Positions 1 to 64,000 of a DNA stretch of 64,000 nucleotides are shown here, piece by piece. Below the pieces are notes generated by a model. The model made no database searches and had not been told where the DNA came from. It saw only the letters and a list, made by a program, of their open reading frames with translations. Source of the stretch: Flavobacteria bacterium MS024-2A (GTDB lineage: Bacteria; Bacteroidota; Bacteroidia; Flavobacteriales; Flavobacteriaceae); assembly GCA_905182305.1 (NCBI GenBank), contig CAJJBB010000006.1, forward strand, positions 1 to 64,000, read 5' to 3'. A program made the position numbers and the translations under genes. How positions within the stretch are numbered: the first letter of the stretch is position 1; every line of letters starts with the position of its first letter.

Positions 1-94
1 TGTAATATAGTTGCATTACCGTGTATAGGGTGGTCAAGAATATGAGTTAACAGCTTCTGGAGAAGCAGGGCCTTATGGCAGAGTTAATATCACA

Positions 95-334
95 ATGCAC
101 TTTACTAATAAGTTAAATAACACAAATGGAATAGGAGAGTTTACAGGATTCGCTTGGTCTCAAACACCAGAAGGAATAACAGAAGCAACTCTTCAAGGTG
201 TAACACGTCCTGAAGGGGATAAATTCATTGGATATAGTTATGATGCATTAACAAATGGAAAAATAATGCAATGGAGAGGTGAGTTTGATTTCATTGCCAA
301 TAAAATTAAACTTGAAGTAAAAGAAGTTCTTTAG
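95..334 (+). CDS. C-terminal part of an unrecognised small protein, 5' end uncertain
   Basis: Not recognised as a named family. The frame is open from position 29, directly after a TAG at 26-28, and the residues before the first ATG (95) look as protein-like as those after it (tyrosine- and glycine-rich, for example EYELTASG). The real gene therefore probably began further upstream and has lost its 5' end or carries a frameshift; the first ATG may not be the true start. The visible 79 residues alternate polar and hydrophobic positions with many glycines and look like a beta-rich soluble domain. A hairpin terminator follows at 359-390. It could be a pseudogene fragment, which would suit the decayed neighbourhood. 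Confidence 0.4.
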   Translation: MHFTNKLNNTNGIGEFTGFAWSQTPEGITEATLQGVTRPEGDKFIGYSYDALTNGKIMQWRGEFDFIANKIKLEVKEVL

Positions 335-358
335 CTTTAATCAACGACTTAATAATTT

Positions 359-390
359 GCGTCATTAATTAAATTTAGTGACGCTTTTTT
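359..390 (+). terminator. Rho-independent terminator after the first gene
   Basis: GCGTCA and TGACGC form a 6-bp stem around an AT-rich loop, followed by six T residues (385-390). It lies 25 bp after the stop codon at 334. Confidence 0.65.
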
Positions 391-495
391 ATATTATCTG
401 CATCCCCCTTCATTAAGTTCCTGAAGAAAAATAAGGAGTAGAGATATTTTAGATTTTTTTTATATTAGTAGCTTATTAATCATAAATCAATAAAA

Positions 496-1005
496 ATGAA
501 AAAACTAATTCTATTAACAATTACAATATTAATGTTTGTCGGTTGTAATCAAGCCGCAAGTGAAAAGTGCGAGTCTTTAGAGATAGCTAACGCACAAATT
601 GAGAAAGATATTAATACTTACAAGACAGCTTGGGACATGTTTTTTGAGACCAGAGATAGTGGAGCCATAAATACTGACAGTTTTGATGAGCAAGTAACAG
701 TAGTTACTGCATCTGGAAATATAACAGGTATTGATGCATTTAGAGATTATTATAATAATTATTTGACTGGATTTTCTGATGCTGAATTTACTTTTGTCGA
801 TATTTTTGGACAAGGAGATAAAATAGTTAAACATTGGAATTTTAAGGGAACACACGATGGTGAAATGTTTGGAATTCCAGCGACTAATAATACAGTAGAT
901 ATAAACGGAACTACATTAGTTTTAATGAAAGATGGAAAAGTATTACAAGAGCAAGATTTTTTTGACAATCATTCATTCTTAATGCAACTGGGATTACTGG
1001 AATAA
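496..1005 (+). CDS. Lipoprotein with an NTF2/SnoaL-like domain
   Basis: The 169-aa product starts with a lipoprotein signal: a Lys-rich start, a hydrophobic core and a lipobox ending FVGC, with Cys17 as the lipidated residue. The rest (about residues 35-165) has the pattern of a SnoaL/NTF2-like cone fold: an N-terminal helix with an AWDMFF segment, then strands containing FTFVDIF, KHWNFKGTHDGEMFGIPAT and a Val/Leu-rich strand before the final helix. Such domains bind small ligands or act as cyclases or isomerases; nothing here shows the substrate. It stands alone and is followed by a strong terminator at 1148-1176. Probably anchored in the inner or outer membrane facing the periplasm. Confidence 0.8.
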   Translation: MKKLILLTITILMFVGCNQAASEKCESLEIANAQIEKDINTYKTAWDMFFETRDSGAINTDSFDEQVTVVTASGNITGIDAFRDYYNNYLTGFSDAEFTFVDIFGQGDKIVKHWNFKGTHDGEMFGIPATNNTVDINGTTLVLMKDGKVLQEQDFFDNHSFLMQLGLLE

Positions 1006-1147
1006 AACTCTAGTCTACGTAATTTAAATCACAAATAGATTTAGTTTGGTTGCATAATTAAAGTACAGTTGGATTTGATATTTAATCTTATTGTAATAAA
1101 TTTTTATTCTTCTGATTTACTAAAAAAATTAAATCAAAACTTAATAT

Positions 1148-1176
1148 AACCCCTGTCAACCGAGGGGTTTTTTTTA
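1148..1176 (+). terminator. Strong rho-independent terminator after the SnoaL-like lipoprotein
   Basis: AACCCCT and AGGGGTT form a 7-bp stem with an 8-nt loop followed by eight T residues. Its T-tract runs into the left arm of the 36-bp inverted repeat, so on the minus strand the hairpin directly follows the short frame ending TEDDMPVV-stop. Confidence 0.8.
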
Positions 1177-1210
1177 AACCACAGGCATATCATCTTCAGT
1201 AAGTTCTGGG
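1175..1210 (-). repeat. Left arm of 36-bp inverted repeat
   Basis: The 36 bases 1175-1210 match the reverse complement of 1881-1916 with one mismatch. On the minus strand the arm reads as the end of a coding frame, ELTEDDMPVV-stop. A diverged third copy is at 36315-36342. The two arms point inward around the membrane-protein gene at 1381-1791. Confidence 0.8.
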
Positions 1211-1289
1211 ATTACAATACACTTTACCAAGATTACAAGCTATGTTAATTAAGGATGAGGTTAAGGATATGCCATTGTTCATTGAATAA
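1206..1289 (+). pseudogene. C-terminal remnant of a DUF5681-like phage-type protein
   Basis: Translating from 1206 gives 27 residues then TAA: LGLQYTLPRLQAML, then a charged stretch, then MPLFIE. This closely resembles the end of another remnant on the minus strand at 2612-2750 (LQYTIPRMKQV ... LHLFIE) and the corresponding part of the frameshifted gene at 4899-5187 (FMKFVIPTQKAIEL). Only the last part of the gene is present and it starts inside the inverted-repeat arm, so it is a leftover, not a working gene. The family name is inferred from the pattern, not from a search. Confidence 0.55.
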
Positions 1290-1380
1290 GTTCTTGATGT
1301 TACTCCTTATATCCCATAATTAATTTTAAGATTTTTTATATTTGCTTTAAATAAAATGGGTTTTTTAAAAAATATGTTTT

Positions 1381-1791
1381 ATGAAAATCAGTAAAGAAGT
1401 AATTGCAAAAGGATTTGTTCTTTCTGGAATAATGAATATTGGAGGGACTTTGATTTTTTCAAGGTTTTTTACAAACGACTCTATTCCTGCTGCTGACCCA
1501 GTTGTAATGTCTAATTTCGGTTTGCTAATGATTGTTTTGTGGGGCTTAGTTTTTTTATCCATCTCTCAAAAATATGAGCAATTAAATTGGCTTATTGGAG
1601 TGTTTGCAATTGAAAAATTTATTTATGGATTAAATTGGATCAATTGGATTTCGAATAATGATCTTTCTGCAGTATTTAATAAAGACCAAATGGCAGGAAT
1701 TTTCTATGCTGTATATGGTATAAATGATTGGCTCTTCTTTCTGTTTTTCTTGTTTGTATTTATTAAGTTATTTAAATTCAAGAGTGCTTAA
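1381..1791 (+). CDS. Small four-helix membrane protein of unknown function
   Basis: The 136-aa product is mostly hydrophobic with four likely membrane segments, roughly residues 10-30, 44-62, 68-86 and 108-132, and ends with a short basic tail. No known motif is visible. The gene stands alone between remnants and lies inside a 36-bp inverted repeat (1175-1210 and 1881-1916), so it may be cargo brought in with the repeat. The 375 bases before it hold the terminator, the left repeat arm and a phage-type gene remnant. Confidence 0.65.
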   Translation: MKISKEVIAKGFVLSGIMNIGGTLIFSRFFTNDSIPAADPVVMSNFGLLMIVLWGLVFLSISQKYEQLNWLIGVFAIEKFIYGLNWINWISNNDLSAVFNKDQMAGIFYAVYGINDWLFFLFFLFVFIKLFKFKSA

Positions 1792-1880
1792 TGAGTGCAT
1801 CACTATTTTTTTCTAAATAACATTCCGCAGATCTGGGCTACAATCCCACCTTTAAGGGATATTTAAAATATAAAAGAAAT

Positions 1881-1916
1881 CCTAGAACTTACTGAAGATG
1901 ATATGCCTGTGGTTTA
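1881..1916 (+). repeat. Right arm of 36-bp inverted repeat
   Basis: Reverse complement of 1175-1210 with one mismatch. It reads on the plus strand as EILELTEDDMPVV then a stop, so the repeat may be the 3' end of a once-coding gene copied in both orientations. The rest of 1792-2012 shows no gene. Confidence 0.8.
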
Positions 1917-2012
1917 GGTTATACATCATTATACGAGCTCTAGTCTCAAAAGAAAAGTGGATTTAATTTTAGGGATTGTTATTTGTTTTTGAGAAAAATA
2001 TTTATTCATAAA

Positions 2013-2570
2013 CTATGATTTATTTTTATCTGTAAAATTGATATAAAACCCAATTGTTAGGAGTATATAACCTAAAACATTAATCCATCCTCCACCAATA
2101 TAAATTGCTAATGTACCTATCAAAACTAATAAAGTTCCAGTTTTTGAATTTTGGTAATAACTAAAACTTGAAGTAAGCAATCCAAGATTAAATAACAATC
2201 CATTAAATTTCATAAAAGGTTTCCATATTTCTGGAGTATTGATTAAATGTTCAGACACTTGTCTTTTAAGTTCAGGTTCTTTTAAACTCCAAAAAACAAA
2301 ATCAAGGACACACATCCCAATTATTAAACCTATTCCAAGTATTAATGTTGGAGAACTTATATAATTCCATTTACTTTTTGGAAAATTTCCAATTTGAGGA
2401 ATGAGTAATAAAACACCAATCAACATAAACCAATGAGCAAAATCAATTGGTTCTTGAGAATGAAGTGCTTCTATGTCATTATAAAAAATAAAAATCAAGA
2501 ACTGACCAACTGTATAAAGAACTAAGCCAAGAAGAAAATAAAATTCATTTAGTTTTAAATACATTTTCAT
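2013..2570 (-). CDS. Multi-pass membrane protein of unknown function
   Basis: The 185-aa product has about six predicted membrane segments (approximately residues 8-30, 44-60, 72-95, 120-138, 143-158 and 160-177) and short hydrophilic loops. One loop contains an LKEPELKRQ segment. No family motif is recognised. It is a single gene transcribed leftwards, with decayed gene fragments immediately upstream (2612-2838), consistent with an accessory gene. The start ATG at 2570 is followed two codons later by a second ATG, so the exact start is uncertain by two residues. Confidence 0.7.
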   Translation of the reverse strand: MKMYLKLNEFYFLLGLVLYTVGQFLIFIFYNDIEALHSQEPIDFAHWFMLIGVLLLIPQIGNFPKSKWNYISSPTLILGIGLIIGMCVLDFVFWSLKEPELKRQVSEHLINTPEIWKPFMKFNGLLFNLGLLTSSFSYYQNSKTGTLLVLIGTLAIYIGGGWINVLGYILLTIGFYINFTDKNKS

Positions 2571-2611
2571 AAACTAAATATAATGTTTTTAAAAACACAC
2601 AATCCAAGAAC

Positions 2612-2838
2612 TTACTCAATAAACAAATGCAAGTCCACACTTACTTCATTAGTAACTTGTTTCATTCTTGGTATAGTGTATTGTAGGGCTATTTGAAGCA
2701 TCTTAATGCGCTGGCTAGCGTCTAACTCATTAAATATTGCTTGCACACGAAAACCCAGTCAGCCCCCTTCTTTGTGTATTACTCGATACATTGTTCTCCA
2801 GTCTTTACTGCAAACATCACAAAGTTTCTGTCTTGGGC
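2612..2838 (-). pseudogene. Mosaic remnant: zinc-ribbon 5' part joined to a DUF5681-like 3' part
   Basis: Reading leftwards from about 2838, the frame encodes CDVCSKDWRTMYRVIHKEG, nearly the same as the intact gene at 4076-4237. It then hits a TGA because five C residues replace four (2763-2767, plus strand). Past the frameshift ADWVFVCKQ continues, then homology stops near 2736. From there a different frame encodes LDASQRIKMLQIALQYTIPR and ends HLFIE-stop at 2612, resembling the remnant at 1206-1289. No start codon is left. This looks like two small genes fused by a deletion. The stretch 2839-3006 shows nothing recognisable. Confidence 0.65.
2736..2820. repeat. 85-bp direct repeat, copy 1
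   Basis: Matches 4138-4221 with two substitutions and one extra C. It corresponds to the middle of the 53-aa zinc-ribbon gene; this copy is frameshifted. The two copies flank the ChbG/YdjC deacetylase gene. Confidence 0.85.
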
Positions 2839-3006
2839 CTGTAAATTAATTAGTTATAAAATAAATTATAGCATACTCATATATTAACAACTTTACTTTT
2901 TTTCTTACCGGAGTCTTTGTATATCTTTATTTCATAAAATAGCTAAGAGGAATGTTTAGAAAAGTTTTTTTGTCAACTCATACTGTTTTTTATCCTTCTA
3001 AACACA

Positions 3007-3969
3007 TTGATCTTTTGTGGAATAAGATTTTTTTTGAATTTAAATGATATTCCAATTTATGACAATAGATTAATTTATGATTTTATATTTAGCAATAATG
3101 ATGTAAATCAGTTTAATAATTTATCTGAATTACTAGGGTACAAGAAAAACGATAAGCTTTTGATAATTCATGCAGATGATTTGGGCTTATCTAATTCTGT
3201 CAATCAGGCTTCTTTCGAGGCGCTAAATAAAAACTATATAAACTCAGCAAGTGTCATGATTCCTGCACCCAATACAAACGAGGTGGCTGACTATTTTAAA
3301 GAAAACCCCGATACAGATTTAGGGCTTCACCTGACTTTTACATCTGAATGGAAAAATTATAAATGGCATGGTATTAGTCAAAATGATTCTATTTCATCTT
3401 TGATAAATGGCAAGGGTAATTTTTATGAAAAGAAAAAAGAAGTTATCAAAAATTCTAATCCACAGGACATAAGAAAAGAATTACAAGCACAAATAGATTA
3501 TGCAATATCTATTGGAATAAAACCAACACATCTAGACAGTCATGAGGGAGTGTTATTTTTTTCACCAGAATTTTTCAAAATTTATCTTGATATTTCAAAA
3601 AAAAATAGACTTCCTGTTTTTGTTCCAAAACTTTTAGCACCACATTTTAATAATGATTTTCCACAACCTAAAAATTTAGTTGTTGTAAAAATGTATATGG
3701 CTGATAAAAATATATCTTTTGATAATTGGCCTGAATATTATGAATCATTAATCAATAATTTAGAACCTGGATTAAATGAAATGATTTTTCACCTTGGCTT
3801 AGATAATAATGAAATGAAAAAAATCACCTCGAATAGAGTTGCTTTTGGTTCTAAGTGGAGAAATTTAGATTATAATGTAGTATCTAGCCCTGAATTTAAG
3901 GCATCACTGATTAAAAACGATATTAAATTAGTAACATGGCGAGAAATTAAAGAAATATTATATCCTTAA
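3007..3969 (+). CDS. ChbG/HpnK (YdjC) family carbohydrate deacetylase
   Basis: Members of this family remove acetyl groups from sugars such as chito-oligosaccharides with a divalent metal. The core starts near residue 52 with IIHADDLGLS, which supplies the catalytic Asp; GLHLTFTSEW (about 105-114) and THLDSHEG (about 177-184) supply the metal-binding His residues. The downstream part and length fit the family. The start is unclear: the frame opens with TTG at 3007, no ATG precedes the core, and about 45 residues before the domain resemble nothing familiar, so the original 5' end may be lost. It sits between the two 85-bp repeats and is followed by a terminator-like hairpin at 4092-4128. Confidence 0.75.
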   Translation: MIFCGIRFFLNLNDIPIYDNRLIYDFIFSNNDVNQFNNLSELLGYKKNDKLLIIHADDLGLSNSVNQASFEALNKNYINSASVMIPAPNTNEVADYFKENPDTDLGLHLTFTSEWKNYKWHGISQNDSISSLINGKGNFYEKKKEVIKNSNPQDIRKELQAQIDYAISIGIKPTHLDSHEGVLFFSPEFFKIYLDISKKNRLPVFVPKLLAPHFNNDFPQPKNLVVVKMYMADKNISFDNWPEYYESLINNLEPGLNEMIFHLGLDNNEMKKITSNRVAFGSKWRNLDYNVVSSPEFKASLIKNDIKLVTWREIKEILYP

Positions 3970-4075
3970 ATAATTTAATAATTCATAATTCAAAACCATA
4001 TAATTATAAAACTATAAAGAACGATAAGTAGCTTTCCAATTCAGAATATTAAGATTAATCGTAATTAACTAAAAA

Positions 4076-4237
4076 TTAACGATTCCAAGTGCCCCCAAAT
4101 TTATAATGGGGGTTCTTTTTTTTGACTGATAGCAAACATTGCTTGCACATGAAAACCCAGTCAGCCCCTTCTTTGTGTATTACTCGATACATTGTTCGCC
4201 AGTCTTTACTGCAAACATCACAGGGTTTTTTTCTCAT
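4076..4237 (-). CDS. Small zinc-ribbon-like protein (53 aa)
   Basis: ATG at 4237 opens a 53-codon frame ending TAA at 4076. The product has two Cys pairs, CDVC (residues 6-9) and CKQC (31-34), spaced like a small zinc ribbon, and ends HYKFGGTWNR; I associate a C-terminal YxxGGTW motif with small conserved proteins, but could not search. Coding use is supported by the damaged copy at 2736-2838, which differs mainly by a frameshift. The last third overlaps the hairpin that can terminate the convergent ChbG transcript. Function unknown; nucleic-acid binding would be a guess. Confidence 0.65.
   Translation of the reverse strand: MRKKPCDVCSKDWRTMYRVIHKEGADWVFMCKQCLLSVKKKNPHYKFGGTWNR
4092..4128 (+). 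terminator. Terminator-like hairpin after the deacetylase gene
   Basis: CCCCCA and TGGGGG form a 6-bp GC-rich stem around a 9-nt AT-only loop, followed by TTC and eight T residues. It lies 120 bp after the deacetylase stop and inside the 3' end of the convergent zinc-ribbon gene, so the sequence serves both purposes or the resemblance is accidental. Confidence 0.5.
4138..4221. repeat. 85-bp direct repeat, copy 2
   Basis: 84-bp partner of 2736-2820; this copy retains the open reading frame of the zinc-ribbon gene. Confidence 0.85.
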
Positions 4238-4269
4238 TTATCTAATGGGGCAATCTTCTATTTATTAGT

Positions 4270-4343
4270 GGGTGTTGAGGGATTCGAACCCCCGACTTCT
4301 ACCCTGTCAAGGTAACGCTCTAAACCAACTGAGCTAAACACCC
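4270..4343 (-). tRNA. tRNA-Val (anticodon GAC)
   Basis: The reverse strand folds as a standard 74-nt cloverleaf: acceptor GGGTGTT with AACACCC, D arm GCTC...GAGC, anticodon loop TTGACAG giving anticodon GAC, and T arm with TTCGAAT. GAC reads GUC and GUU valine codons. No CCA is encoded. It lies directly downstream of the small gene at 4357-4539 on the same strand and may share its transcript. Confidence 0.93.
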
Positions 4344-4356
4344 AAAGATATTTTTC

Positions 4357-4539
4357 TTATTTCTTTTTGTTGAAGTAATTTCTGAACTTAAAATAAAGGG
4401 CTATTAGGCATAAAATTGTTCCTGCTGGTAACAAAAAAAGCACAAATAACAGTGAGATAAATTTACCCTTGCTTGCTTGTTCAACTCTTGCAGGAATATC
4501 AGCCAAATTCTTTTTAAAATTGTCTAAGAACTTTTTCAT
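4357..4539 (-). CDS. Small single-helix membrane protein (60 aa)
   Basis: The 60-aa product has a basic amphipathic N-terminal half (FLDNFKKNLADIPARVEQ) and one membrane segment at about residues 28-50, followed by a very basic tail FRNYFNKKK. No family is recognised. It ends 13 bp before tRNA-Val on the same strand. The size and layout suggest a real small gene rather than a chance frame, but the function is unknown. Confidence 0.6.
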   Translation of the reverse strand: MKKFLDNFKKNLADIPARVEQASKGKFISLLFVLFLLPAGTILCLIALYFKFRNYFNKKK

Positions 4540-4654
4540 TTATGTTAAAATAACACAAAATAACATGTAATAGTAAACAATCGTATTTCAAAAGTCACAA
4601 ATAGTCACAATTAAATATAGCACCCCTTTGATACCCTTGCATTGGGCATGGTTC

Positions 4655-4885
4655 ATGCGTTATTATTGTATAAGATTAACCCAAATAAAAAACACCTATG
4701 CCATTGCTAGAAGAAACCTTGAAACAAACATCAATATTAGATTAAATCTTGACGACATGAATGTTCTAAAAAAGGAAACTGAAAAATTAAGAGTACCTAT
4801 CTCGACGTATTGCAGAACCAAATTGACTCAGGATATAAACCCTGAATTAATCCCTAACGTAACTTTTATCAAAGATGCCCTTTAA
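4655..4885 (+). CDS. Ribbon-helix-helix protein, mobilisation (MobC)-like
   Basis: The C-terminal half (NINIRLNLDDMNVLKKETEK, then LRVPISTYCRTKL) has the form of a ribbon-helix-helix DNA-binding domain: a short beta strand with alternating residues, then two helices, as in MobC-type relaxosome accessory proteins and phage or plasmid regulators. The start is uncertain: the frame can begin at TTG 4628 or ATG 4655, and the first 25 residues do not look like a typical N-terminus, so the 5' end may be damaged. It precedes a broken phage-type gene by 13 bp on the same strand, which suggests a mobile-element origin. No relaxase is seen. Confidence 0.55.
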   Translation: MRYYCIRLTQIKNTYAIARRNLETNINIRLNLDDMNVLKKETEKLRVPISTYCRTKLTQDINPELIPNVTFIKDAL

Positions 4886-4898
4886 ATAAGGAAACAAC

Positions 4899-5187
4899 AT
4901 GCCTGGGAATACCAAAGGGGAGCCTTCTAACAAATCAACGGAAGTCATTAAGCGAAGTATCAATGCTTTTAGAAAACAACATAGACACAGTCCAAAGTGA
5001 TTTAGATGAAATGCAACCACGTGATAGGGTAAACGCTTTATTTCAGTTTATGAAGTTTGTCATTCCAACTCAGAAAGCAATTGAGCTTGACAATAGAGAG
5101 ACCCAAGAAGAAAAGAATGAGGCTTATATCCAAAGGCTTATGGAGATACCAGAGGAAAACTTTAATAAGCTACATGACAGAGATTGA
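4899..5187 (+). pseudogene. Frameshifted DUF5681-like phage-type gene
   Basis: ATG at 4899 opens MPGNTKGEPSNKSTEVIKR, the N-terminus expected of small phage-type proteins (GNTKG...NKST pattern, DUF5681 or terminase-small-subunit-like). After SINA the frame is lost, but the +1 frame continues as LLENNIDTVQSDLDEMQPRD and runs to a stop at 5187. Removing one T from the run at 4967-4970 restores a single reading frame of 95 residues. The restored product has the LDxxxR...F..IP pattern also found in the remnants at 1206-1289 and 2612-2750. Either a pseudogene or a sequencing error in a short T-run. Confidence 0.6.
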
Positions 5188-5395
5188 AAAGTATTTAGAG
5201 AATCAACGTGCACTTGACGAGAACGGAAAGCCAGACGAAAGCTTGTTTGGAGTCAAAATGTACAAGAGTTTAAAGGCTGCCAAAATCTCTGGAAAACTGT
5301 ACTCAGGGTTTAGCGGTTATTATCGAGTTGACGGGGGTACAAGTATTCTATTAGGCGACACTATATTGTATTTCAAATCAACTGAAGACGAATAA
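5174..5395 (+). CDS. Small protein of unknown function, phage-type neighbourhood
   Basis: A 73-aa product beginning MTEIEKYLENQRALDENGK. The frame is open further upstream to 5057, but the ATG at 5174 overlaps the end of the preceding phage-type frame by 14 bp, as expected for translational coupling, and the upstream residues are out-of-frame readings of that gene. It contains DESLFGVKMYKSLKAAK and a Gly-rich C-terminal half likely to be a small beta domain (SGFSGYYRVDGG). No family recognised. Likely part of the same small mobile module as the two genes before it. Confidence 0.55.
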   Translation: MTEIEKYLENQRALDENGKPDESLFGVKMYKSLKAAKISGKLYSGFSGYYRVDGGTSILLGDTILYFKSTEDE

Positions 5396-5518
5396 TTATA
5401 CGCTTGTAAATGTGTCACAAGTGTTAGAAGCAGTTACTTCTATATGGTGCACAGAACATCTGTTTTCAGTATGATTAACACAGTTAACACAAGAATTACT
5501 TTGAGTTATATTTTCCAT
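5396..5518 (-). CDS. Small four-cysteine protein (40 aa)
   Basis: From ATG at 5518 the product is MENITQSNSCVNCVNH followed by ENRCSVHHIEV and ending NTCDTFTSV. It has four Cys (C-x2-C, C, C) plus His residues in a spacing that could bind a metal. The frame extends upstream to 5629, but those residues are hydrophobic and unlike the rest, so the shorter start is preferred. It ends exactly where the convergent gene at 5174-5395 ends. Short conserved proteins of this form are plausible in flavobacteria, but no function can be given. Confidence 0.45.
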   Translation of the reverse strand: MENITQSNSCVNCVNHTENRCSVHHIEVTASNTCDTFTSV

Positions 5519-5634
5519 AATAATGATATTTTGTATGAATGTAACAAATATTATTACGTAAATAGCTGAAATACAGTAATTTGTATTTAGATTAATTAAA
5601 AATAGTTGCTTTCTTTTTGTTGTATTCATGAATG

Positions 5635-5664
5635 CGCCTCTAATTAACTATAGGGGCGTTTTCT
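5635..5664 (+). terminator. Possible bidirectional terminator hairpin
   Basis: CGCCTCT and AGGGGCG pair over 7 bp with one G-T pair and a 10-nt loop, followed by TTTTCTGTTTT. No plus-strand gene ends close by, so its role is uncertain. Confidence 0.35.
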
Positions 5665-5860
5665 GTTTTATATGAATGGACATTAAAAATTAAATTTTAA
5701 TTCTAACATCTTGACAAACTAATATTATATTTGCGCCAGTTTATTGAAATTCTGAAAGGTCACGTTTTGAACTAATATGCAAATTATTATGCAAATAGAT
5801 GTTTTTAGTAACTATTTGTTTTAGAAAAAACCTTTGGTAAGTATTGATAAAATTAGAAAA

Positions 5861-5934
5861 GGACGCGTAGCTCAGCTGGATAGAGCATCTGCCTTCTAAG
5901 CAGACGGTCACAGGTTCGAATCCTGTCGCGTTCA
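5861..5934 (+). tRNA. tRNA-Arg (anticodon TCT)
   Basis: A 74-nt cloverleaf: acceptor GGACGCG with CGCGTTC (one G-T pair), D arm GCTC...GAGC, anticodon stem CTGCC/GGCAG-type with loop CTTCTAA giving anticodon TCT, and T arm with TTCGAAT. It reads AGA arginine codons. A TATATTTG box at 5726-5733 may be part of its promoter. A terminator follows at 5949-5982. The interval 5665-5860 shows no gene. Confidence 0.93.
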
Positions 5935-5948
5935 CATTATCTTAAAAC

Positions 5949-5982
5949 AAAAAAACCTTCTAGTAATCAAGAAGTTTTTTTT
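5949..5982 (+). terminator. Terminator after tRNA-Arg
   Basis: CTTCT and AGAAG, extended by flanking A and T runs, form a stem-loop followed by eight T residues, 15 bp after the tRNA. Confidence 0.6.
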
Positions 5983-6003
5983 GTTTTCAATGTTTTAAAA
6001 AAT

Positions 6004-6135
6004 TTAATCTTTTCTCTGGCTTTTTAGTTCAATCAGTATGTCATTTAATAATTCTGTTTGACGTTCTAACAGATGTATCATTTCTCGATCTGTCACTTTT
6101 TGCTCAATAGTCCTTGTTTTGTTAAAATATTTCAT
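6004..6135 (-). CDS. Small helical protein of unknown function (43 aa)
   Basis: ATG at 6135 opens a 43-codon frame: MKYFNKTRTIEQKVTDREM, then heptad-like residues (IHLLERQTELLNDILIELK) and a charged tail. The second half looks like a single amphipathic helix or coiled coil. It ends close to the tRNA-Arg terminator and is divergent from ald. Codon use is like that of neighbours and the frame fills most of the otherwise empty 5935-6273 gap, but there is no direct proof of expression. Confidence 0.5.
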   Translation of the reverse strand: MKYFNKTRTIEQKVTDREMIHLLERQTELLNDILIELKSQRKD

Positions 6136-6273
6136 AAGCTAAAATTTGTTCTATACAAGTTATAAATTTGAATTTACTTTTCGCTTAATTAATGACAGAA
6201 TGTTCTTCAAATTTATATCTTCGATAAAATTTTATTTTTTATATAGATATATTTAACTTAAAGTTGATTTAAA

Positions 6274-7389
6274 ATGAAAATAGGTGTTCCAACAGAAATT
6301 AAACCGCATGAATCTAGAGTAGGAGTTACTCCAGCTGGAGCACAGGCCCTAATTAGATCAGGTCATGATGTTAACATTCAAAGCGGTGCTGGAAAATTAA
6401 GTGGTTTTTCAGATACTGAATTTGAAAAGGTAGGATGTTCTTTTTCTGATTCCATTGAAGGTGTTTATGAGTTAGCAGAAATGATAATAAAGGTAAAAGA
6501 ACCTATAGCTTCAGAATATGATTTAATTCAACCCAATCAATTATTATTTACTTATTTTCATTTTGCTTCCAGCGAGACACTTACAAAAGCAATGATTAAG
6601 TCCGGTGCAGTTTGTTTAGCCTATGAAACAGTTGAAGATAATGGAACTTTACCGCTACTAATTCCTATGTCTGAAGTTGCTGGTAGAATGGCCACTCAAG
6701 AGGGAGCTAAATATTTAGAAAAACCACAGGGAGGCCTTGGGATATTATTAGGTGGTGTTACGGGTGTAAAACCTGCAAATGTTTTAATAATTGGTGGAGG
6801 TGTTTCTGGAACAGAGGCTGCAAGAATGGCAGCAGGTTTGGGAGCTAATGTTACGATTTTAGACACTAATTTAAATCGATTGCGCACCTTAGAAAGTATT
6901 ATGCCTGCCAATGTTACCCCCGTATATTCTACAGCTCATACAATTGATAAAGAAGTTCGACGTTCACACTTAATAATAGGAACCGTTTTAATTCCTGGAT
7001 CTAAAGCTCCAAAATTAATTCGAAAAGAAATGCTTTCAACGATGCTTCCAGGAACTGTTTTAGTTGATGTAGCAATCGATCAAGGTGGATGTTTTGAAAC
7101 AAGTGAACCCACGACGCATGACTCACCTATTTTAATAAAAGAAGGTATTATTCATTATGCGGTAACAAACATGCCAGGAGCTGTTCCATTTACTTCAACC
7201 ACAGCATTAACTAATGCAACTCTTAGATATGCCTTAGAACTAGCAAATAAGGGATGGAAACTTGCTTGTGTTGAGAATAAAGCTCTGGCTAAAGGATTAA
7301 ACGTTGTAAATGGTAGCATAGTTTATAAAGAGGTTGCAGATGCTTTTGATTTAGACTATATTGATCCTTTAATATTTCTAGAAAATTAA
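6274..7389 (+). CDS. ald: Alanine dehydrogenase
   Basis: Catalyses NAD-dependent interconversion of alanine and pyruvate plus ammonia in the cytoplasm. The 371-aa length is normal for the family. The N-terminus GVPTEIKPHESRVGVTP is the family signature; the substrate-binding Lys (IIKVKEP, about 75) and His (FTYFHFA, about 96) are present; the nucleotide-binding loop is GGGVSGTEAA (about 172-181); the downstream NMPGAVP motif is also present. The stop codon overlaps the ATG of the next gene by one base (TAATG), so ald, the DUF4442 gene and the nitronate monooxygenase gene probably form one operon. Note the alternative family of lysine-ketoglutarate-like transhydrogenase subunits, which is longer. 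Confidence 0.95.
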   Translation: MKIGVPTEIKPHESRVGVTPAGAQALIRSGHDVNIQSGAGKLSGFSDTEFEKVGCSFSDSIEGVYELAEMIIKVKEPIASEYDLIQPNQLLFTYFHFASSETLTKAMIKSGAVCLAYETVEDNGTLPLLIPMSEVAGRMATQEGAKYLEKPQGGLGILLGGVTGVKPANVLIIGGGVSGTEAARMAAGLGANVTILDTNLNRLRTLESIMPANVTPVYSTAHTIDKEVRRSHLIIGTVLIPGSKAPKLIRKEMLSTMLPGTVLVDVAIDQGGCFETSEPTTHDSPILIKEGIIHYAVTNMPGAVPFTSTTALTNATLRYALELANKGWKLACVENKALAKGLNVVNGSIVYKEVADAFDLDYIDPLIFLEN

Positions 7390-7844
7390 TGAAATTCTCC
7401 AAGTTCCAAATTAGTTTATTTACCCTACTAAGACTTCCCTCGGTATGGTTATGTGGAATACGAGTAACATTATTGGAAAAATCTTTTTGCGAGGCTAAAG
7501 TAAAACATCGTTGGATTAACCAAAATCCATTCAATTCTATGTTTTGGGCAGTTCAAGGAATGGCTGCTGAGTTAACTACAGGTATGTTGTTGATGCAAGA
7601 GATTCAAATATCAAAGAAAAAAGTTTCGATGTTAGTTTTGAATAATAAAGCAAATTTTTCAAAAAAAGCACAAGGTAGAATTACCTTTTCTTGTAATTCA
7701 GCTGATCTGATAACAAATGCGATTAAAAAATTATTAGAAACGGATAAACCTCAAATATTATTGCTCACTTCCAAAGGGATAGATGAAAATAATGATTTAG
7801 TATCCACTTTTGAATTTGAATGGACCCTTTTAATTAAAAAATAA
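7389..7844 (+). CDS. DUF4442 hot-dog-fold protein
   Basis: A 151-aa protein with the pattern of DUF4442, relatives of hot-dog-fold thioesterases. The typical NPFNSMFWAVQGMAAE segment (about 49-64), where most thioesterases have their long central helix, is present, followed by alternating strands. The usual catalytic Asp or Glu of the helix could be the E of MAAE, but activity is not established for this family. It is translationally coupled to ald (TAATG) and two bases before the next gene. Confidence 0.75.
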   Translation: MKFSKFQISLFTLLRLPSVWLCGIRVTLLEKSFCEAKVKHRWINQNPFNSMFWAVQGMAAELTTGMLLMQEIQISKKKVSMLVLNNKANFSKKAQGRITFSCNSADLITNAIKKLLETDKPQILLLTSKGIDENNDLVSTFEFEWTLLIKK

Positions 7845-7846
7845 AT

Positions 7847-8821
7847 ATGAAACCTAATTTTATAAATAATCTTTCTATTCCAGCTATAGCTGCTCCTTTA
7901 TTCTTAATATCAGGCCCTAAATTAGTAATTGAATGTTGTAAAAATGGAGTAGTAGGTACTTTCCCTGCCTTAAATCACAGAACAACAGAAGGTTTTGAAC
8001 AATGGGTTATAGAAATAAAAGAAGCACTTGCATCTTTTGAAAAAGAAACAGGAAAGAAAGCGGCTCCTTTTGGAGTAAACCTAATAGTACATCCTACAAA
8101 TCCAAGAGTTCAGCCAGATTTGGAAATTTGTATGAAGCATCAAGTACCTTTAATTATTACTTCATTAGGTGCAGTATCAGATTTGGTTGATGCCGTTCAT
8201 AGCTATGGAGGGTTAGTGTACCATGATATTATAAAAAGAAGACATGCAGAAAAAGCAGCAGAAGCCGGAGTAGATGGCTTAATCCTTGTTGCTGCTGGTG
8301 CTGGAGGCCATGCAGGTATTCTGAACCCAATTGCGCTAGTAAATGAAATAAAACAGTTTTTTCATAAAACAATTTTACTTTCTGGATGTATAAGCAATGG
8401 AAATGACGTTGCATCTGCTTTACAAATGGGAGCTGATTTAGCTTATATGGGTACTCGTTTTATAAATACAACTGAAAGTTTGGCTGATGAGGCATATCAA
8501 GAAATGATTATTAACAGCAAAGCAGAAGATATTGTTTATACTGCTGCTGTTTCTGGAGTGAATGCCAGTTTTTTAAGGCCTAGTCTTGAAGCTATGGGTA
8601 TTACTGAAGATCTTTGGAGTAAATCAAAGAAAATTGATTTTGGAAGTGAGTTAGATGCTGCCAAAGCTGAAGCAAAAGCCTGGAAAACAATCTGGTCGGC
8701 AGGTCAGGGAGTAACTTCAATTCAAGATGTGCAACCCACAAAAGAATTAATTGATCAGCTTATAAAAGAGTTTAAAGTAGCGTTAAGCCTTCAAAAGAAA
8801 AACTTTGATACTTACTGCTAA
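7847..8821 (+). CDS. Nitronate monooxygenase family (2-nitropropane dioxygenase)
   Basis: A 324-aa FMN-dependent TIM barrel. The N-terminal IPAIAAPLFLISGPKLV, the phosphate-binding loop GAGGHAG (about 144-150, with the family's catalytic-type His in GGHAG) and the second phosphate loop LLSGCISNGNDVASALQMG (about 171-189) are clear. The family oxidises alkyl nitronates, but many members have unknown substrates. Third gene of the ald operon; it ends 4 bp inside the convergent peptidase gene. Confidence 0.88.
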   Translation: MKPNFINNLSIPAIAAPLFLISGPKLVIECCKNGVVGTFPALNHRTTEGFEQWVIEIKEALASFEKETGKKAAPFGVNLIVHPTNPRVQPDLEICMKHQVPLIITSLGAVSDLVDAVHSYGGLVYHDIIKRRHAEKAAEAGVDGLILVAAGAGGHAGILNPIALVNEIKQFFHKTILLSGCISNGNDVASALQMGADLAYMGTRFINTTESLADEAYQEMIINSKAEDIVYTAAVSGVNASFLRPSLEAMGITEDLWSKSKKIDFGSELDAAKAEAKAWKTIWSAGQGVTSIQDVQPTKELIDQLIKEFKVALSLQKKNFDTYC

Positions 8822-10116
8822 TTCATATTTATTAAACGATAAATGAATATTGCAGTACGTTGAATTAGTGCATTCATTGTTTTTAAATTGACTGTTTCTT
8901 TGGGCGTATGTGCTCCTGTTCCCATGGTTCCAAGACCGTCCAAACCATCTACATAATCAGCTACAAAAGAAATGTCTGCAGCTCCTCTTTTTCCTGGGTC
9001 ATATGCAGTAACTCCCTTATGTCCTAAAGAAAGACTTACCTCGTTTAGAATAGTCAATAGTAATTTATTTCCTTCACTAGGAACCATCGCTGGATAACTA
9101 TCTGTAAAAATAATAGTTGCTTTTGTTTGTGGAAGATTTTGCTTTACTATTTCACGCATTTTATTTCGTGCATTTTCTTTTTGTTCTTCAGAAATGAAAC
9201 GAAGACCCCCATTGACGATTGTTTTCTGTGCCACTACATTAGTTTTTCCAAAAACTGTTCCACTACTTTTTTTAGAGTCATAATCAACAAAAGTACCACC
9301 AAGAAGAGTTCCTGGGTTAAAGGTTAAGTATTCTTCACCTCGTACTTCTTCATAAAAAGAATTTAAAATTCGACTCATTTCAAAAATTGATCCAGCACCT
9401 GTATTTTCACTAAAAACTCCAGAAGAATGAGCACGTTTTCCTGTGACTTCTACCTTCCATCCAGATGCTCCTCTTCTTGCTATTGTTGCATTGTCAAAAC
9501 CAGTAGAAGTTTCAAACCCAAGAGCTATATCAGCTTCTTTAGCTACTTCAATTAGTTTTTTTCTAGAAATACTTAGCGGTTTTCCTGTACTTTCTTCATC
9601 TCCTGTAAATGCAACTGTTATGTTAGCGTTGTCAAGTAAATTTAAATTTGCTAATGCCTTTAAGGCATATAAAACAATTACATCACCACCTTTCATGTCA
9701 TTAGCACCAGGTCCACGAGCAATACTATCATTTAATCGTTTGAATTGCTGAAATGGACTATTTTCCTCAAAAACAGTATCCAAATGGCCAATGAGGAGTA
9801 TTTTTTTTCCTTTTTTACCTGATATATTAGCAAAAAAATGACCAGCTCTATTCATCTCCTCCGGCATTTCAATCCACTCTGTTTTAAAACCAATTGATTT
9901 AAATTCTTTATTAAAAATATTACCAACTTCGCGAACTCCTTTATTATTGAGTGTGCCGCTATTAATATTAACCACTTTTTCAAGAAAATTTATACTTTCA
10001 GTATTTAAGAGCTCTACTTTTTTAATAATTTTTTTTTCAGTTCGATTAAGTTTTTGAGCTTGGGCTGAAAAAAAAAATAGTTGAAGGGCAAGAGAGACAA
10101 GAAAACTATTTTTCAT
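8818..10116 (-). CDS. Secreted M20 family metallopeptidase (carboxypeptidase G2-like)
   Basis: A 432-aa zinc exopeptidase with a cleavable signal peptide (residues 1-20, ending AQAQ), so probably periplasmic. Zinc-site motifs are present: GHLDTVF with His111 and Asp113, PGANDMKGG with bridging Asp140, GDEESTGK with catalytic Glu174-175, and a late His in GTGAHTPKE. A dimerisation domain lies between about 210 and 330. Family members remove C-terminal glutamate or cleave dipeptides; the exact substrate is not visible. It is followed on the same strand after 9 bp by nothing; upstream is the AI-2E transporter gene, 9 bp away. Confidence 0.88.
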   Translation of the reverse strand: MKNSFLVSLALQLFFFSAQAQKLNRTEKKIIKKVELLNTESINFLEKVVNINSGTLNNKGVREVGNIFNKEFKSIGFKTEWIEMPEEMNRAGHFFANISGKKGKKILLIGHLDTVFEENSPFQQFKRLNDSIARGPGANDMKGGDVIVLYALKALANLNLLDNANITVAFTGDEESTGKPLSISRKKLIEVAKEADIALGFETSTGFDNATIARRGASGWKVEVTGKRAHSSGVFSENTGAGSIFEMSRILNSFYEEVRGEEYLTFNPGTLLGGTFVDYDSKKSSGTVFGKTNVVAQKTIVNGGLRFISEEQKENARNKMREIVKQNLPQTKATIIFTDSYPAMVPSEGNKLLLTILNEVSLSLGHKGVTAYDPGKRGAADISFVADYVDGLDGLGTMGTGAHTPKETVNLKTMNALIQRTAIFIYRLINMN

Positions 10117-10125
10117 AAAGAGAAA

Positions 10126-11214
10126 TTAAAAATTTTTAGTAAGAGATTTTACTATTTTATTATCAGATAAAAACTCTTGGGCAATTACCTTAAGAGTACT
10201 ATAAAAAGGAATAGCGATGATCATTCCGACAGGACCTAAAAGTGTTCCTGCGGCAAGTATAACTATAAAAATCTCTAGCGGGTGTGACTTAACGCTATTA
10301 GAAAATATAAAGGGTTGACTAAAAAAGTTATCGATTAATTGGCCAATAGTAAATCCAATCATAACATAGATAGTTTTAGGTAAAATCACATTACTAAAGT
10401 CTGCACCAATAAAACTACTCATTGTTAGTAGTAGCATTAAAAAGCCACCTATGATTGGTCCTAAGTAGGGTATTAGATTCAAAAGTGCGCACAAAAAAGC
10501 AATAATAAACGCATTTTCTACTTTAAAAATAGCTAATACAATACTATAAACAACAAGTAAAATAGTTATTTGTAGTAATAATCCTAGAAAATAACGAGAC
10601 AAAAGATTTTTGGTTTTATCAATTGATTTTTTTACTCGTTCGGATACTTTATCGTTTACTAGGGTCAGTATCATACTATCTTGTAATTTACTGTCTTTTA
10701 AGAAAAAGAAAAGAATAAATACCACAGAAAAAAGTCCAATGGTAAAGCCACCTAGGATTTCTAAAATTTGATTAAACAATTCTGGAAGTAATCCAAAATT
10801 GACATTTTGGAATAAATTATCTACAGCTAATTGCCGTTGCCAAAAACTATTATCTAACTGAAAATAAACACTAATTTCTTGTATCAGGGTCTCAGTAGTT
10901 TTTTTTAAACCTTCTACATCTAATAGGGATAAGTTTTCTCCTTGCTGAATTAGTAGGGGGACAAACAAGGAGAAAACACTAATCAGAATACCAAATAATA
11001 TTAAAAGAGTTAGTGTTGTTGCATAGAGTGATTTAAATCGTAAACGATGGATTAAAAATTTACTAATAGGACGTCCAATAAGACTTATGACTCCAGCAAT
11101 TAAAATATATATAATGAGTATTTGAAGTTGTAATAACAACCAAAAAAGTATTGATATAGCAAAAAGTTGGAGAATTGCCCAAACGATTCCTTTTGTAATT
11201 TCTTTAGCATTCAT
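10126..11214 (-). CDS. AI-2E family transporter
   Basis: A 362-aa membrane protein with about eight helices, with pairs near the N-terminus, a long soluble stretch at about 90-150 and several helices after residue 150. The LLNLIPYLGPIIG segment (about 242-254) and the C-terminal LLGPVGMIIAIPF are hallmarks of the family. Members are putative exporters of small molecules; the AI-2 name is historic and need not apply. It lies in the rsmE-tsaD strand group, 18 bp from rsmE. Confidence 0.88.
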   Translation of the reverse strand: MNAKEITKGIVWAILQLFAISILFWLLLQLQILIIYILIAGVISLIGRPISKFLIHRLRFKSLYATTLTLLILFGILISVFSLFVPLLIQQGENLSLLDVEGLKKTTETLIQEISVYFQLDNSFWQRQLAVDNLFQNVNFGLLPELFNQILEILGGFTIGLFSVVFILFFFLKDSKLQDSMILTLVNDKVSERVKKSIDKTKNLLSRYFLGLLLQITILLVVYSIVLAIFKVENAFIIAFLCALLNLIPYLGPIIGGFLMLLLTMSSFIGADFSNVILPKTIYVMIGFTIGQLIDNFFSQPFIFSNSVKSHPLEIFIVILAAGTLLGPVGMIIAIPFYSTLKVIAQEFLSDNKIVKSLTKNF

Positions 11215-11232
11215 ATTTTAAAGATAAGGAAG

Positions 11233-11952
11233 TTAAAGTTTTATATTTTGATGTTGTTTAAGAAAAATAGTGTGACAAGCAAAAAGACCAGCAGTTTCAG
11301 TTCTGAACCTTTGCTCTCCAATGCTTACTGCTGAAATTCCAGCCATCACAGCCTCCTTTATTTCACCAGAACTAAAGTCACCTTCTGGACCAATCATTAT
11401 AGTTTGGGAAGTTCCTTTAAATGATATCTTATCTAAATTTTCTTTTGGGCTTTCTTCACAGTGGGCAATATAAGTTTCTTGTTCTTTAGAAGCGACAACA
11501 AAATTTTTGAAAGATACCATTTCATTCACCTTAGGAAGATGAAATTGTTGGGATTGCTTTAATCCGGATATTATTATTTTTTCAAAACGTTCTTTTTTAA
11601 TAATCTTTCGCTCTGAATGATCACAAAGTAATGGAGTGATTGAGCTAACGCCTAATTCTGTTAATTTTTCAATCAACCATTCCATTCGATTATTATTTTT
11701 TGTAGGAGCTATAGCTAAATGAATCTGATATTTCTTGGGAGGATGTTGTTTGAAAGTTTTAAAGCTAGCTATTGTTTTTTGAGGAGAAACAAAACTTAAA
11801 ATCCCCTTCCACTCGAGTCCTTTTCCATTGGTTATAGAAATGAAGTCACCAGGAACCTTTCTTATTACTTTTGCGAGGTGTTTACTTTCTTCACGACTAA
11901 AGATGAACTCTTGAGTGCTTTCTTTAATTATATAATCAAAAAAAAGTAACAT
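11233..11952 (-). CDS. rsmE: 16S rRNA m3U1498 methyltransferase RsmE
   Basis: A 239-aa SPOUT-type methyltransferase that methylates U1498 of 16S rRNA using SAM. The N-terminal RNA-binding domain (about 1-70) is followed by the knotted domain with IGPEGDFSSGEI (about 188-199) and the C-terminal IGEQRFRTETA (about 212-222), which form the SAM-binding knot. Its ATG overlaps the tsaD stop by one base, so the two are co-translated in one unit. Confidence 0.95.
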   Translation of the reverse strand: MLLFFDYIIKESTQEFIFSREESKHLAKVIRKVPGDFISITNGKGLEWKGILSFVSPQKTIASFKTFKQHPPKKYQIHLAIAPTKNNNRMEWLIEKLTELGVSSITPLLCDHSERKIIKKERFEKIIISGLKQSQQFHLPKVNEMVSFKNFVVASKEQETYIAHCEESPKENLDKISFKGTSQTIMIGPEGDFSSGEIKEAVMAGISAVSIGEQRFRTETAGLFACHTIFLKQHQNIKL

Positions 11953-12974
11953 TAATTAAATTTTAAACGTGCGTTAGAAGAATCCTTTAAAGATCCGTAT
12001 TCTTTTTTAAGAATTTTATAATAGGCTGTAATTCCTATCATTGCAGCATTGTCAGTGGTGTATTCAAGGGGAGGAAGACTCAGCTTCCAGTCTTCTTTCA
12101 TAACCATATCTTGCAATTGTTTTCTAATTTCAGTATTCGCAGCTACACCACCACCAATAACAATTTCAGTTAAGCTTTTGTCACGAGCAACTAATTCAAT
12201 TTTATTTAAAATAATCCGAACTAAAGTATACTGAAGGCTAGCACATAAATCAACTAAATTATTTTTGATGAAATCAGGATTCTTTTGTTCGCTATTGGAA
12301 ATGAAATTAATAAATGCAGTTTTCACTCCACTATAACTAACATTATAATTAGATAATTTAGAAATTGGAAAGATAAATTTATGAGGATTTCCTTTTTCCG
12401 CAAGTTTATCTATTTGTGGTCCAGAAGGATAGGGCAGGCCCATTCTTTTTCCACATTTGTCAAAAGCTTCTCCAATAGCGTCATCTAATGTGGTACCTAA
12501 AATATTCATATTAAAATGATCGCGGACATCTACTAATTGTGTGTGTCCTCCAGAAAGTATAACTCCTAAAAATGGAAAGCTAGGGATTTGTATTCTTTCA
12601 TCTTCAATGAAATGAACTAATAAATGTCCCTGTATATGATTAATTGGAATAAGCGGAATATTCAGTGCAAGAGAAAGCGACTTGGCAAAAGCACTTCCTA
12701 CAAGTAAGGACCCTAAAAGTCCAGGGCCTTGGGTATAGGCAATTGCTGTTAGCTCTTTTTTGTTGATATTTGCTTGTTGTAAAGCTTGCTGAACAACAGG
12801 AATTATTTTAGATTGATGTGCTCTAGAGGCTAATTCTGGGACTACTCCTCCATAAGCGATGTGAATTTTTTGGTTAGCCACACAGTTTGATAAAATTTTT
12901 CTACCATTAATAACAGCGGCAGCTGTATCGTCACAGGAAGATTCTATAGCTAATATGAGGGGTTTTTTGTACAA
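11952..12974 (-). CDS. tsaD: tRNA N6-adenosine threonylcarbamoyltransferase TsaD
   Basis: Transfers threonylcarbamoyl to A37 of ANN-decoding tRNAs together with TsaB and TsaE; cytoplasmic. The 340-aa product has the N-terminal ESSCDDTAAAV, the metal-binding HIQGH (His113 and His117), ILSGGHTQLV and IGGGVAANT motifs. First gene of the tsaD-rsmE-transporter-peptidase group. A TACTTTTG box on the minus strand at 12996-13003 is a good -7 promoter element. Divergent from tamB. Confidence 0.97.
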   Translation of the reverse strand: MYKKPLILAIESSCDDTAAAVINGRKILSNCVANQKIHIAYGGVVPELASRAHQSKIIPVVQQALQQANINKKELTAIAYTQGPGLLGSLLVGSAFAKSLSLALNIPLIPINHIQGHLLVHFIEDERIQIPSFPFLGVILSGGHTQLVDVRDHFNMNILGTTLDDAIGEAFDKCGKRMGLPYPSGPQIDKLAEKGNPHKFIFPISKLSNYNVSYSGVKTAFINFISNSEQKNPDFIKNNLVDLCASLQYTLVRIILNKIELVARDKSLTEIVIGGGVAANTEIRKQLQDMVMKEDWKLSLPPLEYTTDNAAMIGITAYYKILKKEYGSLKDSSNARLKFN

Positions 12975-12995
12975 TATTTAATTTTAAAAACGTTA

Positions 12996-13003
12996 CAAAA
13001 GTA
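12996..13003 (-). promoter_or_regulatory. Probable -7 box of the tsaD promoter
   Basis: Reads TACTTTTG on the minus strand, matching the Bacteroidota TAnnTTTG consensus, 22 bp upstream of the tsaD start. No good -33 TTG is seen at the expected distance. Confidence 0.5.
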
Positions 13004-13074
13004 AAAGATTACAATTAAAAATATAAGAAAAATAATCGTCATAATTTTAGTGAGTTTTCTCTCACTATTTCTAT

Positions 13075-16000
13075 GTGGTTATAGGCTTATTTTCTTTTCC
13101 TGGATTTCAAACCAAACTTGTCCAGTCTTTTACAAATGATTTAAAGAAAAGAACAGGACAAGAAGTACTTATAGATAAAGTGAGCTTTAACTGGAATGGG
13201 CGGCTAAAATTCACGAACTTTCTTGTTTTAGATCATCACAATGATACTTTATTATTTGTAAAGAACATATCAACCTCTGTTGAAGATTTTAGAAAGTTAA
13301 GTAATAATGATTATAATTTTGATAGGATAGAAACTTCAACTGTTTTATTAAACATTAAAAAATACCCTCAGGAAGTTTCTAATTCTTTAAATGTGTTTTT
13401 AAATAAATTAAAGAAGCCTAATAATAAAAAAAGAGTTGCATTTTTTAAATCATCTGGGATTACTGTTTCAAAGTCACGTTTCCAATATGTTGATTTAAAT
13501 AAAGCTAGAGGAAAGACCATAAATATTAGAGGCATTGAACTTTATGCTGAAAACTTTAAATACCAACTAGATAGTTTTAATGTTGATTTTAAAATGTTAA
13601 AGGGGGTTATTGAGTCCTCAAATTCAAAACTATTTGAGTTTAAAGGAAAGGTAAACTATTCTCCTGGAATTTTAAGTTTGCCTTTTTTTGATATTGTTAA
13701 TGACAAAACTCAAGTTAAAGGTTCTTTGTCTTTATTGGGGGAAAACAATTCTTTTAAAGACTTTAATGATAATGTAAAGATTGCACTAAGTATCGACAAT
13801 AGTATTTTAGACGCCAATGCTCTTTTTCCAAATAAAATTAAAAATTTAAATAAAAAACTTTATAAAATTTCATTGACTGCTTCAGGAAGTTTGAATAATT
13901 TATTATTTAAAAAGGTTTTACTACAAAATGAAATATTGTTCTTTAGTGGTGACTTGAATTTTAAGCATTTTTTTGAAGAACAGGAAACCGATTGGTTCGC
14001 AATTATTGATGATTTAAAACTTTCACCAAAAGCTTTTGAAGATATAGAAACATTATCTAACTCGAAAAAACAAATATTAAAAAACCTTGGATTGCTCAAA
14101 ATGAGAGGTGAAATATCTTCTCAGGGAGATTCTTTAAACGTGGCACTAGTTTCCTCAAATACTTGGGGAGATTTTTCACTAGAGGGTATTTTAGGAAAGG
14201 GATTGATAAACTCTAAAGTATTTAATCGTAAAGTAGATTTAGCCCTTAAGATTAATAAACTTTTATTAGATTCAGTGACAGGACAAAACACAAAAATTAC
14301 ACTGGTTTCCTCACTTCTTTTTACAGGAGACTTTCAAAGAAATGATTCTATTATAGCTTCATGGAAAGGAACTAATACAAAATTATCATCCTCAAAAGAA
14401 GTCTGGGATAATATTGAATTTGAAGGTCTGTACAGTAATAAGCAATTAAGAAATACGTTTACAATAAAATCTGAACCAATTGTTTTAAAAAGTGACGTAC
14501 GTTTTGATTATAAAAATGATATTCCTGAGTACACTATTTTAGCTAATGTTTCAAAGGTTGATCTAAATAAATTTGGAATTAGACTAGGAGAAGGAAAAAG
14601 AGTTTTTAAGGGCGTTGTGTTAGCAAACCTAAAAGGAAAAAATATAGATGACTTAGAAGGAAAAATTAGAATATCATCTGCCAGTATTATTAACGAAATT
14701 GAGCAAGTAGATCTAAATCCTATTTCTATTGAAAAACAATTTCAGGATAATAAAACAATCATATCAATTTCCAATACAGACTGTATTTCTGGAAATGCAA
14801 CTGGAGAATTTAATCTAAGTGAGCTTTCAAAATTATTTCAAAATGCATTACATCAGGTGTATCCTTTTTTAGAACCTAAAGTAACATCTAAAGGACAGCA
14901 CTTAAGGTTTGATTTAAAAATTCATCAAAAGGTATTGGATGCTTTATATCCTGATTTTGCAATTTCTGAAAATATAATTTTAAAAGGTAAAATCGCTTCT
15001 GATCGCCTACGATCACAGTTTATTTTGGATGCTCCGTTAATGCAGTGGAATGACATACAATTTCAAAATATTCATTTTCAGATTGATACCAATAATCCAA
15101 TTTATAATACTTTTTTAAGTATAGAGGAGTTTTCTCATGAATATTATACTGGTAGTGATTTTAACATGATAAGCACAAAACTAAGTGATACTTTATATTT
15201 TAGATCAGAATTTTTAAAAGATCGAAAAACAAAAATACCTTTTGAGATAAATTTTTATAATACTCAATCAGATGATGGTGTTTCATTCTTTGGACTAAAA
15301 AAGTCTGAATTACTAATAGGAAATGATGTTTGGATAATTAATCCCTTGGATGATCCACTTCAGAAACTTAGTTATTCTGCAAATACAAAAGAAATTAAAT
15401 TATCAAATTTCAGTGCTGTTTCTGGTAATCAAACCATTCGTTTTTCTGGCAGTCATCGTAATAAAAACGACTTTTTATTTTCTTTAATAACTGAAAAAGT
15501 ACTTTTGGAGAATTTACTTCCTTTTTCACCTTTCCTTAAATTAGAGGGCGCCACTTCGATAACTTCTAATATAGAACGATCACCTTTAGAAAATAAACTT
15601 TCTTTTTCAGGGGCAATTAAGGCATTGAAAATAAATAATCAATTTTTAGGTGATTTTAATTTAAACACATCCGGGAATACCCTTTTAAATGCTTATACTG
15701 TAAATTCAGAGGTTATAAACAATACTAAGAAATCATTTACATTAAGTGGTGTTTGGGATGGGCTAGAGTCACCAAACTTAAATTTTGAACTAGATTTTTC
15801 TGATTTAGACCTCGCTTTTTTATCTCCTTTTGGAAGAGATGCTATAAAAAATTTTTCTGGACAAGTAACTGGAAAAGTTAGGCTTTGGGGCGCATTAGAA
15901 AACTTAAAACATAGCGGCTCATTAAACTTTAAAAAAGGAGGTTTTCATATTCCATTTTTAAATTTAAATTATACCATTCAGGAAACTAATATAGATCTAA

Positions 16001-17445
16001 ACAATCAATTCTTCATGTTTAATAATGCTTTGATGAATGATTCTTCAGAAGAAACATCAGCTATTTTGAATGGTACATTTTCGCATAGTAATTTTAAAAA
16101 CTGGCAAACAAATTTGAGTATTTATTCAGAAAGAATGTTGTTGTTAAATACTATACAAACTCCTGAGGCATTGTTTTTTGGAAAAGGTTTCCTTGGAGGT
16201 CAAGTTCGTCTTGATGGGCCTACTAAAAACCTTAAAATAAGTTTAGAAGGTAGTACACAACCCGGTACCTCTATTAAAATTCCTTGGGCAGAAAACTATG
16301 GCTTATCTGACACTTCATTCATCAGTTTTATCGACAAAAGCAAGAAAAGAGTAATCTCAGATAAATCTACAGAATTAGTAATAAAAGAAATAAGAGGGGT
16401 AGAAATGAATTTTGATTTAGATGTAACGAATCAGGCGGAAGTAGAAATTGTTATTGATAAAGAAACAGGAAGTTATTTAAATGGAAGAGGTGCTGGAAAC
16501 TTATTTATGGAAATCAACACTAATGGAAAATTCAATATATGGGGTGATTTCATAACCTTCGATGGTATTTATAATTTTAAGAACCTTGGAGTTATTGATA
16601 AAAAATTTAATCTAAAACCTGGAGGATCTGTTGTATGGGAGGGAAATCCATTAGAGGCACAAATGAATTTAGAAGCAATTTATGATGTTCCTGGCGGAGC
16701 AAATCCAGCAATATTATTAGATAATCCAAGTTTTAATAAGAAAATACCTACGGAAGTATTAATTCGTCTAGAAGGAAATTTATTGAAGCCTGATAACCCA
16801 GTTTTTGAGATTAATTTCCCCAATACAAGTGGTATTGTAGCTTCTGAAATTAATTATCGTTTGGCAGACCCGCAAAGGAGTCAATTACAAGCACTTTCAT
16901 TATTATCTCAAGGTATTTTTATAAATGAAGTAAGTGTTTCTATGGAAGGAATTACAAATAATCTATATCAAAAAGCTTCAGATATTTTTAGTGATTTAAT
17001 TGGTGAGGAAAATGATAAATTAAAAGTTGGAATTGACTATTTACAAGGAGATAAAAGTGTTTTATTAGATATTGCAACCGAAGATCGTTTGGGATTCACC
17101 CTTTCAACAAAAATAAGTGATAAAATTTTATTAAACGGAAAGATTGGTGTGCCTGTTGGGGGGTTAGAACAAACATTAGTTGTGGGAAATGTTCAAATAG
17201 ATTTCATTTTAAATGATGAAGGAACGTTAAGAGCCAAAGTTTTTAATAAAGAAAATGAATTTAGATACATAGGAGATGAGTTAGGATATACCCAGGGATT
17301 AGGAATTTCTTACAATGTTGATTTTGAAACATTTAAAGAACTAATTTATAAGATATCGTCTGAAAAAAAGCCCAAAATCGATTCTGTTATTTCAAAAACT
17401 AATACTAAAAAATCAAACTTAATTGAATTTGTTAAAAAAAATTAA
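13075..17445 (+). CDS. tamB: TamB-like translocation and assembly module protein
   Basis: A 1456-aa AsmA/TamB-type protein: long stretches of short beta strands (beta-taco) and a C-terminal DUF490 domain at about 1100-1430 containing GVIDKKFNLKPGGSVVWEG and YRLADPQRSQL. TamB spans the periplasm and carries lipid or helps insert outer-membrane proteins. The N-terminus is odd. This frame has only a GTG (13075) just before VIGLFSFPGFQTKLVQS, while the expected anchor helix (IRKIIVIILVSFLSLFL) lies immediately upstream in another frame (about 13008-13073). A one-base frameshift or a sequence error at about 13070 is likely; the true protein is probably about 22 residues longer. Confidence 0.88.
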   Translation: MVIGLFSFPGFQTKLVQSFTNDLKKRTGQEVLIDKVSFNWNGRLKFTNFLVLDHHNDTLLFVKNISTSVEDFRKLSNNDYNFDRIETSTVLLNIKKYPQEVSNSLNVFLNKLKKPNNKKRVAFFKSSGITVSKSRFQYVDLNKARGKTINIRGIELYAENFKYQLDSFNVDFKMLKGVIESSNSKLFEFKGKVNYSPGILSLPFFDIVNDKTQVKGSLSLLGENNSFKDFNDNVKIALSIDNSILDANALFPNKIKNLNKKLYKISLTASGSLNNLLFKKVLLQNEILFFSGDLNFKHFFEEQETDWFAIIDDLKLSPKAFEDIETLSNSKKQILKNLGLLKMRGEISSQGDSLNVALVSSNTWGDFSLEGILGKGLINSKVFNRKVDLALKINKLLLDSVTGQNTKITLVSSLLFTGDFQRNDSIIASWKGTNTKLSSSKEVWDNIEFEGLYSNKQLRNTFTIKSEPIVLKSDVRFDYKNDIPEYTILANVSKVDLNKFGIRLGEGKRVFKGVVLANLKGKNIDDLEGKIRISSASIINEIEQVDLNPISIEKQFQDNKTIISISNTDCISGNATGEFNLSELSKLFQNALHQVYPFLEPKVTSKGQHLRFDLKIHQKVLDALYPDFAISENIILKGKIASDRLRSQFILDAPLMQWNDIQFQNIHFQIDTNNPIYNTFLSIEEFSHEYYTGSDFNMISTKLSDTLYFRSEFLKDRKTKIPFEINFYNTQSDDGVSFFGLKKSELLIGNDVWIINPLDDPLQKLSYSANTKEIKLSNFSAVSGNQTIRFSGSHRNKNDFLFSLITEKVLLENLLPFSPFLKLEGATSITSNIERSPLENKLSFSGAIKALKINNQFLGDFNLNTSGNTLLNAYTVNSEVINNTKKSFTLSGVWDGLESPNLNFELDFSDLDLAFLSPFGRDAIKNFSGQVTGKVRLWGALENLKHSGSLNFKKGGFHIPFLNLNYTIQETNIDLNNQFFMFNNALMNDSSEETSAILNGTFSHSNFKNWQTNLSIYSERMLLLNTIQTPEALFFGKGFLGGQVRLDGPTKNLKISLEGSTQPGTSIKIPWAENYGLSDTSFISFIDKSKKRVISDKSTELVIKEIRGVEMNFDLDVTNQAEVEIVIDKETGSYLNGRGAGNLFMEINTNGKFNIWGDFITFDGIYNFKNLGVIDKKFNLKPGGSVVWEGNPLEAQMNLEAIYDVPGGANPAILLDNPSFNKKIPTEVLIRLEGNLLKPDNPVFEINFPNTSGIVASEINYRLADPQRSQLQALSLLSQGIFINEVSVSMEGITNNLYQKASDIFSDLIGEENDKLKVGIDYLQGDKSVLLDIATEDRLGFTLSTKISDKILLNGKIGVPVGGLEQTLVVGNVQIDFILNDEGTLRAKVFNKENEFRYIGDELGYTQGLGISYNVDFETFKELIYKISSEKKPKIDSVISKTNTKKSNLIEFVKKN

Positions 17446-17507
17446 ATGTTAAAGGGATAGAATAAAATAAAATCAAACCTCCTCAGTTACACTCTAAAAT
17501 TATTGAT

Positions 17508-17515
17508 TAAATTTG
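17508..17515 (+). promoter_or_regulatory. Probable -7 box of the pfkA promoter
   Basis: TAAATTTG matches the TAnnTTTG consensus and lies 16 bp before the pfkA ATG. A GTTA at 17486-17489 is at the right distance for a weak -33 element. Confidence 0.6.
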
Positions 17516-17531
17516 CAACGAAATATAAATA

Positions 17532-18518
17532 ATGAACACAAAAATTAAACGCATTGGAGTACTAACTTCCGGAGGAGATGCTCCAGGAATGAATGCAGCT
17601 GTTCGTGCAGTGGTTAGAGCTTCGTCCTACTTTTCCGTAGAATGTGTTGCAATATATAAAGGATATCAAGGCTTAATTGATGATGAGACCAAGCTTATGA
17701 ATGCCCGTAGTGTAAATAACATAATAAACAAAGGTGGTACTATTTTAAAGTCAGCAAGATGCTTAGAATTCAGAACTCCTGAGGGGCGTAAAAAAGCATA
17801 TGAAACCATAAAAAAACATACAATAGATGCTCTTATTGTTATTGGTGGAGATGGATCATTTACTGGAGCAATGATTTTTCATTCAGAATTTAATTTTCCT
17901 GTTATTGGTATACCTGGTACCATTGATAACGATATTCATGGAACAACTCATACTATTGGATTCGATACAGCTTTAAATACCGTAATTGATGCGATTGACA
18001 AAATTCGTGATACAGCCATCTCTCACAACCGCTTATTTTTTGTGGAGGTAATGGGGAGGGATGCCGGTCATATTGCCTTAAACACAGGTATTGGAGCAGG
18101 TGCTGAAGAAATACTTATCCCCGAAGAAGATATGGGCTTAGACCGTTTATTAGAATCCTTAAAGCGAAGTGAAAAAACAGGGAAATCATCCAGTATAGTC
18201 GTTATTGCTGAGGGTGATAAAACAGGAAAAAATGTTTTTGAAATTGCAGAGTATGTAGAAAAAAACTTACCCTATTATGAAGTAAGGGTTTCTGTTTTAG
18301 GGCACATGCAGCGTGGAGGAAGGCCTAGTTGTTTTGATCGTGTACTTGCCTCAAGAATGGGTGTTCATGCAGTAGAATCACTTTTAAAAGGGGTGTCTAA
18401 TGTAATGGTAGGAATTGATAATTCACAAATGATTTTAACTCCCCTGGAATCATCAATTAAAGGTAAAACAAAAATCAATAAAAATTTAATCCGAGTATCA
18501 GAAATACTCTCAGTATAA
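17532..18518 (+). CDS. pfkA: 6-phosphofructokinase
   Basis: Phosphorylates fructose-6-phosphate in glycolysis. The 328-aa product shows the ATP-dependent PfkA motifs: [18 protein letters not shown] at the N-terminus, the GGDGSFTGA nucleotide loop (about 104-112, with Gly rather than the Asp of pyrophosphate-dependent enzymes at the key position), and PGTIDNDI with the catalytic Asp (about 128-135). Effector-site residues are present in [13 protein letters not shown]. First gene of an apparent operon with gapA (26-bp gap) and a BadF-type kinase (12-bp gap). Confidence 0.96.
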
Positions 18519-18544
18519 TAACTTTTAAAATAAATAATTTAAAT

Positions 18545-19543
18545 ATGGCAATTAAAATTGGAATTAATGGATTTGGACGAATTGGACGCCTCGTTTTTCG
18601 ATCCGCAATGAAACAAGATGATGTTACAGTAGTGGGGGTAAATGATCTATTAGATATTGATCACCTGGCTTACCTATTAAAATATGACTCTGTGCATGGC
18701 ACGTATGATGGTACTATTGAGGTAAAAGGAGACAATCTTGTTGTGGATGGTCATTCTGTTCGTATAAGTGCAGAGCGAAATCCTTCAGCAATTGGTTGGG
18801 GTGATTTAAATACTGATGTAGTAGCCGAATGTACAGGTATTTTCACTTCTTTAGAAAAGGCACAAGCACATCTCGATGGTGGTGCTAAAAAAGTTGTGAT
18901 TTCTGCTCCTTCTCCCGATGCTCCAATGTTTGTTATGGGTGTAAATCATTCTGAGGCTTCTGCTTTAGATAAAATAGTTTCTAATGCTTCATGTACTACA
19001 AATTGTTTGGCACCTATCGCTAAAGTATTAAATGATCATTTTGAAATAGAAGAGGCCTTAATGACCACAGTTCACGCTACAACAGCAACTCAATTTACTG
19101 TTGATGGTCCCTCACGTAAAGATTTTAGAGGAGGTAGAAGTTCATTACTAAACATTATGCCCGCTTCAACTGGAGCAGCAAAAGCTGTTACTAAAGTGAT
19201 ACCTGCCTTAGTGGGTAAACTAACTGGAATGGCATTTCGTGTTCCTACAGCCAACGTTTCTGTAGTTGATTTAACGGTCAAATTAAAGAAAGAAACTTCT
19301 TATGATGAAATTAAACAGGTAATGCGTAATGCTGCAAATAATGAAATGAAAAATATTCTAGGATATTGTGATGAACCAGTTGTTTCTCAAGATTTTATTG
19401 GAGATGTAAGAACCTCAGTTTTTGATGCAGGTGCTGGAATGGAATTGAATTCTCGTTTCTTTAAAATTATATCTTGGTATGATAACGAATGTGGTTATTC
19501 AAACAAGCTGATCGATTTGGCAAAGCATATCAATAAACTATAA
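18545..19543 (+). CDS. gap: Glyceraldehyde-3-phosphate dehydrogenase, type I
   Basis: A 332-aa enzyme converting glyceraldehyde-3-phosphate to 1,3-bisphosphoglycerate. The NAD-binding loop is INGFGRIGR (residues 7-15), with Asp in VNDLLD favouring NAD. The catalytic Cys is in SNASCTTNC (about 146-154). The phosphate-binding region and the C-terminal WYDNECGYS motif are intact. Directly follows pfkA and precedes the BadF-type kinase, so glycolysis genes are clustered. Confidence 0.97.
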
Positions 19544-19555
19544 TAAAACTATACC

Positions 19556-20419
19556 ATGATTTTAGTAGTTGATAGTGGTTCTACAAAAACTGATTGGATT
19601 GCTGTTAATGCATCTGGAGAAACGTTGTTTGCAACACAAACCCTTGGACTTAATCCGCAAGTTCTCTCAAGTGCTATATTAAAGGAACGAATGATTAATA
19701 ATTTCGATTTATACCAAAATCGAAAAGAAGTAACACATTTATATTTTTACGGTGCAGGTTGTGGTGTTGATTCACCACAACGTCGTATAAAAAATGTATT
19801 TAATGAGATTTTTGTTAATAGTGAAATTATAATCAAAGAAGATACCTATGCAGCAGTATATGCAGTAGCTAAGCCCAATAAAAAATCTATAGTTTGCATT
19901 TTAGGAACAGGTTCAAATTGCACCTATTTTGATGGTGTTAATATAGAACAACGCGTAATTTCTTTAGGGTACATTCTGATGGATGAGGCAAGTGGTAATT
20001 TTTTTGGAAAACAATTAATTAGAAGCTATTACTTTAATTCAATGCCCAAGGGATTAGCCTTGGAATTTGAAAAAGAATACGACCTTTCTCCAGATACAAT
20101 GAAGGAAAATATTTATCGGAGAGAAAATCCGAATACTTATTTAGCGACTTTTTCAAGGTTTTTAATCAAACATAAAGAGGTGCCACTTTTTCAAGACATT
20201 ATTGCAAAAGGTCTTGATCGTTTTATAAAGCATCAAATACTTCAATTTGAAGACGCAAGAGAAATTCCAATTCACTTTATTGGCTCAATTTCATTTTTCT
20301 TAAAAGAAGAGATAGAACGTGCATTAAAAATACATGGTTTGTCAATGGGAATAATTGTTCAACGCCCAATTGATGAGTTGGTCAATTTCCATAAAAATTT
20401 AATTGAACTTAAATCTTAA
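19556..20419 (+). CDS. BadF/BadG/BcrA/BcrD-type ATPase, probable amino-sugar kinase
   Basis: A 287-aa member of the ASKHA fold: phosphate 1 motif VDSGSTKTDW (residues 5-14) and phosphate 2 motif LGTGSNC (about 116-122). The size and motifs match the N-acetylglucosamine-kinase branch of the BadF family rather than the Fe-S 2-hydroxyacyl-CoA dehydratase activators, since the CxxC cluster is absent. It sits 12 bp after gap in the pfkA-gap operon, which fits a role in feeding sugar into glycolysis; the substrate is inferred, not shown. Convergent with a RidA gene. Confidence 0.8.
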   Translation: MILVVDSGSTKTDWIAVNASGETLFATQTLGLNPQVLSSAILKERMINNFDLYQNRKEVTHLYFYGAGCGVDSPQRRIKNVFNEIFVNSEIIIKEDTYAAVYAVAKPNKKSIVCILGTGSNCTYFDGVNIEQRVISLGYILMDEASGNFFGKQLIRSYYFNSMPKGLALEFEKEYDLSPDTMKENIYRRENPNTYLATFSRFLIKHKEVPLFQDIIAKGLDRFIKHQILQFEDAREIPIHFIGSISFFLKEEIERALKIHGLSMGIIVQRPIDELVNFHKNLIELKS

Positions 20420-20425
20420 GAATTT

Positions 20426-20809
20426 CTATTTCACTGCAATCATTGAAATTTCAATGCGTACATTTTTAGGTAATGTTTTCACAGCTACTGTTTCACGTAC
20501 TGGGGCAGTATCATTGTCAAAACATGTTCCATACACATCATTTACTTTTCCAAAATTCTCCATATCACTTAGGAAAATAGTTGTTTTTACGACATGCTCA
20601 AAGGACATGCCTGCAGCTTCCAATACTGCATTTAAATGAAGCATAACTAATTCGGTTTCTTCTTTAATTGTACCACTAAAAAGTTCCATTGTTTTAGCAA
20701 TGATTGGGATCTGACCTGAAATGTAAAGGGTATTTCCAACTTTAATTGCTTGGTTATATGGGCCTATTGGAGCTGGAGCATTTAGTGTTGTGATTATTTC
20801 TTTTTTCAT
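20426..20809 (-). CDS. RidA family protein (enamine/imine deaminase)
   Basis: A 127-aa RidA/YjgF protein that hydrolyses reactive enamines made by PLP enzymes. The N-terminal PAPIGPYNQAIKVGNTLYIS (about 10-29), including the Tyr and Gly residues of the active site, and the C-terminal RIEIS segment with the conserved Arg and Glu (about residues 119-123) are visible. It is usually trimeric. The gene lies between the glycolysis operon and the lptD-like gene, 37 bp upstream of neither coding frame. Confidence 0.93.
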   Translation of the reverse strand: MKKEIITTLNAPAPIGPYNQAIKVGNTLYISGQIPIIAKTMELFSGTIKEETELVMLHLNAVLEAAGMSFEHVVKTTIFLSDMENFGKVNDVYGTCFDNDTAPVRETVAVKTLPKNVRIEISMIAVK

Positions 20810-20846
20810 ATAAACGGTGTTAATTTAAAGATACTATAATTTTAAA

Positions 20847-23465
20847 TCAATACGAGCGGTTTGGTTCACTTTGCTTTTCATACTTTATATCGCTTAATAA
20901 CCCTGACTTTATACCTATAAAAAAGTTCCATGAAGCTCTATCACTAAAAGGAACCCAGCTAAAATTTAGCCGCCAACTTTTAAGATCGCGATTAAAACGT
21001 AATTGGGTGTAGGTAAATCCTTCTCCCTTAAAATCATACCCAGAAGAAAGTCCAACTTTCCACATAGGTGTTAGTTCAATATTTCCAGAAAACATTAATG
21101 AGTTGTTGCTAAATTCTCGTTGATTTCTTGAATTATTATAGGTAAGGGAATAAGCTAATTTTAAATCCCAAGGAATTTTAGCTCTATAGCTTGGGTATTT
21201 GGGTGGAGGATCTGTATTTTCTGTGTCTGTTAGTCTGCGATCAGTAAAATCTTCAGCTTTTCCAAAAAGATCATCATCGCGACCACCACTTGAGGCTGAT
21301 TCTTCTTCTGTTCGCTTGTTTTTATCACCAGAACGTTCAAGTTGCCTACTTGAAAAAGAATAATTCATATTAACATTTGCACTAGTAAGTCTCAACAAAC
21401 CGCTACCATTAGTTATGTTATATGTATTTATGCGAACATTTTTTTTATCAAGAGCATAGGGATCGAAGGTTCCCCCAGTGTTCACACTCATTTGACCTTT
21501 AAAAAGACTAAACCCAGTACTCATCCTTAAAGGACTCCATCTGAGTGAGTCTGCTGCAAAATTATGCCCAGTAGTAATATTTAAGTTATTTAACAAAACT
21601 ACTTTTTTTGGTCCTGTAGCAGTCGAATCTTTATCACGAACTTTAGCTTCAAAATTATTACCTAAACTAATCCCCATATTATTTGACAGGGACCTTCCTG
21701 GCACTCCAAATAAGCTGTTCTGATAGCGTGTGTATTCAGCGGTATTTCCTTCTGCATCAACAATATAGGTGTCGTAGTATTGTTCAAAACTTGGTCGGTT
21801 TGTATAGCTAATCGAAGGGCGAAGGGTATGACGTATTGATTGAATTTTCTTATCCTCCCCAAAATTTACAGTTCCATAAATGGTAGTTCCTAAAGAAGCA
21901 CTTAAACTATATTGTCTGAAAGCTCCAATATTGTTTATTGTATCTATTAAAACTTGCTGAGTTTCTTTATTAAAATCATTAAAGCGAATAGTATTTTGCG
22001 TCCAAACTTCTTCAAAATTAACAGAAGTAGAGACGCTCAGGTATTTAATTATTTTAAAATTGGTACTTAAAGGAATACTATGTTTCATTCCAGTTTTAGC
22101 ATTGTCAAACATTGTAGGCGAAAACAAAGCTTCTTCGGTTGTGATAATTCTATTTTCTCCACGTCCAGAATATTGGAAATTAATATTCTGAAAAAATCCT
22201 TTTTTAGCACCAACTTTTGGTGCGAATGGATAAATACGTTCCATAGTTGCTTGAAGTGTTGGAAGAGTTAAATTCACAGATTTTGATTGTGAATTTTGAG
22301 ACATAGCCGTATTAATAGAAACATTTACTCTCGGTTTTGCAGGGAATGTTTTAGAATAAGAAATAGAAGAGCTTAAGTTATTGTTTAAAAAATTCGCAGA
22401 GTTTAGCTGATTTACCGATTGTCTGTAATAATCACTACTACCAAAATTTACAGAGGCAGAAAAGGTGGAATTTGGACTTGATTTAGCATCCTTGGAGTGA
22501 TTCCATTGAACATTAAAAACAGTAGATTTTGAATATTCAGGGAGTCCACGAGATTCATTAATAAGATTTTCATATCGAAAACTAAATTTCCCTCTATATT
22601 TATAGCGTCTGTTGTACTGAGTGTCACCTCTAAAACCATAACTCCCATTAGTATAATAATCAGCAATAAGTGTAAAGTCAAAATAATCGGATAATGCTAA
22701 ATAATAGCCACCATTTTGAATGTAATACCCACGTAGATTACTCTCTCCAATGGAGGGAATAATAAATCCAGACTCTTGAGTTTGGGATGACGGAAAATAA
22801 GCAAAAGGAATACCCACAGGTGTGGGTACGTCAGCAATAAACATATTAGTGAGCCCTGATATAATTTTCCCTCCAGGAATTATTTTCCCTTTACGCACTT
22901 TAAAATAATAATCAATTCCGCCTTCATCATCTCCACCTACTAGTTTTCCGGCAGTACTTACTCTAGCATCTTTTATGAAATATACCGAGTCATTTTGTTT
23001 TTTTGTGAGTGCTGCAAAAATATCCATTCCATTTTGCCCAGATTTGGAGTTCCAGATTAATGCCTTTTGAGTGTTAAAATTAAAACGAATAGAATCGGGG
23101 TTTACTTCATTGTCAGCTTGTTTAAAAAAAGGGTATTGAACTAAAATAGAATCAACTTCTATTCGACCCGCATTAACTTCATTGGTCTTGTAATCTAAAA
23201 TTATAATACCCGCTCGGAGTTCAATGTCCTGATAGTAAAGTTCAGCTTCATTATATAAAATCAGCTTATTCTCCTTTCGGTTAATTCGCACACAATCTTT
23301 TGCAGTATAACGAACTTTTGAGAGAAGTAATGGCTTTTTTTTAGGTTTACTAATACTGTCTAAAAATATTTCAGCGTTAATTTTTTCAGTTGTGTCTTGT
23401 GCATGCAATTCTAACCCTCCTAAGAAAAATAGTATACAAGCTATATGATAAAACTTTGATTGCAA
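20847..23465 (-). CDS. LPS-assembly protein LptD-like outer-membrane protein
   Basis: A large 872-aa outer-membrane protein with a signal peptide (about residues 1-22, ending LHAQ). It has an N-terminal OstA/LptA-like beta domain (about 50-200) and a long beta-barrel-rich part with many alternating strands and repeated aromatic residues. Bacteroidota have diverged LptD homologues of this form that insert LPS into the outer leaflet. The segment at about residues 715-755 is acidic and Ser/Lys-rich, a likely extracellular loop. A TATTTTTG box at 23506-23513 lies upstream on this strand. Confidence 0.85.
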   Translation of the reverse strand: MQSKFYHIACILFFLGGLELHAQDTTEKINAEIFLDSISKPKKKPLLLSKVRYTAKDCVRINRKENKLILYNEAELYYQDIELRAGIIILDYKTNEVNAGRIEVDSILVQYPFFKQADNEVNPDSIRFNFNTQKALIWNSKSGQNGMDIFAALTKKQNDSVYFIKDARVSTAGKLVGGDDEGGIDYYFKVRKGKIIPGGKIISGLTNMFIADVPTPVGIPFAYFPSSQTQESGFIIPSIGESNLRGYYIQNGGYYLALSDYFDFTLIADYYTNGSYGFRGDTQYNRRYKYRGKFSFRYENLINESRGLPEYSKSTVFNVQWNHSKDAKSSPNSTFSASVNFGSSDYYRQSVNQLNSANFLNNNLSSSISYSKTFPAKPRVNVSINTAMSQNSQSKSVNLTLPTLQATMERIYPFAPKVGAKKGFFQNINFQYSGRGENRIITTEEALFSPTMFDNAKTGMKHSIPLSTNFKIIKYLSVSTSVNFEEVWTQNTIRFNDFNKETQQVLIDTINNIGAFRQYSLSASLGTTIYGTVNFGEDKKIQSIRHTLRPSISYTNRPSFEQYYDTYIVDAEGNTAEYTRYQNSLFGVPGRSLSNNMGISLGNNFEAKVRDKDSTATGPKKVVLLNNLNITTGHNFAADSLRWSPLRMSTGFSLFKGQMSVNTGGTFDPYALDKKNVRINTYNITNGSGLLRLTSANVNMNYSFSSRQLERSGDKNKRTEEESASSGGRDDDLFGKAEDFTDRRLTDTENTDPPPKYPSYRAKIPWDLKLAYSLTYNNSRNQREFSNNSLMFSGNIELTPMWKVGLSSGYDFKGEGFTYTQLRFNRDLKSWRLNFSWVPFSDRASWNFFIGIKSGLLSDIKYEKQSEPNRSY

Positions 23466-23477
23466 AGCGATAAACCC

Positions 23478-23485
23478 TAAATTTG
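23478..23485 (+). promoter_or_regulatory. -7 box of the amidase promoter
   Basis: TAAATTTG, consensus TAnnTTTG, 43 bp upstream of the amiC start. The divergent lptD promoter box (23506-23513) overlaps the same 60-bp intergenic region. Confidence 0.5.
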
Positions 23486-23505
23486 TTGTGCTTGATTTAA
23501 ACGAT

Positions 23506-23513
23506 CAAAAATA
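23506..23513 (-). promoter_or_regulatory. -7 box of the lptD-like gene promoter
   Basis: Reads TATTTTTG on the minus strand. A TTG (23534-23536, minus strand) 20 bp further upstream is correctly spaced for the -33 element. It lies 40 bp before the lptD-like start and inside the beginning of amiC. Confidence 0.6.
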
Positions 23514-23527
23514 ACGATAATTATAGG

Positions 23528-24679
23528 ATGCATCAAGATTTTTTAGCTTATTCTCGCAAGCATATTCATTACTTTTTTATTAAGGTTTTGAAAATTACTT
23601 TTGTTGTTTTCTTTTTCTTGTTGGGAAGCTCAAAGGTTTTTGCTCAAAAAAATACAGAAAAGCCTTTTGTTGTTGTTCTTGATGCTGGTCATGGAGGACA
23701 TGATTCTGGTAATCGGGGAAATGGGTATTTTGAAAAAAAAATTGCACTTAATATTGTTTTGAAAATTGGAAAAAAATTGGAAAAACAAAAAGGAATTAAG
23801 GTTATTTATACCAGAAAAACTGATGTTTTTGTTGAATTAATTCAACGTGCTAACATTGCGAACAAGGCTGATGCAGATTTATTTGTTTCAGTTCATTGCG
23901 ATGCTTTTACTTCTCCTAAAGCTTTTGGAGCCGGAACATTTGTATTAGGACTACATGCAAATGACAGAAACTTTAAGGTAGCCCAAAAAGAAAATGCTGT
24001 AATATTTTTGGAAGACGATTATGAACAGAATTATGATGGATTTAATCCAAACGATCCAGAGTCTGTGATTAGTCTTATCTTGATGCAAGAAACCTATTTA
24101 GATCAGAGTATTGACGCTGCAGGCGCCATTCAAAAAAGTTTTGTGAGTAATTTAAATCGAAAAGATAGGACAGTTAAACAGGCGGGTTTTGTAGTTTTAA
24201 AATACACTTATATGCCAAGTGTATTGGTGGAAACAGGATTTTTAACAAATAAATCTGAAGGGGCTTTTTTGAATTCATCAAAAGGTCAATCAAATATGTC
24301 TAATGCTATTGCAAAAGCAATTATTAATTATAAAAACATAAGAGAAGCTGGTGTTCAAGAGCTAGTTTCATATGAAGTATCTCAAGAGGTTAAATCAGAT
24401 AAAAAGTATGACTTTGGTGATATTACATTTAAGGTTCAGATAGCTGCTAGTAAAAGAAATTTAAAAATAAAACCCTATAACTTTAAAGGATTACGCCAAA
24501 TCTCTAAACTTAAAAAAGCTAGTTTATACCGTTATTTTTATGAAAAAACTACTAACTATAAAGATGCTCAACGTTTTTTGAAAGAAGTAAAAAAGAAAGG
24601 GTATTCAAACGCTTTTATTGTTGCTTTTAATGGTGATAAGAAAATAACAATTAGTGAGGCACTCCGTCTCAAAAAATGA
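23528..24679 (+). CDS. N-acetylmuramoyl-L-alanine amidase with C-terminal SPOR-like domain
   Basis: A 383-aa cell-wall hydrolase that cleaves between muramic acid and the stem peptide, acting in the periplasm. An N-terminal hydrophobic segment (about 17-39, ending VFAQ) is a signal peptide. The Amidase_3 zinc motifs are DAGHGGHDSG (about 52-61), the SVHCDA His (about 121-126) and the catalytic Glu of LVETGF (about 233-238). The last 85 residues contain FKVQIAASKR and end in a SPOR-like pattern, which targets the protein to septal, peptide-poor glycan. The TAAATTTG box upstream supports this start; mlaD follows. Confidence 0.92.
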   Translation: MHQDFLAYSRKHIHYFFIKVLKITFVVFFFLLGSSKVFAQKNTEKPFVVVLDAGHGGHDSGNRGNGYFEKKIALNIVLKIGKKLEKQKGIKVIYTRKTDVFVELIQRANIANKADADLFVSVHCDAFTSPKAFGAGTFVLGLHANDRNFKVAQKENAVIFLEDDYEQNYDGFNPNDPESVISLILMQETYLDQSIDAAGAIQKSFVSNLNRKDRTVKQAGFVVLKYTYMPSVLVETGFLTNKSEGAFLNSSKGQSNMSNAIAKAIINYKNIREAGVQELVSYEVSQEVKSDKKYDFGDITFKVQIAASKRNLKIKPYNFKGLRQISKLKKASLYRYFYEKTTNYKDAQRFLKEVKKKGYSNAFIVAFNGDKKITISEALRLKK

Positions 24680-24700
24680 GGCGGGTCTAAAAAATATTTT

Positions 24701-24708
24701 TAAATTTG
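24701..24708 (+). promoter_or_regulatory. -7 box before the MlaD-type gene
   Basis: TAAATTTG lies 23 bp before the TTG start of the MCE-domain gene, 21 bp after the amidase stop, so the MlaD gene may have its own promoter besides read-through. Confidence 0.5.
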
Positions 24709-24731
24709 TAATGCACTAAAATCACTTTATA

Positions 24732-25664
24732 TTGAAATTTTCACGGGAAATTAAAACGGCAATACTAATTATAGTTTGTTTAGGCACTTTCGTTTTTGGA
24801 TTTAACTATTTGAAAGGAACTTCATTGTTTGACAATCAAATAGAGCTTCACGCTATTTACAATGATGTTGAAGGTCTTATCCCGGGGGCTAAAGTCACTA
24901 TTAATGGTTATTCCATTGGAAAGGTTACAGGGATTAATTTTGATGAAACTTATGATAAAATTAAAGTTTCATTTACGGTACGAGAAGATCTTACTTTCTC
25001 ATCACAAAGTATAGCTCAAATATACGAACCAGGTCTTATTGCAGGAAAAGCAATTGCTTTACTTACAAAATACGATGGTGATCCTATAAAAAAAGGAGAT
25101 ATTCTTCCTTCCGATGTTAAACCTGGCTTGACAGAGTTGGTGAATCAACAAATTGCTCCTCTGCAAGATAAAATAGAAGGTCTTTTAAGCTCTGCAGATT
25201 CTCTTTTTGCCGGGGTTAGCAATGTTTTGAATTACGAATCACAAAACAATTTAAAATTAGCTTTAAAAGGCATGACAGAAAGTGTTGAAAATATCAATAG
25301 TCTTTCTAGAAGTATGAGTATCCTTATAAATTCAAATGAACGTTCGCTTTCATCTACTTTTGGGAACATTGAAATAACGTCAAAAAATTTAGTGAAATTA
25401 ACGGATTCTTTATCTAAGCTAGAGTTCGGAACCACATTTGAAAATATAGAGTCTGCGTCTGGTAATCTAAAAAATATTTTATCAACTCTTGAAAAAGGAG
25501 ATGGTACTGCAGGGAAATTAATTAATGATGATCAATTATATACAGAATTATTAAAATCTTCTGAAGCTTTAGAAGCGCTTTTGACTGATTTAAAAGAATA
25601 TCCAAAAAAGTATGTTCATTTCTCAATTTTTGGGAAAAAAGATAAAAGCACACCTAAAAAATAA
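24732..25664 (+). CDS. MlaD/MCE-domain lipid-transport protein
   Basis: A 310-aa protein with an N-terminal membrane anchor (about 9-28), a single MCE domain (about 37-115, with GLIPGAKVTINGYSIGKV and EPGLIAGKAIAL) and a long helical C-terminal region rich in heptads, where MCE proteins form a tunnel for phospholipids. It starts with TTG: the MKFSREIKTAI N-terminus matches family starts and no ATG is available. A periplasmic lipid-transfer role between inner and outer membrane is inferred from the family. The MlaEF partners are not in the window. The Fe-S gene starts two bases after its stop. Confidence 0.9.
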   Translation: MKFSREIKTAILIIVCLGTFVFGFNYLKGTSLFDNQIELHAIYNDVEGLIPGAKVTINGYSIGKVTGINFDETYDKIKVSFTVREDLTFSSQSIAQIYEPGLIAGKAIALLTKYDGDPIKKGDILPSDVKPGLTELVNQQIAPLQDKIEGLLSSADSLFAGVSNVLNYESQNNLKLALKGMTESVENINSLSRSMSILINSNERSLSSTFGNIEITSKNLVKLTDSLSKLEFGTTFENIESASGNLKNILSTLEKGDGTAGKLINDDQLYTELLKSSEALEALLTDLKEYPKKYVHFSIFGKKDKSTPKK

Positions 25665-25666
25665 TT

Positions 25667-26986
25667 TTGATAGAATACCTTCCAAACATTTTATTTTTTA
25701 TCTTATTATTGACTTCGTCTTGCCTTTTTTTTAGAAATCTTAATCGTATACGCAGAAATATTTTTTTGGGAAAAGATTTAGACAGAAATGATCAGCGTTC
25801 TCTTCGTTGGAAAAATATGATACGGGTTGCTTTAGGTCAATCCAAAATGGTGAGCCGACCCATAGCAGGAACTTTACATGTTATAGTCTATGTTGGTTTT
25901 ATTCTCATTAATATTGAACTTTTAGAAATAATTTTAGATGGATTAACTGGCAAACACCGACTTTTTGCTCCATATTTAGGAAGTATATATTCTTTCTTAA
26001 TTGCTGTTTTTGAAGTGCTTGCTTTTCTAGTATTAGTTGCGGTTTTTTTCTTTTGGACACGTAGAAATGTATTGAAGATTAAACGCTTTTTGAAAGATGA
26101 AATGAAAGGATGGCCTAAGCTAGATGCCGACATTATTCTTTATTTTGAAGTTGTCTTAATGCTTCTTTTTCTATCAATGAATGCCACTGATAGTATTTTA
26201 CAAGACCTTGACCCAACTAATTATATAAAGGCAGGAAGTTTTCCAATCTCTCAATTTATAGCACCTCTTTTCGAAGGAATTTCAATAGAAAATCTTCGAA
26301 TTTTAGAACGCTCTTTTTGGTGGATTCACATATCAGGTATTTTTATTTTTATGAATTACCTATATTATTCAAAACATCTGCACATACTACTTGCATTTCC
26401 GAATACTTTTTATGCTAATTTAAATTCAAAGGGTAAATTTAAAGTTGATGTTAATATTAAGAACGAAGTTCAGTCTATGATGGATCCTAGTTTTTTAATT
26501 CCTGAGGGTAAAAACACAGTTCCAGATAAATTCGGAGCAAGTGATGTTTTTGACCTTAATTGGGTTCAACTTATGAATGCTTATAGTTGTACAGAATGTG
26601 GCAGATGTACCAGTGTTTGTCCAGCTAATATAACCGGTAAAAAATTATCTCCAAGAAAAATTATGATGGATACACGCGATCGTCTTGAAGAAGTAGGGGA
26701 GAATCTTAATAGTAACAAAGGTGTTTTTAAATTAGATCAAAAACAGCTATTAAACGATTATGTTAGTCCAGAAGAATTGTGGGCGTGTACCTCTTGCAAT
26801 GCTTGTGTAGAGGCATGCCCTATAGAAATTGATCCTTTATCCATTATTATGGATATGCGACAGTATTTAGTTATGGAGCAATCGGCAGCACCTGCTGAGC
26901 TAAATTCAATGATGGGAAATATAGAAAATAATGGTGCTCCTTGGCCATTTAGTAATCAAGATCGTTTGCAGTGGGCAGACGAATAA
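25667..26986 (+). CDS. Membrane Fe-S electron-transfer protein (HdrC/NarI-like, 4Fe-4S dicluster)
   Basis: A 439-aa protein with about six membrane segments in the first 240 residues, then a cytoplasmic 2x[4Fe-4S] ferredoxin domain: CTECGRCTSVCP (about 308-319) and CTSCNACVEACP (about 374-385). It starts with TTG. It resembles the membrane half of heterodisulfide-reductase-like and FadF-like proteins that pass electrons to menaquinone. The CCG-domain partner is the gene at 27458-28240, split here from the ferredoxin part. The donor is not shown by the sequence; ETF-linked oxidation of fatty acids or lactate is a possibility from the family. Confidence 0.85.
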   Translation: MIEYLPNILFFILLLTSSCLFFRNLNRIRRNIFLGKDLDRNDQRSLRWKNMIRVALGQSKMVSRPIAGTLHVIVYVGFILINIELLEIILDGLTGKHRLFAPYLGSIYSFLIAVFEVLAFLVLVAVFFFWTRRNVLKIKRFLKDEMKGWPKLDADIILYFEVVLMLLFLSMNATDSILQDLDPTNYIKAGSFPISQFIAPLFEGISIENLRILERSFWWIHISGIFIFMNYLYYSKHLHILLAFPNTFYANLNSKGKFKVDVNIKNEVQSMMDPSFLIPEGKNTVPDKFGASDVFDLNWVQLMNAYSCTECGRCTSVCPANITGKKLSPRKIMMDTRDRLEEVGENLNSNKGVFKLDQKQLLNDYVSPEELWACTSCNACVEACPIEIDPLSIIMDMRQYLVMEQSAAPAELNSMMGNIENNGAPWPFSNQDRLQWADE

Positions 26987-27001
26987 TTAAAACTATTTAA
27001 A

Positions 27002-27451
27002 ATGCAACGAGAAGAAGCAGAAAATTATTTACACCAAAAAGTAGAATCAGGAGAAGTTGTAAGTCCCGTACTTCCGGACGGAATTAAAAATTATTTAATC
27101 GATATTGACGGAACTATTTGTGACGATATTCCTAATGAAGAACCTGAACGAATGGCTACTGCCAACATTTATCCGGATGCTTTAGATACTTTAAACAAGT
27201 GGTTTGATGAGGGTCATTTAATTTGTTTTTTCACCTCAAGAGTTGAATCTCACCGTGGCGTAACTGAAACATGGTTAAAAGAGAACGGTTTTAAGTACCA
27301 TAGCTTATTAATGGGTAAGCCACGCGGCGGAAATTATCATTGGATTGATAACCATCTTGTAAAAGCAACTCGTTACAATGGTAAATTTACTGACTTGGTA
27401 GAAAAGGAAATGACTATTGAAGTTTTTGATGATGGTCAAACTAAAACCTAA
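27002..27451 (+). CDS. Small HAD-superfamily phosphatase-like protein
   Basis: A 149-aa protein with the HAD motif I IDIDGTICDD (Asp34 nucleophile and Asp36), motif II around CFFTSRVE and motif III/IV in the later part (HWIDNHLVKA). The size is that of a C0-type HAD without a cap, so small phosphorylated substrates are likely. It lies between the two halves of the Fe-S electron-transfer pair (15- and 6-bp gaps), which is a common flavobacterial arrangement but has no obvious explanation. Confidence 0.78.
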   Translation: MQREEAENYLHQKVESGEVVSPVLPDGIKNYLIDIDGTICDDIPNEEPERMATANIYPDALDTLNKWFDEGHLICFFTSRVESHRGVTETWLKENGFKYHSLLMGKPRGGNYHWIDNHLVKATRYNGKFTDLVEKEMTIEVFDDGQTKT

Positions 27452-27457
27452 GAAATT

Positions 27458-28240
27458 ATGTTAAATGTACCTACACTTGCAAAGCTTCAAGCAGAAGGAA
27501 AAAAACCAAATGTTGTTTTTTGGGTAGGTTGTGCGGGAAGTTTTGACGATCGAGCCAAGAAAATCACCAAAGCTTTTGTTAAAATCCTTAATCAAACCGG
27601 CACTTCCTTTGCTGTTTTAGGCGCAGAAGAAACCTGTACAGGGGACCCCGCAAAACGAGCTGGAAATGAGTTTCTCTTCCAAATGCAAGCCTTGCAAAAC
27701 ATTACCACACTTAATTCTTACGACGTAACAAAAATAGTTACCACATGTCCGCATTGTTTTAATACCCTTAAAAATGAATATCCTGAATTGGGAGGAAATT
27801 ATAATGTAATGCACCATACTCAATTTCTTAAGCAGCTTTTAAAAGAAGAAACTCTTACTATTGAAGGAGGTAAATTTAAAGGAAAAAGAATTACGTTTCA
27901 TGACCCATGTTATTTAGGACGTGCTAATAATGTTTATGAAGCTCCACGTGAATTGATCCAAAAACTTGACGCAGAATTAGTGGAAATGAAGTCATGTAAG
28001 TCTAAAGGATTATGTTGTGGAGCTGGAGGAGCTCAAATGTTTAAAGATGCAGAAGCTGGAGATAAAGAAGTAAATATTGAGAGAACCGAAGAGGCTTTAA
28101 AGACAAAACCAGATATTATTGCTGCAGCATGTCCATTTTGTAATACAATGATGACTGATGGGATTAAAAACAAAGCTCAAGAAGGAAATACTCAGGTAAT
28201 GGATGTTGCAGAATTAATTGCAACTGCTAACGATTTATAA
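27458..28240 (+). CDS. CCG-domain Fe-S oxidoreductase (HdrB/GlpC-type)
   Basis: A 260-aa protein with two CCG-type cysteine modules: WVGCAGS with ETCTGD early, and TTCPHC then DPCYLGR, then CCGAGGA and ACPFC. These ligate unusual 4Fe-4S clusters in the HdrB/GlpC/LutA family. It is the catalytic or electron-relay subunit partner of the membrane ferredoxin-domain protein upstream. The order membrane Fe-S, HAD, CCG, then a small gene without Walker motifs, suggests one operon. Confidence 0.88.
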   Translation: MLNVPTLAKLQAEGKKPNVVFWVGCAGSFDDRAKKITKAFVKILNQTGTSFAVLGAEETCTGDPAKRAGNEFLFQMQALQNITTLNSYDVTKIVTTCPHCFNTLKNEYPELGGNYNVMHHTQFLKQLLKEETLTIEGGKFKGKRITFHDPCYLGRANNVYEAPRELIQKLDAELVEMKSCKSKGLCCGAGGAQMFKDAEAGDKEVNIERTEEALKTKPDIIAAACPFCNTMMTDGIKNKAQEGNTQVMDVAELIATANDL

Positions 28241-28242
28241 TA

Positions 28243-28728
28243 ATGGTAGTTCCTTTCGCAAAGTTATCAGCAGAATCACGCTTATGGATATATCCCTCTA
28301 ATAGAGTTTTTCGTGAAGATGAAATTTTTAAAATAAAAGAAATACTCAACTCTTTTTTAGCTCAGTGGACTGCTCACAATGTAAGACTAGAAGCTTCTTT
28401 TGATCTTCCATATGACCGCTTTATTGTCCTTGGGGTTAATCAAGAATCTGTTCAGGCAAGTGGTTGTTCTATAGATAGTTCAGTTAGAATGATTCAGCAG
28501 TTAGAAACGCAATTTGAAATTAGTTTACTTGATAAAATGAACGTTACTTTTAAGCAAGGTGATTACTTTGTTCATAAAGATTTGAGTGATTTCAGGAAGA
28601 TGGTTAAAACAAAAGCGGTAACTAAAGAAACCATAGTGTTTAATAATTTAGTTGATACAAAAAGGGATTATGAGAAATTTTGGGAAATTCCAGCTTCAGA
28701 GAGTTGGCACAGTCGATTTATGAAGTAA
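28243..28728 (+). CDS. Conserved flavobacterial protein, often mislabelled ABC transporter ATPase
   Basis: A 161-aa protein without Walker A or B motifs, so it is not an ABC ATPase. It starts MVVPFAKLSAESRLWIYPSN and contains YDRFIVLGVNQESVQASGC. The rest is alpha/beta with no recognised catalytic residues. It begins 2 bp after the CCG protein stop and is last in the Fe-S operon. Function unknown; the genomic link to the redox proteins is the only clue. Confidence 0.65.
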   Translation: MVVPFAKLSAESRLWIYPSNRVFREDEIFKIKEILNSFLAQWTAHNVRLEASFDLPYDRFIVLGVNQESVQASGCSIDSSVRMIQQLETQFEISLLDKMNVTFKQGDYFVHKDLSDFRKMVKTKAVTKETIVFNNLVDTKRDYEKFWEIPASESWHSRFMK

Positions 28729-28773
28729 ATTATTTAAGAAACAGTTAATTAAGACTTTCCAATTTCAGACTAA

Positions 28774-31689
28774 ATGAGAATTACACCAAAAATATTTTTA
28801 TGGTTTCTGATTTGCCTTCCATTATTTTCTAATGGACAACAAATAGACCCGCTATCAGTATCCAAAGCTGAACTTCAGTATCAACAAAAATGGGTTGACA
28901 GTGTATATCAAAGCCTATCACTTAATGAAAAAGTTGGACAACTATTTATGCCAATGGTTTTTTCTGAGCAAGATAGTTCTCATTATAAACTTTCATTAAA
29001 TCTGGTTAAAACTCATAAAGTAGGAGGACTTATTTTTTCTCTTGGAGGACCAGTTGAGCAATCTCAATGGCTTAACAATTTTCAATCTTTAGCTAAAACA
29101 CCCTTACTTATTGCAATGGATGCTGAGTGGGGTGTTGCAATGCGATTGGATTCCATCAAACCTTTCCCTTGGCCAATGACTTTAGGTGCAGTAAAAGACA
29201 CTAGTTTGCTTCGAGCCATTGGAAATCGAATGGGGGAACAAGAAAAACGATTGGGTATTCATTATAGTTTTAGTCCTGTTTTAGACATTAATACAAATTC
29301 TGCAAACCCTATCATAGGGAATAGATCTTTTGGATCTTCTAAAGAGCTAGTAATTCGTCAGGCAACAGCTATTATGAAAGGACATCACCAGGCGGGTATT
29401 TTAACTTCAGGGAAACATTTTCCAGGGCATGGGGACACTTCACAAGATTCACATAAAACATTACCTACAATTGGTTTTAGTGCCCAGCGTATCGATTCAA
29501 TAGAGTTGGCTCCCTATAGATCACTTATTAAAGAAGGGTTGTCATCAGTAATGGTAGCTCATTTAAATATACCCAGTATATCAAATCAAGGATTGCCTTC
29601 ATCACTTTCTAAAGATATTATTCAGGGACTTTTAAAAGATTCATTGAATTTTAGGGGCTTAATTGTTACTGACGCTCTAAACATGAAAGGAGTCTCGGAA
29701 TACTCTAAAGTTGAAAATATTGATTTAACAGCTTTTTTAGCAGGCCATGATTTACTACTTATTTCAAATGATATACCAAAAGGAATAAAAGCAATTGTTT
29801 CAGCCTATAGAAAAGGAAAAGTGACTAAATCTCGCTTAGAGTATTCAGTTAAAAAAATTTTAAAGGCAAAATATAAAGTTGGATTAGCAGAGTATAAACC
29901 TGTTAATCTTCTAAACTTATATCAGGATCTTAATACCGTTAAAGATCAAAGATTATATAGCGAGTCTATAGGGGATGCATTAACGTTGCTAAGAAATGAA
30001 AATAATATTTTACCATTAAAAAATCAGCATCATATTGCACATATTGCTTTAGGGGATGATTCTGCTGTAGCTTTTAATCAACAACTACAAAAATATCAAT
30101 CGATTCCTTTAATTAAGGAGGTAACAGTCACTAATGTACTTGAAAAAACAAAAGCATATGATACTTTAGTTATTAGTTTTCATCGCTCTAATGCCAACCC
30201 TTGGAAGGCTTCAGATTTTAATTCTCGCCAGCTAAACATTATTTCAAAAATCGCAAATGAAAAAACAGTCATTTTGGATATTTTTGTAAAGCCATATGCC
30301 TTAAAACCTATTTCTTCTATAAAAGGAATTGATGCTATTATTATGAGTTATCAAAATAGTGTGGAAGCACAGCAATTAAGTGCAGATGCTATTTTTGGCG
30401 CTCAACATCTAATAGGAAAATTACCTGTAAAGGTTTCAAATATCTTTAAAGCGGGAGATGGAATTGATCTACAAGGTGGTATTCGCCTAGGGTATGCTAT
30501 TCCAGAAAGTCTAGGTTTTAATTCAGCTAAGCTCAAGAAAATTGATGCCTTAGCAGAAATGGCAATTGATTCAGTGATGACTCCAGGAATGCAAATAATA
30601 GCCGTTAGAAAGGGTAAAATAATCTATGAAAAAAACATAGGATTCCATACATATAAAAAAGAGCAACCCGTTCAATCAACTGATTTATATGATATTGCGT
30701 CCTTGACTAAAATTCTTGGAACTCTTCCTTTGGTAATGAAAGAAGTAGCTTCTGGAACTCTAACACTTTCTTCAACGATAGCAACTTTATTACCTGAATG
30801 GAAAGAAAGTAATAAGTCAAATATCTCCCTTAAACAAATGCTTTCTCATTATGCGCAGTTATGGCCATGGATTCCTTTTTATAAAGAAACTCTAAATAAA
30901 AAAGGATACCCAAAAAGGACACAATACAAAAAAATATCCTCTATAAAATATGCTTCAGTGGTCGCTAAAGATTTATTTATAAAAAATAATTTTGAAAATA
31001 AACTTTACACTCAAATAAAAGAAAGTAAACTAACCGATTCACTTCAATATAAATATTCAGATTTACCTTATTATATTTTAAAAAAATATTTTGAAAGTTC
31101 GAATAAATTACCTTATGATGTATTTCTTCAGAAAGAGGTTTTTGATCCTTTAGGATTAACTACAATAGGGTATAGACCTTTGGATCGTTTTGAGGCGTCA
31201 AAAATTATACCTAGCGAAGTTGACGACTATTTTAGACACAAGGAGTTAAGAGGTTATGTTCATGACATGGGCGCTGCTATGCAAAATGGTGTAGGGGGAC
31301 ACGCTGGCTTATTTTCAAATGCACAAGATGTAGCGGCTATAATGCAAATGTATTTACAAGAAGGAAGGTATAATGGTATTCAGCTATTACAGCCAGAAAC
31401 GATTAATCTTTTTAACACCTGCTATTATTGTGAAAAAGGCAATAGAAGGGGAGTTGGATTTGATAAGCCAGATTTTGATCTTAAAAATTCCTCCACCTGT
31501 GGGTGCGTTTCTAAACGAAGTTTTGGACATTCTGGATATACTGGAACCTATGCTTGGGCTGACCCTGATAAAGAAATTATAATTGTTATTTTAGCAAATA
31601 GAACCTATCCTAATGATGATATGAGGTTTAGTAAAAGTAATATTAGAACGCGAATACAGGCCTTATTATATGAGGCATTAATTAATTAA
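28774..31689 (+). CDS. Fusion of NagZ-like glycoside hydrolase 3 and beta-lactamase-type serine hydrolase
   Basis: A 971-aa exported protein (signal peptide about 1-22). The first half is a GH3 N-acetylhexosaminidase: KHFPGHGDTSQDSH (about 214-227, catalytic His/Asp signature) and TDALNMKG (about 298-306, nucleophile Asp). The second half is a beta-lactamase/DD-peptidase-like serine hydrolase: SLTK (about 642-645), YSDL (about 761-764) and HSGYTG (about 918-923) replace the usual SxxK, YxN and HxG motifs. Together they suggest muropeptide turnover: removal of GlcNAc from cell-wall fragments plus a peptide or ester hydrolase step. Such fusions are known in Bacteroidota. bshA follows after 14 bp. 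Confidence 0.88.
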   Translation: MRITPKIFLWFLICLPLFSNGQQIDPLSVSKAELQYQQKWVDSVYQSLSLNEKVGQLFMPMVFSEQDSSHYKLSLNLVKTHKVGGLIFSLGGPVEQSQWLNNFQSLAKTPLLIAMDAEWGVAMRLDSIKPFPWPMTLGAVKDTSLLRAIGNRMGEQEKRLGIHYSFSPVLDINTNSANPIIGNRSFGSSKELVIRQATAIMKGHHQAGILTSGKHFPGHGDTSQDSHKTLPTIGFSAQRIDSIELAPYRSLIKEGLSSVMVAHLNIPSISNQGLPSSLSKDIIQGLLKDSLNFRGLIVTDALNMKGVSEYSKVENIDLTAFLAGHDLLLISNDIPKGIKAIVSAYRKGKVTKSRLEYSVKKILKAKYKVGLAEYKPVNLLNLYQDLNTVKDQRLYSESIGDALTLLRNENNILPLKNQHHIAHIALGDDSAVAFNQQLQKYQSIPLIKEVTVTNVLEKTKAYDTLVISFHRSNANPWKASDFNSRQLNIISKIANEKTVILDIFVKPYALKPISSIKGIDAIIMSYQNSVEAQQLSADAIFGAQHLIGKLPVKVSNIFKAGDGIDLQGGIRLGYAIPESLGFNSAKLKKIDALAEMAIDSVMTPGMQIIAVRKGKIIYEKNIGFHTYKKEQPVQSTDLYDIASLTKILGTLPLVMKEVASGTLTLSSTIATLLPEWKESNKSNISLKQMLSHYAQLWPWIPFYKETLNKKGYPKRTQYKKISSIKYASVVAKDLFIKNNFENKLYTQIKESKLTDSLQYKYSDLPYYILKKYFESSNKLPYDVFLQKEVFDPLGLTTIGYRPLDRFEASKIIPSEVDDYFRHKELRGYVHDMGAAMQNGVGGHAGLFSNAQDVAAIMQMYLQEGRYNGIQLLQPETINLFNTCYYCEKGNRRGVGFDKPDFDLKNSSTCGCVSKRSFGHSGYTGTYAWADPDKEIIIVILANRTYPNDDMRFSKSNIRTRIQALLYEALIN

Positions 31690-31703
31690 TTAAAAACAAA
31701 CTT

Positions 31704-32840
31704 TTGAAAATAGCAATTGTATGTTATCCAACATTTGGCGGTAGTGGAGTTGTAGCTACAGAATTGGGTATTGCCCTTTCTAAAATAGGTCATACCATTC
31801 ATTTTATAACTTATCACCAACCGGTTCGTTTGGAAACGTTAAATATACCCAATATTCATTTTCATGAAGTTGAAATACCAGATTATCCTCTTTTTAAATA
31901 CCAGCCATATGAGTTAGCACTATCAAGTAGATTAGTGGATGTTGTAAAGGCTCATACGATAGATGTGTTACATGTGCATTATGCCATTCCTCATGCCTAT
32001 GCTGGATATATGGCAAAAAAAATGCTTGCTGATGAAGGATTTCATATTCCGATTGTCACTACTTTACACGGAACTGACATTACTTTAGTTGGGAGTCATC
32101 CTTTTTACCGCCCAGCGGTAACCTTCAGTATAAACCATTCTGATAGGGTAACAGCAGTTTCTGAAAGTTTAAAACAAGATACCCTCAGGTTATTTGATAT
32201 CACGACAAAGATTGATGTGATCACCAATTTCATTGATATCAAAAAAATAGAAGCAAAAGAAATGCCCTGTAAGCGAGATCTTTTGGCGCCTAAAAGTCAT
32301 AAAATAATTACTCATATAAGTAATTTTAGACCCTTAAAAAGGATTCAAGATGTAATTAAAATTTTCGAAAAAATTTCATCATCGGTATCTAGTAAATTAC
32401 TTATGGTAGGTGAAGGGCCAGAAAAACAAAAGGCAGTAGATTATGTTAAGGAAAAAGGTCTTACCGAGTCTATTTCGTTTTTAGGTAACAGTAATGAAAT
32501 TGATAAAATTCTTTGTTATTCCGACTTGTTTTTATTGCCTTCAGAAAAAGAAAGCTTTGGCTTGTCTGCTCTTGAAGCTATGGCGAATAAAGTTCCTGTG
32601 ATTTCTTCAAATGCTGGAGGAATCCCTGAAGTTAATAAAGATAATTTTTCAGGTTATTTATCTGATGTAGGTGATCTTGATGGGATGGCTAAAAATGCTT
32701 TATTATTATTACAGGATGACATTAAACTTGAGCAATTTAAAGAGCAAGCAAAGGAGCAAGCAAGTTTATTTGATATTGATGCTATAATTAGTCAATATGA
32801 AACTGTATACAGTGAAGCTATAGCTTCAAATCAGTTCTAG
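31704..32840 (+). CDS. bshA: N-acetyl-alpha-D-glucosaminyl L-malate synthase (bacillithiol pathway)
   Basis: A 378-aa GT4 glycosyltransferase that joins N-acetylglucosamine from UDP-GlcNAc to L-malate, the first step of bacillithiol synthesis. The N-terminal YPTFGGSGVVATELG glycine-rich loop, the HVHYAIPHAYAGYMAKK segment (about 92-108) and the C-terminal ESFGLSALEAMANKVPVIS nucleotide-sugar motif (about 282-300) match BshA. It starts with TTG (KIAIVCYP follows), and no ATG fits better. BshB and BshC are not in the window. Confidence 0.88.
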   Translation: MKIAIVCYPTFGGSGVVATELGIALSKIGHTIHFITYHQPVRLETLNIPNIHFHEVEIPDYPLFKYQPYELALSSRLVDVVKAHTIDVLHVHYAIPHAYAGYMAKKMLADEGFHIPIVTTLHGTDITLVGSHPFYRPAVTFSINHSDRVTAVSESLKQDTLRLFDITTKIDVITNFIDIKKIEAKEMPCKRDLLAPKSHKIITHISNFRPLKRIQDVIKIFEKISSSVSSKLLMVGEGPEKQKAVDYVKEKGLTESISFLGNSNEIDKILCYSDLFLLPSEKESFGLSALEAMANKVPVISSNAGGIPEVNKDNFSGYLSDVGDLDGMAKNALLLLQDDIKLEQFKEQAKEQASLFDIDAIISQYETVYSEAIASNQF

Positions 32841-32846
32841 TTTTGG

Positions 32847-34907
32847 TTATTTGGGATGGTATATTTTTTTTGCGGAATTATAAACAGTCTCTTTATCTAA
32901 ACTCATTTTTTTAGTTTTAAATCCTGCATATAATTCCATTTGGTCATTATAATGGGGAGAGCCTGGGTGATCAGAACTTCCATAAGAAATAACTGACTCT
33001 ATTTCGGTTCCTTTATCACTAAATCGAACTAGTTCAATGTATGACTCTCCACTTACAACTTTAACCTTTCCATCTTTGAAGGGGCGAGATGCCATTGCTG
33101 TAATTACATCAGGTAATCCAAAAATGGGAAGTTCTTTTGATCCTCTCACTAATTTCTGATAATCTCCTAAAGAAACCTCTAAGCTATCAAAGTGTTCAAG
33201 TAAATATACTTTTGTTTTTTTTAATGCTTTTAAAATAATGTAAGGAGGAAAAATTTTAGGTTCTGGTAAATTTTGATAAAAAGGGCGTAATTGATCATAA
33301 AAAATCGCAAAAGTTCCTGCACCCAATGAAGATGCAATTGCTTTACGATCCCATTGCTGTAATCGATCAATTAATACTTTTAAGTTGGGGTAATTTCTTG
33401 CCTCTAAACGATCTAAATGATTAATATCCATCCAGCTGAATGCATATGGCTTTGGGTATTGAGTATCGTATTTTATGGTTTTAAAGTCGGAATAATCTAT
33501 TTTTTCATATTGATCTATTAATGTTTTTAAACGGGTAGAGCGATTGTTATCATATGTCTCAAAGCCCATTGCAATATCAAATTCAGCTTGATTGGGATTA
33601 TCAGCATCTGCACTCGATTTAAAAGGAGTGTGATTTGCATTATATATATAACCTGACTTTGGCTGTAATACCTGTGGAAGATCTTCTATGTCATAGGTTT
33701 CTTTCCAAAGAGTTTTTAGGGTATTTCCAGGTACAATATCAGCCCAATTATATCCTTTTGCTCTTTTAGGAATAAGCCCATTTGAGATATAGAAAATAGT
33801 ATCGTTTTTATCTGCATATCCAATATTATATCCAGGTAATGCTTTCATTTTAAGCGCGCTATAGAACTCAGTAAAGCTTGAAGCTTTATTCATTCGCCAC
33901 CACTGTTCAAGTCCTCTTATTTCATACAGTGCGGGGGTTCTTACTGAATAATAACCAGATTTATTTTTTAAGGTTGGCCCATATATACTCTTATAAAACT
34001 TTTTTGAAATCCTAAAGGGAATACCAAGAAATCTAAGTTGAAGGGTAGCTTTTTTTAATTCAAGATTTAGGTATCTATCATCTACTCTATATTTTAATTT
34101 TTCTTTCGGGTGCATTTCTAATGCAAAGACATCAGTTTTGTCTGGCTGATTTACTGTGTGTGCCCAAGCTAAATTTTCATTTGCACCTATAAGAATACTC
34201 GGAGTTCCAGCAAAAAGGGCACCCAAAATATTTGTGCCCTCTTCACTACATAAATGCGCTTCATACCATGAAACAGGACCGTCTAAAGGTTGATGTGTAT
34301 TAATAGCTAAATAGGTACTTCCATCTTTTGTTTTTGAACTGTTAAATGCAAAAGTATTTGATCCTTTTGGGGTTTCTTCCGCTTTAAAATCATAGGTTAA
34401 TTGATTGCTTACGATTCTTTGAACCCATTGATCACCTTTTGAAGAAATAAACAATTGTAATTGTGCATACCGCATCATTTTTTTTGGTGTTATGGGAAAA
34501 AGTGCCTTAACTAAAACTTCTTCAGGGTGAGAGGTTGCATAACTATTTAATCCAGCAGCATAACCATCCACAACTTTTTTATATTCAGCACTAATCTCAT
34601 TTACATATCGGTCGTTAAACAATTCTTCAGAGCCAATAAATTGTGCAATAAAATCCGCTCCTAACCCTGCATTCCCAATATTTATAGAGAGCATGTTATT
34701 TCCAGCAAGATATCCTTGTTGAATGGTTGTAAAATCATCTTCTGCATGTGCCCATGCTAAACCGTATGAAACTTCTGCATCTGTAGCAGCAAATATATGA
34801 GGAACACCATAAGAGTCTCTTACAATGTCAATAAGATCAGGATTTATTTGAGCATGAATCATTGAATATATGAGTGTGCACATCGATATTGCCAGACGAA
34901 AGGTCAT
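32847..34907 (-). CDS. Penicillin-acylase-type (PvdQ/QuiP-like) Ntn hydrolase
   Basis: A 686-aa exported enzyme (signal peptide about 1-19, ending HAQ). Family members self-cleave and use the new N-terminal Ser of the beta chain; that residue is probably Ser183 in GSNTFAFN. The N-terminal block DIVRDSYGVPHIFA and the HTVNQPDKTDVFALEMH region are typical. It hydrolyses amide bonds in substrates such as acyl-homoserine lactones or beta-lactams; the true substrate is unknown here. Convergent with bshA (6-bp gap) and divergent from the DUF1080 gene. Confidence 0.9.
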   Translation of the reverse strand: MTFRLAISMCTLIYSMIHAQINPDLIDIVRDSYGVPHIFAATDAEVSYGLAWAHAEDDFTTIQQGYLAGNNMLSINIGNAGLGADFIAQFIGSEELFNDRYVNEISAEYKKVVDGYAAGLNSYATSHPEEVLVKALFPITPKKMMRYAQLQLFISSKGDQWVQRIVSNQLTYDFKAEETPKGSNTFAFNSSKTKDGSTYLAINTHQPLDGPVSWYEAHLCSEEGTNILGALFAGTPSILIGANENLAWAHTVNQPDKTDVFALEMHPKEKLKYRVDDRYLNLELKKATLQLRFLGIPFRISKKFYKSIYGPTLKNKSGYYSVRTPALYEIRGLEQWWRMNKASSFTEFYSALKMKALPGYNIGYADKNDTIFYISNGLIPKRAKGYNWADIVPGNTLKTLWKETYDIEDLPQVLQPKSGYIYNANHTPFKSSADADNPNQAEFDIAMGFETYDNNRSTRLKTLIDQYEKIDYSDFKTIKYDTQYPKPYAFSWMDINHLDRLEARNYPNLKVLIDRLQQWDRKAIASSLGAGTFAIFYDQLRPFYQNLPEPKIFPPYIILKALKKTKVYLLEHFDSLEVSLGDYQKLVRGSKELPIFGLPDVITAMASRPFKDGKVKVVSGESYIELVRFSDKGTEIESVISYGSSDHPGSPHYNDQMELYAGFKTKKMSLDKETVYNSAKKIYHPK

Positions 34908-35012
34908 AATAATTTTTTATTGAAGATATCAAATTTATTAAAATATTATGTTTAAACAACAGCGTCTATTTAAATGAAATTTACATATATTTAATGCTAA
35001 TAATTTAATTAA

Positions 35013-35603
35013 ATGAACAAATTTATTTTACTTTTTATTACAGTTTCTTTACATCAGACTTTAGCTTCTCAAGAATCATTATTTAACGGTGAAAACCTAG
35101 AGGGTTGGAATATTCATGGGACTGAATTATGGTATGTAGATCATGCCCTTTTAGTTTGTGAAAGTGGTCCAGATAAAGCTTACGGTTATTTATCTACAGT
35201 AAAATTTTATGATGATTTTGAACTAACCCTTGAATTTAAACAAGAAGCAAATGGAAATAGTGGTGTGTTTATTCGTTCTTCTGTTGTGGGAACTAAAGTA
35301 AGTGGTTGGCAAGTAGAAGTTGCTCCTCCCGGAAGTAATACCGGTGGTGTTTATGAATCTTACGGTCGTGGTTGGTTAATAAAACCAGCGAAAGAAAAAG
35401 ATAAAGCCCTTAAGATGGGGGAGTGGAACCAGATGCGCATTCGAGTTGTTGGAAATCAAATTGACACATGGTTAAATGATGTTGAAATGATCTCCTTGAA
35501 GGATGAAAAAATTGGTCAAGGAAAAGGATCAATTGCCCTTCAAATTCATGATGGAGGGGGCATTAAAGTAAGCTGGAAAAATCTTCAAGTAATTTCTTTA
35601 TAG
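35013..35603 (+). CDS. DUF1080 (3-keto-disaccharide hydrolase-like) exported protein
   Basis: A 196-aa product with a signal peptide (about 1-18) and one DUF1080 jelly-roll domain: LFNGENLEGWNIHG (about 23-36), FELTLEFKQEANGNSGVFIRS (about 70-89) and VSWKNLQVISL at the end. DUF1080 proteins often act on or bind sugars in polysaccharide degradation; some cleave 3-keto-sugars. It stands alone, and its last 6 bases overlap the convergent carbinolamine dehydratase gene. A TGTTTAAACA palindrome lies upstream at 34949-34958. Confidence 0.85.
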   Translation: MNKFILLFITVSLHQTLASQESLFNGENLEGWNIHGTELWYVDHALLVCESGPDKAYGYLSTVKFYDDFELTLEFKQEANGNSGVFIRSSVVGTKVSGWQVEVAPPGSNTGGVYESYGRGWLIKPAKEKDKALKMGEWNQMRIRVVGNQIDTWLNDVEMISLKDEKIGQGKGSIALQIHDGGGIKVSWKNLQVISL

Positions 35604-35879
35604 CCTGATTTGATCAATAAGCTTTGCTAAATCAAAATCTTTTTGTGTAAGCCCATTAACATCATGTGTTGTTAGTTTAAGTGCTACTAACAAATAATTA
35701 TTAGTTATTACGGGATGATGCTTGTTTTCTTCAGAAATGACTGCTATTTTATTTATATAATCAATAGAATCTCGAAAGCTTTTAAAATTAATTTCTTTAC
35801 AAAGCAGACCCCTATCAATATGCCATGAGTTAATGAGGGCAATTTGTTCTTTAATTTCGCTATTATTTAATAGTTTCAT
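35598..35879 (-). CDS. phhB: Pterin-4-alpha-carbinolamine dehydratase
   Basis: A 93-aa enzyme that dehydrates 4a-hydroxytetrahydrobiopterin to recycle pterin cofactor for aromatic amino acid hydroxylation; it can also act as a transcription co-factor. The typical HHPVITNNY and LTTHDVNGLTQKDFDLA motifs (about 49-85) are intact. A 30-codon membrane-peptide frame ends (TAA) just as this gene starts, so translation may be coupled. No phenylalanine hydroxylase gene is in the window. Confidence 0.9.
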   Translation of the reverse strand: MKLLNNSEIKEQIALINSWHIDRGLLCKEINFKSFRDSIDYINKIAVISEENKHHPVITNNYLLVALKLTTHDVNGLTQKDFDLAKLIDQIRL

Positions 35880-35972
35880 TTATGAGTAGTATAAACTAGT
35901 GACAATTCTGTAAACAATATAAATAAAAGTTACTGACCATACCCACCATCTATTTTTGATGTACCATTCCAT
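35880..35972 (-). CDS. Putative 30-aa membrane peptide upstream of the dehydratase
   Basis: ATG at 35972 opens MEWYIKNRWWVWSV, a single hydrophobic segment and the ending TSLYYS before TAA at 35880. The stop overlaps the dehydratase start region (TAAATG), as in a coupled operon. It is rich in Trp and Tyr, with one likely membrane helix at about 8-26. No family is known; the size makes it uncertain. Confidence 0.35.
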   Translation of the reverse strand: MEWYIKNRWWVWSVTFIYIVYRIVTSLYYS

Positions 35973-35987
35973 ACTTTTTTCAATTAG

Positions 35988-36218
35988 TTAAATACATTCG
36001 CCTTCTTGATAGTTCAAGACACCCATACTATCTGCAATACAATCATTTGAATATGTATTTCCATCACAGCCGCAAACAGGAGCATAAATTAAATAACAAG
36101 CAACTACTTCATCAGCGAGATTTTGGTCTATACAAACCTCTTCAGGCTCAATTATTTCAATATCACTACAGTTTATAAATAATAGTATCAAAATATAGGG
36201 TAGTAACTTCTTTTTCAT
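35988..36218 (-). CDS. Kazal-type protease-inhibitor domain lipoprotein
   Basis: The 76-aa product has a lipoprotein signal (hydrophobic core then FINC, Cys17) and one Kazal domain: CIDQNLAD ... CYLIYAPVCGCDGNTYSNDC ... GECI, with the six characteristic cysteines and the reactive-site region before CGCDG. Kazal domains block serine proteases. A membrane-anchored inhibitor could protect the cell surface from grazers' or host proteases; that is inference. It lies between the dehydratase and fasciclin genes on the same strand. Confidence 0.8.
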   Translation of the reverse strand: MKKKLLPYILILLFINCSDIEIIEPEEVCIDQNLADEVVACYLIYAPVCGCDGNTYSNDCIADSMGVLNYQEGECI

Positions 36219-36314
36219 TCTGCTAAATTAATAATATAATCTTTCTTGATGTTCAAAAACTCAAAGCCATTCTATATTCTTTATGAATGTTTTATTAAGG
36301 ATAAGGAATTCTAT

Positions 36315-36342
36315 AACTCACTAAAGATGCTATGCCTGTGGT
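36315..36342 (+). repeat. Diverged third copy of the 36-bp repeat
   Basis: 28 bases matching the 1881-1916 arm (plus orientation) with three substitutions. It ends near a terminator hairpin (36342-36375), as does the left arm at 1175. Confidence 0.55.
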
Positions 36343-36375
36343 AAAAAGAAACCTCTTAAAATTAATTAAGAGGTT
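36342..36375 (-). terminator. Terminator of the fasciclin gene
   Basis: AACCTCTTAA and TTAAGAGGTT form a perfect 10-bp stem (36350-36359 with 36366-36375) around a 6-nt loop; on the minus strand a T-rich run (TCTTTTT) follows. It lies 27 bp after the fasciclin stop. Confidence 0.75.
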
Positions 36376-36401
36376 AATAAAAATTTAAAGTGATTTATGT
36401 A

Positions 36402-36914
36402 TTATTTAGGCATAACAACCGAATCGATAACATGGATTACACCATTACTTCCCATAATGTCTGTTGACGTTATTTCGCTATAGTTTTCATTTGAATCTTT
36501 TAGCCAAATTTTCCCGTCTTTTTCAATTACTGATATAACTTGACCATTCAAAGCTGTTAATTCAACTAAACCATTACCCTTCTTTAATGCAGCAACAACA
36601 TCAGATGCAACAATTTTACCTGAAATAACATGATAGGTTAGTATGTTTGCCAATGATTTTTTGTTTTCTATCTCAAGTAATGAATTTAAAGTTTTTGAAT
36701 CAATCTTAGCAAATGCATCATTTGTTGGTGCAAAAACAGTAAAGGGACCTTCTGAACTTAATGCCCCAACTAAATCTGCAGCCTTCAAAGCTGTAACTAA
36801 GGTTGAAAAATCTTCATTTCCCACAGCAATATCCACTACAGTATCTTGTGCTACAACATTTCCGAAAAATGTCATAAATAACACTGTTGTGGTAATAAAC
36901 ATTGATTTTTTCAT
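36402..36914 (-). CDS. Secreted fasciclin (FAS1) domain protein
   Basis: A 170-aa exported protein with a signal peptide (about 1-22, ending VVAQ) and one FAS1 domain at about 30-168: FSTLVTALKAADLVGAL, FTVFAPTNDAF (H1 box), the YHVISGKI segment and NGVIHVIDSVVMP (H2 box). FAS1 domains mediate adhesion or protein contacts at the cell surface. Palindromes upstream (36934-36945 and 36976-36999) suggest regulation by a dimeric DNA-binding protein. Confidence 0.9.
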   Translation of the reverse strand: MKKSMFITTTVLFMTFFGNVVAQDTVVDIAVGNEDFSTLVTALKAADLVGALSSEGPFTVFAPTNDAFAKIDSKTLNSLLEIENKKSLANILTYHVISGKIVASDVVAALKKGNGLVELTALNGQVISVIEKDGKIWLKDSNENYSEITSTDIMGSNGVIHVIDSVVMPK

Positions 36915-36933
36915 AATTAAAATTGTTTTTAAA

Positions 36934-36945
36934 ATTCACGTGAAT
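36934..36945. promoter_or_regulatory. 12-bp palindrome upstream of fasciclin
   Basis: ATTCACGTGAAT is a perfect 12-bp palindrome, 19 bp before the fasciclin start. Possible operator or leader-RNA hairpin; no binding protein is identified. Confidence 0.35.
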
Positions 36946-36975
36946 GTATAACATATAACTCATCATTGTTTATCC

Positions 36976-36999
36976 TTTTGTTTAAAATATTAAACAAAA
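36976..36999. promoter_or_regulatory. 24-bp palindrome with TTTGTTTAA half-sites
   Basis: TTTTGTTTAA, AATA, TTAAACAAAA forms a perfect inverted repeat of 10-bp arms with a 4-bp centre, 61 bp before the fasciclin start. A looser related site (TTTTGTCTAAAACAAA) follows at 37005-37020. The half-site TTTGTTTAA also occurs in the palindrome before msrA (59837-59855). The remainder of the 37021-37236 gap shows no gene. Confidence 0.5.
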
Positions 37000-37236
37000 T
37001 ATAATTTTGTCTAAAACAAACTCTTTTTACAGCTTGTGAATAGTGAAACAGAAATTAAAAAAAAGTAGTTTTTATATTTTATTGGTTTAGATAGTTCAAT
37101 GTGACAAAACCCCATAATATCTTAACTTCGTGTTTATTTCAGTTCAAGATCTATTTGATCCTATAATTACTTTAACTGATATTTTTATTTACCTATGAAT
37201 TAATTACGATAAAAAAACAAGTGTTTAAAGTGTATA

Positions 37237-38637
37237 TTACTTTCCAATACAAAACTGTCCAAAAATGGTACCTAATACATCTTGATCGGTATCAATGTTT
37301 CCGGTAATACTTCCAATATAAAAAATAGCTTCTTTTAATTCAATACTTAACAAATCTCCTGGTATATCATTTTCTAAACCATCCATTGTAATTTCTATGG
37401 CTTTAAATGCGTTTATGAGCGCATGATAATGACGACTGTTGTTAACAACAATAGCAGCATTGTCACCCATTTCCTTCACAGCGTTTACTAAGTGGGCCTT
37501 GAGGGGGGCTATACTTTCTGAGGTTAGGGTTGAGATTCCCATTCCAAGTGCATGTTCCTTTAAGTCAAACGCAGAAAGTAACTCATTATTTAAATTATTG
37601 TCAAATCCTTCAGAATATTGGTCAATTTTATTTTCAATTAAGATGAGGTTTTGATTTTTATGCTGAAGTGATTTGATCTCTGAAATTAAATCTTTAAATG
37701 CTGTAGTTCTTTCATATAGGTAGATTAAAATTGAGGCTTGAGTTATTTTTTCTCTAGCTTTTTTGACTCCCATAGCTTCTATCACATCTTTAGTTTCACG
37801 TAATCCCGCGGTATCAATAAAACGAAATGTAATACCCCCAATCGTTAAAGTATCTTCAATAACATCTCTTGTAGTTCCTGGAATATCAGAAACAATTGCT
37901 TTTTCTTCATTTAAAAGTGTGTTTAAAAGAGACGATTTTCCAGCATTTGGTTTTCCTGCAATTGCAACAGGTACACCATTTTTTATAACATTTCCATAGA
38001 TAAATGATTCTTTAAGCATATGAATATCATTATGTAAGGTGCTTAATAAGTCCTTTAACTGATCTTTATTGGCAAAGTTTACCTCTTCTTCACTGAAATC
38101 CAATTCTAGCTCTATTAGCGCTTTAAATTGAATCAGCTGTTGACGAAGTTCCTCCATGTTCTTAGAAAATCCTCCTCTCATTTGTTGCATCGCAATTCGG
38201 TGTGCTGCTTCGCTTTCAGAAGCTATTATATCAGCAACCGCTTCTGCTTGGCTTAAATCCATTTTTTTATTTAGATAGGCACGCAATGTAAATTCCCCTG
38301 CTTGTGCTGGAAGAACTTTAGATTCTAGAAAGCAACTAATTATTTTTTGAATTATATAGGATGAACCATGACATGAGATTTCTACAACATCTTCTCCTGT
38401 ATATGAATTTGGTCCTTTAAAAGAGGTTACTAATACTTCATCAATAAGATGTTCCAGATAAATAAAATCAGCTAAAAAGGCAGTATTTGGAGGGATGTTT
38501 TTCCAGGATTTTTTATTTTTTGGAAAAATAAATAATCCTGCTTTCTCAATAGCTAAATTTCCTGAAAGTCTAATAACACCAATAGCTCCAATTCCATTTG
38601 GAGTAGATAGTGCTATGATGGTTCCGTCGCTTAACAT
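37237..38637 (-). CDS. mnmE: tRNA modification GTPase MnmE
   Basis: With MnmG, makes the cmnm5U34 modification in wobble uridines; cytoplasmic, also called TrmE. The 466-aa length is normal. The N-terminal tetrahydrofolate-binding domain begins DGTIIALSTPNGIGAIGVIR. The inserted GTPase domain has GKPNAGKSSLLNT (G1), DIPGTTRD (G2) and DTAGLRE (G3), and the C-terminal catalytic motif CIGK is present at the extreme end. Same strand as the acetyltransferase-like gene, 11 bp away. Confidence 0.96.
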   Translation of the reverse strand: MLSDGTIIALSTPNGIGAIGVIRLSGNLAIEKAGLFIFPKNKKSWKNIPPNTAFLADFIYLEHLIDEVLVTSFKGPNSYTGEDVVEISCHGSSYIIQKIISCFLESKVLPAQAGEFTLRAYLNKKMDLSQAEAVADIIASESEAAHRIAMQQMRGGFSKNMEELRQQLIQFKALIELELDFSEEEVNFANKDQLKDLLSTLHNDIHMLKESFIYGNVIKNGVPVAIAGKPNAGKSSLLNTLLNEEKAIVSDIPGTTRDVIEDTLTIGGITFRFIDTAGLRETKDVIEAMGVKKAREKITQASILIYLYERTTAFKDLISEIKSLQHKNQNLILIENKIDQYSEGFDNNLNNELLSAFDLKEHALGMGISTLTSESIAPLKAHLVNAVKEMGDNAAIVVNNSRHYHALINAFKAIEITMDGLENDIPGDLLSIELKEAIFYIGSITGNIDTDQDVLGTIFGQFCIGK

Positions 38638-38648
38638 TATGAAATGTA

Positions 38649-39782
38649 TTAAATATTTTTAGTAAAAGTTGCACGTCTTTTGTGCTGGCGGTTTTCATAG
38701 TTTTTCCATAACTTTTGAATTGCTGTATTTTCTTTTAATTCAGGATTGGTTTCGACAATGGTTATGTTGTGCTTATTAAAGGTTTTCTGAATTTCATTAA
38801 ATATAATGGCCGTAATTCCTTTGTTTTGATAGTCAGGATGAACACCAATAAGATAAAAAGAAGCACGATTATTAAACCATATTGCTTTTAATAAATTGTA
38901 AATATTAAAGAAAGTTAATTTACCATTAATTTTTTGCAGTGCCCTTGTGAAAGAAGGCATTGTAATAGTAAATGCAATAAGACGATTGTTTTTGTCAACA
39001 ACACATTTCACAAAGTCTTTATGAACATATTTAAAATAACGTTTTTTATAATGTTCAATTTGATAATTTTGAATAGGTACAAATGTTTGAAGTTTGTTGT
39101 AAGTTTCATCTAACAGATTAAACATCTGATCTATATATGGAATAATTTCTTTTTTATTTTTAAAATCCAGTACTTTTAAATTAAAACGTTCCATTATAAC
39201 ACTAGAGAAGCGTTTCACCTTTTCTGGTGAATCTTCAAAGTTCGTAATTTTGATTTCATACTCAACCCATTGAGCAAGTAATGAAAATCCAAGTTCTTTA
39301 AGGTGAGTTGCATAATACGGATAATTATAAATAGTAATCATTGTACTAGGTTCATCAAACCCTTTGATTAACAAACCCGCTTTATCAAGATTAGAAAACC
39401 CAACAGGTCCCTCTATATGGTCTAGTTTGTGTTCTTTTCCAAAGCAGACTACTTGTTCTAAAAGTAATTTTGAAACAGCTATATCATCTATAACATCGTA
39501 CCATCCAAAACGTACTTTATTTTTTTTTAGTTCTTCAATTTCAATCCAATTGACTATTGCGGCAATTCGTCCTACAATTTTTTCTTTTTTATATGCGAGA
39601 AAAAATTGCGCTGATGAGTTTTGATATACAGGATTTATTTTGTGGTCAATAGTTTCAACTTCCTCATTAATGATTGGTGGAACCCAAAAGGGATTATTTT
39701 TATACAATATGAATGGAAATTTCACAAAAGCAAGATAATCTTCATGACCAGTTACTTTTTTTATGATAATTTCTTGCTCCAT
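38649..39782 (-). CDS. GNAT-family acetyltransferase-like protein (large)
   Basis: A 377-aa protein of the long GNAT type, known in Bacteroidota without assigned substrate. The C-terminal half has an acetyl-CoA-binding-like segment YLIGVHPDYQNKGITAIIF (about 295-313), and the first half contains AKLKVK-like and FVKFPFILYKNNPFWVPP elements typical of the family. The open frame reaches 39821, but the ATG at 39782 gives MEQEIIIKKVTG and starts 5 bp after the stop of the upstream gene, so that start is preferred. Sits between mnmE and a porin-like gene on the same strand. Confidence 0.65.
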   Translation of the reverse strand: MEQEIIIKKVTGHEDYLAFVKFPFILYKNNPFWVPPIINEEVETIDHKINPVYQNSSAQFFLAYKKEKIVGRIAAIVNWIEIEELKKNKVRFGWYDVIDDIAVSKLLLEQVVCFGKEHKLDHIEGPVGFSNLDKAGLLIKGFDEPSTMITIYNYPYYATHLKELGFSLLAQWVEYEIKITNFEDSPEKVKRFSSVIMERFNLKVLDFKNKKEIIPYIDQMFNLLDETYNKLQTFVPIQNYQIEHYKKRYFKYVHKDFVKCVVDKNNRLIAFTITMPSFTRALQKINGKLTFFNIYNLLKAIWFNNRASFYLIGVHPDYQNKGITAIIFNEIQKTFNKHNITIVETNPELKENTAIQKLWKNYENRQHKRRATFTKNI

Positions 39783-39786
39783 ATAC

Positions 39787-40830
39787 TTAACTTTTAGCTT
39801 TGCGATTTCTTTTACGTTCACTTTTACTGTTTTTCTTTAAAGTTTTCTTGAGCTGTTTTTCTTCTCTTTTAAGTTTTTTAAACTCTAATTCTGCAGAACT
39901 TTGAAAGTCTTTATGGAAATCTAGGCGATAGGATATCCCTAAATTTAATAAAAGTTGATTGGGAGTATCTTTAAGACTAGATCCAATAGTCCCCTCAAAT
40001 TGAATGTTATTTCCAAATAAATAAGCTGCTCCAAGTCTAAACAAACCATCACTATATAAATCACTTTTTATTCCATGATGTTCAAGATAAACAGACCAGA
40101 GCTCGTTTAAAGCATGGGTCAGAGTGAAGATGTAGCTTTTTTCAGGATATTTAGTAAGGTAACGGTCATAGGTCAAGTTTGTTACAAAAACCCAAGAGTT
40201 TAAAAAGTGAGATTGAGTTGCTAGTGTAGCTCTTAAGTGAGCAAAAGGCTCTTTATCTTGAGTTACATTTAAATTTTGGAAGAAAACAGGACGATAGATA
40301 TTTCCAAATACGTTATTAAAGGGGAAGGGGTTGTTTTTTTCAAAATTAATATTACTTCCTAAAATAAGAGAGGCAGCAGGAAGCAAATCACGTAGCTTAA
40401 AACTATTATTTGACTTCCAACTATAGGGATTTGCTTTCCGTTCTCTTTTAAAGGGATCAAAAAGCAGGTATTTTAAACCAATAAAATTTTCAAGAAACCC
40501 TGATTTTGGAATAATAATTTGTTCTGTTGTAATTTTAGAGGCGAGGTTTCCACTAAGGAACTGTGCCTGATAGGTCAACTCTAAAGTTTCTTTAAGGAAT
40601 CCCCACCTTAATGAAAGAAAACTAATACCCCCATTAAAAGTTGAGTTATTATATCCAGAATGAGAATAACGTTTAATTGCAAAGCCAGCTTCAGCTTGCA
40701 CTACTTTTTTCCCCACAGCAAAAGCACCAATTGATCGGCCAGGTCTATTAGAATTTATTTGGTCGGTATATTGCCCTTTTGCCAAAAAGCAAGTGGCTAA
40801 AATAATTACACTGAAAGTGCTGCGAATCAT
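39787..40830 (-). CDS. Outer-membrane transporter-like protein (PF13557-like)
   Basis: A 347-aa exported protein (signal peptide about 1-19) of beta-strand composition: QINSNRPGRSIGAFAVGKKV at the mature N-terminus, many alternating strands and a C-terminal Lys/Arg-rich tail (last 30 residues). The start resembles the MetA-pathway-of-phenol-degradation type of porin. The unusually basic tail after the barrel is odd and may be a cytoplasmic or disordered extension. Five bases after its stop the acetyltransferase-like gene begins. Confidence 0.65.
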   Translation of the reverse strand: MIRSTFSVIILATCFLAKGQYTDQINSNRPGRSIGAFAVGKKVVQAEAGFAIKRYSHSGYNNSTFNGGISFLSLRWGFLKETLELTYQAQFLSGNLASKITTEQIIIPKSGFLENFIGLKYLLFDPFKRERKANPYSWKSNNSFKLRDLLPAASLILGSNINFEKNNPFPFNNVFGNIYRPVFFQNLNVTQDKEPFAHLRATLATQSHFLNSWVFVTNLTYDRYLTKYPEKSYIFTLTHALNELWSVYLEHHGIKSDLYSDGLFRLGAAYLFGNNIQFEGTIGSSLKDTPNQLLLNLGISYRLDFHKDFQSSAELEFKKLKREEKQLKKTLKKNSKSERKRNRKAKS

Positions 40831-40924
40831 AATACAAATATAGGGTAAGAAAGTATTATCTTAATAAATTTGATTCTATTAATGCTTGATAAATTTCCTT
40901 TGGTTCAACTCGAATTAATTACTT

Positions 40925-41161
40925 TTGCACATTAAAGACAATTCATTGGGTATACTTTTTAAATTTCTTTTATTTTTTTTAGGAGGCATCTATCTATTAC
41001 GATTGATATCCCCCTTTCTTTTTAAATTATTAATAAGTAATCTTATTAAAAAATCTAAAAAGAAAAATCACTCAACTAAAGAAACTTCTACTGATCAAAA
41101 AAAAGCAAAGCCTTCTTCGAGCTCCATAGGAGAATATATTGATTATGAAGATATTGAATAA
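40925..41161 (+). CDS. DUF4834-like small membrane protein
   Basis: A 78-aa product with a single membrane helix (about 8-27), a very basic segment (ISNLIKKSKKKNHS) and an acidic C-terminus ending GEYIDYEDIE, as in DUF4834 proteins of flavobacteria. It begins with TTG at 40925 (HIKDNSLGILF follows); no ATG is present in frame. The end overlaps the start of the YfhO-like gene by 17-23 bp. Function unknown. Confidence 0.6.
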   Translation: MHIKDNSLGILFKFLLFFLGGIYLLRLISPFLFKLLISNLIKKSKKKNHSTKETSTDQKKAKPSSSSIGEYIDYEDIE

Positions 41162-43583
41162 AGATTTGGTTCGATCCTTTTTATTGCCCCATGGCCTCAT
41201 TATTTTGGTTTTTGGATTTTTATCACTTGCTTTTTATTACCCCTTATTGGAGGGAAAAATACTCATTCAGTCGGATATTCGTCAATATGAGGGAATGTCC
41301 CGCGAGCTCAACGACTATAGAACCAAAACAAGAGAAGAAACCTATTGGATAAATAATGCCTTTGGAGGAATGCCTACCTATCAATTGGGAGCTAAATATC
41401 CAGCAGATTTCTTAAGTCCTATTTATTCTTTTATTCGGATTTTACCTCGGCCAGCACATATACTCTTTTTGTATTTTATGGGTGCTTATTTATTGTTATT
41501 AGTTATTAAAATGCCTTATCGTATCGCATTTTTTGGTGCTTTGGCTTTTGGTTTTTCCACCTATCTTTTAATTATTCTTCAGGTTGGACATAATACAAAA
41601 GCTTTGGCAGCGAGTTTTTTTTCTTTTGTAATTGCGGGACTAATATTGTTGTTTCAAAAAAAATATTTCACTGGCTTTATTCTTACAACTCTTGCCTTAG
41701 GTATGCAAATCAGAGCCAATCATTACCAAATGACCTATTATTTATTGTTATTACTGGGAATATTTATTATATCATATGGTATTAGCGCTTTGAAGGAAAA
41801 AAAAGGTTCCTCCATTATTAAGGCTCTTTCATTATTGATTTTATCAGGTATTTTATCTTTAGGGTTTAATGCAACTCCACTGTTAGCTACTGCAGAATAC
41901 TCCAAATTCAGTACCCGTGGTGGTAGTGAATTAAAGCTTCAGCCTGATGGAAATCCAAAAGAACAAAGTAGTGGATTGGAATACGATTACATTACTGAAT
42001 ATAGTTATGGGATTTTTGAAAGCTTAAATCTTTTTGTCCCAAGAATTCAGGGTGGTGGTTCTAGTGAAAATTTAGGAAAAGATCATGGCGTTTATGATTT
42101 TTTAAGAGCAAGAGGGGTAGGGCAAGATCAAGCTATTCAATTCTCTAAAAACGTACCAACCTATTGGGGATCTCAACCAATTTTAGAAGCACCTGCCTAT
42201 ATTGGAATAAGTGTTTTATTTTTTGCTTTATTCGCTTTATTTTTTGTTAAGGGACCACTCAAAAATGCTTTAGCTATTGGTGTTTTATTCTCTCTTTTGC
42301 TTTCCTGGGGTAAGAATTTTAATATGCTTACACAATTATTCATCGATTACTTTCCTTTTTACAATAAATTTAGAGCGGTTTCTTCCATTCAAGTAGTTTT
42401 AGAACTTTGTATGCCCATTCTTGCCTCCATGGGTTTGTATTGGATCTTTAACAAAGCTGATTCAGTAAATATTAAACGACTTTTAAAGGTTGGACTTTTT
42501 CCCATCGGAATTTTGACTGTACTCTTGTTTTTTAAATCGTCATTTTCTTTTCTAGGATTAAATGATAGTTATTTTGAAGAAATTTATGGGGCAGATTTAG
42601 TTAATCAAATTGTGAGTGCTAGAAAATCTATTTTCAATCAAGATTTGATAAGAGGAATTCTCTATTGCATCGTTCTCATGGGACTTGTTATTGCGTTAAA
42701 TGCTAATAAAATAAAAAAGCCCATGGCATTTATTGCTATTTTAGGAATCTTACTTGTTGATTTATTGGGAATATCAAGTCGCTATATTGACTATGATGGA
42801 TTTGTTTCTAAAAGAATTGTTCAGAATACCTTTAGGCAAACTACGGCAGATAAAGCCATTCTTCAAGACACAGCCCATTATCGTGTTTACGAACCACAAC
42901 TTGGATTAAATGGAGCTAGAACAGCTTATTTTCACAATACAATTGGTGGATACCATGGTGCTAAGCCACGCCGTTTTGAAGAGTTATTTAATTATTATAA
43001 TACCCATCAAATTTCAGGGGTATTGGATATGTTAAATATTAAATACATTCTGTTTCCAAACCAAGAAACGGGAGCGTTAGAACCTATGAAGAATTCTAAT
43101 GCTTTAGGACCTGCATGGACCGTCCAAACATTGATTGAAGTGCCTACTGCCGATGCATTACTTGAACGGTTAAAAATAACAGATCTTAAAAGAGAAGCCG
43201 TTTTTATAAAGGGGAGTTTAGGTTTTGGTGTTGCCAAAGAATATAAATTAGATTCTTTAGCAACTCTAGATTTAAATATAATTACATCTAACAAAATAAA
43301 TTACCGGGCAACCAGTTCTGTTTCACAGTTTATTGTTTTTTCAGAAATGTATTATCCTGAGGGTTGGACAGCAAGGGTTAATGGAAAAGAAACGCCTATC
43401 TATAATTTAAATTATGTTTTACGTGGAATTTCTTTAGCTCCAGGAGTATCTGAAATAGAATTTGAATTTACTCCTGTTATTATAGCGAAAGGAACCACTA
43501 TTCGATGGATAACAGTCATTCTGTTTTTATTTAGTATTTTAACACTTGGGTATTTACAATTCCGTAAGAAAAAAATATTATAG
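41145..43583 (+). CDS. YfhO-like large membrane glycosyltransferase/transporter-type protein
   Basis: An 812-aa protein with about 12 membrane helices. YfhO-type proteins are candidate GT-C glycosyltransferases acting on lipid-linked sugars; an aspartate-containing first loop (SDIRQYEG, about 34-41) fits GT-C folds. The C-terminal soluble region (about 560-770) ends in a final helix. The ATG at 41145 gives MKILNKDLVRSF; a TTG at 41139 is also possible. A flippase-like gene follows by 2 bp, so an envelope-polysaccharide role is likely. Confidence 0.72.
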   Translation: MKILNKDLVRSFLLPHGLIILVFGFLSLAFYYPLLEGKILIQSDIRQYEGMSRELNDYRTKTREETYWINNAFGGMPTYQLGAKYPADFLSPIYSFIRILPRPAHILFLYFMGAYLLLLVIKMPYRIAFFGALAFGFSTYLLIILQVGHNTKALAASFFSFVIAGLILLFQKKYFTGFILTTLALGMQIRANHYQMTYYLLLLLGIFIISYGISALKEKKGSSIIKALSLLILSGILSLGFNATPLLATAEYSKFSTRGGSELKLQPDGNPKEQSSGLEYDYITEYSYGIFESLNLFVPRIQGGGSSENLGKDHGVYDFLRARGVGQDQAIQFSKNVPTYWGSQPILEAPAYIGISVLFFALFALFFVKGPLKNALAIGVLFSLLLSWGKNFNMLTQLFIDYFPFYNKFRAVSSIQVVLELCMPILASMGLYWIFNKADSVNIKRLLKVGLFPIGILTVLLFFKSSFSFLGLNDSYFEEIYGADLVNQIVSARKSIFNQDLIRGILYCIVLMGLVIALNANKIKKPMAFIAILGILLVDLLGISSRYIDYDGFVSKRIVQNTFRQTTADKAILQDTAHYRVYEPQLGLNGARTAYFHNTIGGYHGAKPRRFEELFNYYNTHQISGVLDMLNIKYILFPNQETGALEPMKNSNALGPAWTVQTLIEVPTADALLERLKITDLKREAVFIKGSLGFGVAKEYKLDSLATLDLNIITSNKINYRATSSVSQFIVFSEMYYPEGWTARVNGKETPIYNLNYVLRGISLAPGVSEIEFEFTPVIIAKGTTIRWITVILFLFSILTLGYLQFRKKKIL

Positions 43584-43585
43584 GC

Positions 43586-45049
43586 ATGGGGATAATTGCT
43601 AAGCAGTCTATATATAATGTTTTAAGTATTGCATTAGCTTTTATTATTGGTGCAGTCAACATGTTATTTTTATACCCTACGTTCCTTGGAAAAGAGTTTC
43701 AAGGACTTATTGTAGCTCTTTTAGCAAATTCAAACCTAATTCAACCCTTTGTGTCTTTTGGAGTTCAACACACTATAATAAAATACTATAGTGATTCTAA
43801 AACTCAAAAACAGCGCGATAGATTATTATGGTTCTCATTATTGTTACCATTAGTAATTATTTCCATAATAATTCCTTTATATTATTATTTTAATATTCAA
43901 ATTTTAGATTTTTTAACAAATAGTAATAAAACCGTACTAGGATTTCCAGTATTAATTCTTGCTATAGCAATTTCAACGGCTTATTTCGAGATATTTTTCA
44001 GTTGGTTGAGAGTCAATCTTCAATCTATATTTGGCAACTTTTTAAAAGAAGTATATCCTCGATTTTTAACGTTTATTTTACTTATTTCTTTTGCTTTTGA
44101 GCTAATAAATTTAGATCAATTTATTTTATTTTTAATTATAGGTTATTACCTCCGTCTTTTAATTATAGCCTTGTATAGCTTTTATGTTTATACCCCAAAA
44201 TTTGAATTTAAACTTCCAGAGGCATGGCTTTCTATGTTGAAGTATAGTAGTTTAATTTTTCTTTCTGGGGCTGCAGCAAGTTTTATTTTAGACATTGACA
44301 AATCAATGATTTACACTCTTACTTCAAATGAAAATGTAGCTTTTTATGCAGTTGCTTTATACATTGCGGCTGTTGTTGAAGCCCCAGGAAGGGCAATGTT
44401 TCAAATCACAAGTCCTCTAGTTGCTAAAGCATTAAATGAAAATGATACTAAAAGACTGGAAGTGTTATTAAAAAAAAGCAGTATAAATCTTATGATTGTT
44501 AGTGGTTTTGTTTTTTTAATTATCAACTTAAATTTAAATGATTTCTATTTGATTATTAATCAACAGGGTTACTCTTCAGCAGCTAGTGTTGTTATTATTG
44601 TTTCAATTGGTAAATTTTTTAGTATGTCTATGGGATGCTTAAATAATATAATTAGTAATTCGAAGTATTATACTTATGTATTTTGGTTTTCCATTATTTC
44701 AGCCTTTTTAGCAGTTGTTTTAAATTACACCTTTATTGAATCCTATGGTATTATTGGAGCTGCAGTTGCTACTCTTATGGTTATTCTATTTATAAATTTA
44801 TGTAAAATAGTTTTGGTGGCTATTTTATTTAAAATTCATCCATATTCTAAAAAATCTTTAGGTATAATAATGAGTATAATATTTATTTATTTAATAATAT
44901 CCAATGTACCCTCGGTTATTCACCCTATACTTTCAATATTCTTAAGGAGCCTAATGATTTTGGGACTTTTTATGGTTCCTTTATTTAAGCTTAAATGGTC
45001 AAGTGATATTGAAGCACTTTTAGCTAAAGTTAAATCACGATTATTTTAA
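43586..45049 (+). CDS. Polysaccharide flippase-like protein (MATE/MVF type, Wzx-like)
   Basis: A 487-aa membrane protein with about 14 predicted helices, of the Wzx/MurJ/PST flippase shape. The N-terminal KQSIYNVLSIALAFIIGAVNMLFL and the later PGRAMFQITSPLVAKALNE segment fit. It probably moves lipid-linked sugar units across the inner membrane. It directly follows the YfhO-like gene (2-bp gap) and ends 9 bp inside the convergent uvrA. Confidence 0.8.
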   Translation: MGIIAKQSIYNVLSIALAFIIGAVNMLFLYPTFLGKEFQGLIVALLANSNLIQPFVSFGVQHTIIKYYSDSKTQKQRDRLLWFSLLLPLVIISIIIPLYYYFNIQILDFLTNSNKTVLGFPVLILAIAISTAYFEIFFSWLRVNLQSIFGNFLKEVYPRFLTFILLISFAFELINLDQFILFLIIGYYLRLLIIALYSFYVYTPKFEFKLPEAWLSMLKYSSLIFLSGAAASFILDIDKSMIYTLTSNENVAFYAVALYIAAVVEAPGRAMFQITSPLVAKALNENDTKRLEVLLKKSSINLMIVSGFVFLIINLNLNDFYLIINQQGYSSAASVVIIVSIGKFFSMSMGCLNNIISNSKYYTYVFWFSIISAFLAVVLNYTFIESYGIIGAAVATLMVILFINLCKIVLVAILFKIHPYSKKSLGIIMSIIFIYLIISNVPSVIHPILSIFLRSLMILGLFMVPLFKLKWSSDIEALLAKVKSRLF

Positions 45050-47821
45050 TTTATTGCTAAGGTAGTAACCGGTATGTGATTTTTTAATTTTTGAAATTTC
45101 TTCAGGAGTTCCTTGACCCACTAGGTACCCGCCTGAATTACCAGCTTCAGGACCTAAATCTATTAAGTGATCTGCGCATTTAATAAGATCCAAATTATGT
45201 TCTACAACCACAATACTATGTCCTTTGTTAATAAGAGAATTAAAAGAAATTATAAGTTTTTGGATGTCATGAAAATGAAGCCCAGTAGTAGGTTCATCAA
45301 ATATAAAAAGTACTTTTTCTTTACTTGTCCCTTGACTAATAAATGTAGCGAGTTTAATTCGTTGTGCTTCACCACCAGATAAAGTAGCAGAAGATTGTCC
45401 AAGGGTAACATAACCTAGACCAACATCTTGAAGAGGTTGTAGTTTTTGAATTATTTTTTTGGAGTCATATTTTTTAAAGAAAGAAATCACATCATCTACT
45501 GTCATTTCAAGAAGTTGGTTAATCGATACATCTTTAAACTTAACTTCTTGAATTTCATTTTTAAAACGCCTTCCATTACAGTGTTCGCATTCCAATACCA
45601 CATCTGCCATAAACTGCATTTCAATGGTAATAGTTCCTTCTCCTTTACAGTTATCACATCGACCTCCATCTACATTAAATGAAAAATGTTTAGGTTGATA
45701 ATTCCTGCTTTTAGATAAACTTAATCCAGCATATAGAGCTCTAATATCATCAAAGGCCTTTATGTAGGTAACAGGATTGGACCGTGAAGACCTGCCAATA
45801 GGATTTTGATCCACAAACTCGACACCTTTGAGGGTACTTAAATCTCCCCTTAAATCAGTATAAGCACCTGGTTTTTCTGTATAAATATCAAAATGTCGTA
45901 AGAGAGCAGGATATAGTATTTTCTTAACCAAACTTGTTTTTCCACTTCCAGAAACACCACTAATTACAGTAAGACATCCCAATGGTATTTTAATGTTAAT
46001 ATTTTTCAAATTATTCTCTCTAGCACCAATAATTTCAATTTTTTTATTAGAGGTTCTTCTGTTTACAGGAACTTCAATTTTTCTGGTACCATTAAGATAA
46101 TCAGCAGTAAGACCATTACTTTTTAAAATAGTATTAAAGGAACCTTGTGCAATTATTTTTCCTCCCAGCGTTCCAGCCTCAGGACCGATGTCAATTACTT
46201 GATCTGCAGAATTCATAATTTCTTCATCATGTTCAACTACAATTACACTATTCCCTAAATCTCGAAGTGTTTTTAATACTGTAATTAGTTTTTCGTTATC
46301 TCTAGAATGAAGTCCAATAGATGGTTCATCTAAAATATACATTGATCCAACAAGACTACTTCCAAGTGAAGTAGCCAATTGAATTCGCTGTGATTCCCCT
46401 CCAGAGAGCGTGTTTGATCTCCTATTAAGTGTTAAGTAACCTAAGCCAACTTCTTTGACAAATTGAAGTCTACTTTTAATTTCTTTAAGAAGACGTTTTG
46501 AAATTTCTTGATCTTGATTTTTAAGGGCTAATGAATCGAAAAATAAGGCTAATTCATCAATAGATATTTGAAGCAAGTCTGGTAAGCTTTTATCACCTAT
46601 TTTAACGTAAGTAGCTTCATCTTTTAAACGGGATCCTCCACATTGAAAACATTTTGTTTTTCCTCTGTAGCGGGAAAGTAAGACACGGTTTTGAATTTTA
46701 TAATTCTTAGCTTCAATTTTCTTAAAAAAAGGAGTTATCCCTGTAAAATAAGAGTTACCCTTCCATAATACTCCTATTTGTTCTTCTGAAAGTTCAAAAT
46801 AAGGTTTGTGAATTGGAAATTCAAAACGATACGCATTATTAATTAAGTTATTGTGGAATTTCCGCATACCAGTTCCTCGCCAGGGAACAATTGCATCATC
46901 ATAAATAGACAAAGAAGTATCTGATATTACTAATTCAGGATCAATCCCAATAATATCTCCAAACCCCTCACAAGCAGGACATGCGCCTACGGGATTATTA
47001 AAGCTAAATAAATGAACGCTTGGTTGAGCAAATATAAGATCATCCATTTCAAACTTGTTGGAGAAGTTATGACGTTTTTTATCTGAGAGATTTAAAAGAG
47101 AGCAATAACCTTTACCCTCATAAAATGCTATTTCAATAGCGTCTGAAACACGGTTGTAAAAATCTTCTTCATGGCGTATAATTAATCGGTCAATCACCAA
47201 ATCAAAACTTTTTTCAGGTAATTGTTTTAATGTATCAATAGGAAAGACTTCCTCTTTGTAATGAATACGTGCAAAACCTTGCTGAATAAATATTTTTAAT
47301 TTTTCTGCTAACGTTCTGTTGGGCTCTTCTTTTATTGGGGCTAAAAGCAACAGTTTGTCTCCTTCTTTGGTACTTTTGAGTAAATTAATAATATCGGTTA
47401 CGTTATCTTTTTTAACCTCTTTGTTTGATATTGGAGAATAAGTTTTTCCAATTCTTGCGAATAATAGCTTTAGGTAGTCATAAATCTCAGTTTTTGTACC
47501 CACCGTAGATCGTGGATTTGAGGTGTTTACTTTTTGCTCAACTGCAATGGCAGGAGAGAGTCCCTTAATGAAATCAACTTTAGGTTTATTGAGGCGACCC
47601 ATAAACTGTCGAGCGTAAGAAGAAAGGCTTTCCACGTAACGTCGCTGTCCTTCAGCATAAAGCGTATCAAATGCTAAAGACGACTTACCGGATCCGGATA
47701 AGCCTGTTATTACAGTTAATTTATTTCTAGGAATAGCAATATCAACATATTTTAAATTATGTAAATGTGCTCCTTTAATGATAATATGGGTCTTCGGATC
47801 GTAGTCCAAAATGTTCTTCAT
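45041..47821 (-). CDS. uvrA: Excinuclease ABC subunit A (UvrA)
   Basis: DNA damage recognition in nucleotide excision repair. From ATG 47821 the product has 926 aa: Walker A GLSGSGKSS (40-48) and GVSGSGKTS (second ABC domain), ABC signature LSGGESQRIQLA and LSGGEAQRIKLA, and zinc modules with CPAC/CFQCGGSR and CDNCKGEG/CEHCNG. The frame opens 24 codons earlier (47893), but MKNILDYDPKTHI is the expected N-terminus and a TAAATTTG box at 47839-47846 sits just upstream, so 47821 is preferred. Confidence 0.97.
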   Translation of the reverse strand: MKNILDYDPKTHIIIKGAHLHNLKYVDIAIPRNKLTVITGLSGSGKSSLAFDTLYAEGQRRYVESLSSYARQFMGRLNKPKVDFIKGLSPAIAVEQKVNTSNPRSTVGTKTEIYDYLKLLFARIGKTYSPISNKEVKKDNVTDIINLLKSTKEGDKLLLLAPIKEEPNRTLAEKLKIFIQQGFARIHYKEEVFPIDTLKQLPEKSFDLVIDRLIIRHEEDFYNRVSDAIEIAFYEGKGYCSLLNLSDKKRHNFSNKFEMDDLIFAQPSVHLFSFNNPVGACPACEGFGDIIGIDPELVISDTSLSIYDDAIVPWRGTGMRKFHNNLINNAYRFEFPIHKPYFELSEEQIGVLWKGNSYFTGITPFFKKIEAKNYKIQNRVLLSRYRGKTKCFQCGGSRLKDEATYVKIGDKSLPDLLQISIDELALFFDSLALKNQDQEISKRLLKEIKSRLQFVKEVGLGYLTLNRRSNTLSGGESQRIQLATSLGSSLVGSMYILDEPSIGLHSRDNEKLITVLKTLRDLGNSVIVVEHDEEIMNSADQVIDIGPEAGTLGGKIIAQGSFNTILKSNGLTADYLNGTRKIEVPVNRRTSNKKIEIIGARENNLKNINIKIPLGCLTVISGVSGSGKTSLVKKILYPALLRHFDIYTEKPGAYTDLRGDLSTLKGVEFVDQNPIGRSSRSNPVTYIKAFDDIRALYAGLSLSKSRNYQPKHFSFNVDGGRCDNCKGEGTITIEMQFMADVVLECEHCNGRRFKNEIQEVKFKDVSINQLLEMTVDDVISFFKKYDSKKIIQKLQPLQDVGLGYVTLGQSSATLSGGEAQRIKLATFISQGTSKEKVLFIFDEPTTGLHFHDIQKLIISFNSLINKGHSIVVVEHNLDLIKCADHLIDLGPEAGNSGGYLVGQGTPEEISKIKKSHTGYYLSNKLK

Positions 47822-47838
47822 AGTCTTTTTAAAGGCAC

Positions 47839-47846
47839 CAAATTTA
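47839..47846 (-). promoter_or_regulatory. -7 box of the uvrA promoter
   Basis: Reads TAAATTTG on the minus strand, 18 bp before the preferred uvrA start, and so supports the shorter gene model. No clear -33 TTG is visible. Confidence 0.5.
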
Positions 47847-47897
47847 CGATTTTTAAACCTCATTTTTACTGACAGAATCACTAAAACAATCAATTTA

Positions 47898-47928
47898 TTG
47901 TTAATAACTTTTAAAAAATGTATATTTG
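47898..47928 (+). promoter_or_regulatory. Promoter of the sigma-factor gene
   Basis: TTG at 47898-47900 and TATATTTG at 47921-47928 are separated by 20 bp, the Bacteroidota housekeeping pattern. Transcription would start near 47935, giving a leader of about 75 nt that contains the nested hairpin at 47951-48008. Confidence 0.65.
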
Positions 47929-47950
47929 ATAAAATTATTAAGCCTATAGC

Positions 47951-48008
47951 ATAAAATTACTTTTAATTATCACGGATTTTTAACGGCTTTAAGCCAAAGT
48001 AATTTTAT
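47951..48008 (+). promoter_or_regulatory. Nested hairpin in the sigma-factor mRNA leader
   Basis: ATAAAATTACTTT (47951-47963) and AAAGTAATTTTAT (47996-48008) are perfect 13-bp complementary arms ending one base before the ATG at 48010. Between them GGCTT-T-AAGCC (47985-47995) is a second inverted repeat. The fold would hold the start codon next to a stable stem, a possible translational control element. Confidence 0.55.
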
Positions 48009-48009
48009 T

Positions 48010-48600
48010 ATGGATATTAATAAGTCTTCTCTAGTTTTAGACGCTACCCTTGTTCAGGAGTACGTTTCTGGTTCTGAAATAGCAATTGAAAAATTAATCA
48101 ACAGACATCAGCTCAGGATCTTTAATTATATTAAATCTAAGGTTTTAGATCGTGACACCGCAGAAGATATTTTTCAAGACACTTTTATTAAAGTAATAAA
48201 AACATTAAAAAGTGGTGTTTATAATGAGGAAGGTAAGTTTTTACCATGGGTTATGCGTATAGCTCATAATTTAGTTATTGACTTCTTTAGAAAAAGCAAT
48301 CGTATTCCAACAATTGAAAATAATGATGAGTATGATCTTTTTAAATTCATTTCCGATACTACACCAAATATAGAAAAGATTCTTTTTCAAGATCAATTGG
48401 TAAAGGACCTTCAAAATTTAATATTAGAGCTTCCGGATGATCAGAAAGAAGTACTTACTATGAGGTTATACAAGGATATGAGCTTTAAAGAAATTGCAGA
48501 AAACACAAACGTAAGCATCAATACTGCACTTGGTAGAATGCGTTATGCTATAATTAATTTGCGAAAGCTTGCTGACAACCATCAAATTGTTTTAGAGTAG
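48010..48600 (+). CDS. RNA polymerase ECF-type sigma factor
   Basis: A 196-aa sigma-70-family factor with region 2 (RHQLRIFNYIKSKVLDRD, then DTAEDIFQDTFIKVIK, about 35-75) and region 4 (LPDDQKEVLTMRLYKDMSFK, then EIAENTNVSINTALGRMRYA, about 140-180). No anti-sigma gene is adjacent, but a 48-aa gene follows by 48 bp. Such factors are widespread in flavobacteria. A consensus promoter and an unusual hairpin leader precede it, suggesting controlled translation. Confidence 0.9.
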   Translation: MDINKSSLVLDATLVQEYVSGSEIAIEKLINRHQLRIFNYIKSKVLDRDTAEDIFQDTFIKVIKTLKSGVYNEEGKFLPWVMRIAHNLVIDFFRKSNRIPTIENNDEYDLFKFISDTTPNIEKILFQDQLVKDLQNLILELPDDQKEVLTMRLYKDMSFKEIAENTNVSINTALGRMRYAIINLRKLADNHQIVLE

Positions 48601-48648
48601 AATACAATTTTAGAGTCATAATAGCGTTATTAAATTATAATTATTTAT

Positions 48649-48795
48649 ATGGCAAAAAATTACTCTGTTAATACTAAAGATTCTTCATTAAAACAATTAC
48701 CTCGGGAAATTGTAATAAAACGTATTATTGCTTTCTCTAAGTCTTACAATGCTCATCAAGAGGAAAGTACACTTTTAAAAACATTAAAAAATTAA
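48649..48795 (+). CDS. Small protein downstream of the sigma factor (48 aa)
   Basis: ATG at 48649 opens a 48-codon frame: MAKNYSVNTKDSSLKQLPRE, then VIKRIIAFSKSYNAH and a short charged end. It is a soluble, basic, mainly helical protein. It lies 48 bp after the sigma-factor stop on the same strand and its last 4 bases overlap the convergent nth. The position suggests co-transcription with the sigma factor, perhaps as a regulator; that is a guess. The clean frame and codon use support it being real. Confidence 0.6.
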   Translation: MAKNYSVNTKDSSLKQLPREIVIKRIIAFSKSYNAHQEESTLLKTLKN

Positions 48796-49442
48796 GATAT
48801 TACTTTTTTAAGTAATGATTTTCTTCCAATTGTTCTAGTAATTATATCTTTTTCAATATTCCAGCCTCTTGCTGGAGAATATTCCCTTCCATACCAAATT
48901 ATCTGTAAGTGCAAATCATTCCACTTTTTTTCTGGGAAAAGACGCCTTGCGTCACGTTCTGTTTGAACCACGTTCTTCCCATTTGTAAACCCCCATCGGT
49001 ACATAAGTCGATGTATATGAGTATCTACTGGAAATGATGGAACACCAAAAGCTTGAGCCATTACAACACTTGCTGTTTTATGTCCCACAGCAGGAAGTTC
49101 TTCTAATGACTTCAAATCTTGAGGAACTAATCCTTGATGTTTGTTTAATAGTATGTGAGATAATTTAAAAATTCCTTTTGATTTCATTGGTGATAAGCCA
49201 ACTGAGCGAATAATATCTTGTATTTCATCAACACTTAGGGTAATCATTTTTTGTGGAGTATCGGCTCTTTTAAAAAGTTGTGGTGTTATTTTATTAACCC
49301 TCACATCTGTAGTTTGAGCAGATAATAAAACAGCAATCAATAGGGTGTAAGGATCTTTGTGATTCAGGGGAATTGGAATCTTCGGATATAATTTTTCTAA
49401 GGTTTGCATTGCAAAAGCAACTTTTTCTTTTTTTGTCATCAA
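48792..49442 (-). CDS. nth: Endonuclease III homologue without the Fe-S cluster
   Basis: A 216-aa HhH-GPD DNA glycosylase/AP lyase that removes oxidised pyrimidines. The catalytic Lys is in the helix-hairpin-helix LEELPAVGHKTASVV (about 109-123) and the Asp in SFPVDTHIHR (about 131-140). The usual C-terminal four-Cys loop (C-x6-C-x2-C-x5-C) is absent: after WYGREYSPARGW the protein has no cysteine to its end. The cluster-less form may be typical for these bacteria or may weaken DNA binding. Divergent from bcp. Confidence 0.9.
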   Translation of the reverse strand: MMTKKEKVAFAMQTLEKLYPKIPIPLNHKDPYTLLIAVLLSAQTTDVRVNKITPQLFKRADTPQKMITLSVDEIQDIIRSVGLSPMKSKGIFKLSHILLNKHQGLVPQDLKSLEELPAVGHKTASVVMAQAFGVPSFPVDTHIHRLMYRWGFTNGKNVVQTERDARRLFPEKKWNDLHLQIIWYGREYSPARGWNIEKDIITRTIGRKSLLKKVIS

Positions 49443-49473
49443 TAATAATTATCTTCGAAAATACTAAAACACT

Positions 49474-49941
49474 ATGATTATGAAGCCATTAAAAGTTGGA
49501 GAAATTGCACCTCCCTTTATAGTAAATGACCATTTAGGAAATCCACAAAGTTTGGAAAATTATAAAGGTTCTAGGGTTGTAATCTTTTTTTATCCTAAAG
49601 CAAATACTCCAGGCTGTACAGCAGAAGCATGCGACTTAAGGGATCATTATAAAGAATTAAAGGAAGCCGGTTATGTTTTGTTAGGTGTTAGCGCTGATAC
49701 AGAATTAAAACAGAAAAAATTTGCTGATAAATTTAATTTACCTTTCCCTCTTTTAGCCGATACAGAAAGAACTATTCTAAATTCTTTTGGCGTTTGGGGC
49801 CCCAAAAAATTCATGGGTAAGGAATATGATGGTATTCATAGAATGACATTTATTCTTGACGAAAATGGGGTAGTAGAACGCGTAATTGAAAAAGTTAAAA
49901 CTAAAGAACACGCAACACAAATCTTAGAAATGAAAGTATAG
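49474..49941 (+). CDS. bcp: Thioredoxin-dependent thiol peroxidase (Bcp-type peroxiredoxin)
   Basis: A 155-aa peroxiredoxin reducing hydroperoxides with thioredoxin. The active-site segment YPKANTPGCTAEACDLRD (about 40-57) carries the peroxidatic Cys48 and the resolving Cys53 of the atypical 2-Cys Bcp type. The length is normal. The ATG at 49474 or 49480 may be the start. It is divergent from nth across 31 bp containing a TATCTTCG element, like that upstream of ald. Confidence 0.92.
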   Translation: MIMKPLKVGEIAPPFIVNDHLGNPQSLENYKGSRVVIFFYPKANTPGCTAEACDLRDHYKELKEAGYVLLGVSADTELKQKKFADKFNLPFPLLADTERTILNSFGVWGPKKFMGKEYDGIHRMTFILDENGVVERVIEKVKTKEHATQILEMKV

Positions 49942-49944
49942 GGT

Positions 49945-51378
49945 TTAATCCCCAAAGCCAAACATTTTTTCATTTCGTATCATTTCCGCAATACCATTGG
50001 GTAACTCAGCTTCCCAGCCTTTTTCTTTGTTCTTGATCTTTTCTAAAATTTCACGTGAAAAAATTGATAGGAGTTCTTCTTCAAAATCAAAAATATCAAC
50101 GATTTTATTATTGTATTTAAAGAACTTGTAAAAGTCTTTCATTCTTGGATGAAGCTTCAGGTTATTACTGTTTACGATTTCTCCTGTCTTTTCATTTCTT
50201 ATTGGGTATAGGTATACTTTAAGGTTATTGTAAAACATTTTTCCAAAGGCCTCTAAAATACCTCCACTTAGATCCTTATAATATTGTTCATTAAAAATTT
50301 CAACAAAATTATTGACTCCCATTGATAGCCCTACTTGCTTTTTAGTGTAATTAGAGAAATAATCAATCAAGCGATAGTATTCCTTGAAATCAGAAATCAT
50401 AACGGTGTGGCCTAATGAGCAAAGTAACTTTGCACGGTCCATAAAATCTTTTTCGTCAATTTCACCAGAGACTCTAAGGTTTGAAAGAGTAATTTCAAAA
50501 ATCACTTCTGTATTCTCTTCATCAACATTGTTTTCTTTTGAAAAAATCTCATATGATTTTTCAAACATATCAATATTTACCTTGGTTACGGGACGAAAAC
50601 TTCCACGTAAGGCAAGGATATTTTTTTTGTATAAAATTCGTGCTGGAAGAATGTTATTTCCATTAGGATCAAACATTACTGCATCTGTCATACCGTTTCG
50701 AATAAGCTGAAGACTCATTAATCTATTATCAACTTCTTTAAATTTAGGACCAGAAAAGTTAATAGTGTCTATTTCGATGGCATCACTGTCTATATGATCA
50801 TAGAGGTAACGTAATAATTTTTTAGGAGTATGGTTTTTGTAAAAAGCACCATACACTAAATTTACTCCCATAAACCCAATTGCTTCTTGTTGGAGTCTTG
50901 CTTCAGCTTGATGGAAACGAATGTGCAATGTAATTTGACTATAAGGTTCGTCTGGCGTGGTTTGAAAACGAATCCCCATCCATCCATGGCCTCTAAATTT
51001 TTTCGCAAAGTCAATGGTAGTTACAGTATCAGCCAAAGTAAAAAACATTTTGTTAGGATGATCTTCTTTAGGAATCCTATTTTCCAAAAGAGTCATTTCA
51101 TGCGAGAGCATTTTATCAAGTCTCGTTTCAGTTACATAGCGGCCATCTTTTTCTTCTCCATAAATAGTATCACTAAAGTTTTTATCGTAAGCAGAAATTG
51201 TCTTAGCGATAGTCCCTGATGCACCTCCAACCCTAAAAAAATGACGTGCAACTTCTTGTCCTGCACCAATTTCTGCAAATGTTCCGTAAACGTATTTGTT
51301 TAGATTTATTCGAAGTGCTTTTGATTCTATTGAGGGTTTATTGTCAAAACCGGTGTCTCCTTGAATATCAGGTGCCAT
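49945..51378 (-). CDS. Conserved Bacteroidota cytoplasmic protein of unknown function (477 aa)
   Basis: No known domain is clear. The protein is soluble, alpha/beta and lacks signal or membrane segments. Conserved-looking segments include YGTFAEIGAGQEVARHFFR (about 31-49) near the start and FGDxK-like and DFKEYYRLIDY elements later; the end is rich in Lys/Glu. It is often given misleading names (for example TonB receptor or nucleotidyltransferase) in databases, and neither fits. A TACTTTTG box at 51399-51406 (minus) is its likely promoter; the metallo-hydrolase gene diverges from the same region. Confidence 0.65.
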   Translation of the reverse strand: MAPDIQGDTGFDNKPSIESKALRINLNKYVYGTFAEIGAGQEVARHFFRVGGASGTIAKTISAYDKNFSDTIYGEEKDGRYVTETRLDKMLSHEMTLLENRIPKEDHPNKMFFTLADTVTTIDFAKKFRGHGWMGIRFQTTPDEPYSQITLHIRFHQAEARLQQEAIGFMGVNLVYGAFYKNHTPKKLLRYLYDHIDSDAIEIDTINFSGPKFKEVDNRLMSLQLIRNGMTDAVMFDPNGNNILPARILYKKNILALRGSFRPVTKVNIDMFEKSYEIFSKENNVDEENTEVIFEITLSNLRVSGEIDEKDFMDRAKLLCSLGHTVMISDFKEYYRLIDYFSNYTKKQVGLSMGVNNFVEIFNEQYYKDLSGGILEAFGKMFYNNLKVYLYPIRNEKTGEIVNSNNLKLHPRMKDFYKFFKYNNKIVDIFDFEEELLSIFSREILEKIKNKEKGWEAELPNGIAEMIRNEKMFGFGD

Positions 51379-51398
51379 AAATGTAAATATTTAACATT

Positions 51399-51406
51399 CA
51401 AAAGTA
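51399..51406 (-). promoter_or_regulatory. -7 box of the 477-aa gene promoter
   Basis: Reads TACTTTTG on the minus strand, 20 bp before the start at 51378. Confidence 0.5.
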
Positions 51407-51437
51407 CAAAGTTCCACTTTATTATAAAGCAAATTTC

Positions 51438-51445
51438 TACCTTTG
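51438..51445 (+). promoter_or_regulatory. -7 box of the metallo-hydrolase promoter
   Basis: TACCTTTG lies only 8 bp before ATG 51454, so the transcript would be nearly leaderless; it supports 51454 over the upstream frame opening at 51361. Confidence 0.45.
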
Positions 51446-51453
51446 TTTTTGAT

Positions 51454-52224
51454 ATGCTTAAAATTCATTTTTTAGGAACTGGAACCTCTCAAGGAATTCC
51501 TATTATAGGGAGTAAGCACCCTGTTTGTCTTAGTCTTAATCCAAAAGACAAACGCTTAAGAGTGTCTATTATGATCACTTGGGAGGATGTGAATTTAGTT
51601 ATCGATTGTGGCCCGGATTTTAGGCAACAAATGTTAAAAGTAGATTGTGAGACATTGGACGGAATTTTATTTACGCACGAGCATGCGGATCATACCGCCG
51701 GTATTGACGACATTCGCCCATTTTTTTTTAAGCAAGGAGAAATCCCTGTATATGGGAGTGCTCGTGTCATTGAAAATTTATCACGTAGGTTTGATTATAT
51801 ATTTTCAAATGTAAATAAGTATCCAGGAGCACCGTCAGTAAATACTAATGTGATTAGTCATGAATCTTCATTTAAATTTAAAAATAAAACGATACACCCA
51901 ATACAATTGATGCACAATACTCTTTCTGTTTTAGGATATAGAATTGACAATTTCGCCTATTTAACTGATATTAAGACAATTACAGACAATGAGATTAATA
52001 AGCTAATAAAAATTGATGTACTAGTTCTTAGCGCTCTTCGAATTGAGTCACATCCAAATCATTTAAATCTTGAAGAAGCCTTGAAATTAATTCATAAAAT
52101 AAATCCTAAGCGTTGTTATTTAACTCATATAAGCCATTTAATGGGATTTCATGACGAAGTAACTGGAATGCTCCCTAAAAATGTTTTTTTAGCTTATGAC
52201 ACGCTAATAATAACTTCTGATTAA
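51454..52224 (+). CDS. MBL-fold metallo-hydrolase (PhnP/ribonuclease-Z-like)
   Basis: A 256-aa binuclear-metal hydrolase: HFLGTGTSQGIP at the N-terminus, the signature FTHEHADHTAGID (HxHxDH, about 71-83) and later His in MHNTL and LTHISHLMGFHDE. Similar to PhnP (cyclic phosphodiesterase) and other phosphodiesterases; substrate not known. The frame is open to 51361, but MLKIHFLGTG from 51454 matches the family start and has a promoter box just before. Followed after 7 bp by a membrane-anchored protein gene. Confidence 0.85.
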   Translation: MLKIHFLGTGTSQGIPIIGSKHPVCLSLNPKDKRLRVSIMITWEDVNLVIDCGPDFRQQMLKVDCETLDGILFTHEHADHTAGIDDIRPFFFKQGEIPVYGSARVIENLSRRFDYIFSNVNKYPGAPSVNTNVISHESSFKFKNKTIHPIQLMHNTLSVLGYRIDNFAYLTDIKTITDNEINKLIKIDVLVLSALRIESHPNHLNLEEALKLIHKINPKRCYLTHISHLMGFHDEVTGMLPKNVFLAYDTLIITSD

Positions 52225-52231
52225 AGTTTTT

Positions 52232-52699
52232 ATGAAATTTAAAATTGTTTTTTATCTATTTATTTTTGTTTGTATTATTCTTTTCTTTCAATTAATTAAT
52301 ACTAATAAATTATTGAATTATCAAGATGATCTTATTCAATCACAAAACAGATTGAACCTTACCTTAAAAGATTCTATTAAGGATTTAAATGAATACCGTA
52401 ACTCAAATGCTTATTTTTCATTGAACACAAATACGGAGGTAAATATAACGGAAAAAATAAATGAAGAAAGTCTGAAACAAAAGCTTAGAGAATACAATAT
52501 CAATGGTAAATTGAGAGTCTTACTTCCTGAAATACCAAAAGAGCATACTTTTTTAATTGATCATATCAAGGTTATTAATTCTCAATGGGTACTTTTAGGA
52601 TTTAAAAGTGATCAACAAAAAGGCCAAGCTTTAGTTTCTTATAAGATCAATAACAAAAAAGCATTTCAGTTTAGCAAAATTATTTTTTATATTGAATAA
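52232..52699 (+). CDS. Membrane-anchored protein of unknown function
   Basis: A 155-aa product with an N-terminal membrane segment (about 4-23), then a coiled-coil-like region (about 30-75) and a small alpha/beta C-terminal half. No family recognised. It follows the metallo-hydrolase by 7 bp on the same strand, probably the same transcript, and ends next to the convergent esterase gene. Confidence 0.6.
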   Translation: MKFKIVFYLFIFVCIILFFQLINTNKLLNYQDDLIQSQNRLNLTLKDSIKDLNEYRNSNAYFSLNTNTEVNITEKINEESLKQKLREYNINGKLRVLLPEIPKEHTFLIDHIKVINSQWVLLGFKSDQQKGQALVSYKINNKKAFQFSKIIFYIE

Positions 52700-53329
52700 T
52701 TACAGATTAGTTTTCTCAATCCATTTTAAAAGTTCTGAGAAATTTTCTTGTGAGATGGTGTGTCCATCTTTAAATTCTTTATAATGAATATCTGGATTAT
52801 TGTTACTTATGGGTACTATGAATTCTCTTGCCTTTTGAATTGGAATGATATTATCTTCAATGCCATGGCTTGCATATGCTATGAAAGTTGGTTTATTTTC
52901 AGTATTTACACTCTCATGAAGTAATCCACTAATTGGCATAATTCTTCTAATTTTATTTGGCTTATAAAACCCTAAAGCCCAACTTAAAATAGCACCTTGA
53001 CTAAATCCTAAAATACTTAAGTCTTCTGAGTCTAAGTCATAGCGTTCTGATAGTAGATCAATGTTTTTAATTATCCTATCCACCGCACTCCTGGAAGCGT
53101 CGAACTCAGAGGTAACCGTACCCTTGTTGTCAATCCCAATTGGATACCAAGCATAACTTGCGAACCCTAAAGATAATGGAGCTTGAAAAGCAATAATATT
53201 ATGAGAGGTGGGTAGGTAGCGTGCAAAAGAAAATAAATCATCCATATTACTGCCATACCCGTGGAGTAAGAAAATAGCGGGTTTCTTTTTAACGTTTCCT
53301 GATCCGGGGCGTATTTTATATTCTAGCAT
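52700..53329 (-). CDS. Carboxylesterase/phospholipase-type alpha/beta hydrolase
   Basis: A 209-aa esterase of the YpfH/acyl-protein-thioesterase type. The catalytic triad is visible: Ser in LGFSQGA (GxSxG, about 107-113), Asp in HGIEDNIIP (about 155-163) and His in KDGHTIS (about 188-194). Oxyanion element LLHGYGSNMDD (about 21-31). Probably cytoplasmic, cleaving lipid or ester substrates. 7 bp upstream of the dihydroorotase-like gene end, same strand. Confidence 0.85.
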   Translation of the reverse strand: MLEYKIRPGSGNVKKKPAIFLLHGYGSNMDDLFSFARYLPTSHNIIAFQAPLSLGFASYAWYPIGIDNKGTVTSEFDASRSAVDRIIKNIDLLSERYDLDSEDLSILGFSQGAILSWALGFYKPNKIRRIMPISGLLHESVNTENKPTFIAYASHGIEDNIIPIQKAREFIVPISNNNPDIHYKEFKDGHTISQENFSELLKWIEKTNL

Positions 53330-53336
53330 TGAAAAA

Positions 53337-54593
53337 TTATAGAGTATTTAAATGAAATTCTATTCCACGGATGCAGCCGTAAACACTTCCCTTTATATTG
53401 ACACCGATAAACATACAGTTTTTAGATGTTGAGTAAATATTTTCTTTGGTGAAGACAGAAGTACCACTAGGAGTAAAGAGACTAAAATCTGCAATTGCGC
53501 CAATTTTAAAACCTGTATTTTGAATTCCAAACCGCTTTTTACCTCTAGTCAAAAATGAAATCACTTTTTCTAATGGAAAATGGTTTTGCAAGACTCCAAA
53601 AGCTGCTTCTAACCCAATACTGCCCTCATGTGCTTGAATAAATTCAAGATCTTTTAGTTCTGGATTTATGGGTTGGTGCATGCTACTAACCATATCTATA
53701 GTTCCGTCTAATAATCCTTCTCTTAGGGCACGCTGATCTGATGCAGATCGGAGGGGTGGAAATATTTTATAATGGGAGTTAAAGTCCATTAAATTTTCAT
53801 CTGTAAAAAGTAGATGTGGAATACCGACGCCACAACTAACATTTAGGCCTTTCTTTTTAGCGGCACGAACAATCTCTAAACTAGCTGCAGAAGAGATAAA
53901 TGGAATGTGTAACTTTCCTTGAGTATAGTCTAAGAGTTGAAGGTCTCTTGCTAAAGTTGTAGTTTCCGCAACTTGAGGAATTCCTTTTAGGCCAAGGGTT
54001 GTGCTTATAATCCCCTCATGCATTTGTCCGTTATTACTTAAGGCTTTATCCATGGGATAAGCCTGGATAAGTCCTCCAAAGCTTTGTGAGTAATCCAAGG
54101 CGATGCGCAATAAATTTGGATTGTTATATGAGGTTTTATAGTCTCCAAAAACAACAGCACCTGCTTTATGTATATCTAAAAGAGGGGCCATTTGATTTCC
54201 TTTCCCCTCTTTCGTTAAGACTGAACTTATGTGCAATGCTGTAATTTGATTTTTATTACTCTGAAGCAAATGACTAACATCTGAATGTGTTTCCGTTAGC
54301 GGTTTTGTGTTAGGATTAAGTACAATATTCGTGAATCCACTTTTTGCAGCAGTTTGAAGACCATTTTTTAATGTTTCGCGCTCTTCATAACCAGGCTCTC
54401 CAAATGAAACATTAGGATCGAACCATCCTGAAGAAATATGTAGGTTTTTTAGGTTTATGACTTTAGCTCCATCAGTTTCAATATGATCCTCTAGTTGAGT
54501 GAGAATTCCTTTTTCAATTAAAACATCCTTTATTTTATTGTGAAAAGGACTTTTTTCATCTAGGAGTGTTGCATTTTTTAGAAGTAGCTTCAT
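53337..54593 (-). CDS. Dihydroorotase homologue, probably inactive
   Basis: A 418-aa amidohydrolase of the class I dihydroorotase type, but the metal-binding HxH of the first strand is missing: the equivalent of DMHVHFREPG is DPNVSFGEPG (59-68), so both His and the Arg are replaced. The late Asp ligand motif is also changed (SSMHQPINPEL). It is therefore unlikely to be a catalytic dihydroorotase and may be a structural partner, as inactive paralogues bind aspartate carbamoyltransferase in other bacteria; that is inference. Confidence 0.78.
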   Translation of the reverse strand: MKLLLKNATLLDEKSPFHNKIKDVLIEKGILTQLEDHIETDGAKVINLKNLHISSGWFDPNVSFGEPGYEERETLKNGLQTAAKSGFTNIVLNPNTKPLTETHSDVSHLLQSNKNQITALHISSVLTKEGKGNQMAPLLDIHKAGAVVFGDYKTSYNNPNLLRIALDYSQSFGGLIQAYPMDKALSNNGQMHEGIISTTLGLKGIPQVAETTTLARDLQLLDYTQGKLHIPFISSAASLEIVRAAKKKGLNVSCGVGIPHLLFTDENLMDFNSHYKIFPPLRSASDQRALREGLLDGTIDMVSSMHQPINPELKDLEFIQAHEGSIGLEAAFGVLQNHFPLEKVISFLTRGKKRFGIQNTGFKIGAIADFSLFTPSGTSVFTKENIYSTSKNCMFIGVNIKGSVYGCIRGIEFHLNTL

Positions 54594-54659
54594 ATACCTT
54601 AAATCTCTGTAAAAATAAGAAACAATTTAGAATAATTTGATCCCCATAGTATAGACTTG

Positions 54660-55511
54660 TTATTCAAATGATTTTAATTTAAAATGGAGCACATTTCTTG
54701 TTGATTTTTGAGCTAATATATTCAGCGCATGGTTGCTTAATTGAAGTATTCTTGGGTATCCACCGGTTACTTGCGCATCTCGCATGAGCACTATTAGAGT
54801 TCCGCTTGGCGTAAGTTGAACCGTACCTGGTAAAACGGCCGTAGTCCACATCTCTGGTAGTTTGTGTATTATTTTTTCTTCTAACTGATAGGCCATACGA
54901 TTGTTTAGATGACTAATTGTGAAAGTCTGTGTAACTATTTTCAATTGAGTTACTGATTCTAATAAATCAAATTCTGGCCCTTTGAATACCTCAATTTCTT
55001 TTGTGATATATGAGGGTAGAGGACTTTTTAGCGTGACCCCTTTGTTTAATTCAAATGACTTTTTTTTAATTTGTAATATTGTATTTTTATTGATGTGTCC
55101 TGATTTTGTAATATGATCACACTGACTCCTACTACTTAGTATTCTTTCGGTTTGGAGTCCCCCCAAAACAGACATGTAAGTTCTACAACCTTCTTTGCAA
55201 GCTCCGCATTCAAGCACGTCATTTTTTTTAATCAAAATGGGGCTATACAAGGAAGCTTTATTACCATTATGCTTAATGTCCATTTGGGCTCCTGTAAATA
55301 CGATAATCGTTTCAATATGAAACTTTAGTTTTGGACCCTTAATTGTCATTTCTAATAAAGCAGCATTCAAGGGATTATTTAAAAGCTTGTTAGCCCAATT
55401 AAAGGAGTTCATGTCCATAGCACCAGAATAAGGAATTCCATATTCTTGCATCCCCATTCTCCCTTGATCTTGAATAGAAGTATACCAACCTGAATTAAGG
55501 ATTTCAATCAT
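54660..55511 (-). CDS. pxpC: 5-oxoprolinase subunit C (PxpC), biotin-dependent carboxyltransferase-like
   Basis: A 283-aa member of the KipA/PxpC family. The N-terminal GWYTSIQDQGRMGMQEYGIP signature (about 8-27) and ESVTQLKIVTQTF region fit. PxpC with PxpA and PxpB opens 5-oxoproline to glutamate using ATP. It overlaps pxpB by 4 bp (ATGA-type), so the subunits are co-translated. Last gene of the pxp operon. Confidence 0.9.
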   Translation of the reverse strand: MIEILNSGWYTSIQDQGRMGMQEYGIPYSGAMDMNSFNWANKLLNNPLNAALLEMTIKGPKLKFHIETIIVFTGAQMDIKHNGNKASLYSPILIKKNDVLECGACKEGCRTYMSVLGGLQTERILSSRSQCDHITKSGHINKNTILQIKKKSFELNKGVTLKSPLPSYITKEIEVFKGPEFDLLESVTQLKIVTQTFTISHLNNRMAYQLEEKIIHKLPEMWTTAVLPGTVQLTPSGTLIVLMRDAQVTGGYPRILQLSNHALNILAQKSTRNVLHFKLKSFE

Positions 55512-56236
55512 AGTATTATTTCTCTAAAATTCGGAGGAATTCTATTTTTCCTAATTTTTTTGAATGTAGTCTCTGAAATTGAATAAAAAGAAAGAGTATC
55601 TCCTGATTTAGCAAAGCAAGGCTGTTTAAGATTCGGGTCAAACATCGAAGTAGGTGAAGTACCAATTATATTCCATCCCCCCGGGCTCTGGTTTGGATAT
55701 ATGCCACTTTGTCTCCCTCCAATTCCTACAGCACCCTTAGAAACTTTTAATTTAGGTGATTTTTTACGAGGATAGTATAATTTAGCATCTAATCCCTCTA
55801 AGTAAAGAAAGCCAGGTAAAAAGCCAATAAAATATATTTGATAAATCGGTTTTGTATGTAATTTAATTAATTGGTGATGCGATAATTTCAAATGTTCTGA
55901 AAGAATGCTTAAGTCTGGGGCATATTTGGATTCATAACAAACCGGAATATTCCAATGTTTAGATTTAATTGTTGATTTCGAAGAGTCAAAACTTGAATAT
56001 AGTTTTAAAATTTCTTCTTTTAGATTCTTGTATTTTTTTAATGGATTACTGAATTGAAGTAGCAAAGACTTATAACTTAAAGTGATTTGTTTTATGCCAC
56101 TTAAGTTACTGTATAACAAATTTTTAAATACCACTAATTCATTTAACAAATCAAGTTTAGGTTCTGCTTTCAATTCAAGTAAAATAGAGGTTTCGCTATA
56201 TTGAAATATTCTAAGAAAAGATTTTCCCTGAGACAT
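55508..56236 (-). CDS. pxpB: 5-oxoprolinase subunit B (PxpB)
   Basis: A 242-aa KipI/PxpB-type protein. The IPVCYESKYAPDLSILSEHL segment (about 96-115), the GFLPGFLYLEGL motif (about 136-147) and the SPGGWNIIGTSPTSMFDP segment are family hallmarks. Works with PxpC as the ATP-dependent 5-oxoprolinase. Overlaps pxpC by 4 bp and lies 10 bp after pxpA. Confidence 0.92.
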   Translation of the reverse strand: MSQGKSFLRIFQYSETSILLELKAEPKLDLLNELVVFKNLLYSNLSGIKQITLSYKSLLLQFSNPLKKYKNLKEEILKLYSSFDSSKSTIKSKHWNIPVCYESKYAPDLSILSEHLKLSHHQLIKLHTKPIYQIYFIGFLPGFLYLEGLDAKLYYPRKKSPKLKVSKGAVGIGGRQSGIYPNQSPGGWNIIGTSPTSMFDPNLKQPCFAKSGDTLSFYSISETTFKKIRKNRIPPNFREIIL

Positions 56237-56246
56237 TAGATGATTT

Positions 56247-56957
56247 TTATTGTTTAAAACTTATCATTAGACTTTTAAGGTTTCTAACTGAATTAGGATG
56301 ATCTCCATGAATACACAAAGTGTCTACTTTTAATGAAAGAGTATTTCCTTCTAATGTTTTTACATATTGATGGTTTATTAAAGTGTAAAATTGTTGGTTT
56401 AAGTCTTCAAGCGTTGAGAGTGTAGCGCTAGGGTTTGCACGTGAAACCAACTGTCCATTATCATGATACCGACGATCTATAAACCCTTCACGCCATATGG
56501 TTAAGTTATTTTCTTTCCCTAATTTTTCTAAAATACTGTTAGGAAGTGTCACGATTATTGCATGAGGACATAATTCAAGAACTACCTTAATTAATATGGA
56601 TGCAATTTTTGGTTTATTTGCTGAATCGTGATATAGGGCACCATGAGCCTTAACGTGATTTAAAGTATAAGAACTCTCATTTAAAAATAAAATCATTTGT
56701 TGCTTTATGCTTTTATAAAGTTCATCAAGATTAATTTCCATTGAAATTCTCCCAAAATTTTTAAGATCAGGATAAGAAGGGTGTGCCCCAATTTTCACAT
56801 CATTTTTTTCAGCTAGTGCAATTGCTTTAGAAATCTCCTCTTTACTCCCTGCGTGCCCTCCACATGCAATATTACAACTATCTATTAAGGGCATCATTTC
56901 AGCTTCAATTCCAAAACCTTCACCTATATCGGCATTGATATGAAAACTTTTATTCAT
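56247..56957 (-). CDS. pxpA: 5-oxoprolinase subunit A (PxpA, LamB/YcsF family)
   Basis: A 236-aa protein of the LamB/YcsF family. INADIGEGFG at the N-terminus with its metal-ligand Asp, CNIACGGHAGS (about 28-38) and HVKAHGALYHD (about 101-111) are clear. Catalyses the first step with PxpBC in removing 5-oxoproline, a damaged form of glutamine or glutamate. It is 3 bp after the Nramp-like transporter gene, which probably supplies the substrate. Confidence 0.95.
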   Translation of the reverse strand: MNKSFHINADIGEGFGIEAEMMPLIDSCNIACGGHAGSKEEISKAIALAEKNDVKIGAHPSYPDLKNFGRISMEINLDELYKSIKQQMILFLNESSYTLNHVKAHGALYHDSANKPKIASILIKVVLELCPHAIIVTLPNSILEKLGKENNLTIWREGFIDRRYHDNGQLVSRANPSATLSTLEDLNQQFYTLINHQYVKTLEGNTLSLKVDTLCIHGDHPNSVRNLKSLMISFKQ

Positions 56958-56960
56958 TCT

Positions 56961-58205
56961 TTATAACTTTAAATAAACAGACCATAAAGTACGTGCACTC
57001 AATAAAAATGCAATAATTACAATAATAAAACCTAAAATATTTTGAAAAATATTATTTTTATGAGAACCAAGAACGCTGGATTTGTTCATTATCCAAAGAA
57101 GTATTCCTGCTATTAGTGGTAGTAATAGTCCATTTGTAATTTGAGCAAACTGAATAATTGCTATCAATTTTAAACCTGTGGCTGAAAATAATACTCCTAT
57201 AAGTAAAACAATCCCCCATACTATTTTAAAACGAGTAGACTGTAGGTTGGTATCCCAGCTAAAACAACCGCAAACCACATATGCTGCAGCAAGAGGAGCA
57301 GTAATTGTACTTGTTATGCCAGCTGCAAATAAACCAAATGAGAGGAAGTATTTTGAAAACGAACCGAAAATAGGCTCAAGTCCTTTTGCTAAATCGACTG
57401 CATTTTCAATTTGGATTAATGAGGTTGCTGAAGCACTAATAATAACGCTCAGAGAAATAATACCACCTAATACTAGAGCAATAACCATGTCATTCATAGC
57501 AAGTGGTAACTGCGCAACATGGGTCCACTTTTTCCTTACCAATTCAGTGTGAAGAAATAAATTATAAGGAACAATAGTAGTTCCTACTAATCCTATAATA
57601 CTCAGCAAACTACCCTTTGGGATTGATAAGTTAAAAAGACCTCTTAGTACATGCAAAAGAGAAGGACCAGTGCTAATAGCGGTTAACAGGAATGAAATAC
57701 TCATTAAGACAACCATAATAATTAAACTACGTTCAATTAGTTTATACTTTCCTATCCATAATAATCCTCCTGCCAAGAAGCCTATTAATAATGAAAATAA
57801 ATTAATTGATAACGTATTAAAGCGAAGAAGTTGTTTTCCGAAAATAGTTTCTAATCCAAGGACAGCTCCACTTATATTTCCTGCTTCATAGGCAGTATTT
57901 CCGATCATAATAGTTATAAAAACAAGTAGCAATACTCCAAACCTAAGCCATGGTGCTTTTATTTCATCTTTAAGTATCTGAGTAATACTTTTTTTACCAA
58001 TGACACCTAGCTTTACCGCCATACCCTGAAGGATAATTGCTGCAATAATAGATACTAGTATAGTCCAAAGTAGATTTAGCCCATACTTAGCACCAACTAT
58101 AGTGCAAAGTGTAATGGTGCCAGGACCTATAAATGCCGCAGCAATTAGAGGACCAGGCCCTATTTTTTCTAAAAATTTATTAACCATTTTTAAAGAATAA
58201 TTCAA
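56961..58205 (-). CDS. Nramp-family transporter lacking canonical metal residues
   Basis: A 414-aa LeuT-fold membrane protein with about 11 helices, Nramp type. In metal-transporting Nramps TM1 carries DPGN and TM6 MPH; here TM1 has GPGT (residues 27-30, in IAAAFIGPGTIT) and TM6 has VPYN (212-215), so the metal-binding Asp, Asn, Met and His are all replaced. The gene is the first of the nramp-pxpA-pxpB-pxpC unit (3-, 10- and -4-bp gaps). A role in importing 5-oxoproline or a related amino acid instead of metal ions is inferred from these two facts. Confidence 0.85.
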   Translation of the reverse strand: MNYSLKMVNKFLEKIGPGPLIAAAFIGPGTITLCTIVGAKYGLNLLWTILVSIIAAIILQGMAVKLGVIGKKSITQILKDEIKAPWLRFGVLLLVFITIMIGNTAYEAGNISGAVLGLETIFGKQLLRFNTLSINLFSLLIGFLAGGLLWIGKYKLIERSLIIMVVLMSISFLLTAISTGPSLLHVLRGLFNLSIPKGSLLSIIGLVGTTIVPYNLFLHTELVRKKWTHVAQLPLAMNDMVIALVLGGIISLSVIISASATSLIQIENAVDLAKGLEPIFGSFSKYFLSFGLFAAGITSTITAPLAAAYVVCGCFSWDTNLQSTRFKIVWGIVLLIGVLFSATGLKLIAIIQFAQITNGLLLPLIAGILLWIMNKSSVLGSHKNNIFQNILGFIIVIIAFLLSARTLWSVYLKL

Positions 58206-58259
58206 TTAAAGATAGCTTTCTGAATTGAGTTTTCCAATTATATAGAAAGCATCATTTAG

Positions 58260-59027
58260 CTACTTAAAACCTTCAAAAACACCAAGACCAAAAAGGGCAA
58301 AATCATATTTAATTGGATCTTGAGAATCAAATTTTCGAAGAGCAACATCCAACTCAAATAGTGCTTTAAAATCATTTTGTTTCCGCTTTAGTATACCAAG
58401 AGTTCTTGCTACATTCCCAGAGTGAACGTCTAAAGGACAGGAAAGTTGTGAGGTTTTTAGTCGTTTCCATATTCCAAAATCAACCCCTTTTTTAGCTGGT
58501 CGAACCATCCAGCGTAAATACATATTTAAACGTTTGGCCGCAGATCCATTCAAGGGATCTGAGACATGTTTTTGCGTCCGATTTTCATGAGGTAAGGAAA
58601 AAAATATCTTTTTAAACTCATGAATGTTTCCATACATATTATTAGCCTCAGGGTTTTTGCTAAATACAGCCTCAAGACCACCGTGCTTAGTGTATATAGC
58701 GTGAAGTGCTTTTATGAAGTAACATAAATCAATACTGTTAAAGGTTCTGTGTACAAAGCTATCTAATAACTTTAAATCATTTTTTTGATGATTTAATATA
58801 AAGGAATGCGGATCATTACCCATAAGTTCTATCATTCTATTTCCACTTTTAATAATACTAACTCGATTTCCCCATGCTATGGTAGCAACCAGAAAAGCAG
58901 AAATTTCAATGTCTTCCTTTTTTTGAAATTGATGTGGAATTTGAATAGGATCCTCTTGCAAGAACTTAGTATTTTCAAACTCTACTGCTTTGGCGTCTAA
59001 GAAGGCCTTTAATTCATTTTTATTCAC
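58260..59027 (-). CDS. TIGR02757 family protein
   Basis: A 255-aa conserved Bacteroidota protein with HhH-GPD-like character. The recognisable segments are IPHQFQKKEDIEISAFLVATIAWG (about 26-49, cited in parts), NGSAAKRLNMYLRWMVR (about 175-191) and LDVHSGNVARTLGIL. No activity is known. Its start overlaps the end of the LolD-type gene by 4 bp on the same strand. Confidence 0.8.
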   Translation of the reverse strand: MNKNELKAFLDAKAVEFENTKFLQEDPIQIPHQFQKKEDIEISAFLVATIAWGNRVSIIKSGNRMIELMGNDPHSFILNHQKNDLKLLDSFVHRTFNSIDLCYFIKALHAIYTKHGGLEAVFSKNPEANNMYGNIHEFKKIFFSLPHENRTQKHVSDPLNGSAAKRLNMYLRWMVRPAKKGVDFGIWKRLKTSQLSCPLDVHSGNVARTLGILKRKQNDFKALFELDVALRKFDSQDPIKYDFALFGLGVFEGFK

Positions 59028-59695
59028 GTGCTAATTTGACCGTCTTTTAGGCTAATAGTCCTGTCAGATCGTTTTGCAAGATCTTTATTATGAGTTACAA
59101 TCACAAAACTACAGCCTAACTCATCTCTTAACTCAAAAAATAAATCATGCAAACTATTTGCGTTTTCAGAATCTAAATTTCCTGTAGGTTCATCTGCAAA
59201 TATGACTTTAGGATCATTGATAAGTGCTCTAGCCACTGCAACACGTTGTTGTTCTCCACCAGAGAGGTTTGTGGGCTTATGAGAAGCACGTTTTTCAAGG
59301 CCCAAGCGTTTTAATAAGCCTAACGCCTTTTTGGTTTTTTCTTTTGAAAAATCACCCCCTAACCAACCGGGAAGACAAACGTTTTCAAGGGCTGTGAATT
59401 CAGGAAGTAATTCATGGAATTGAAAAATGAAACCCATATGCTGATTTCTAAATTTTGCTAAGGCTTTATCTGTTAATAGAGTGGTTTCAGTATTTTCTAT
59501 ACTAACAATAGTATTTGTATTTTTATTTGGACGATCTAAAGTTCCAAGGATATGAAGAAGGGTTGTTTTTCCAGCTCCAGAGGGTCCCACTATAGTAACG
59601 ATCTCACCAATCTCTAAGGTTATATTTACATCAGTCAAGACCTTTAAATCACCATAATTTTTTGATACATGCTGTGCTTTGAGCAATTGTTCCAT
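59024..59695 (-). CDS. LolD-like ABC transporter ATP-binding protein
   Basis: A 223-aa ABC ATPase: Walker A GPSGAGKTT (about 38-46), signature LSGGEQQR (about 143-150), Walker B VIFADEPTGNLD (about 164-175) and H-loop in VTHNKD. It resembles LolD/MacB-type ATPases that extract lipoproteins or export molecules; no permease is adjacent in the window. Overlap with the TIGR02757 gene indicates co-translation. Confidence 0.88.
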   Translation of the reverse strand: MEQLLKAQHVSKNYGDLKVLTDVNITLEIGEIVTIVGPSGAGKTTLLHILGTLDRPNKNTNTIVSIENTETTLLTDKALAKFRNQHMGFIFQFHELLPEFTALENVCLPGWLGGDFSKEKTKKALGLLKRLGLEKRASHKPTNLSGGEQQRVAVARALINDPKVIFADEPTGNLDSENANSLHDLFFELRDELGCSFVIVTHNKDLAKRSDRTISLKDGQIST

Positions 59696-59814
59696 AGTTA
59701 CATCTAAAGTACTTCTTTTTTGTATTTATTACTTCACTTAGACTAATTTCTAAAATATGATTTCATTTATTTAAATTTTATAGGAAAAGAAGAAATATTA
59801 TGCATTTATAAAGA

Positions 59815-59843
59815 TTGATTTTTTATTTCTATCATTATATTTG
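59815..59843 (+). promoter_or_regulatory. Promoter of the msrA-folE operon
   Basis: TTG at 59815-59817 and TATATTTG at 59836-59843 are 18 bp apart. The -7 box lies inside a palindrome (59837-59855), so a regulator bound there would affect transcription start. Confidence 0.6.
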
Positions 59844-59855
59844 TTTAACAAATAT
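59837..59855. promoter_or_regulatory. Palindrome overlapping the msrA promoter
   Basis: ATATTTGTT, one central T, then AACAAATAT is a perfect 9-bp inverted repeat. It shares the TTTGTTTAA half-site pattern with the fasciclin upstream palindrome (36976-36999) and starts 10 bp upstream of the predicted start of translation. Confidence 0.55.
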
Positions 59856-59864
59856 TAAAATAAA

Positions 59865-60398
59865 TTGATCAAAACTATATATTTAGCAGGAGGATGTTTT
59901 TGGTGTACTGAAGCAGTTTTTCAACGTTTAAATGGTGTTAGGTCTGTGATTCCAGGTTATATAGATGGTTTTATTAAGAACCCAGCCTACAGAGAAGTTT
60001 GTTCTGAAAGAACGGGACATACAGAAGCTATTTCAGTTGATTTTGAAGTTGATGAAATTAGCTTAGTTGAATTGCTTTTAATTTTCTTTAATACACATGA
60101 TCCGACTACGCTTAATAGTCAGCAAAATGATAAGGGTACTCAATATCGTTCTGGTATATATTATCTCGATCCTGAAGATAAAATTGTAATTGAGACTGTA
60201 ATGAAGCAATTAGAAGAGGCTCAAGTTTATGAAGACCCAATTGTTACTGAAGTTAAAATAGCAACAGTATTTTATAAAGCTGAAGAAGAACATTTTAATT
60301 ACTACAATTTAAATAAAAACCAGCCTTATTGCACCTACATTATTGATCCTAAAATTGAAAAATTAAAAAAATACTTTAAAAATTTTATTACAACTTAA
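59865..60398 (+). CDS. msrA: Peptide-methionine (S)-S-oxide reductase
   Basis: A 177-aa enzyme repairing oxidised methionine. The active-site motif GGCFWCTE (9-16) with catalytic Cys11, the VIPGYIDG segment and the later GTQYRSGIY motif (about 95-103) are present. It begins with TTG (IKTIYLAGG follows). One base before the stop the folE gene starts at the next codon boundary: folE begins immediately after the msrA stop, so the two are an operon. Confidence 0.93.
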   Translation: MIKTIYLAGGCFWCTEAVFQRLNGVRSVIPGYIDGFIKNPAYREVCSERTGHTEAISVDFEVDEISLVELLLIFFNTHDPTTLNSQQNDKGTQYRSGIYYLDPEDKIVIETVMKQLEEAQVYEDPIVTEVKIATVFYKAEEEHFNYYNLNKNQPYCTYIIDPKIEKLKKYFKNFITT

Positions 60399-60980
60399 AT
60401 GAACGATAATTTTAACATTGAAACCCTAGAGAAAACTGATAATATAAAATCAAATTATGAAAATATCCTTAATTTGGTAGGAGAAAATAAAGATCGTGAG
60501 GGCTTATTAAAAACACCTGAGCGTGCTGCTAAGGCAATTAGTTTTTTAACAGAAGGATATGATAAAAATCCTCACAAAATTCTTCAAAGCGCAATGTTTA
60601 AAGAGAGTTACAGTGAAATGGTAATTGTTAAAGACATTGAATTATATTCTTTATGTGAACATCACTTGTTACCTTTTTTTGGGAAAGCTCACATTGCTTA
60701 CATTCCAAATGGTCACATTGTAGGCCTAAGTAAATTGCCTAGAGTAGTTGATGTTTTTTCGCGAAGATTACAAGTTCAAGAACGTTTGACAGAGCAGATT
60801 TTAGATTGTATAAATGATACGCTTTCTCCAAAAGGTGTAGCTGTTGTTATTGAAGCGTCTCACATGTGTATGATGATGCGCGGAGTTCAAAAACAAAACT
60901 CTTCTACAACAACCTCGGGATTTAGAGGAGCTTTTAAAGAAACCGACACTAGAAACGAATTCCTAAATCTTATTAATTAA
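60399..60980 (+). CDS. folE: GTP cyclohydrolase I
   Basis: First step in tetrahydrofolate and pterin synthesis: GTP to 7,8-dihydroneopterin triphosphate. The 193-aa product has the Zn ligands Cys86 and His89 in [18 protein letters not shown] and Cys157 in [10 protein letters not shown], plus the GLSKLPR segment. It begins the base after the msrA stop. Co-regulation with msrA through the upstream palindrome links pterin synthesis and oxidative-stress repair. Confidence 0.96.
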
Positions 60981-60993
60981 AGTATTTCTTAAG

Positions 60994-61329
60994 TTATTGT
61001 TCTTTAAAAAATCGCTTAAAACCAATTCTGCAAAGAATTTTTTTTTCAAAATTCCAAAAAAACTTGAATTGTAGAAAGAGTGTTCCAATGACCATTAGTA
61101 ATACTTGATATAAAGGAAATACAATTACAACGCGAAGTGTCCAATAGAGAATATCTCCAAGAAATAACTCCTTAAAAAAATCATTGTTAATATTTAAGAA
61201 TTCAAGAACAGGCTTTGCCAATCGAACACTTAGAGAACCTGTAATTCCAAAAACTATAAAAATTAAAACGAGTTGGCTATTGGATTGAATCCCCCATTTA
61301 TTTTTTAATCTAGTAAAATACAAATTCAA
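60994..61329 (-). CDS. DUF6787-like membrane protein
   Basis: A 111-aa protein with two to three membrane helices (about 18-38, 58-90) and a basic Phe-rich end (FFWNFEKKILCRIGFKRFF). It resembles the small DUF6787 proteins that lie beside serA in flavobacteria. Function unknown. It directly follows serA (its ATG is next to the serA stop). Confidence 0.65.
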   Translation of the reverse strand: MNLYFTRLKNKWGIQSNSQLVLIFIVFGITGSLSVRLAKPVLEFLNINNDFFKELFLGDILYWTLRVVIVFPLYQVLLMVIGTLFLQFKFFWNFEKKILCRIGFKRFFKEQ

Positions 61330-62280
61330 TTATTTAAGTAACGAATTAATTTGAGCAGCTAATTCTTCTCCAATACGATCTTGCGCCTCTAAAGTAGCAG
61401 CACCGATATGAGGAGTTAATGAAATTTTATCGTGCATTAAAAGTTTGATTTCAGGCTTAGGTTCATTTTCAAATGTATCTAATGCAGCAAACGATAAATG
61501 TCCACTCTCCAGCGCTTCAATCAATGCCACTTCATCAACAACCCCACCACGAGAGGCATTAACTATGGCAGCACCTTTCTTCATTTTAGAAAAAGCACCA
61601 GCATTAATCACGTATTCTTTTTGTGCTGGTACATGTAAACTAATAAAATCAGATTTTTCTAAAACTTGATTTAATGATTCTGTTTTAATACTTACAGCAA
61701 TAGATTGTCCATTAAAAAGTGTAACTGTTACAGTGGCTTCATCAGTAAATTTATCCGCAGCAATAACATTCATTCCAATTCCTAAGCCAATTTTAGCAAC
61801 TTCTTGACCAATACGTCCAAAACCAATTATACCTAAAGTTTTGCCTCGAAGTTCAGCTCCTTTTGCGTAAGCTTTTTTAAGGCCTTTAAAGTTAGTTTCC
61901 CCTTCCAATGGCATACTTCTGTTGGAGTTATGTAAAAAACGAACCCCTCCATATAAATGTGCAAAAACTAATTCTGCAACAGAGGCTGAAGAAGCGGCTG
62001 GAGTGTTAATAACGTGTAATCCTTTTGATTTGGCATAATCAACGTCAATATTATCCATTCCAACGCCACCACGTCCAATGAGTTTAAGTCCAGGACAAGC
62101 ATTGATTAATTCTTTTCTTGCAGTTGTAGCACTTCGAACAAGTAGTCCCGAAACTTTATTTTCATTAATGTAACCTGCCAATTGTTCTTGGGCTACATTT
62201 GTTGTAATTACGTCAAAACTGTTTTTGGTTAACGCATCAATTCCGCTTTGCGAAATACCATCATTGGCTAAAATTTTCAT
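61330..62280 (-). CDS. serA: D-3-phosphoglycerate dehydrogenase
   Basis: First step of serine synthesis. From ATG 62280 the product is 316 aa, without the regulatory ACT domain of long SerA forms. The NAD loop GFGRIGQEVA (about 147-156), NASRGGVVDE with the catalytic Arg, and the HIGAAT segment with the catalytic His (about 290-295) are intact. The frame also opens 6 codons earlier (62298), inside serC, but MKILANDGISQ is the expected start, one base after the serC stop. Confidence 0.92.
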   Translation of the reverse strand: MKILANDGISQSGIDALTKNSFDVITTNVAQEQLAGYINENKVSGLLVRSATTARKELINACPGLKLIGRGGVGMDNIDVDYAKSKGLHVINTPAASSASVAELVFAHLYGGVRFLHNSNRSMPLEGETNFKGLKKAYAKGAELRGKTLGIIGFGRIGQEVAKIGLGIGMNVIAADKFTDEATVTVTLFNGQSIAVSIKTESLNQVLEKSDFISLHVPAQKEYVINAGAFSKMKKGAAIVNASRGGVVDEVALIEALESGHLSFAALDTFENEPKPEIKLLMHDKISLTPHIGAATLEAQDRIGEELAAQINSLLK

Positions 62281-62281
62281 A

Positions 62282-63346
62282 TTATTTATTTTTTTCAAGA
62301 CTTTTCATACATTCAACTAAAACATCTACACTTTCGATGGGAAGGGCATTATACATTGAAGCACGATATCCACCCACAGAACGGTGTCCTTTAAGTCCAC
62401 TTATACCAGCTGCATTGCATAAACCATCAAATGCTTCGGTATCACTTTGATTAACAAGGTTAAAGGTTGCGTTCATATCACTGCGATCTTCCTTAGCGGC
62501 AAAGCCTACAAATTTAGAATTTCGATCTATTTCTCCATACAATAGCTTAGCTTTATGCATGTTGTGTTCCCCTAACTTTTCAATTCCCCCTTTAGATTCT
62601 ACCCATCTCATATTTAGCATGGAAGTATATACAGCAAATACAGGGGGTGTATTAAACATACTATCTTTTTCTGCCTGTATTTTATAGCTTAACATTGAAG
62701 GAACTGTGTTGGATATCTTATTTAAAATTTCTTCTTTAATAATGACTAAAGTAGTTCCCGCTGGGCCCATATTTTTTTGAGCACCCGCATAAAAACAATC
62801 GAATTTAGAATAATCAAATTTTCTAGAAAATATGTCAGAACTCATATCTGCAACTAATGGAACCTTTGTCTCAGGTATCTTTTTAATCTGAGTTCCAAAA
62901 ATAGTATTGTTTGAAGTAAGGTGAAGGTAATCCAAGTCATTTGGAATTTTATAACCTTTTGGAATGAAATTATAATTTGCTTCTTTTGAACTTGCTAATT
63001 CCTGAACTTCTCCAAAGAGTTTCGCTTCTTTTATTGCTTTTTCAGACCATGTCCCTGTATTGATGTACCCTGCTTTTCTATTTAAAAAATTATAAGCAGT
63101 CATCAAAAATTGTAAACTAGCACCTCCTTGAACAAAAATTGATTTATATCCTTTGTTTTCAAGTCCAGTAAGTTTAAGTGCCAATGCACAAGCTTCATCC
63201 ATAATGGATATAAATGCGCTACTTCGATGTGAAATTTCAATAAGGGATAATCCAGAATTGTCCAGTTCTTTCACAGCTTCAGCAGCCTGATGTATTACTT
63301 CTTTTGGAAGTATAGAAGGACCAGCACTAAAATTATGAATTTTCAT
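62282..63346 (-). CDS. serC: Phosphoserine aminotransferase
   Basis: Second step of serine synthesis; also in pyridoxal phosphate synthesis. The 354-aa PLP enzyme shows FSAGPSILP at the N-terminus, the PLP Lys in YAGAQKNMGPAG (about 190-201) and the GLKGHRSVGGYRAS segment near the end. Precedes serA directly on the same strand; both follow the LuxC-like gene. Confidence 0.95.
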   Translation of the reverse strand: MKIHNFSAGPSILPKEVIHQAAEAVKELDNSGLSLIEISHRSSAFISIMDEACALALKLTGLENKGYKSIFVQGGASLQFLMTAYNFLNRKAGYINTGTWSEKAIKEAKLFGEVQELASSKEANYNFIPKGYKIPNDLDYLHLTSNNTIFGTQIKKIPETKVPLVADMSSDIFSRKFDYSKFDCFYAGAQKNMGPAGTTLVIIKEEILNKISNTVPSMLSYKIQAEKDSMFNTPPVFAVYTSMLNMRWVESKGGIEKLGEHNMHKAKLLYGEIDRNSKFVGFAAKEDRSDMNATFNLVNQSDTEAFDGLCNAAGISGLKGHRSVGGYRASMYNALPIESVDVLVECMKSLEKNK

Positions 63347-63533
63347 AAGTTTAAAAAGTGTTAAGTTATTATTTTAAAGAGATTTTTGTGTTTTTTATAG
63401 ATGAATAATCTTAAATTTTAATAAGTACAAATATTGTAATTCCATCATAAAACAATGGATAAAAAGTTTTTTTTTTTTTGGAGTTGTTAACATAAAATAA
63501 TGAGAAAAAGTAAATCAGAATCTAGCGTATAAT

Positions 63534-64000
63534 TTATATATCTAATAGAAAATTAATGGTGTCAACACCATCTGCATAGTTCCACAATGCTGGATTTTGA
63601 GTTTCTCCAAACGGAATACTGTTTTCAATATCTAGGTGAGAAACAATACATTGAATCAAATCTTTTTGTTGATCCAATAGTGTAGATAGTTCATCAATAT
63701 TTTTATAATATTCGTAATGGGTACATGCAATTGGAGCACTAAAACTTTTTTCTTCTTTTAGCATAAAAAAACCATTTTCTAAAAAATCAAAAGTACTCAT
63801 TAGAAAAACAGCTTTATTGTAATCGTAATTATTAGCATATTTAGCATGTTTCATTAGAGAAGCGTAGGGATAAACACCACCAAATATTTTGTTTAAATCA
63901 TATCCTTCTGGTAGGTATATTTTCGCAACATTTCTACATCCAAGTCCAAAGAATTGAAGCATATCTTTACCGAGCGCAATCAGCTCATCCTTCGTTTCAT
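63534..64000 (-). CDS. LuxC-like acyl-CoA reductase, C-terminal part
   Basis: The visible 155 or so residues belong to a larger protein; the frame is open through the window edge, and reads ETKDELIALGKD before MLQFFGLGCRN. The conserved FGLGCRNVAKIYLPEGYD and FGETQNPALWNYADGVDTI segments match the C-terminal part of the flavobacterial acyl-CoA reductase that sits next to serC. The N-terminal catalytic part is outside the window. The enzyme reduces fatty acyl-CoA or acyl carriers to aldehydes. Confidence 0.85.
   Translation of the reverse strand, partial: ETKDELIALGKDMLQFFGLGCRNVAKIYLPEGYDLNKIFGGVYPYASLMKHAKYANNYDYNKAVFLMSTFDFLENGFFMLKEEKSFSAPIACTHYEYYKNIDELSTLLDQQKDLIQCIVSHLDIENSIPFGETQNPALWNYADGVDTINFLLDI

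Follow-up and report, generated by a model that had tools for sequence, protein, structure and literature searches.

An Nramp-family gene beside 5-oxoprolinase genes in a flavobacterium, a probable importer of 5-oxoproline

Introduction

The closest described systems are Nramp-family proteins encoded in pxp operons, for which the published accounts conflict over whether Mn2+ or 5-oxoproline is carried. In C. glutamicum, deletion of pxpT abolishes growth on 5-oxoproline and complementation restores it, and its authors do not rule out metal transport by PxpT (PMC13274462, 2026). B. subtilis YcsG had earlier been implicated in 5-oxoproline use. It has also been called a Mn importer and renamed MntG in a study in which overexpression raised cell Mn, MntR bound the ycsG operon (pxpA promoter), and a mntH mntA ycsG triple mutant was obtainable only with an additional copy of ycsG (PMC10448178). 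The same study describes an unstable phenotype for a ycsG disruptant in the reporter strain, and overproduction was used. In A. baumannii, cells with a mumT deletion accumulated less Mn, as measured by ICP-MS, and MumT is reported as a Mn importer (PMC5050338).

Beyond these proteins, Nramp-related groups are described as paraphyletic and, except for NRMT and the MntG group, as "entirely uncharacterized" (PMC12873925, the BfraNramp preprint). In PMC9606685 the outgroup consists of the nearest relatives of Slc11. The literature searched, as far as its text was accessible, gives the Slc11 orphan outgroup no substrate, and in that search, which had most subscription journals outside it, the only ties between an Nramp relative and 5-oxoproline were PMC13274462 and PMC10448178.

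Here I describe an Nramp-family gene directly before pxpABC in a stretch of 64,000 nucleotides from Flavobacteria bacterium MS024-2A (contig CAJJBB010000006.1; the window). I propose, with a probability of roughly 75%, that its product is a secondary importer with the LeuT fold that takes up 5-oxoproline (pyroglutamate) and not metal. The idea is not wholly new, PxpT and YcsG being already Nramp-family proteins linked to 5-oxoproline use; the new part is to propose a substrate for the Slc11 orphan outgroup, whose motifs are matched by the clade of the window protein, called clade W below.

Results

The gene and its neighbours

The Nramp-family gene lies on the minus strand at 56961..58205 and was delimited and classified from PF01566, the start of its relatives, an AlphaFold model and Foldseek. 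Its open reading frame as called opens with TTG at 58205 and has 414 codons, but the likelier start is an ATG at 58187 (residue 7), with which several relatives start in line, and the protein is thus probably 408 aa long; residue numbers here count from the TTG. The protein matches PF01566 (Nramp) with 247.6 bits (E 2.5e-73), past the gathering cut-off of 29.8. Its AlphaFold model, built with 56 sequences, has a mean pLDDT of 88.9 and a pTM of 0.87. The best Foldseek match is EleNRMT (7qia, TM 0.84), and amino-acid carriers, ApcT among them, come further down with lower scores.

Between its stop codon and the ATG of pxpA there are 3 bp, and it is co-directional with pxpABC. The gene for 5-oxoprolinase subunit A, pxpA (LamB/YcsF; 56247..56957, minus strand), was recognised by PF03746 (E 1.2e-70) and by NF003816 above its cut-off, the PxpA model scoring 219 bits against a cut-off of 213. 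For subunit B, pxpB (55508..56236, minus strand), PF02682 matches and TIGR00370 is above its cut-off, with 154.7 bits against 145.55 for the PxpB model. Subunit C, pxpC (54660..55511, minus strand), rests on PF02626 (E 8.8e-66), with TIGR00724 (188.6 bits) and PxpC_5OPro (158 bits, equivalog cut-off 500) both below their cut-offs. On the same strand, a lolD-like gene (59695-59024) lies upstream of a DUF2400 gene (59027-58260) that comes directly before the Nramp gene, and pxpC is followed by a dihydroorotase-like and then an esterase-like gene. The Nramp and pxpABC genes have the same base composition as the window (33% and 32% GC).

In the genome of the window, which is 86.5% complete, two ZIP-family open reading frames and FeoB are present, and a search of it for a canonical MntH or a ZnuA-type match found none. 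The genome also holds a second PF01566 gene (L073, G000:C10:18000-22500; Nramp match at G000:C10:19602-20612), a further Nramp-related type on a very long branch with GVSH and APL at the two motifs.

Placement among Nramp relatives

The relatives were sorted by profile A1, which includes one member each from two genomes (G179, G108) of the group called W2, defined as the rows or genomes at 238-454 bits. In a careful tree of 63 rows under a mixture model, W, W2 and the archaeal rows form one clade with support of 98/95. This tree dropped 17 of the 80 rows of an earlier one, namely 13 near-duplicates and 4 rows on long branches, with L207 of W2 as one of the 4. In the 80-row tree W was supported at 99 (SH-aLRT), and in a quick tree at 94, unstarred. 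The window protein falls outside the MntH clade (100/100), and its nearest row is L110, from a Flavobacteriaceae MAG, at 63% identity. Apart from W stand the NRMT-like rows, only two in number, which join the DDPSG types (100/99), and a long-branched clade Y (100/100). Y is separate in the best tree, but a tree with W and Y on one joint side was not rejected, with a p-AU of 0.397 against the free careful tree, and 0.74 in the quick tree, where the joint arrangement scored higher.

The window protein falls short of the NCBIfam MntH cut-offs (NF001923, 120.5 against 430 bits; TIGR01197, 75.8 against 272.5 bits), and the only NCBIfam Nramp model that it passes is the broad Nramp_1 (61 against 50 bits). 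A canonical Slc11/MntH metal transporter is ruled out by the motifs (GPGT and VPY), by these scores and by the tree; an NRMT magnesium transporter is likewise rejected, the window protein lying in a separate supported clade, as judged against two NRMT-like rows only.

Two other relatives, L075 and L095 (the latter on a Neorhizobium plasmid), are of an Nramp-related type with a TM1 GPG (GPGN or GPGS) outside both W and Y. The L095 gene comes after a gene of the dihydrodipicolinate-synthase family, which is why further organic substrates may exist within the Nramp-related family, beyond W and Y.

A replaced metal site

DraNramp binds Mn2+ through D56, N59, M230 and backbone carbonyls, and through Q378 by way of water (PMC10185341). 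Throughout clade W the positions of D56, N59, M230 and H232 are G, T, V and Y, and the equivalent of Q378 is kept in the window protein as Q355 in TM10. In TM1 the unwound motif is GPGT (residues 27-30; 58116..58127, minus strand) in place of DPGN, and in TM6 it is VPY (residues 212-214; 57564..57572, minus strand) in place of MPH, with N215 next; the AlphaFold model breaks its helices between residues 25-28 and 210-213, at these two motifs. Alignment further marks the TM3 motif Y106-E107-A-G109-N110 (57876..57890, minus strand) and, in TM10, Q355 to N358 (57132..57143, minus strand), where Q355 is the retained canonical site residue. The TM3 alignment is ambiguous by one turn, either N110 or E107 lying opposite the canonical Glu.

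An earlier, sequence-only reading of the window had placed the gene before pxpABC with 3-bp spacing, which is so (on the minus strand), and had given GPGT and VPY the same residue numbers, correct when counted from the TTG. Its statement that all metal ligands are gone stands for the side chains at D56, N59 and M230 and for H232, which lies beside the site, and fails for Q378.

The conservation alignment has 127 rows: 105 from W, 18 from W2 and 4 from haloarchaea. V212, Y214, N215, T209, T210, N110, G109, G113, Q355 and N358 are invariant in all 127; G27, P28 and G29 are present in all 125 rows that are ungapped there, and T30 in 124 of the 125. Some variation is found at Y106, which is F in 12 of the 18 W2 rows, at E107, which is Q in 3/105 W and 4/18 W2 rows, and at P213, which is G in the 4 archaeal rows, T in 4/18 W2 rows and L in 1/105 W rows. 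Ten MntH rows have D, N, M, H and E at columns 27, 30, 212, 214 and 110, each in 10/10. Because the replacement residues are invariant across the rows, the metal site is, on this alignment, one that was swapped as a set and maintained, not one that decayed.

Clade Y and its loci

All 11 clade Y rows carry GPGF and GGY, and they share with W the G that stands in place of the metal Asp, N110 and Y214. Three that were tested score 71-92 bits with PF01566, and the members read have about 18-22% identity to the window protein. A clade Y gene adjoins pxpA in L065-L070, L099 and L108 (some Bacteroidota, several plasmids); at L106 it is near pxpA with two transposase genes between, and at L109 no pxp gene is annotated. 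A putative hydro-lyase resembling YcsI is also encoded at L099 and L108, with a divergent GntR gene in addition at L108, and these layouts fit those described for B. subtilis and C. glutamicum (PMC10448178, PMC13274462). In A. baumannii (L220) the clade Y gene, again with GPGF and GGY, is followed by PxpA, YcsI-like and PxpB-PxpC-like frames, the gene order of the described mumTLUHC (PMC5050338). YcsG and PxpT thus probably belong to clade Y, an assignment made from gene order and the identity to 9a52 and not from direct alignment, and MumT probably belongs there as well, not in W. An exact-match search of genome_contigs with a segment of a published C. glutamicum pxpT primer gave 0 hits, and a clade Y protein had no match in the PDB sequence file. 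GPGF and GGY at the mum-like locus of A. baumannii mean that loss of DPGN and MPH does not by itself exclude a Mn phenotype.

Co-occurrence with oxoprolinase-type enzymes

Two samples were used, the first of 198 Bacteroidota genomes and the second of 146 genomes from the class of G003, also Bacteroidota. With profile A1, 30 genomes of the first sample score at least 563 bits (W), 18 score 238-454 (W2), and the next scores 203; the cut for W and W2, at least 238 bits, was chosen after this gap had been seen. The same cut was applied to the second sample, in which the counted members score from 332 upwards and the next match scores 183. A PF03746 match below cut-off in G106 was left out, and G128 was scored as lacking W despite a W-like fragment at one contig end; members counted in the second sample include G253 and G292, whose matches are partial, and G276, which has an internal stop.

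PF03746 (PxpA) is above cut-off in 47 of the 198 genomes and PF02538 (Hydantoinase_B) in 29. One or the other is present in every W or W2 genome (48/48; PxpA in 36, Hydantoinase_B in 12), against a base rate of 76/198 (Fisher p 1.8e-26). All 30 W genomes have PxpA, and the 18 W2 genomes divide into 6 with PxpA and 12 with Hydantoinase_B. At genus level the count is 24/24 against a base of 44/103 (p 1e-11), and only this genus-level test takes shared ancestry into account, in part. As a control, the enzyme was present in 17 of 85 genomes with only other PF01566 genes and in 11 of 65 with no PF01566 gene (p 0.68). In the second sample all 66 member genomes have the enzyme, among them 34/34 that are new with respect to the first sample (27 Hydantoinase_B, 7 PxpA); there the control, 14/28 with only weaker A1 matches against 15/52 without a match, shows a trend in the same direction (p 0.088). 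Over both samples, 82 distinct genomes have a member and 82 have PxpA or Hydantoinase_B, and on these counts I reject a chance neighbourhood in both Bacteroidota samples.

The converse fails, since 28 of the 76 oxoprolinase genomes of the first sample have neither W nor W2. In six of these 28 (G033, G072, G125, G138, G146 and G150) a clade Y gene adjoins pxpA (the loci L065-L070 above). PxpA and Hydantoinase_B occur together in 0 genomes of the first sample (47 and 29 of 198; p 0.0003) and in 0 of the second (28 and 67 of 146).

Gene neighbourhoods and apparent enzyme exchange

The loci taken from genome_contigs are the best 80 of at least 596 relatives, and the set is therefore biased to flavobacteria. 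Within it pxpA lies downstream on the same strand in 77 of the 80, of which 75 are ordered Nramp-A-B-C, and the median distance from Nramp gene to pxpA is 27 bp between tblastn matches (range 3-4139). L136, L155 and L158 gave no pxp or oxoprolinase match in the stretch read. Of the 30 W genes of the first sample, 26 are within 1.3 kb of pxpA, and transporter and enzyme are apart in 14 of that sample's 48 member genomes (4 W, 10 W2); among the latter is G171 (W2), with Hydantoinase_B about 5 kb off. HyuA-HyuB lies within about 1.5 kb of the W2 gene in 8 of the 18 W2 loci read. At one locus of the second sample (L219, G240:C5:95000-106000) the pxpA match of G240 falls in two pieces within one open frame of 284 aa.

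On haloarchaeal plasmids the order is Nramp-HyuA-HyuB in all seven loci opened (L093, L094, L103, L104 and L210-L212), out of 22 records with at least 70% identity to L093. For Natrononativus (53% to L093) and Pseudoalteromonas (47%), no oxoprolinase was found in the stretch read. After HyuAB comes an Asp/Glu racemase-family gene in 3/7 haloarchaeal loci and a maleate isomerase-like gene in 1/7, and a CopG-type regulator is upstream of the transporter in 6/7.

HyuA and HyuB form one open reading frame of 1253-1341 aa in L191, L196, L213-L215, L217 and L218, a layout like that of eukaryotic 5-oxoprolinase. The L191 enzyme has as its best PDB sequence match the N-methylhydantoinase 7hk5 and as its second 6yra, labelled 5-oxoprolinase; the best NCBIfam matches of the HyuAB enzymes are caprolactamase subunits, far below cut-off. 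In G230 (L213, G230:C4:244000-258000) the W gene lies 0.6 kb tail-to-tail from a fused HyuA-HyuB frame, whereas pxpA is found in seven genomes that share its genus code (g61), so that the enzyme seems to have been exchanged within one genus code. I take all this to mean that the transporter keeps one role while its partner enzyme can be exchanged. That the transporter stays constant while its partner changes points to a shared substrate, and 5-oxoproline is presumably the one common to PxpABC and the OPLAH-like fused HyuAB, the HyuAB enzymes here being only putative oxoprolinases.

Discussion

Directly observed are the family to which the fold belongs, the order of the genes, the coordinated replacement of the metal site across the clade and the co-occurrence with either of two unrelated oxoprolinase-type enzymes. 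What the sequence-only reading had made of the locus, a 5-oxoproline importer in place of a Mn or Fe transporter, is also the reading best supported here, given oxoprolinase co-occurrence in 48/48 and then 34/34 new genomes. Of the tests it had named, co-occurrence with pxp genes across genomes gave PxpA or Hydantoinase_B in every one of those genomes, and the phylogeny with aligned TM1 and TM6 gave a separate clade W (98/95) with conserved GPGT and VPY positions. Its suggestion of a new role for this Nramp branch fits clade W but not the family at large, where PxpT is already needed for growth on 5-oxoproline. It had also held that a close homologue shown to transport Mn2+ would speak against it; YcsG and MumT, reported Mn importers, answer to this in part, as members of a distant group.

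The Nramp gene and pxpABC would form one operon, in which the window protein would bring in 5-oxoproline and PxpABC would open it to glutamate, a source of carbon and nitrogen for the cell. The substrate would sit between the broken helices TM1 (GPGT) and TM6 (VPYN), with N110 of TM3 and Q355 and N358 of TM10 near it. Amino-acid carriers with this fold bind the carboxylate at a glycine-rich break in TM1, and that of 5-oxoproline may be held in the same way here. Main-chain partners in the unwound TM1 and TM6 shape such pockets, according to a review (PMC5809530). Uptake is probably ion-coupled, perhaps to H+ via E107, the coupling ion being a guess.

The main doubt comes from the Mn evidence for Y-type relatives, the importer role of clade W being a prediction from sequence. 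On a rival reading, of the kind argued for YcsG (MntG) and MumT, the site of the window protein is remodelled but still passes Mn2+ or another divalent metal, and the gene adjoins pxpABC because nitrogen metabolism needs metal. The raised Mn upon ycsG overexpression, MntR at the pxpA promoter and the triple mutant (PMC10448178) all fit this, as do the lowered Mn of the mumT deletion by ICP-MS (PMC5050338) and the ability of EleNRMT, an Nramp without DPGN and MPH, to carry Mg2+ (PMC12873925); the window protein itself retains Q355, and its genome (86.5% complete) yielded neither a canonical MntH nor a ZnuA-type match, though it has FeoB and two ZIP-family frames. However, the clade of YcsG and MumT is, at least probably, Y and not W, and in the YcsG study the disruptant in the reporter strain had an unstable phenotype and overproduction was used (PMC10448178). 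In DraNramp the single change D56A leaves no metal transport (PMC10185341), and clade W has G, T, V and Y at D56, N59, M230 and H232 across its breadth. Co-occurrence with oxoprolinases, moreover, holds for clade W and is significant for no other Nramps. I therefore consider metal import here very unlikely.

There is a small chance that the protein serves the same enzymes with another organic substrate, such as a hydantoin or other cyclic amide, a pyroglutamyl peptide, or glutamate or glutamine moving in or out. Since several lactams and hydantoins are taken by HyuAB enzymes, the compound actually carried could be a different one; their relatives here include 7hk5 and 6yra, with caprolactamase subunits below cut-off, and an Asp/Glu racemase-family gene stands downstream in three of the seven haloarchaeal loci. 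Against this, 5-oxoproline is the substrate that PxpABC and OPLAH-like fused HyuAB share, the HyuAB enzymes here being putative oxoprolinases. The genetics of PxpT also favour it (PMC13274462). Hardly credible is a relic Nramp with a decayed metal site, transporting nothing or a neighbour by chance: it would account for the lost metal ligands and for the genomes where gene and enzyme are distant, but the replacement residues are invariant in 127/127 rows and 82/82 distinct member genomes have PxpA or Hydantoinase_B. Import of 5-oxoproline is thus the reading that I carry forward.

More tentatively, and at somewhat less than even odds, the orphan sister group as a whole may consist of importers of 5-oxoproline (small lactam acids) in bacteria and haloarchaea, the role having been kept through exchange of PxpABC and OPLAH/HyuAB. 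W and Y would then perhaps descend from one ancestral non-metal branch, and the metal site would have had its origin in, or alongside, a site for organic anions. If the orphan Slc11 relatives could be assigned a substrate, the Nramp family would gain a functional root, and ideas on how its metal site originated could be tested. Such a substrate would also go some way towards resolving the published conflict between Mn2+ and 5-oxoproline for Nramp relatives in pxp operons, and the present reading adds a likely route of 5-oxoproline uptake in marine flavobacteria and haloarchaea. In one listing of relatives all 24 records bear a divalent-metal-transporter name, and the window protein passes Nramp_1; for clade W the annotation as divalent metal transporter is probably wrong.

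Comparison with known systems

The window gene shares with PxpT, YcsG (MntG) and C. difficile PxpG its place as an Nramp-family member in a pxp operon, and the YcsG-FabL integrative model 9a52 superimposes on the window model with a TM of 0.80 at 21% identity. Clade Y members have the same kind of operon but differ in GPGF and GGY and in forming a separate supported clade. Canonical Nramp/MntH proteins (DraNramp, EcoDMT, DMT1) have the same fold (DraNramp 6d91, TM 0.84) and belong to the same Pfam family, yet carry DPGN, MPH and a TM3 glutamate where the window protein has GPGT, VPY and N110. The Mg2+ transporter EleNRMT is the best match by both Foldseek and PDB sequence, at 24% identity, whereas the two NRMT-like rows have DAGG and APW and lie in a different clade from W. 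There is also a likeness to the Slc11 orphan outgroup of Cellier, described by Y and N four apart with glycines (G-Y-G-N-G-G) in helix 3, V and Y in helix 6 and a helix 6 T (PMC10606218). Compared by motifs alone, and with the helix 3 Y replaced by F in 12/18 W2 rows, clade W matches these substitutions at G102, Y106, G109, N110, G113, G117, V212, Y214 and the TT pair.
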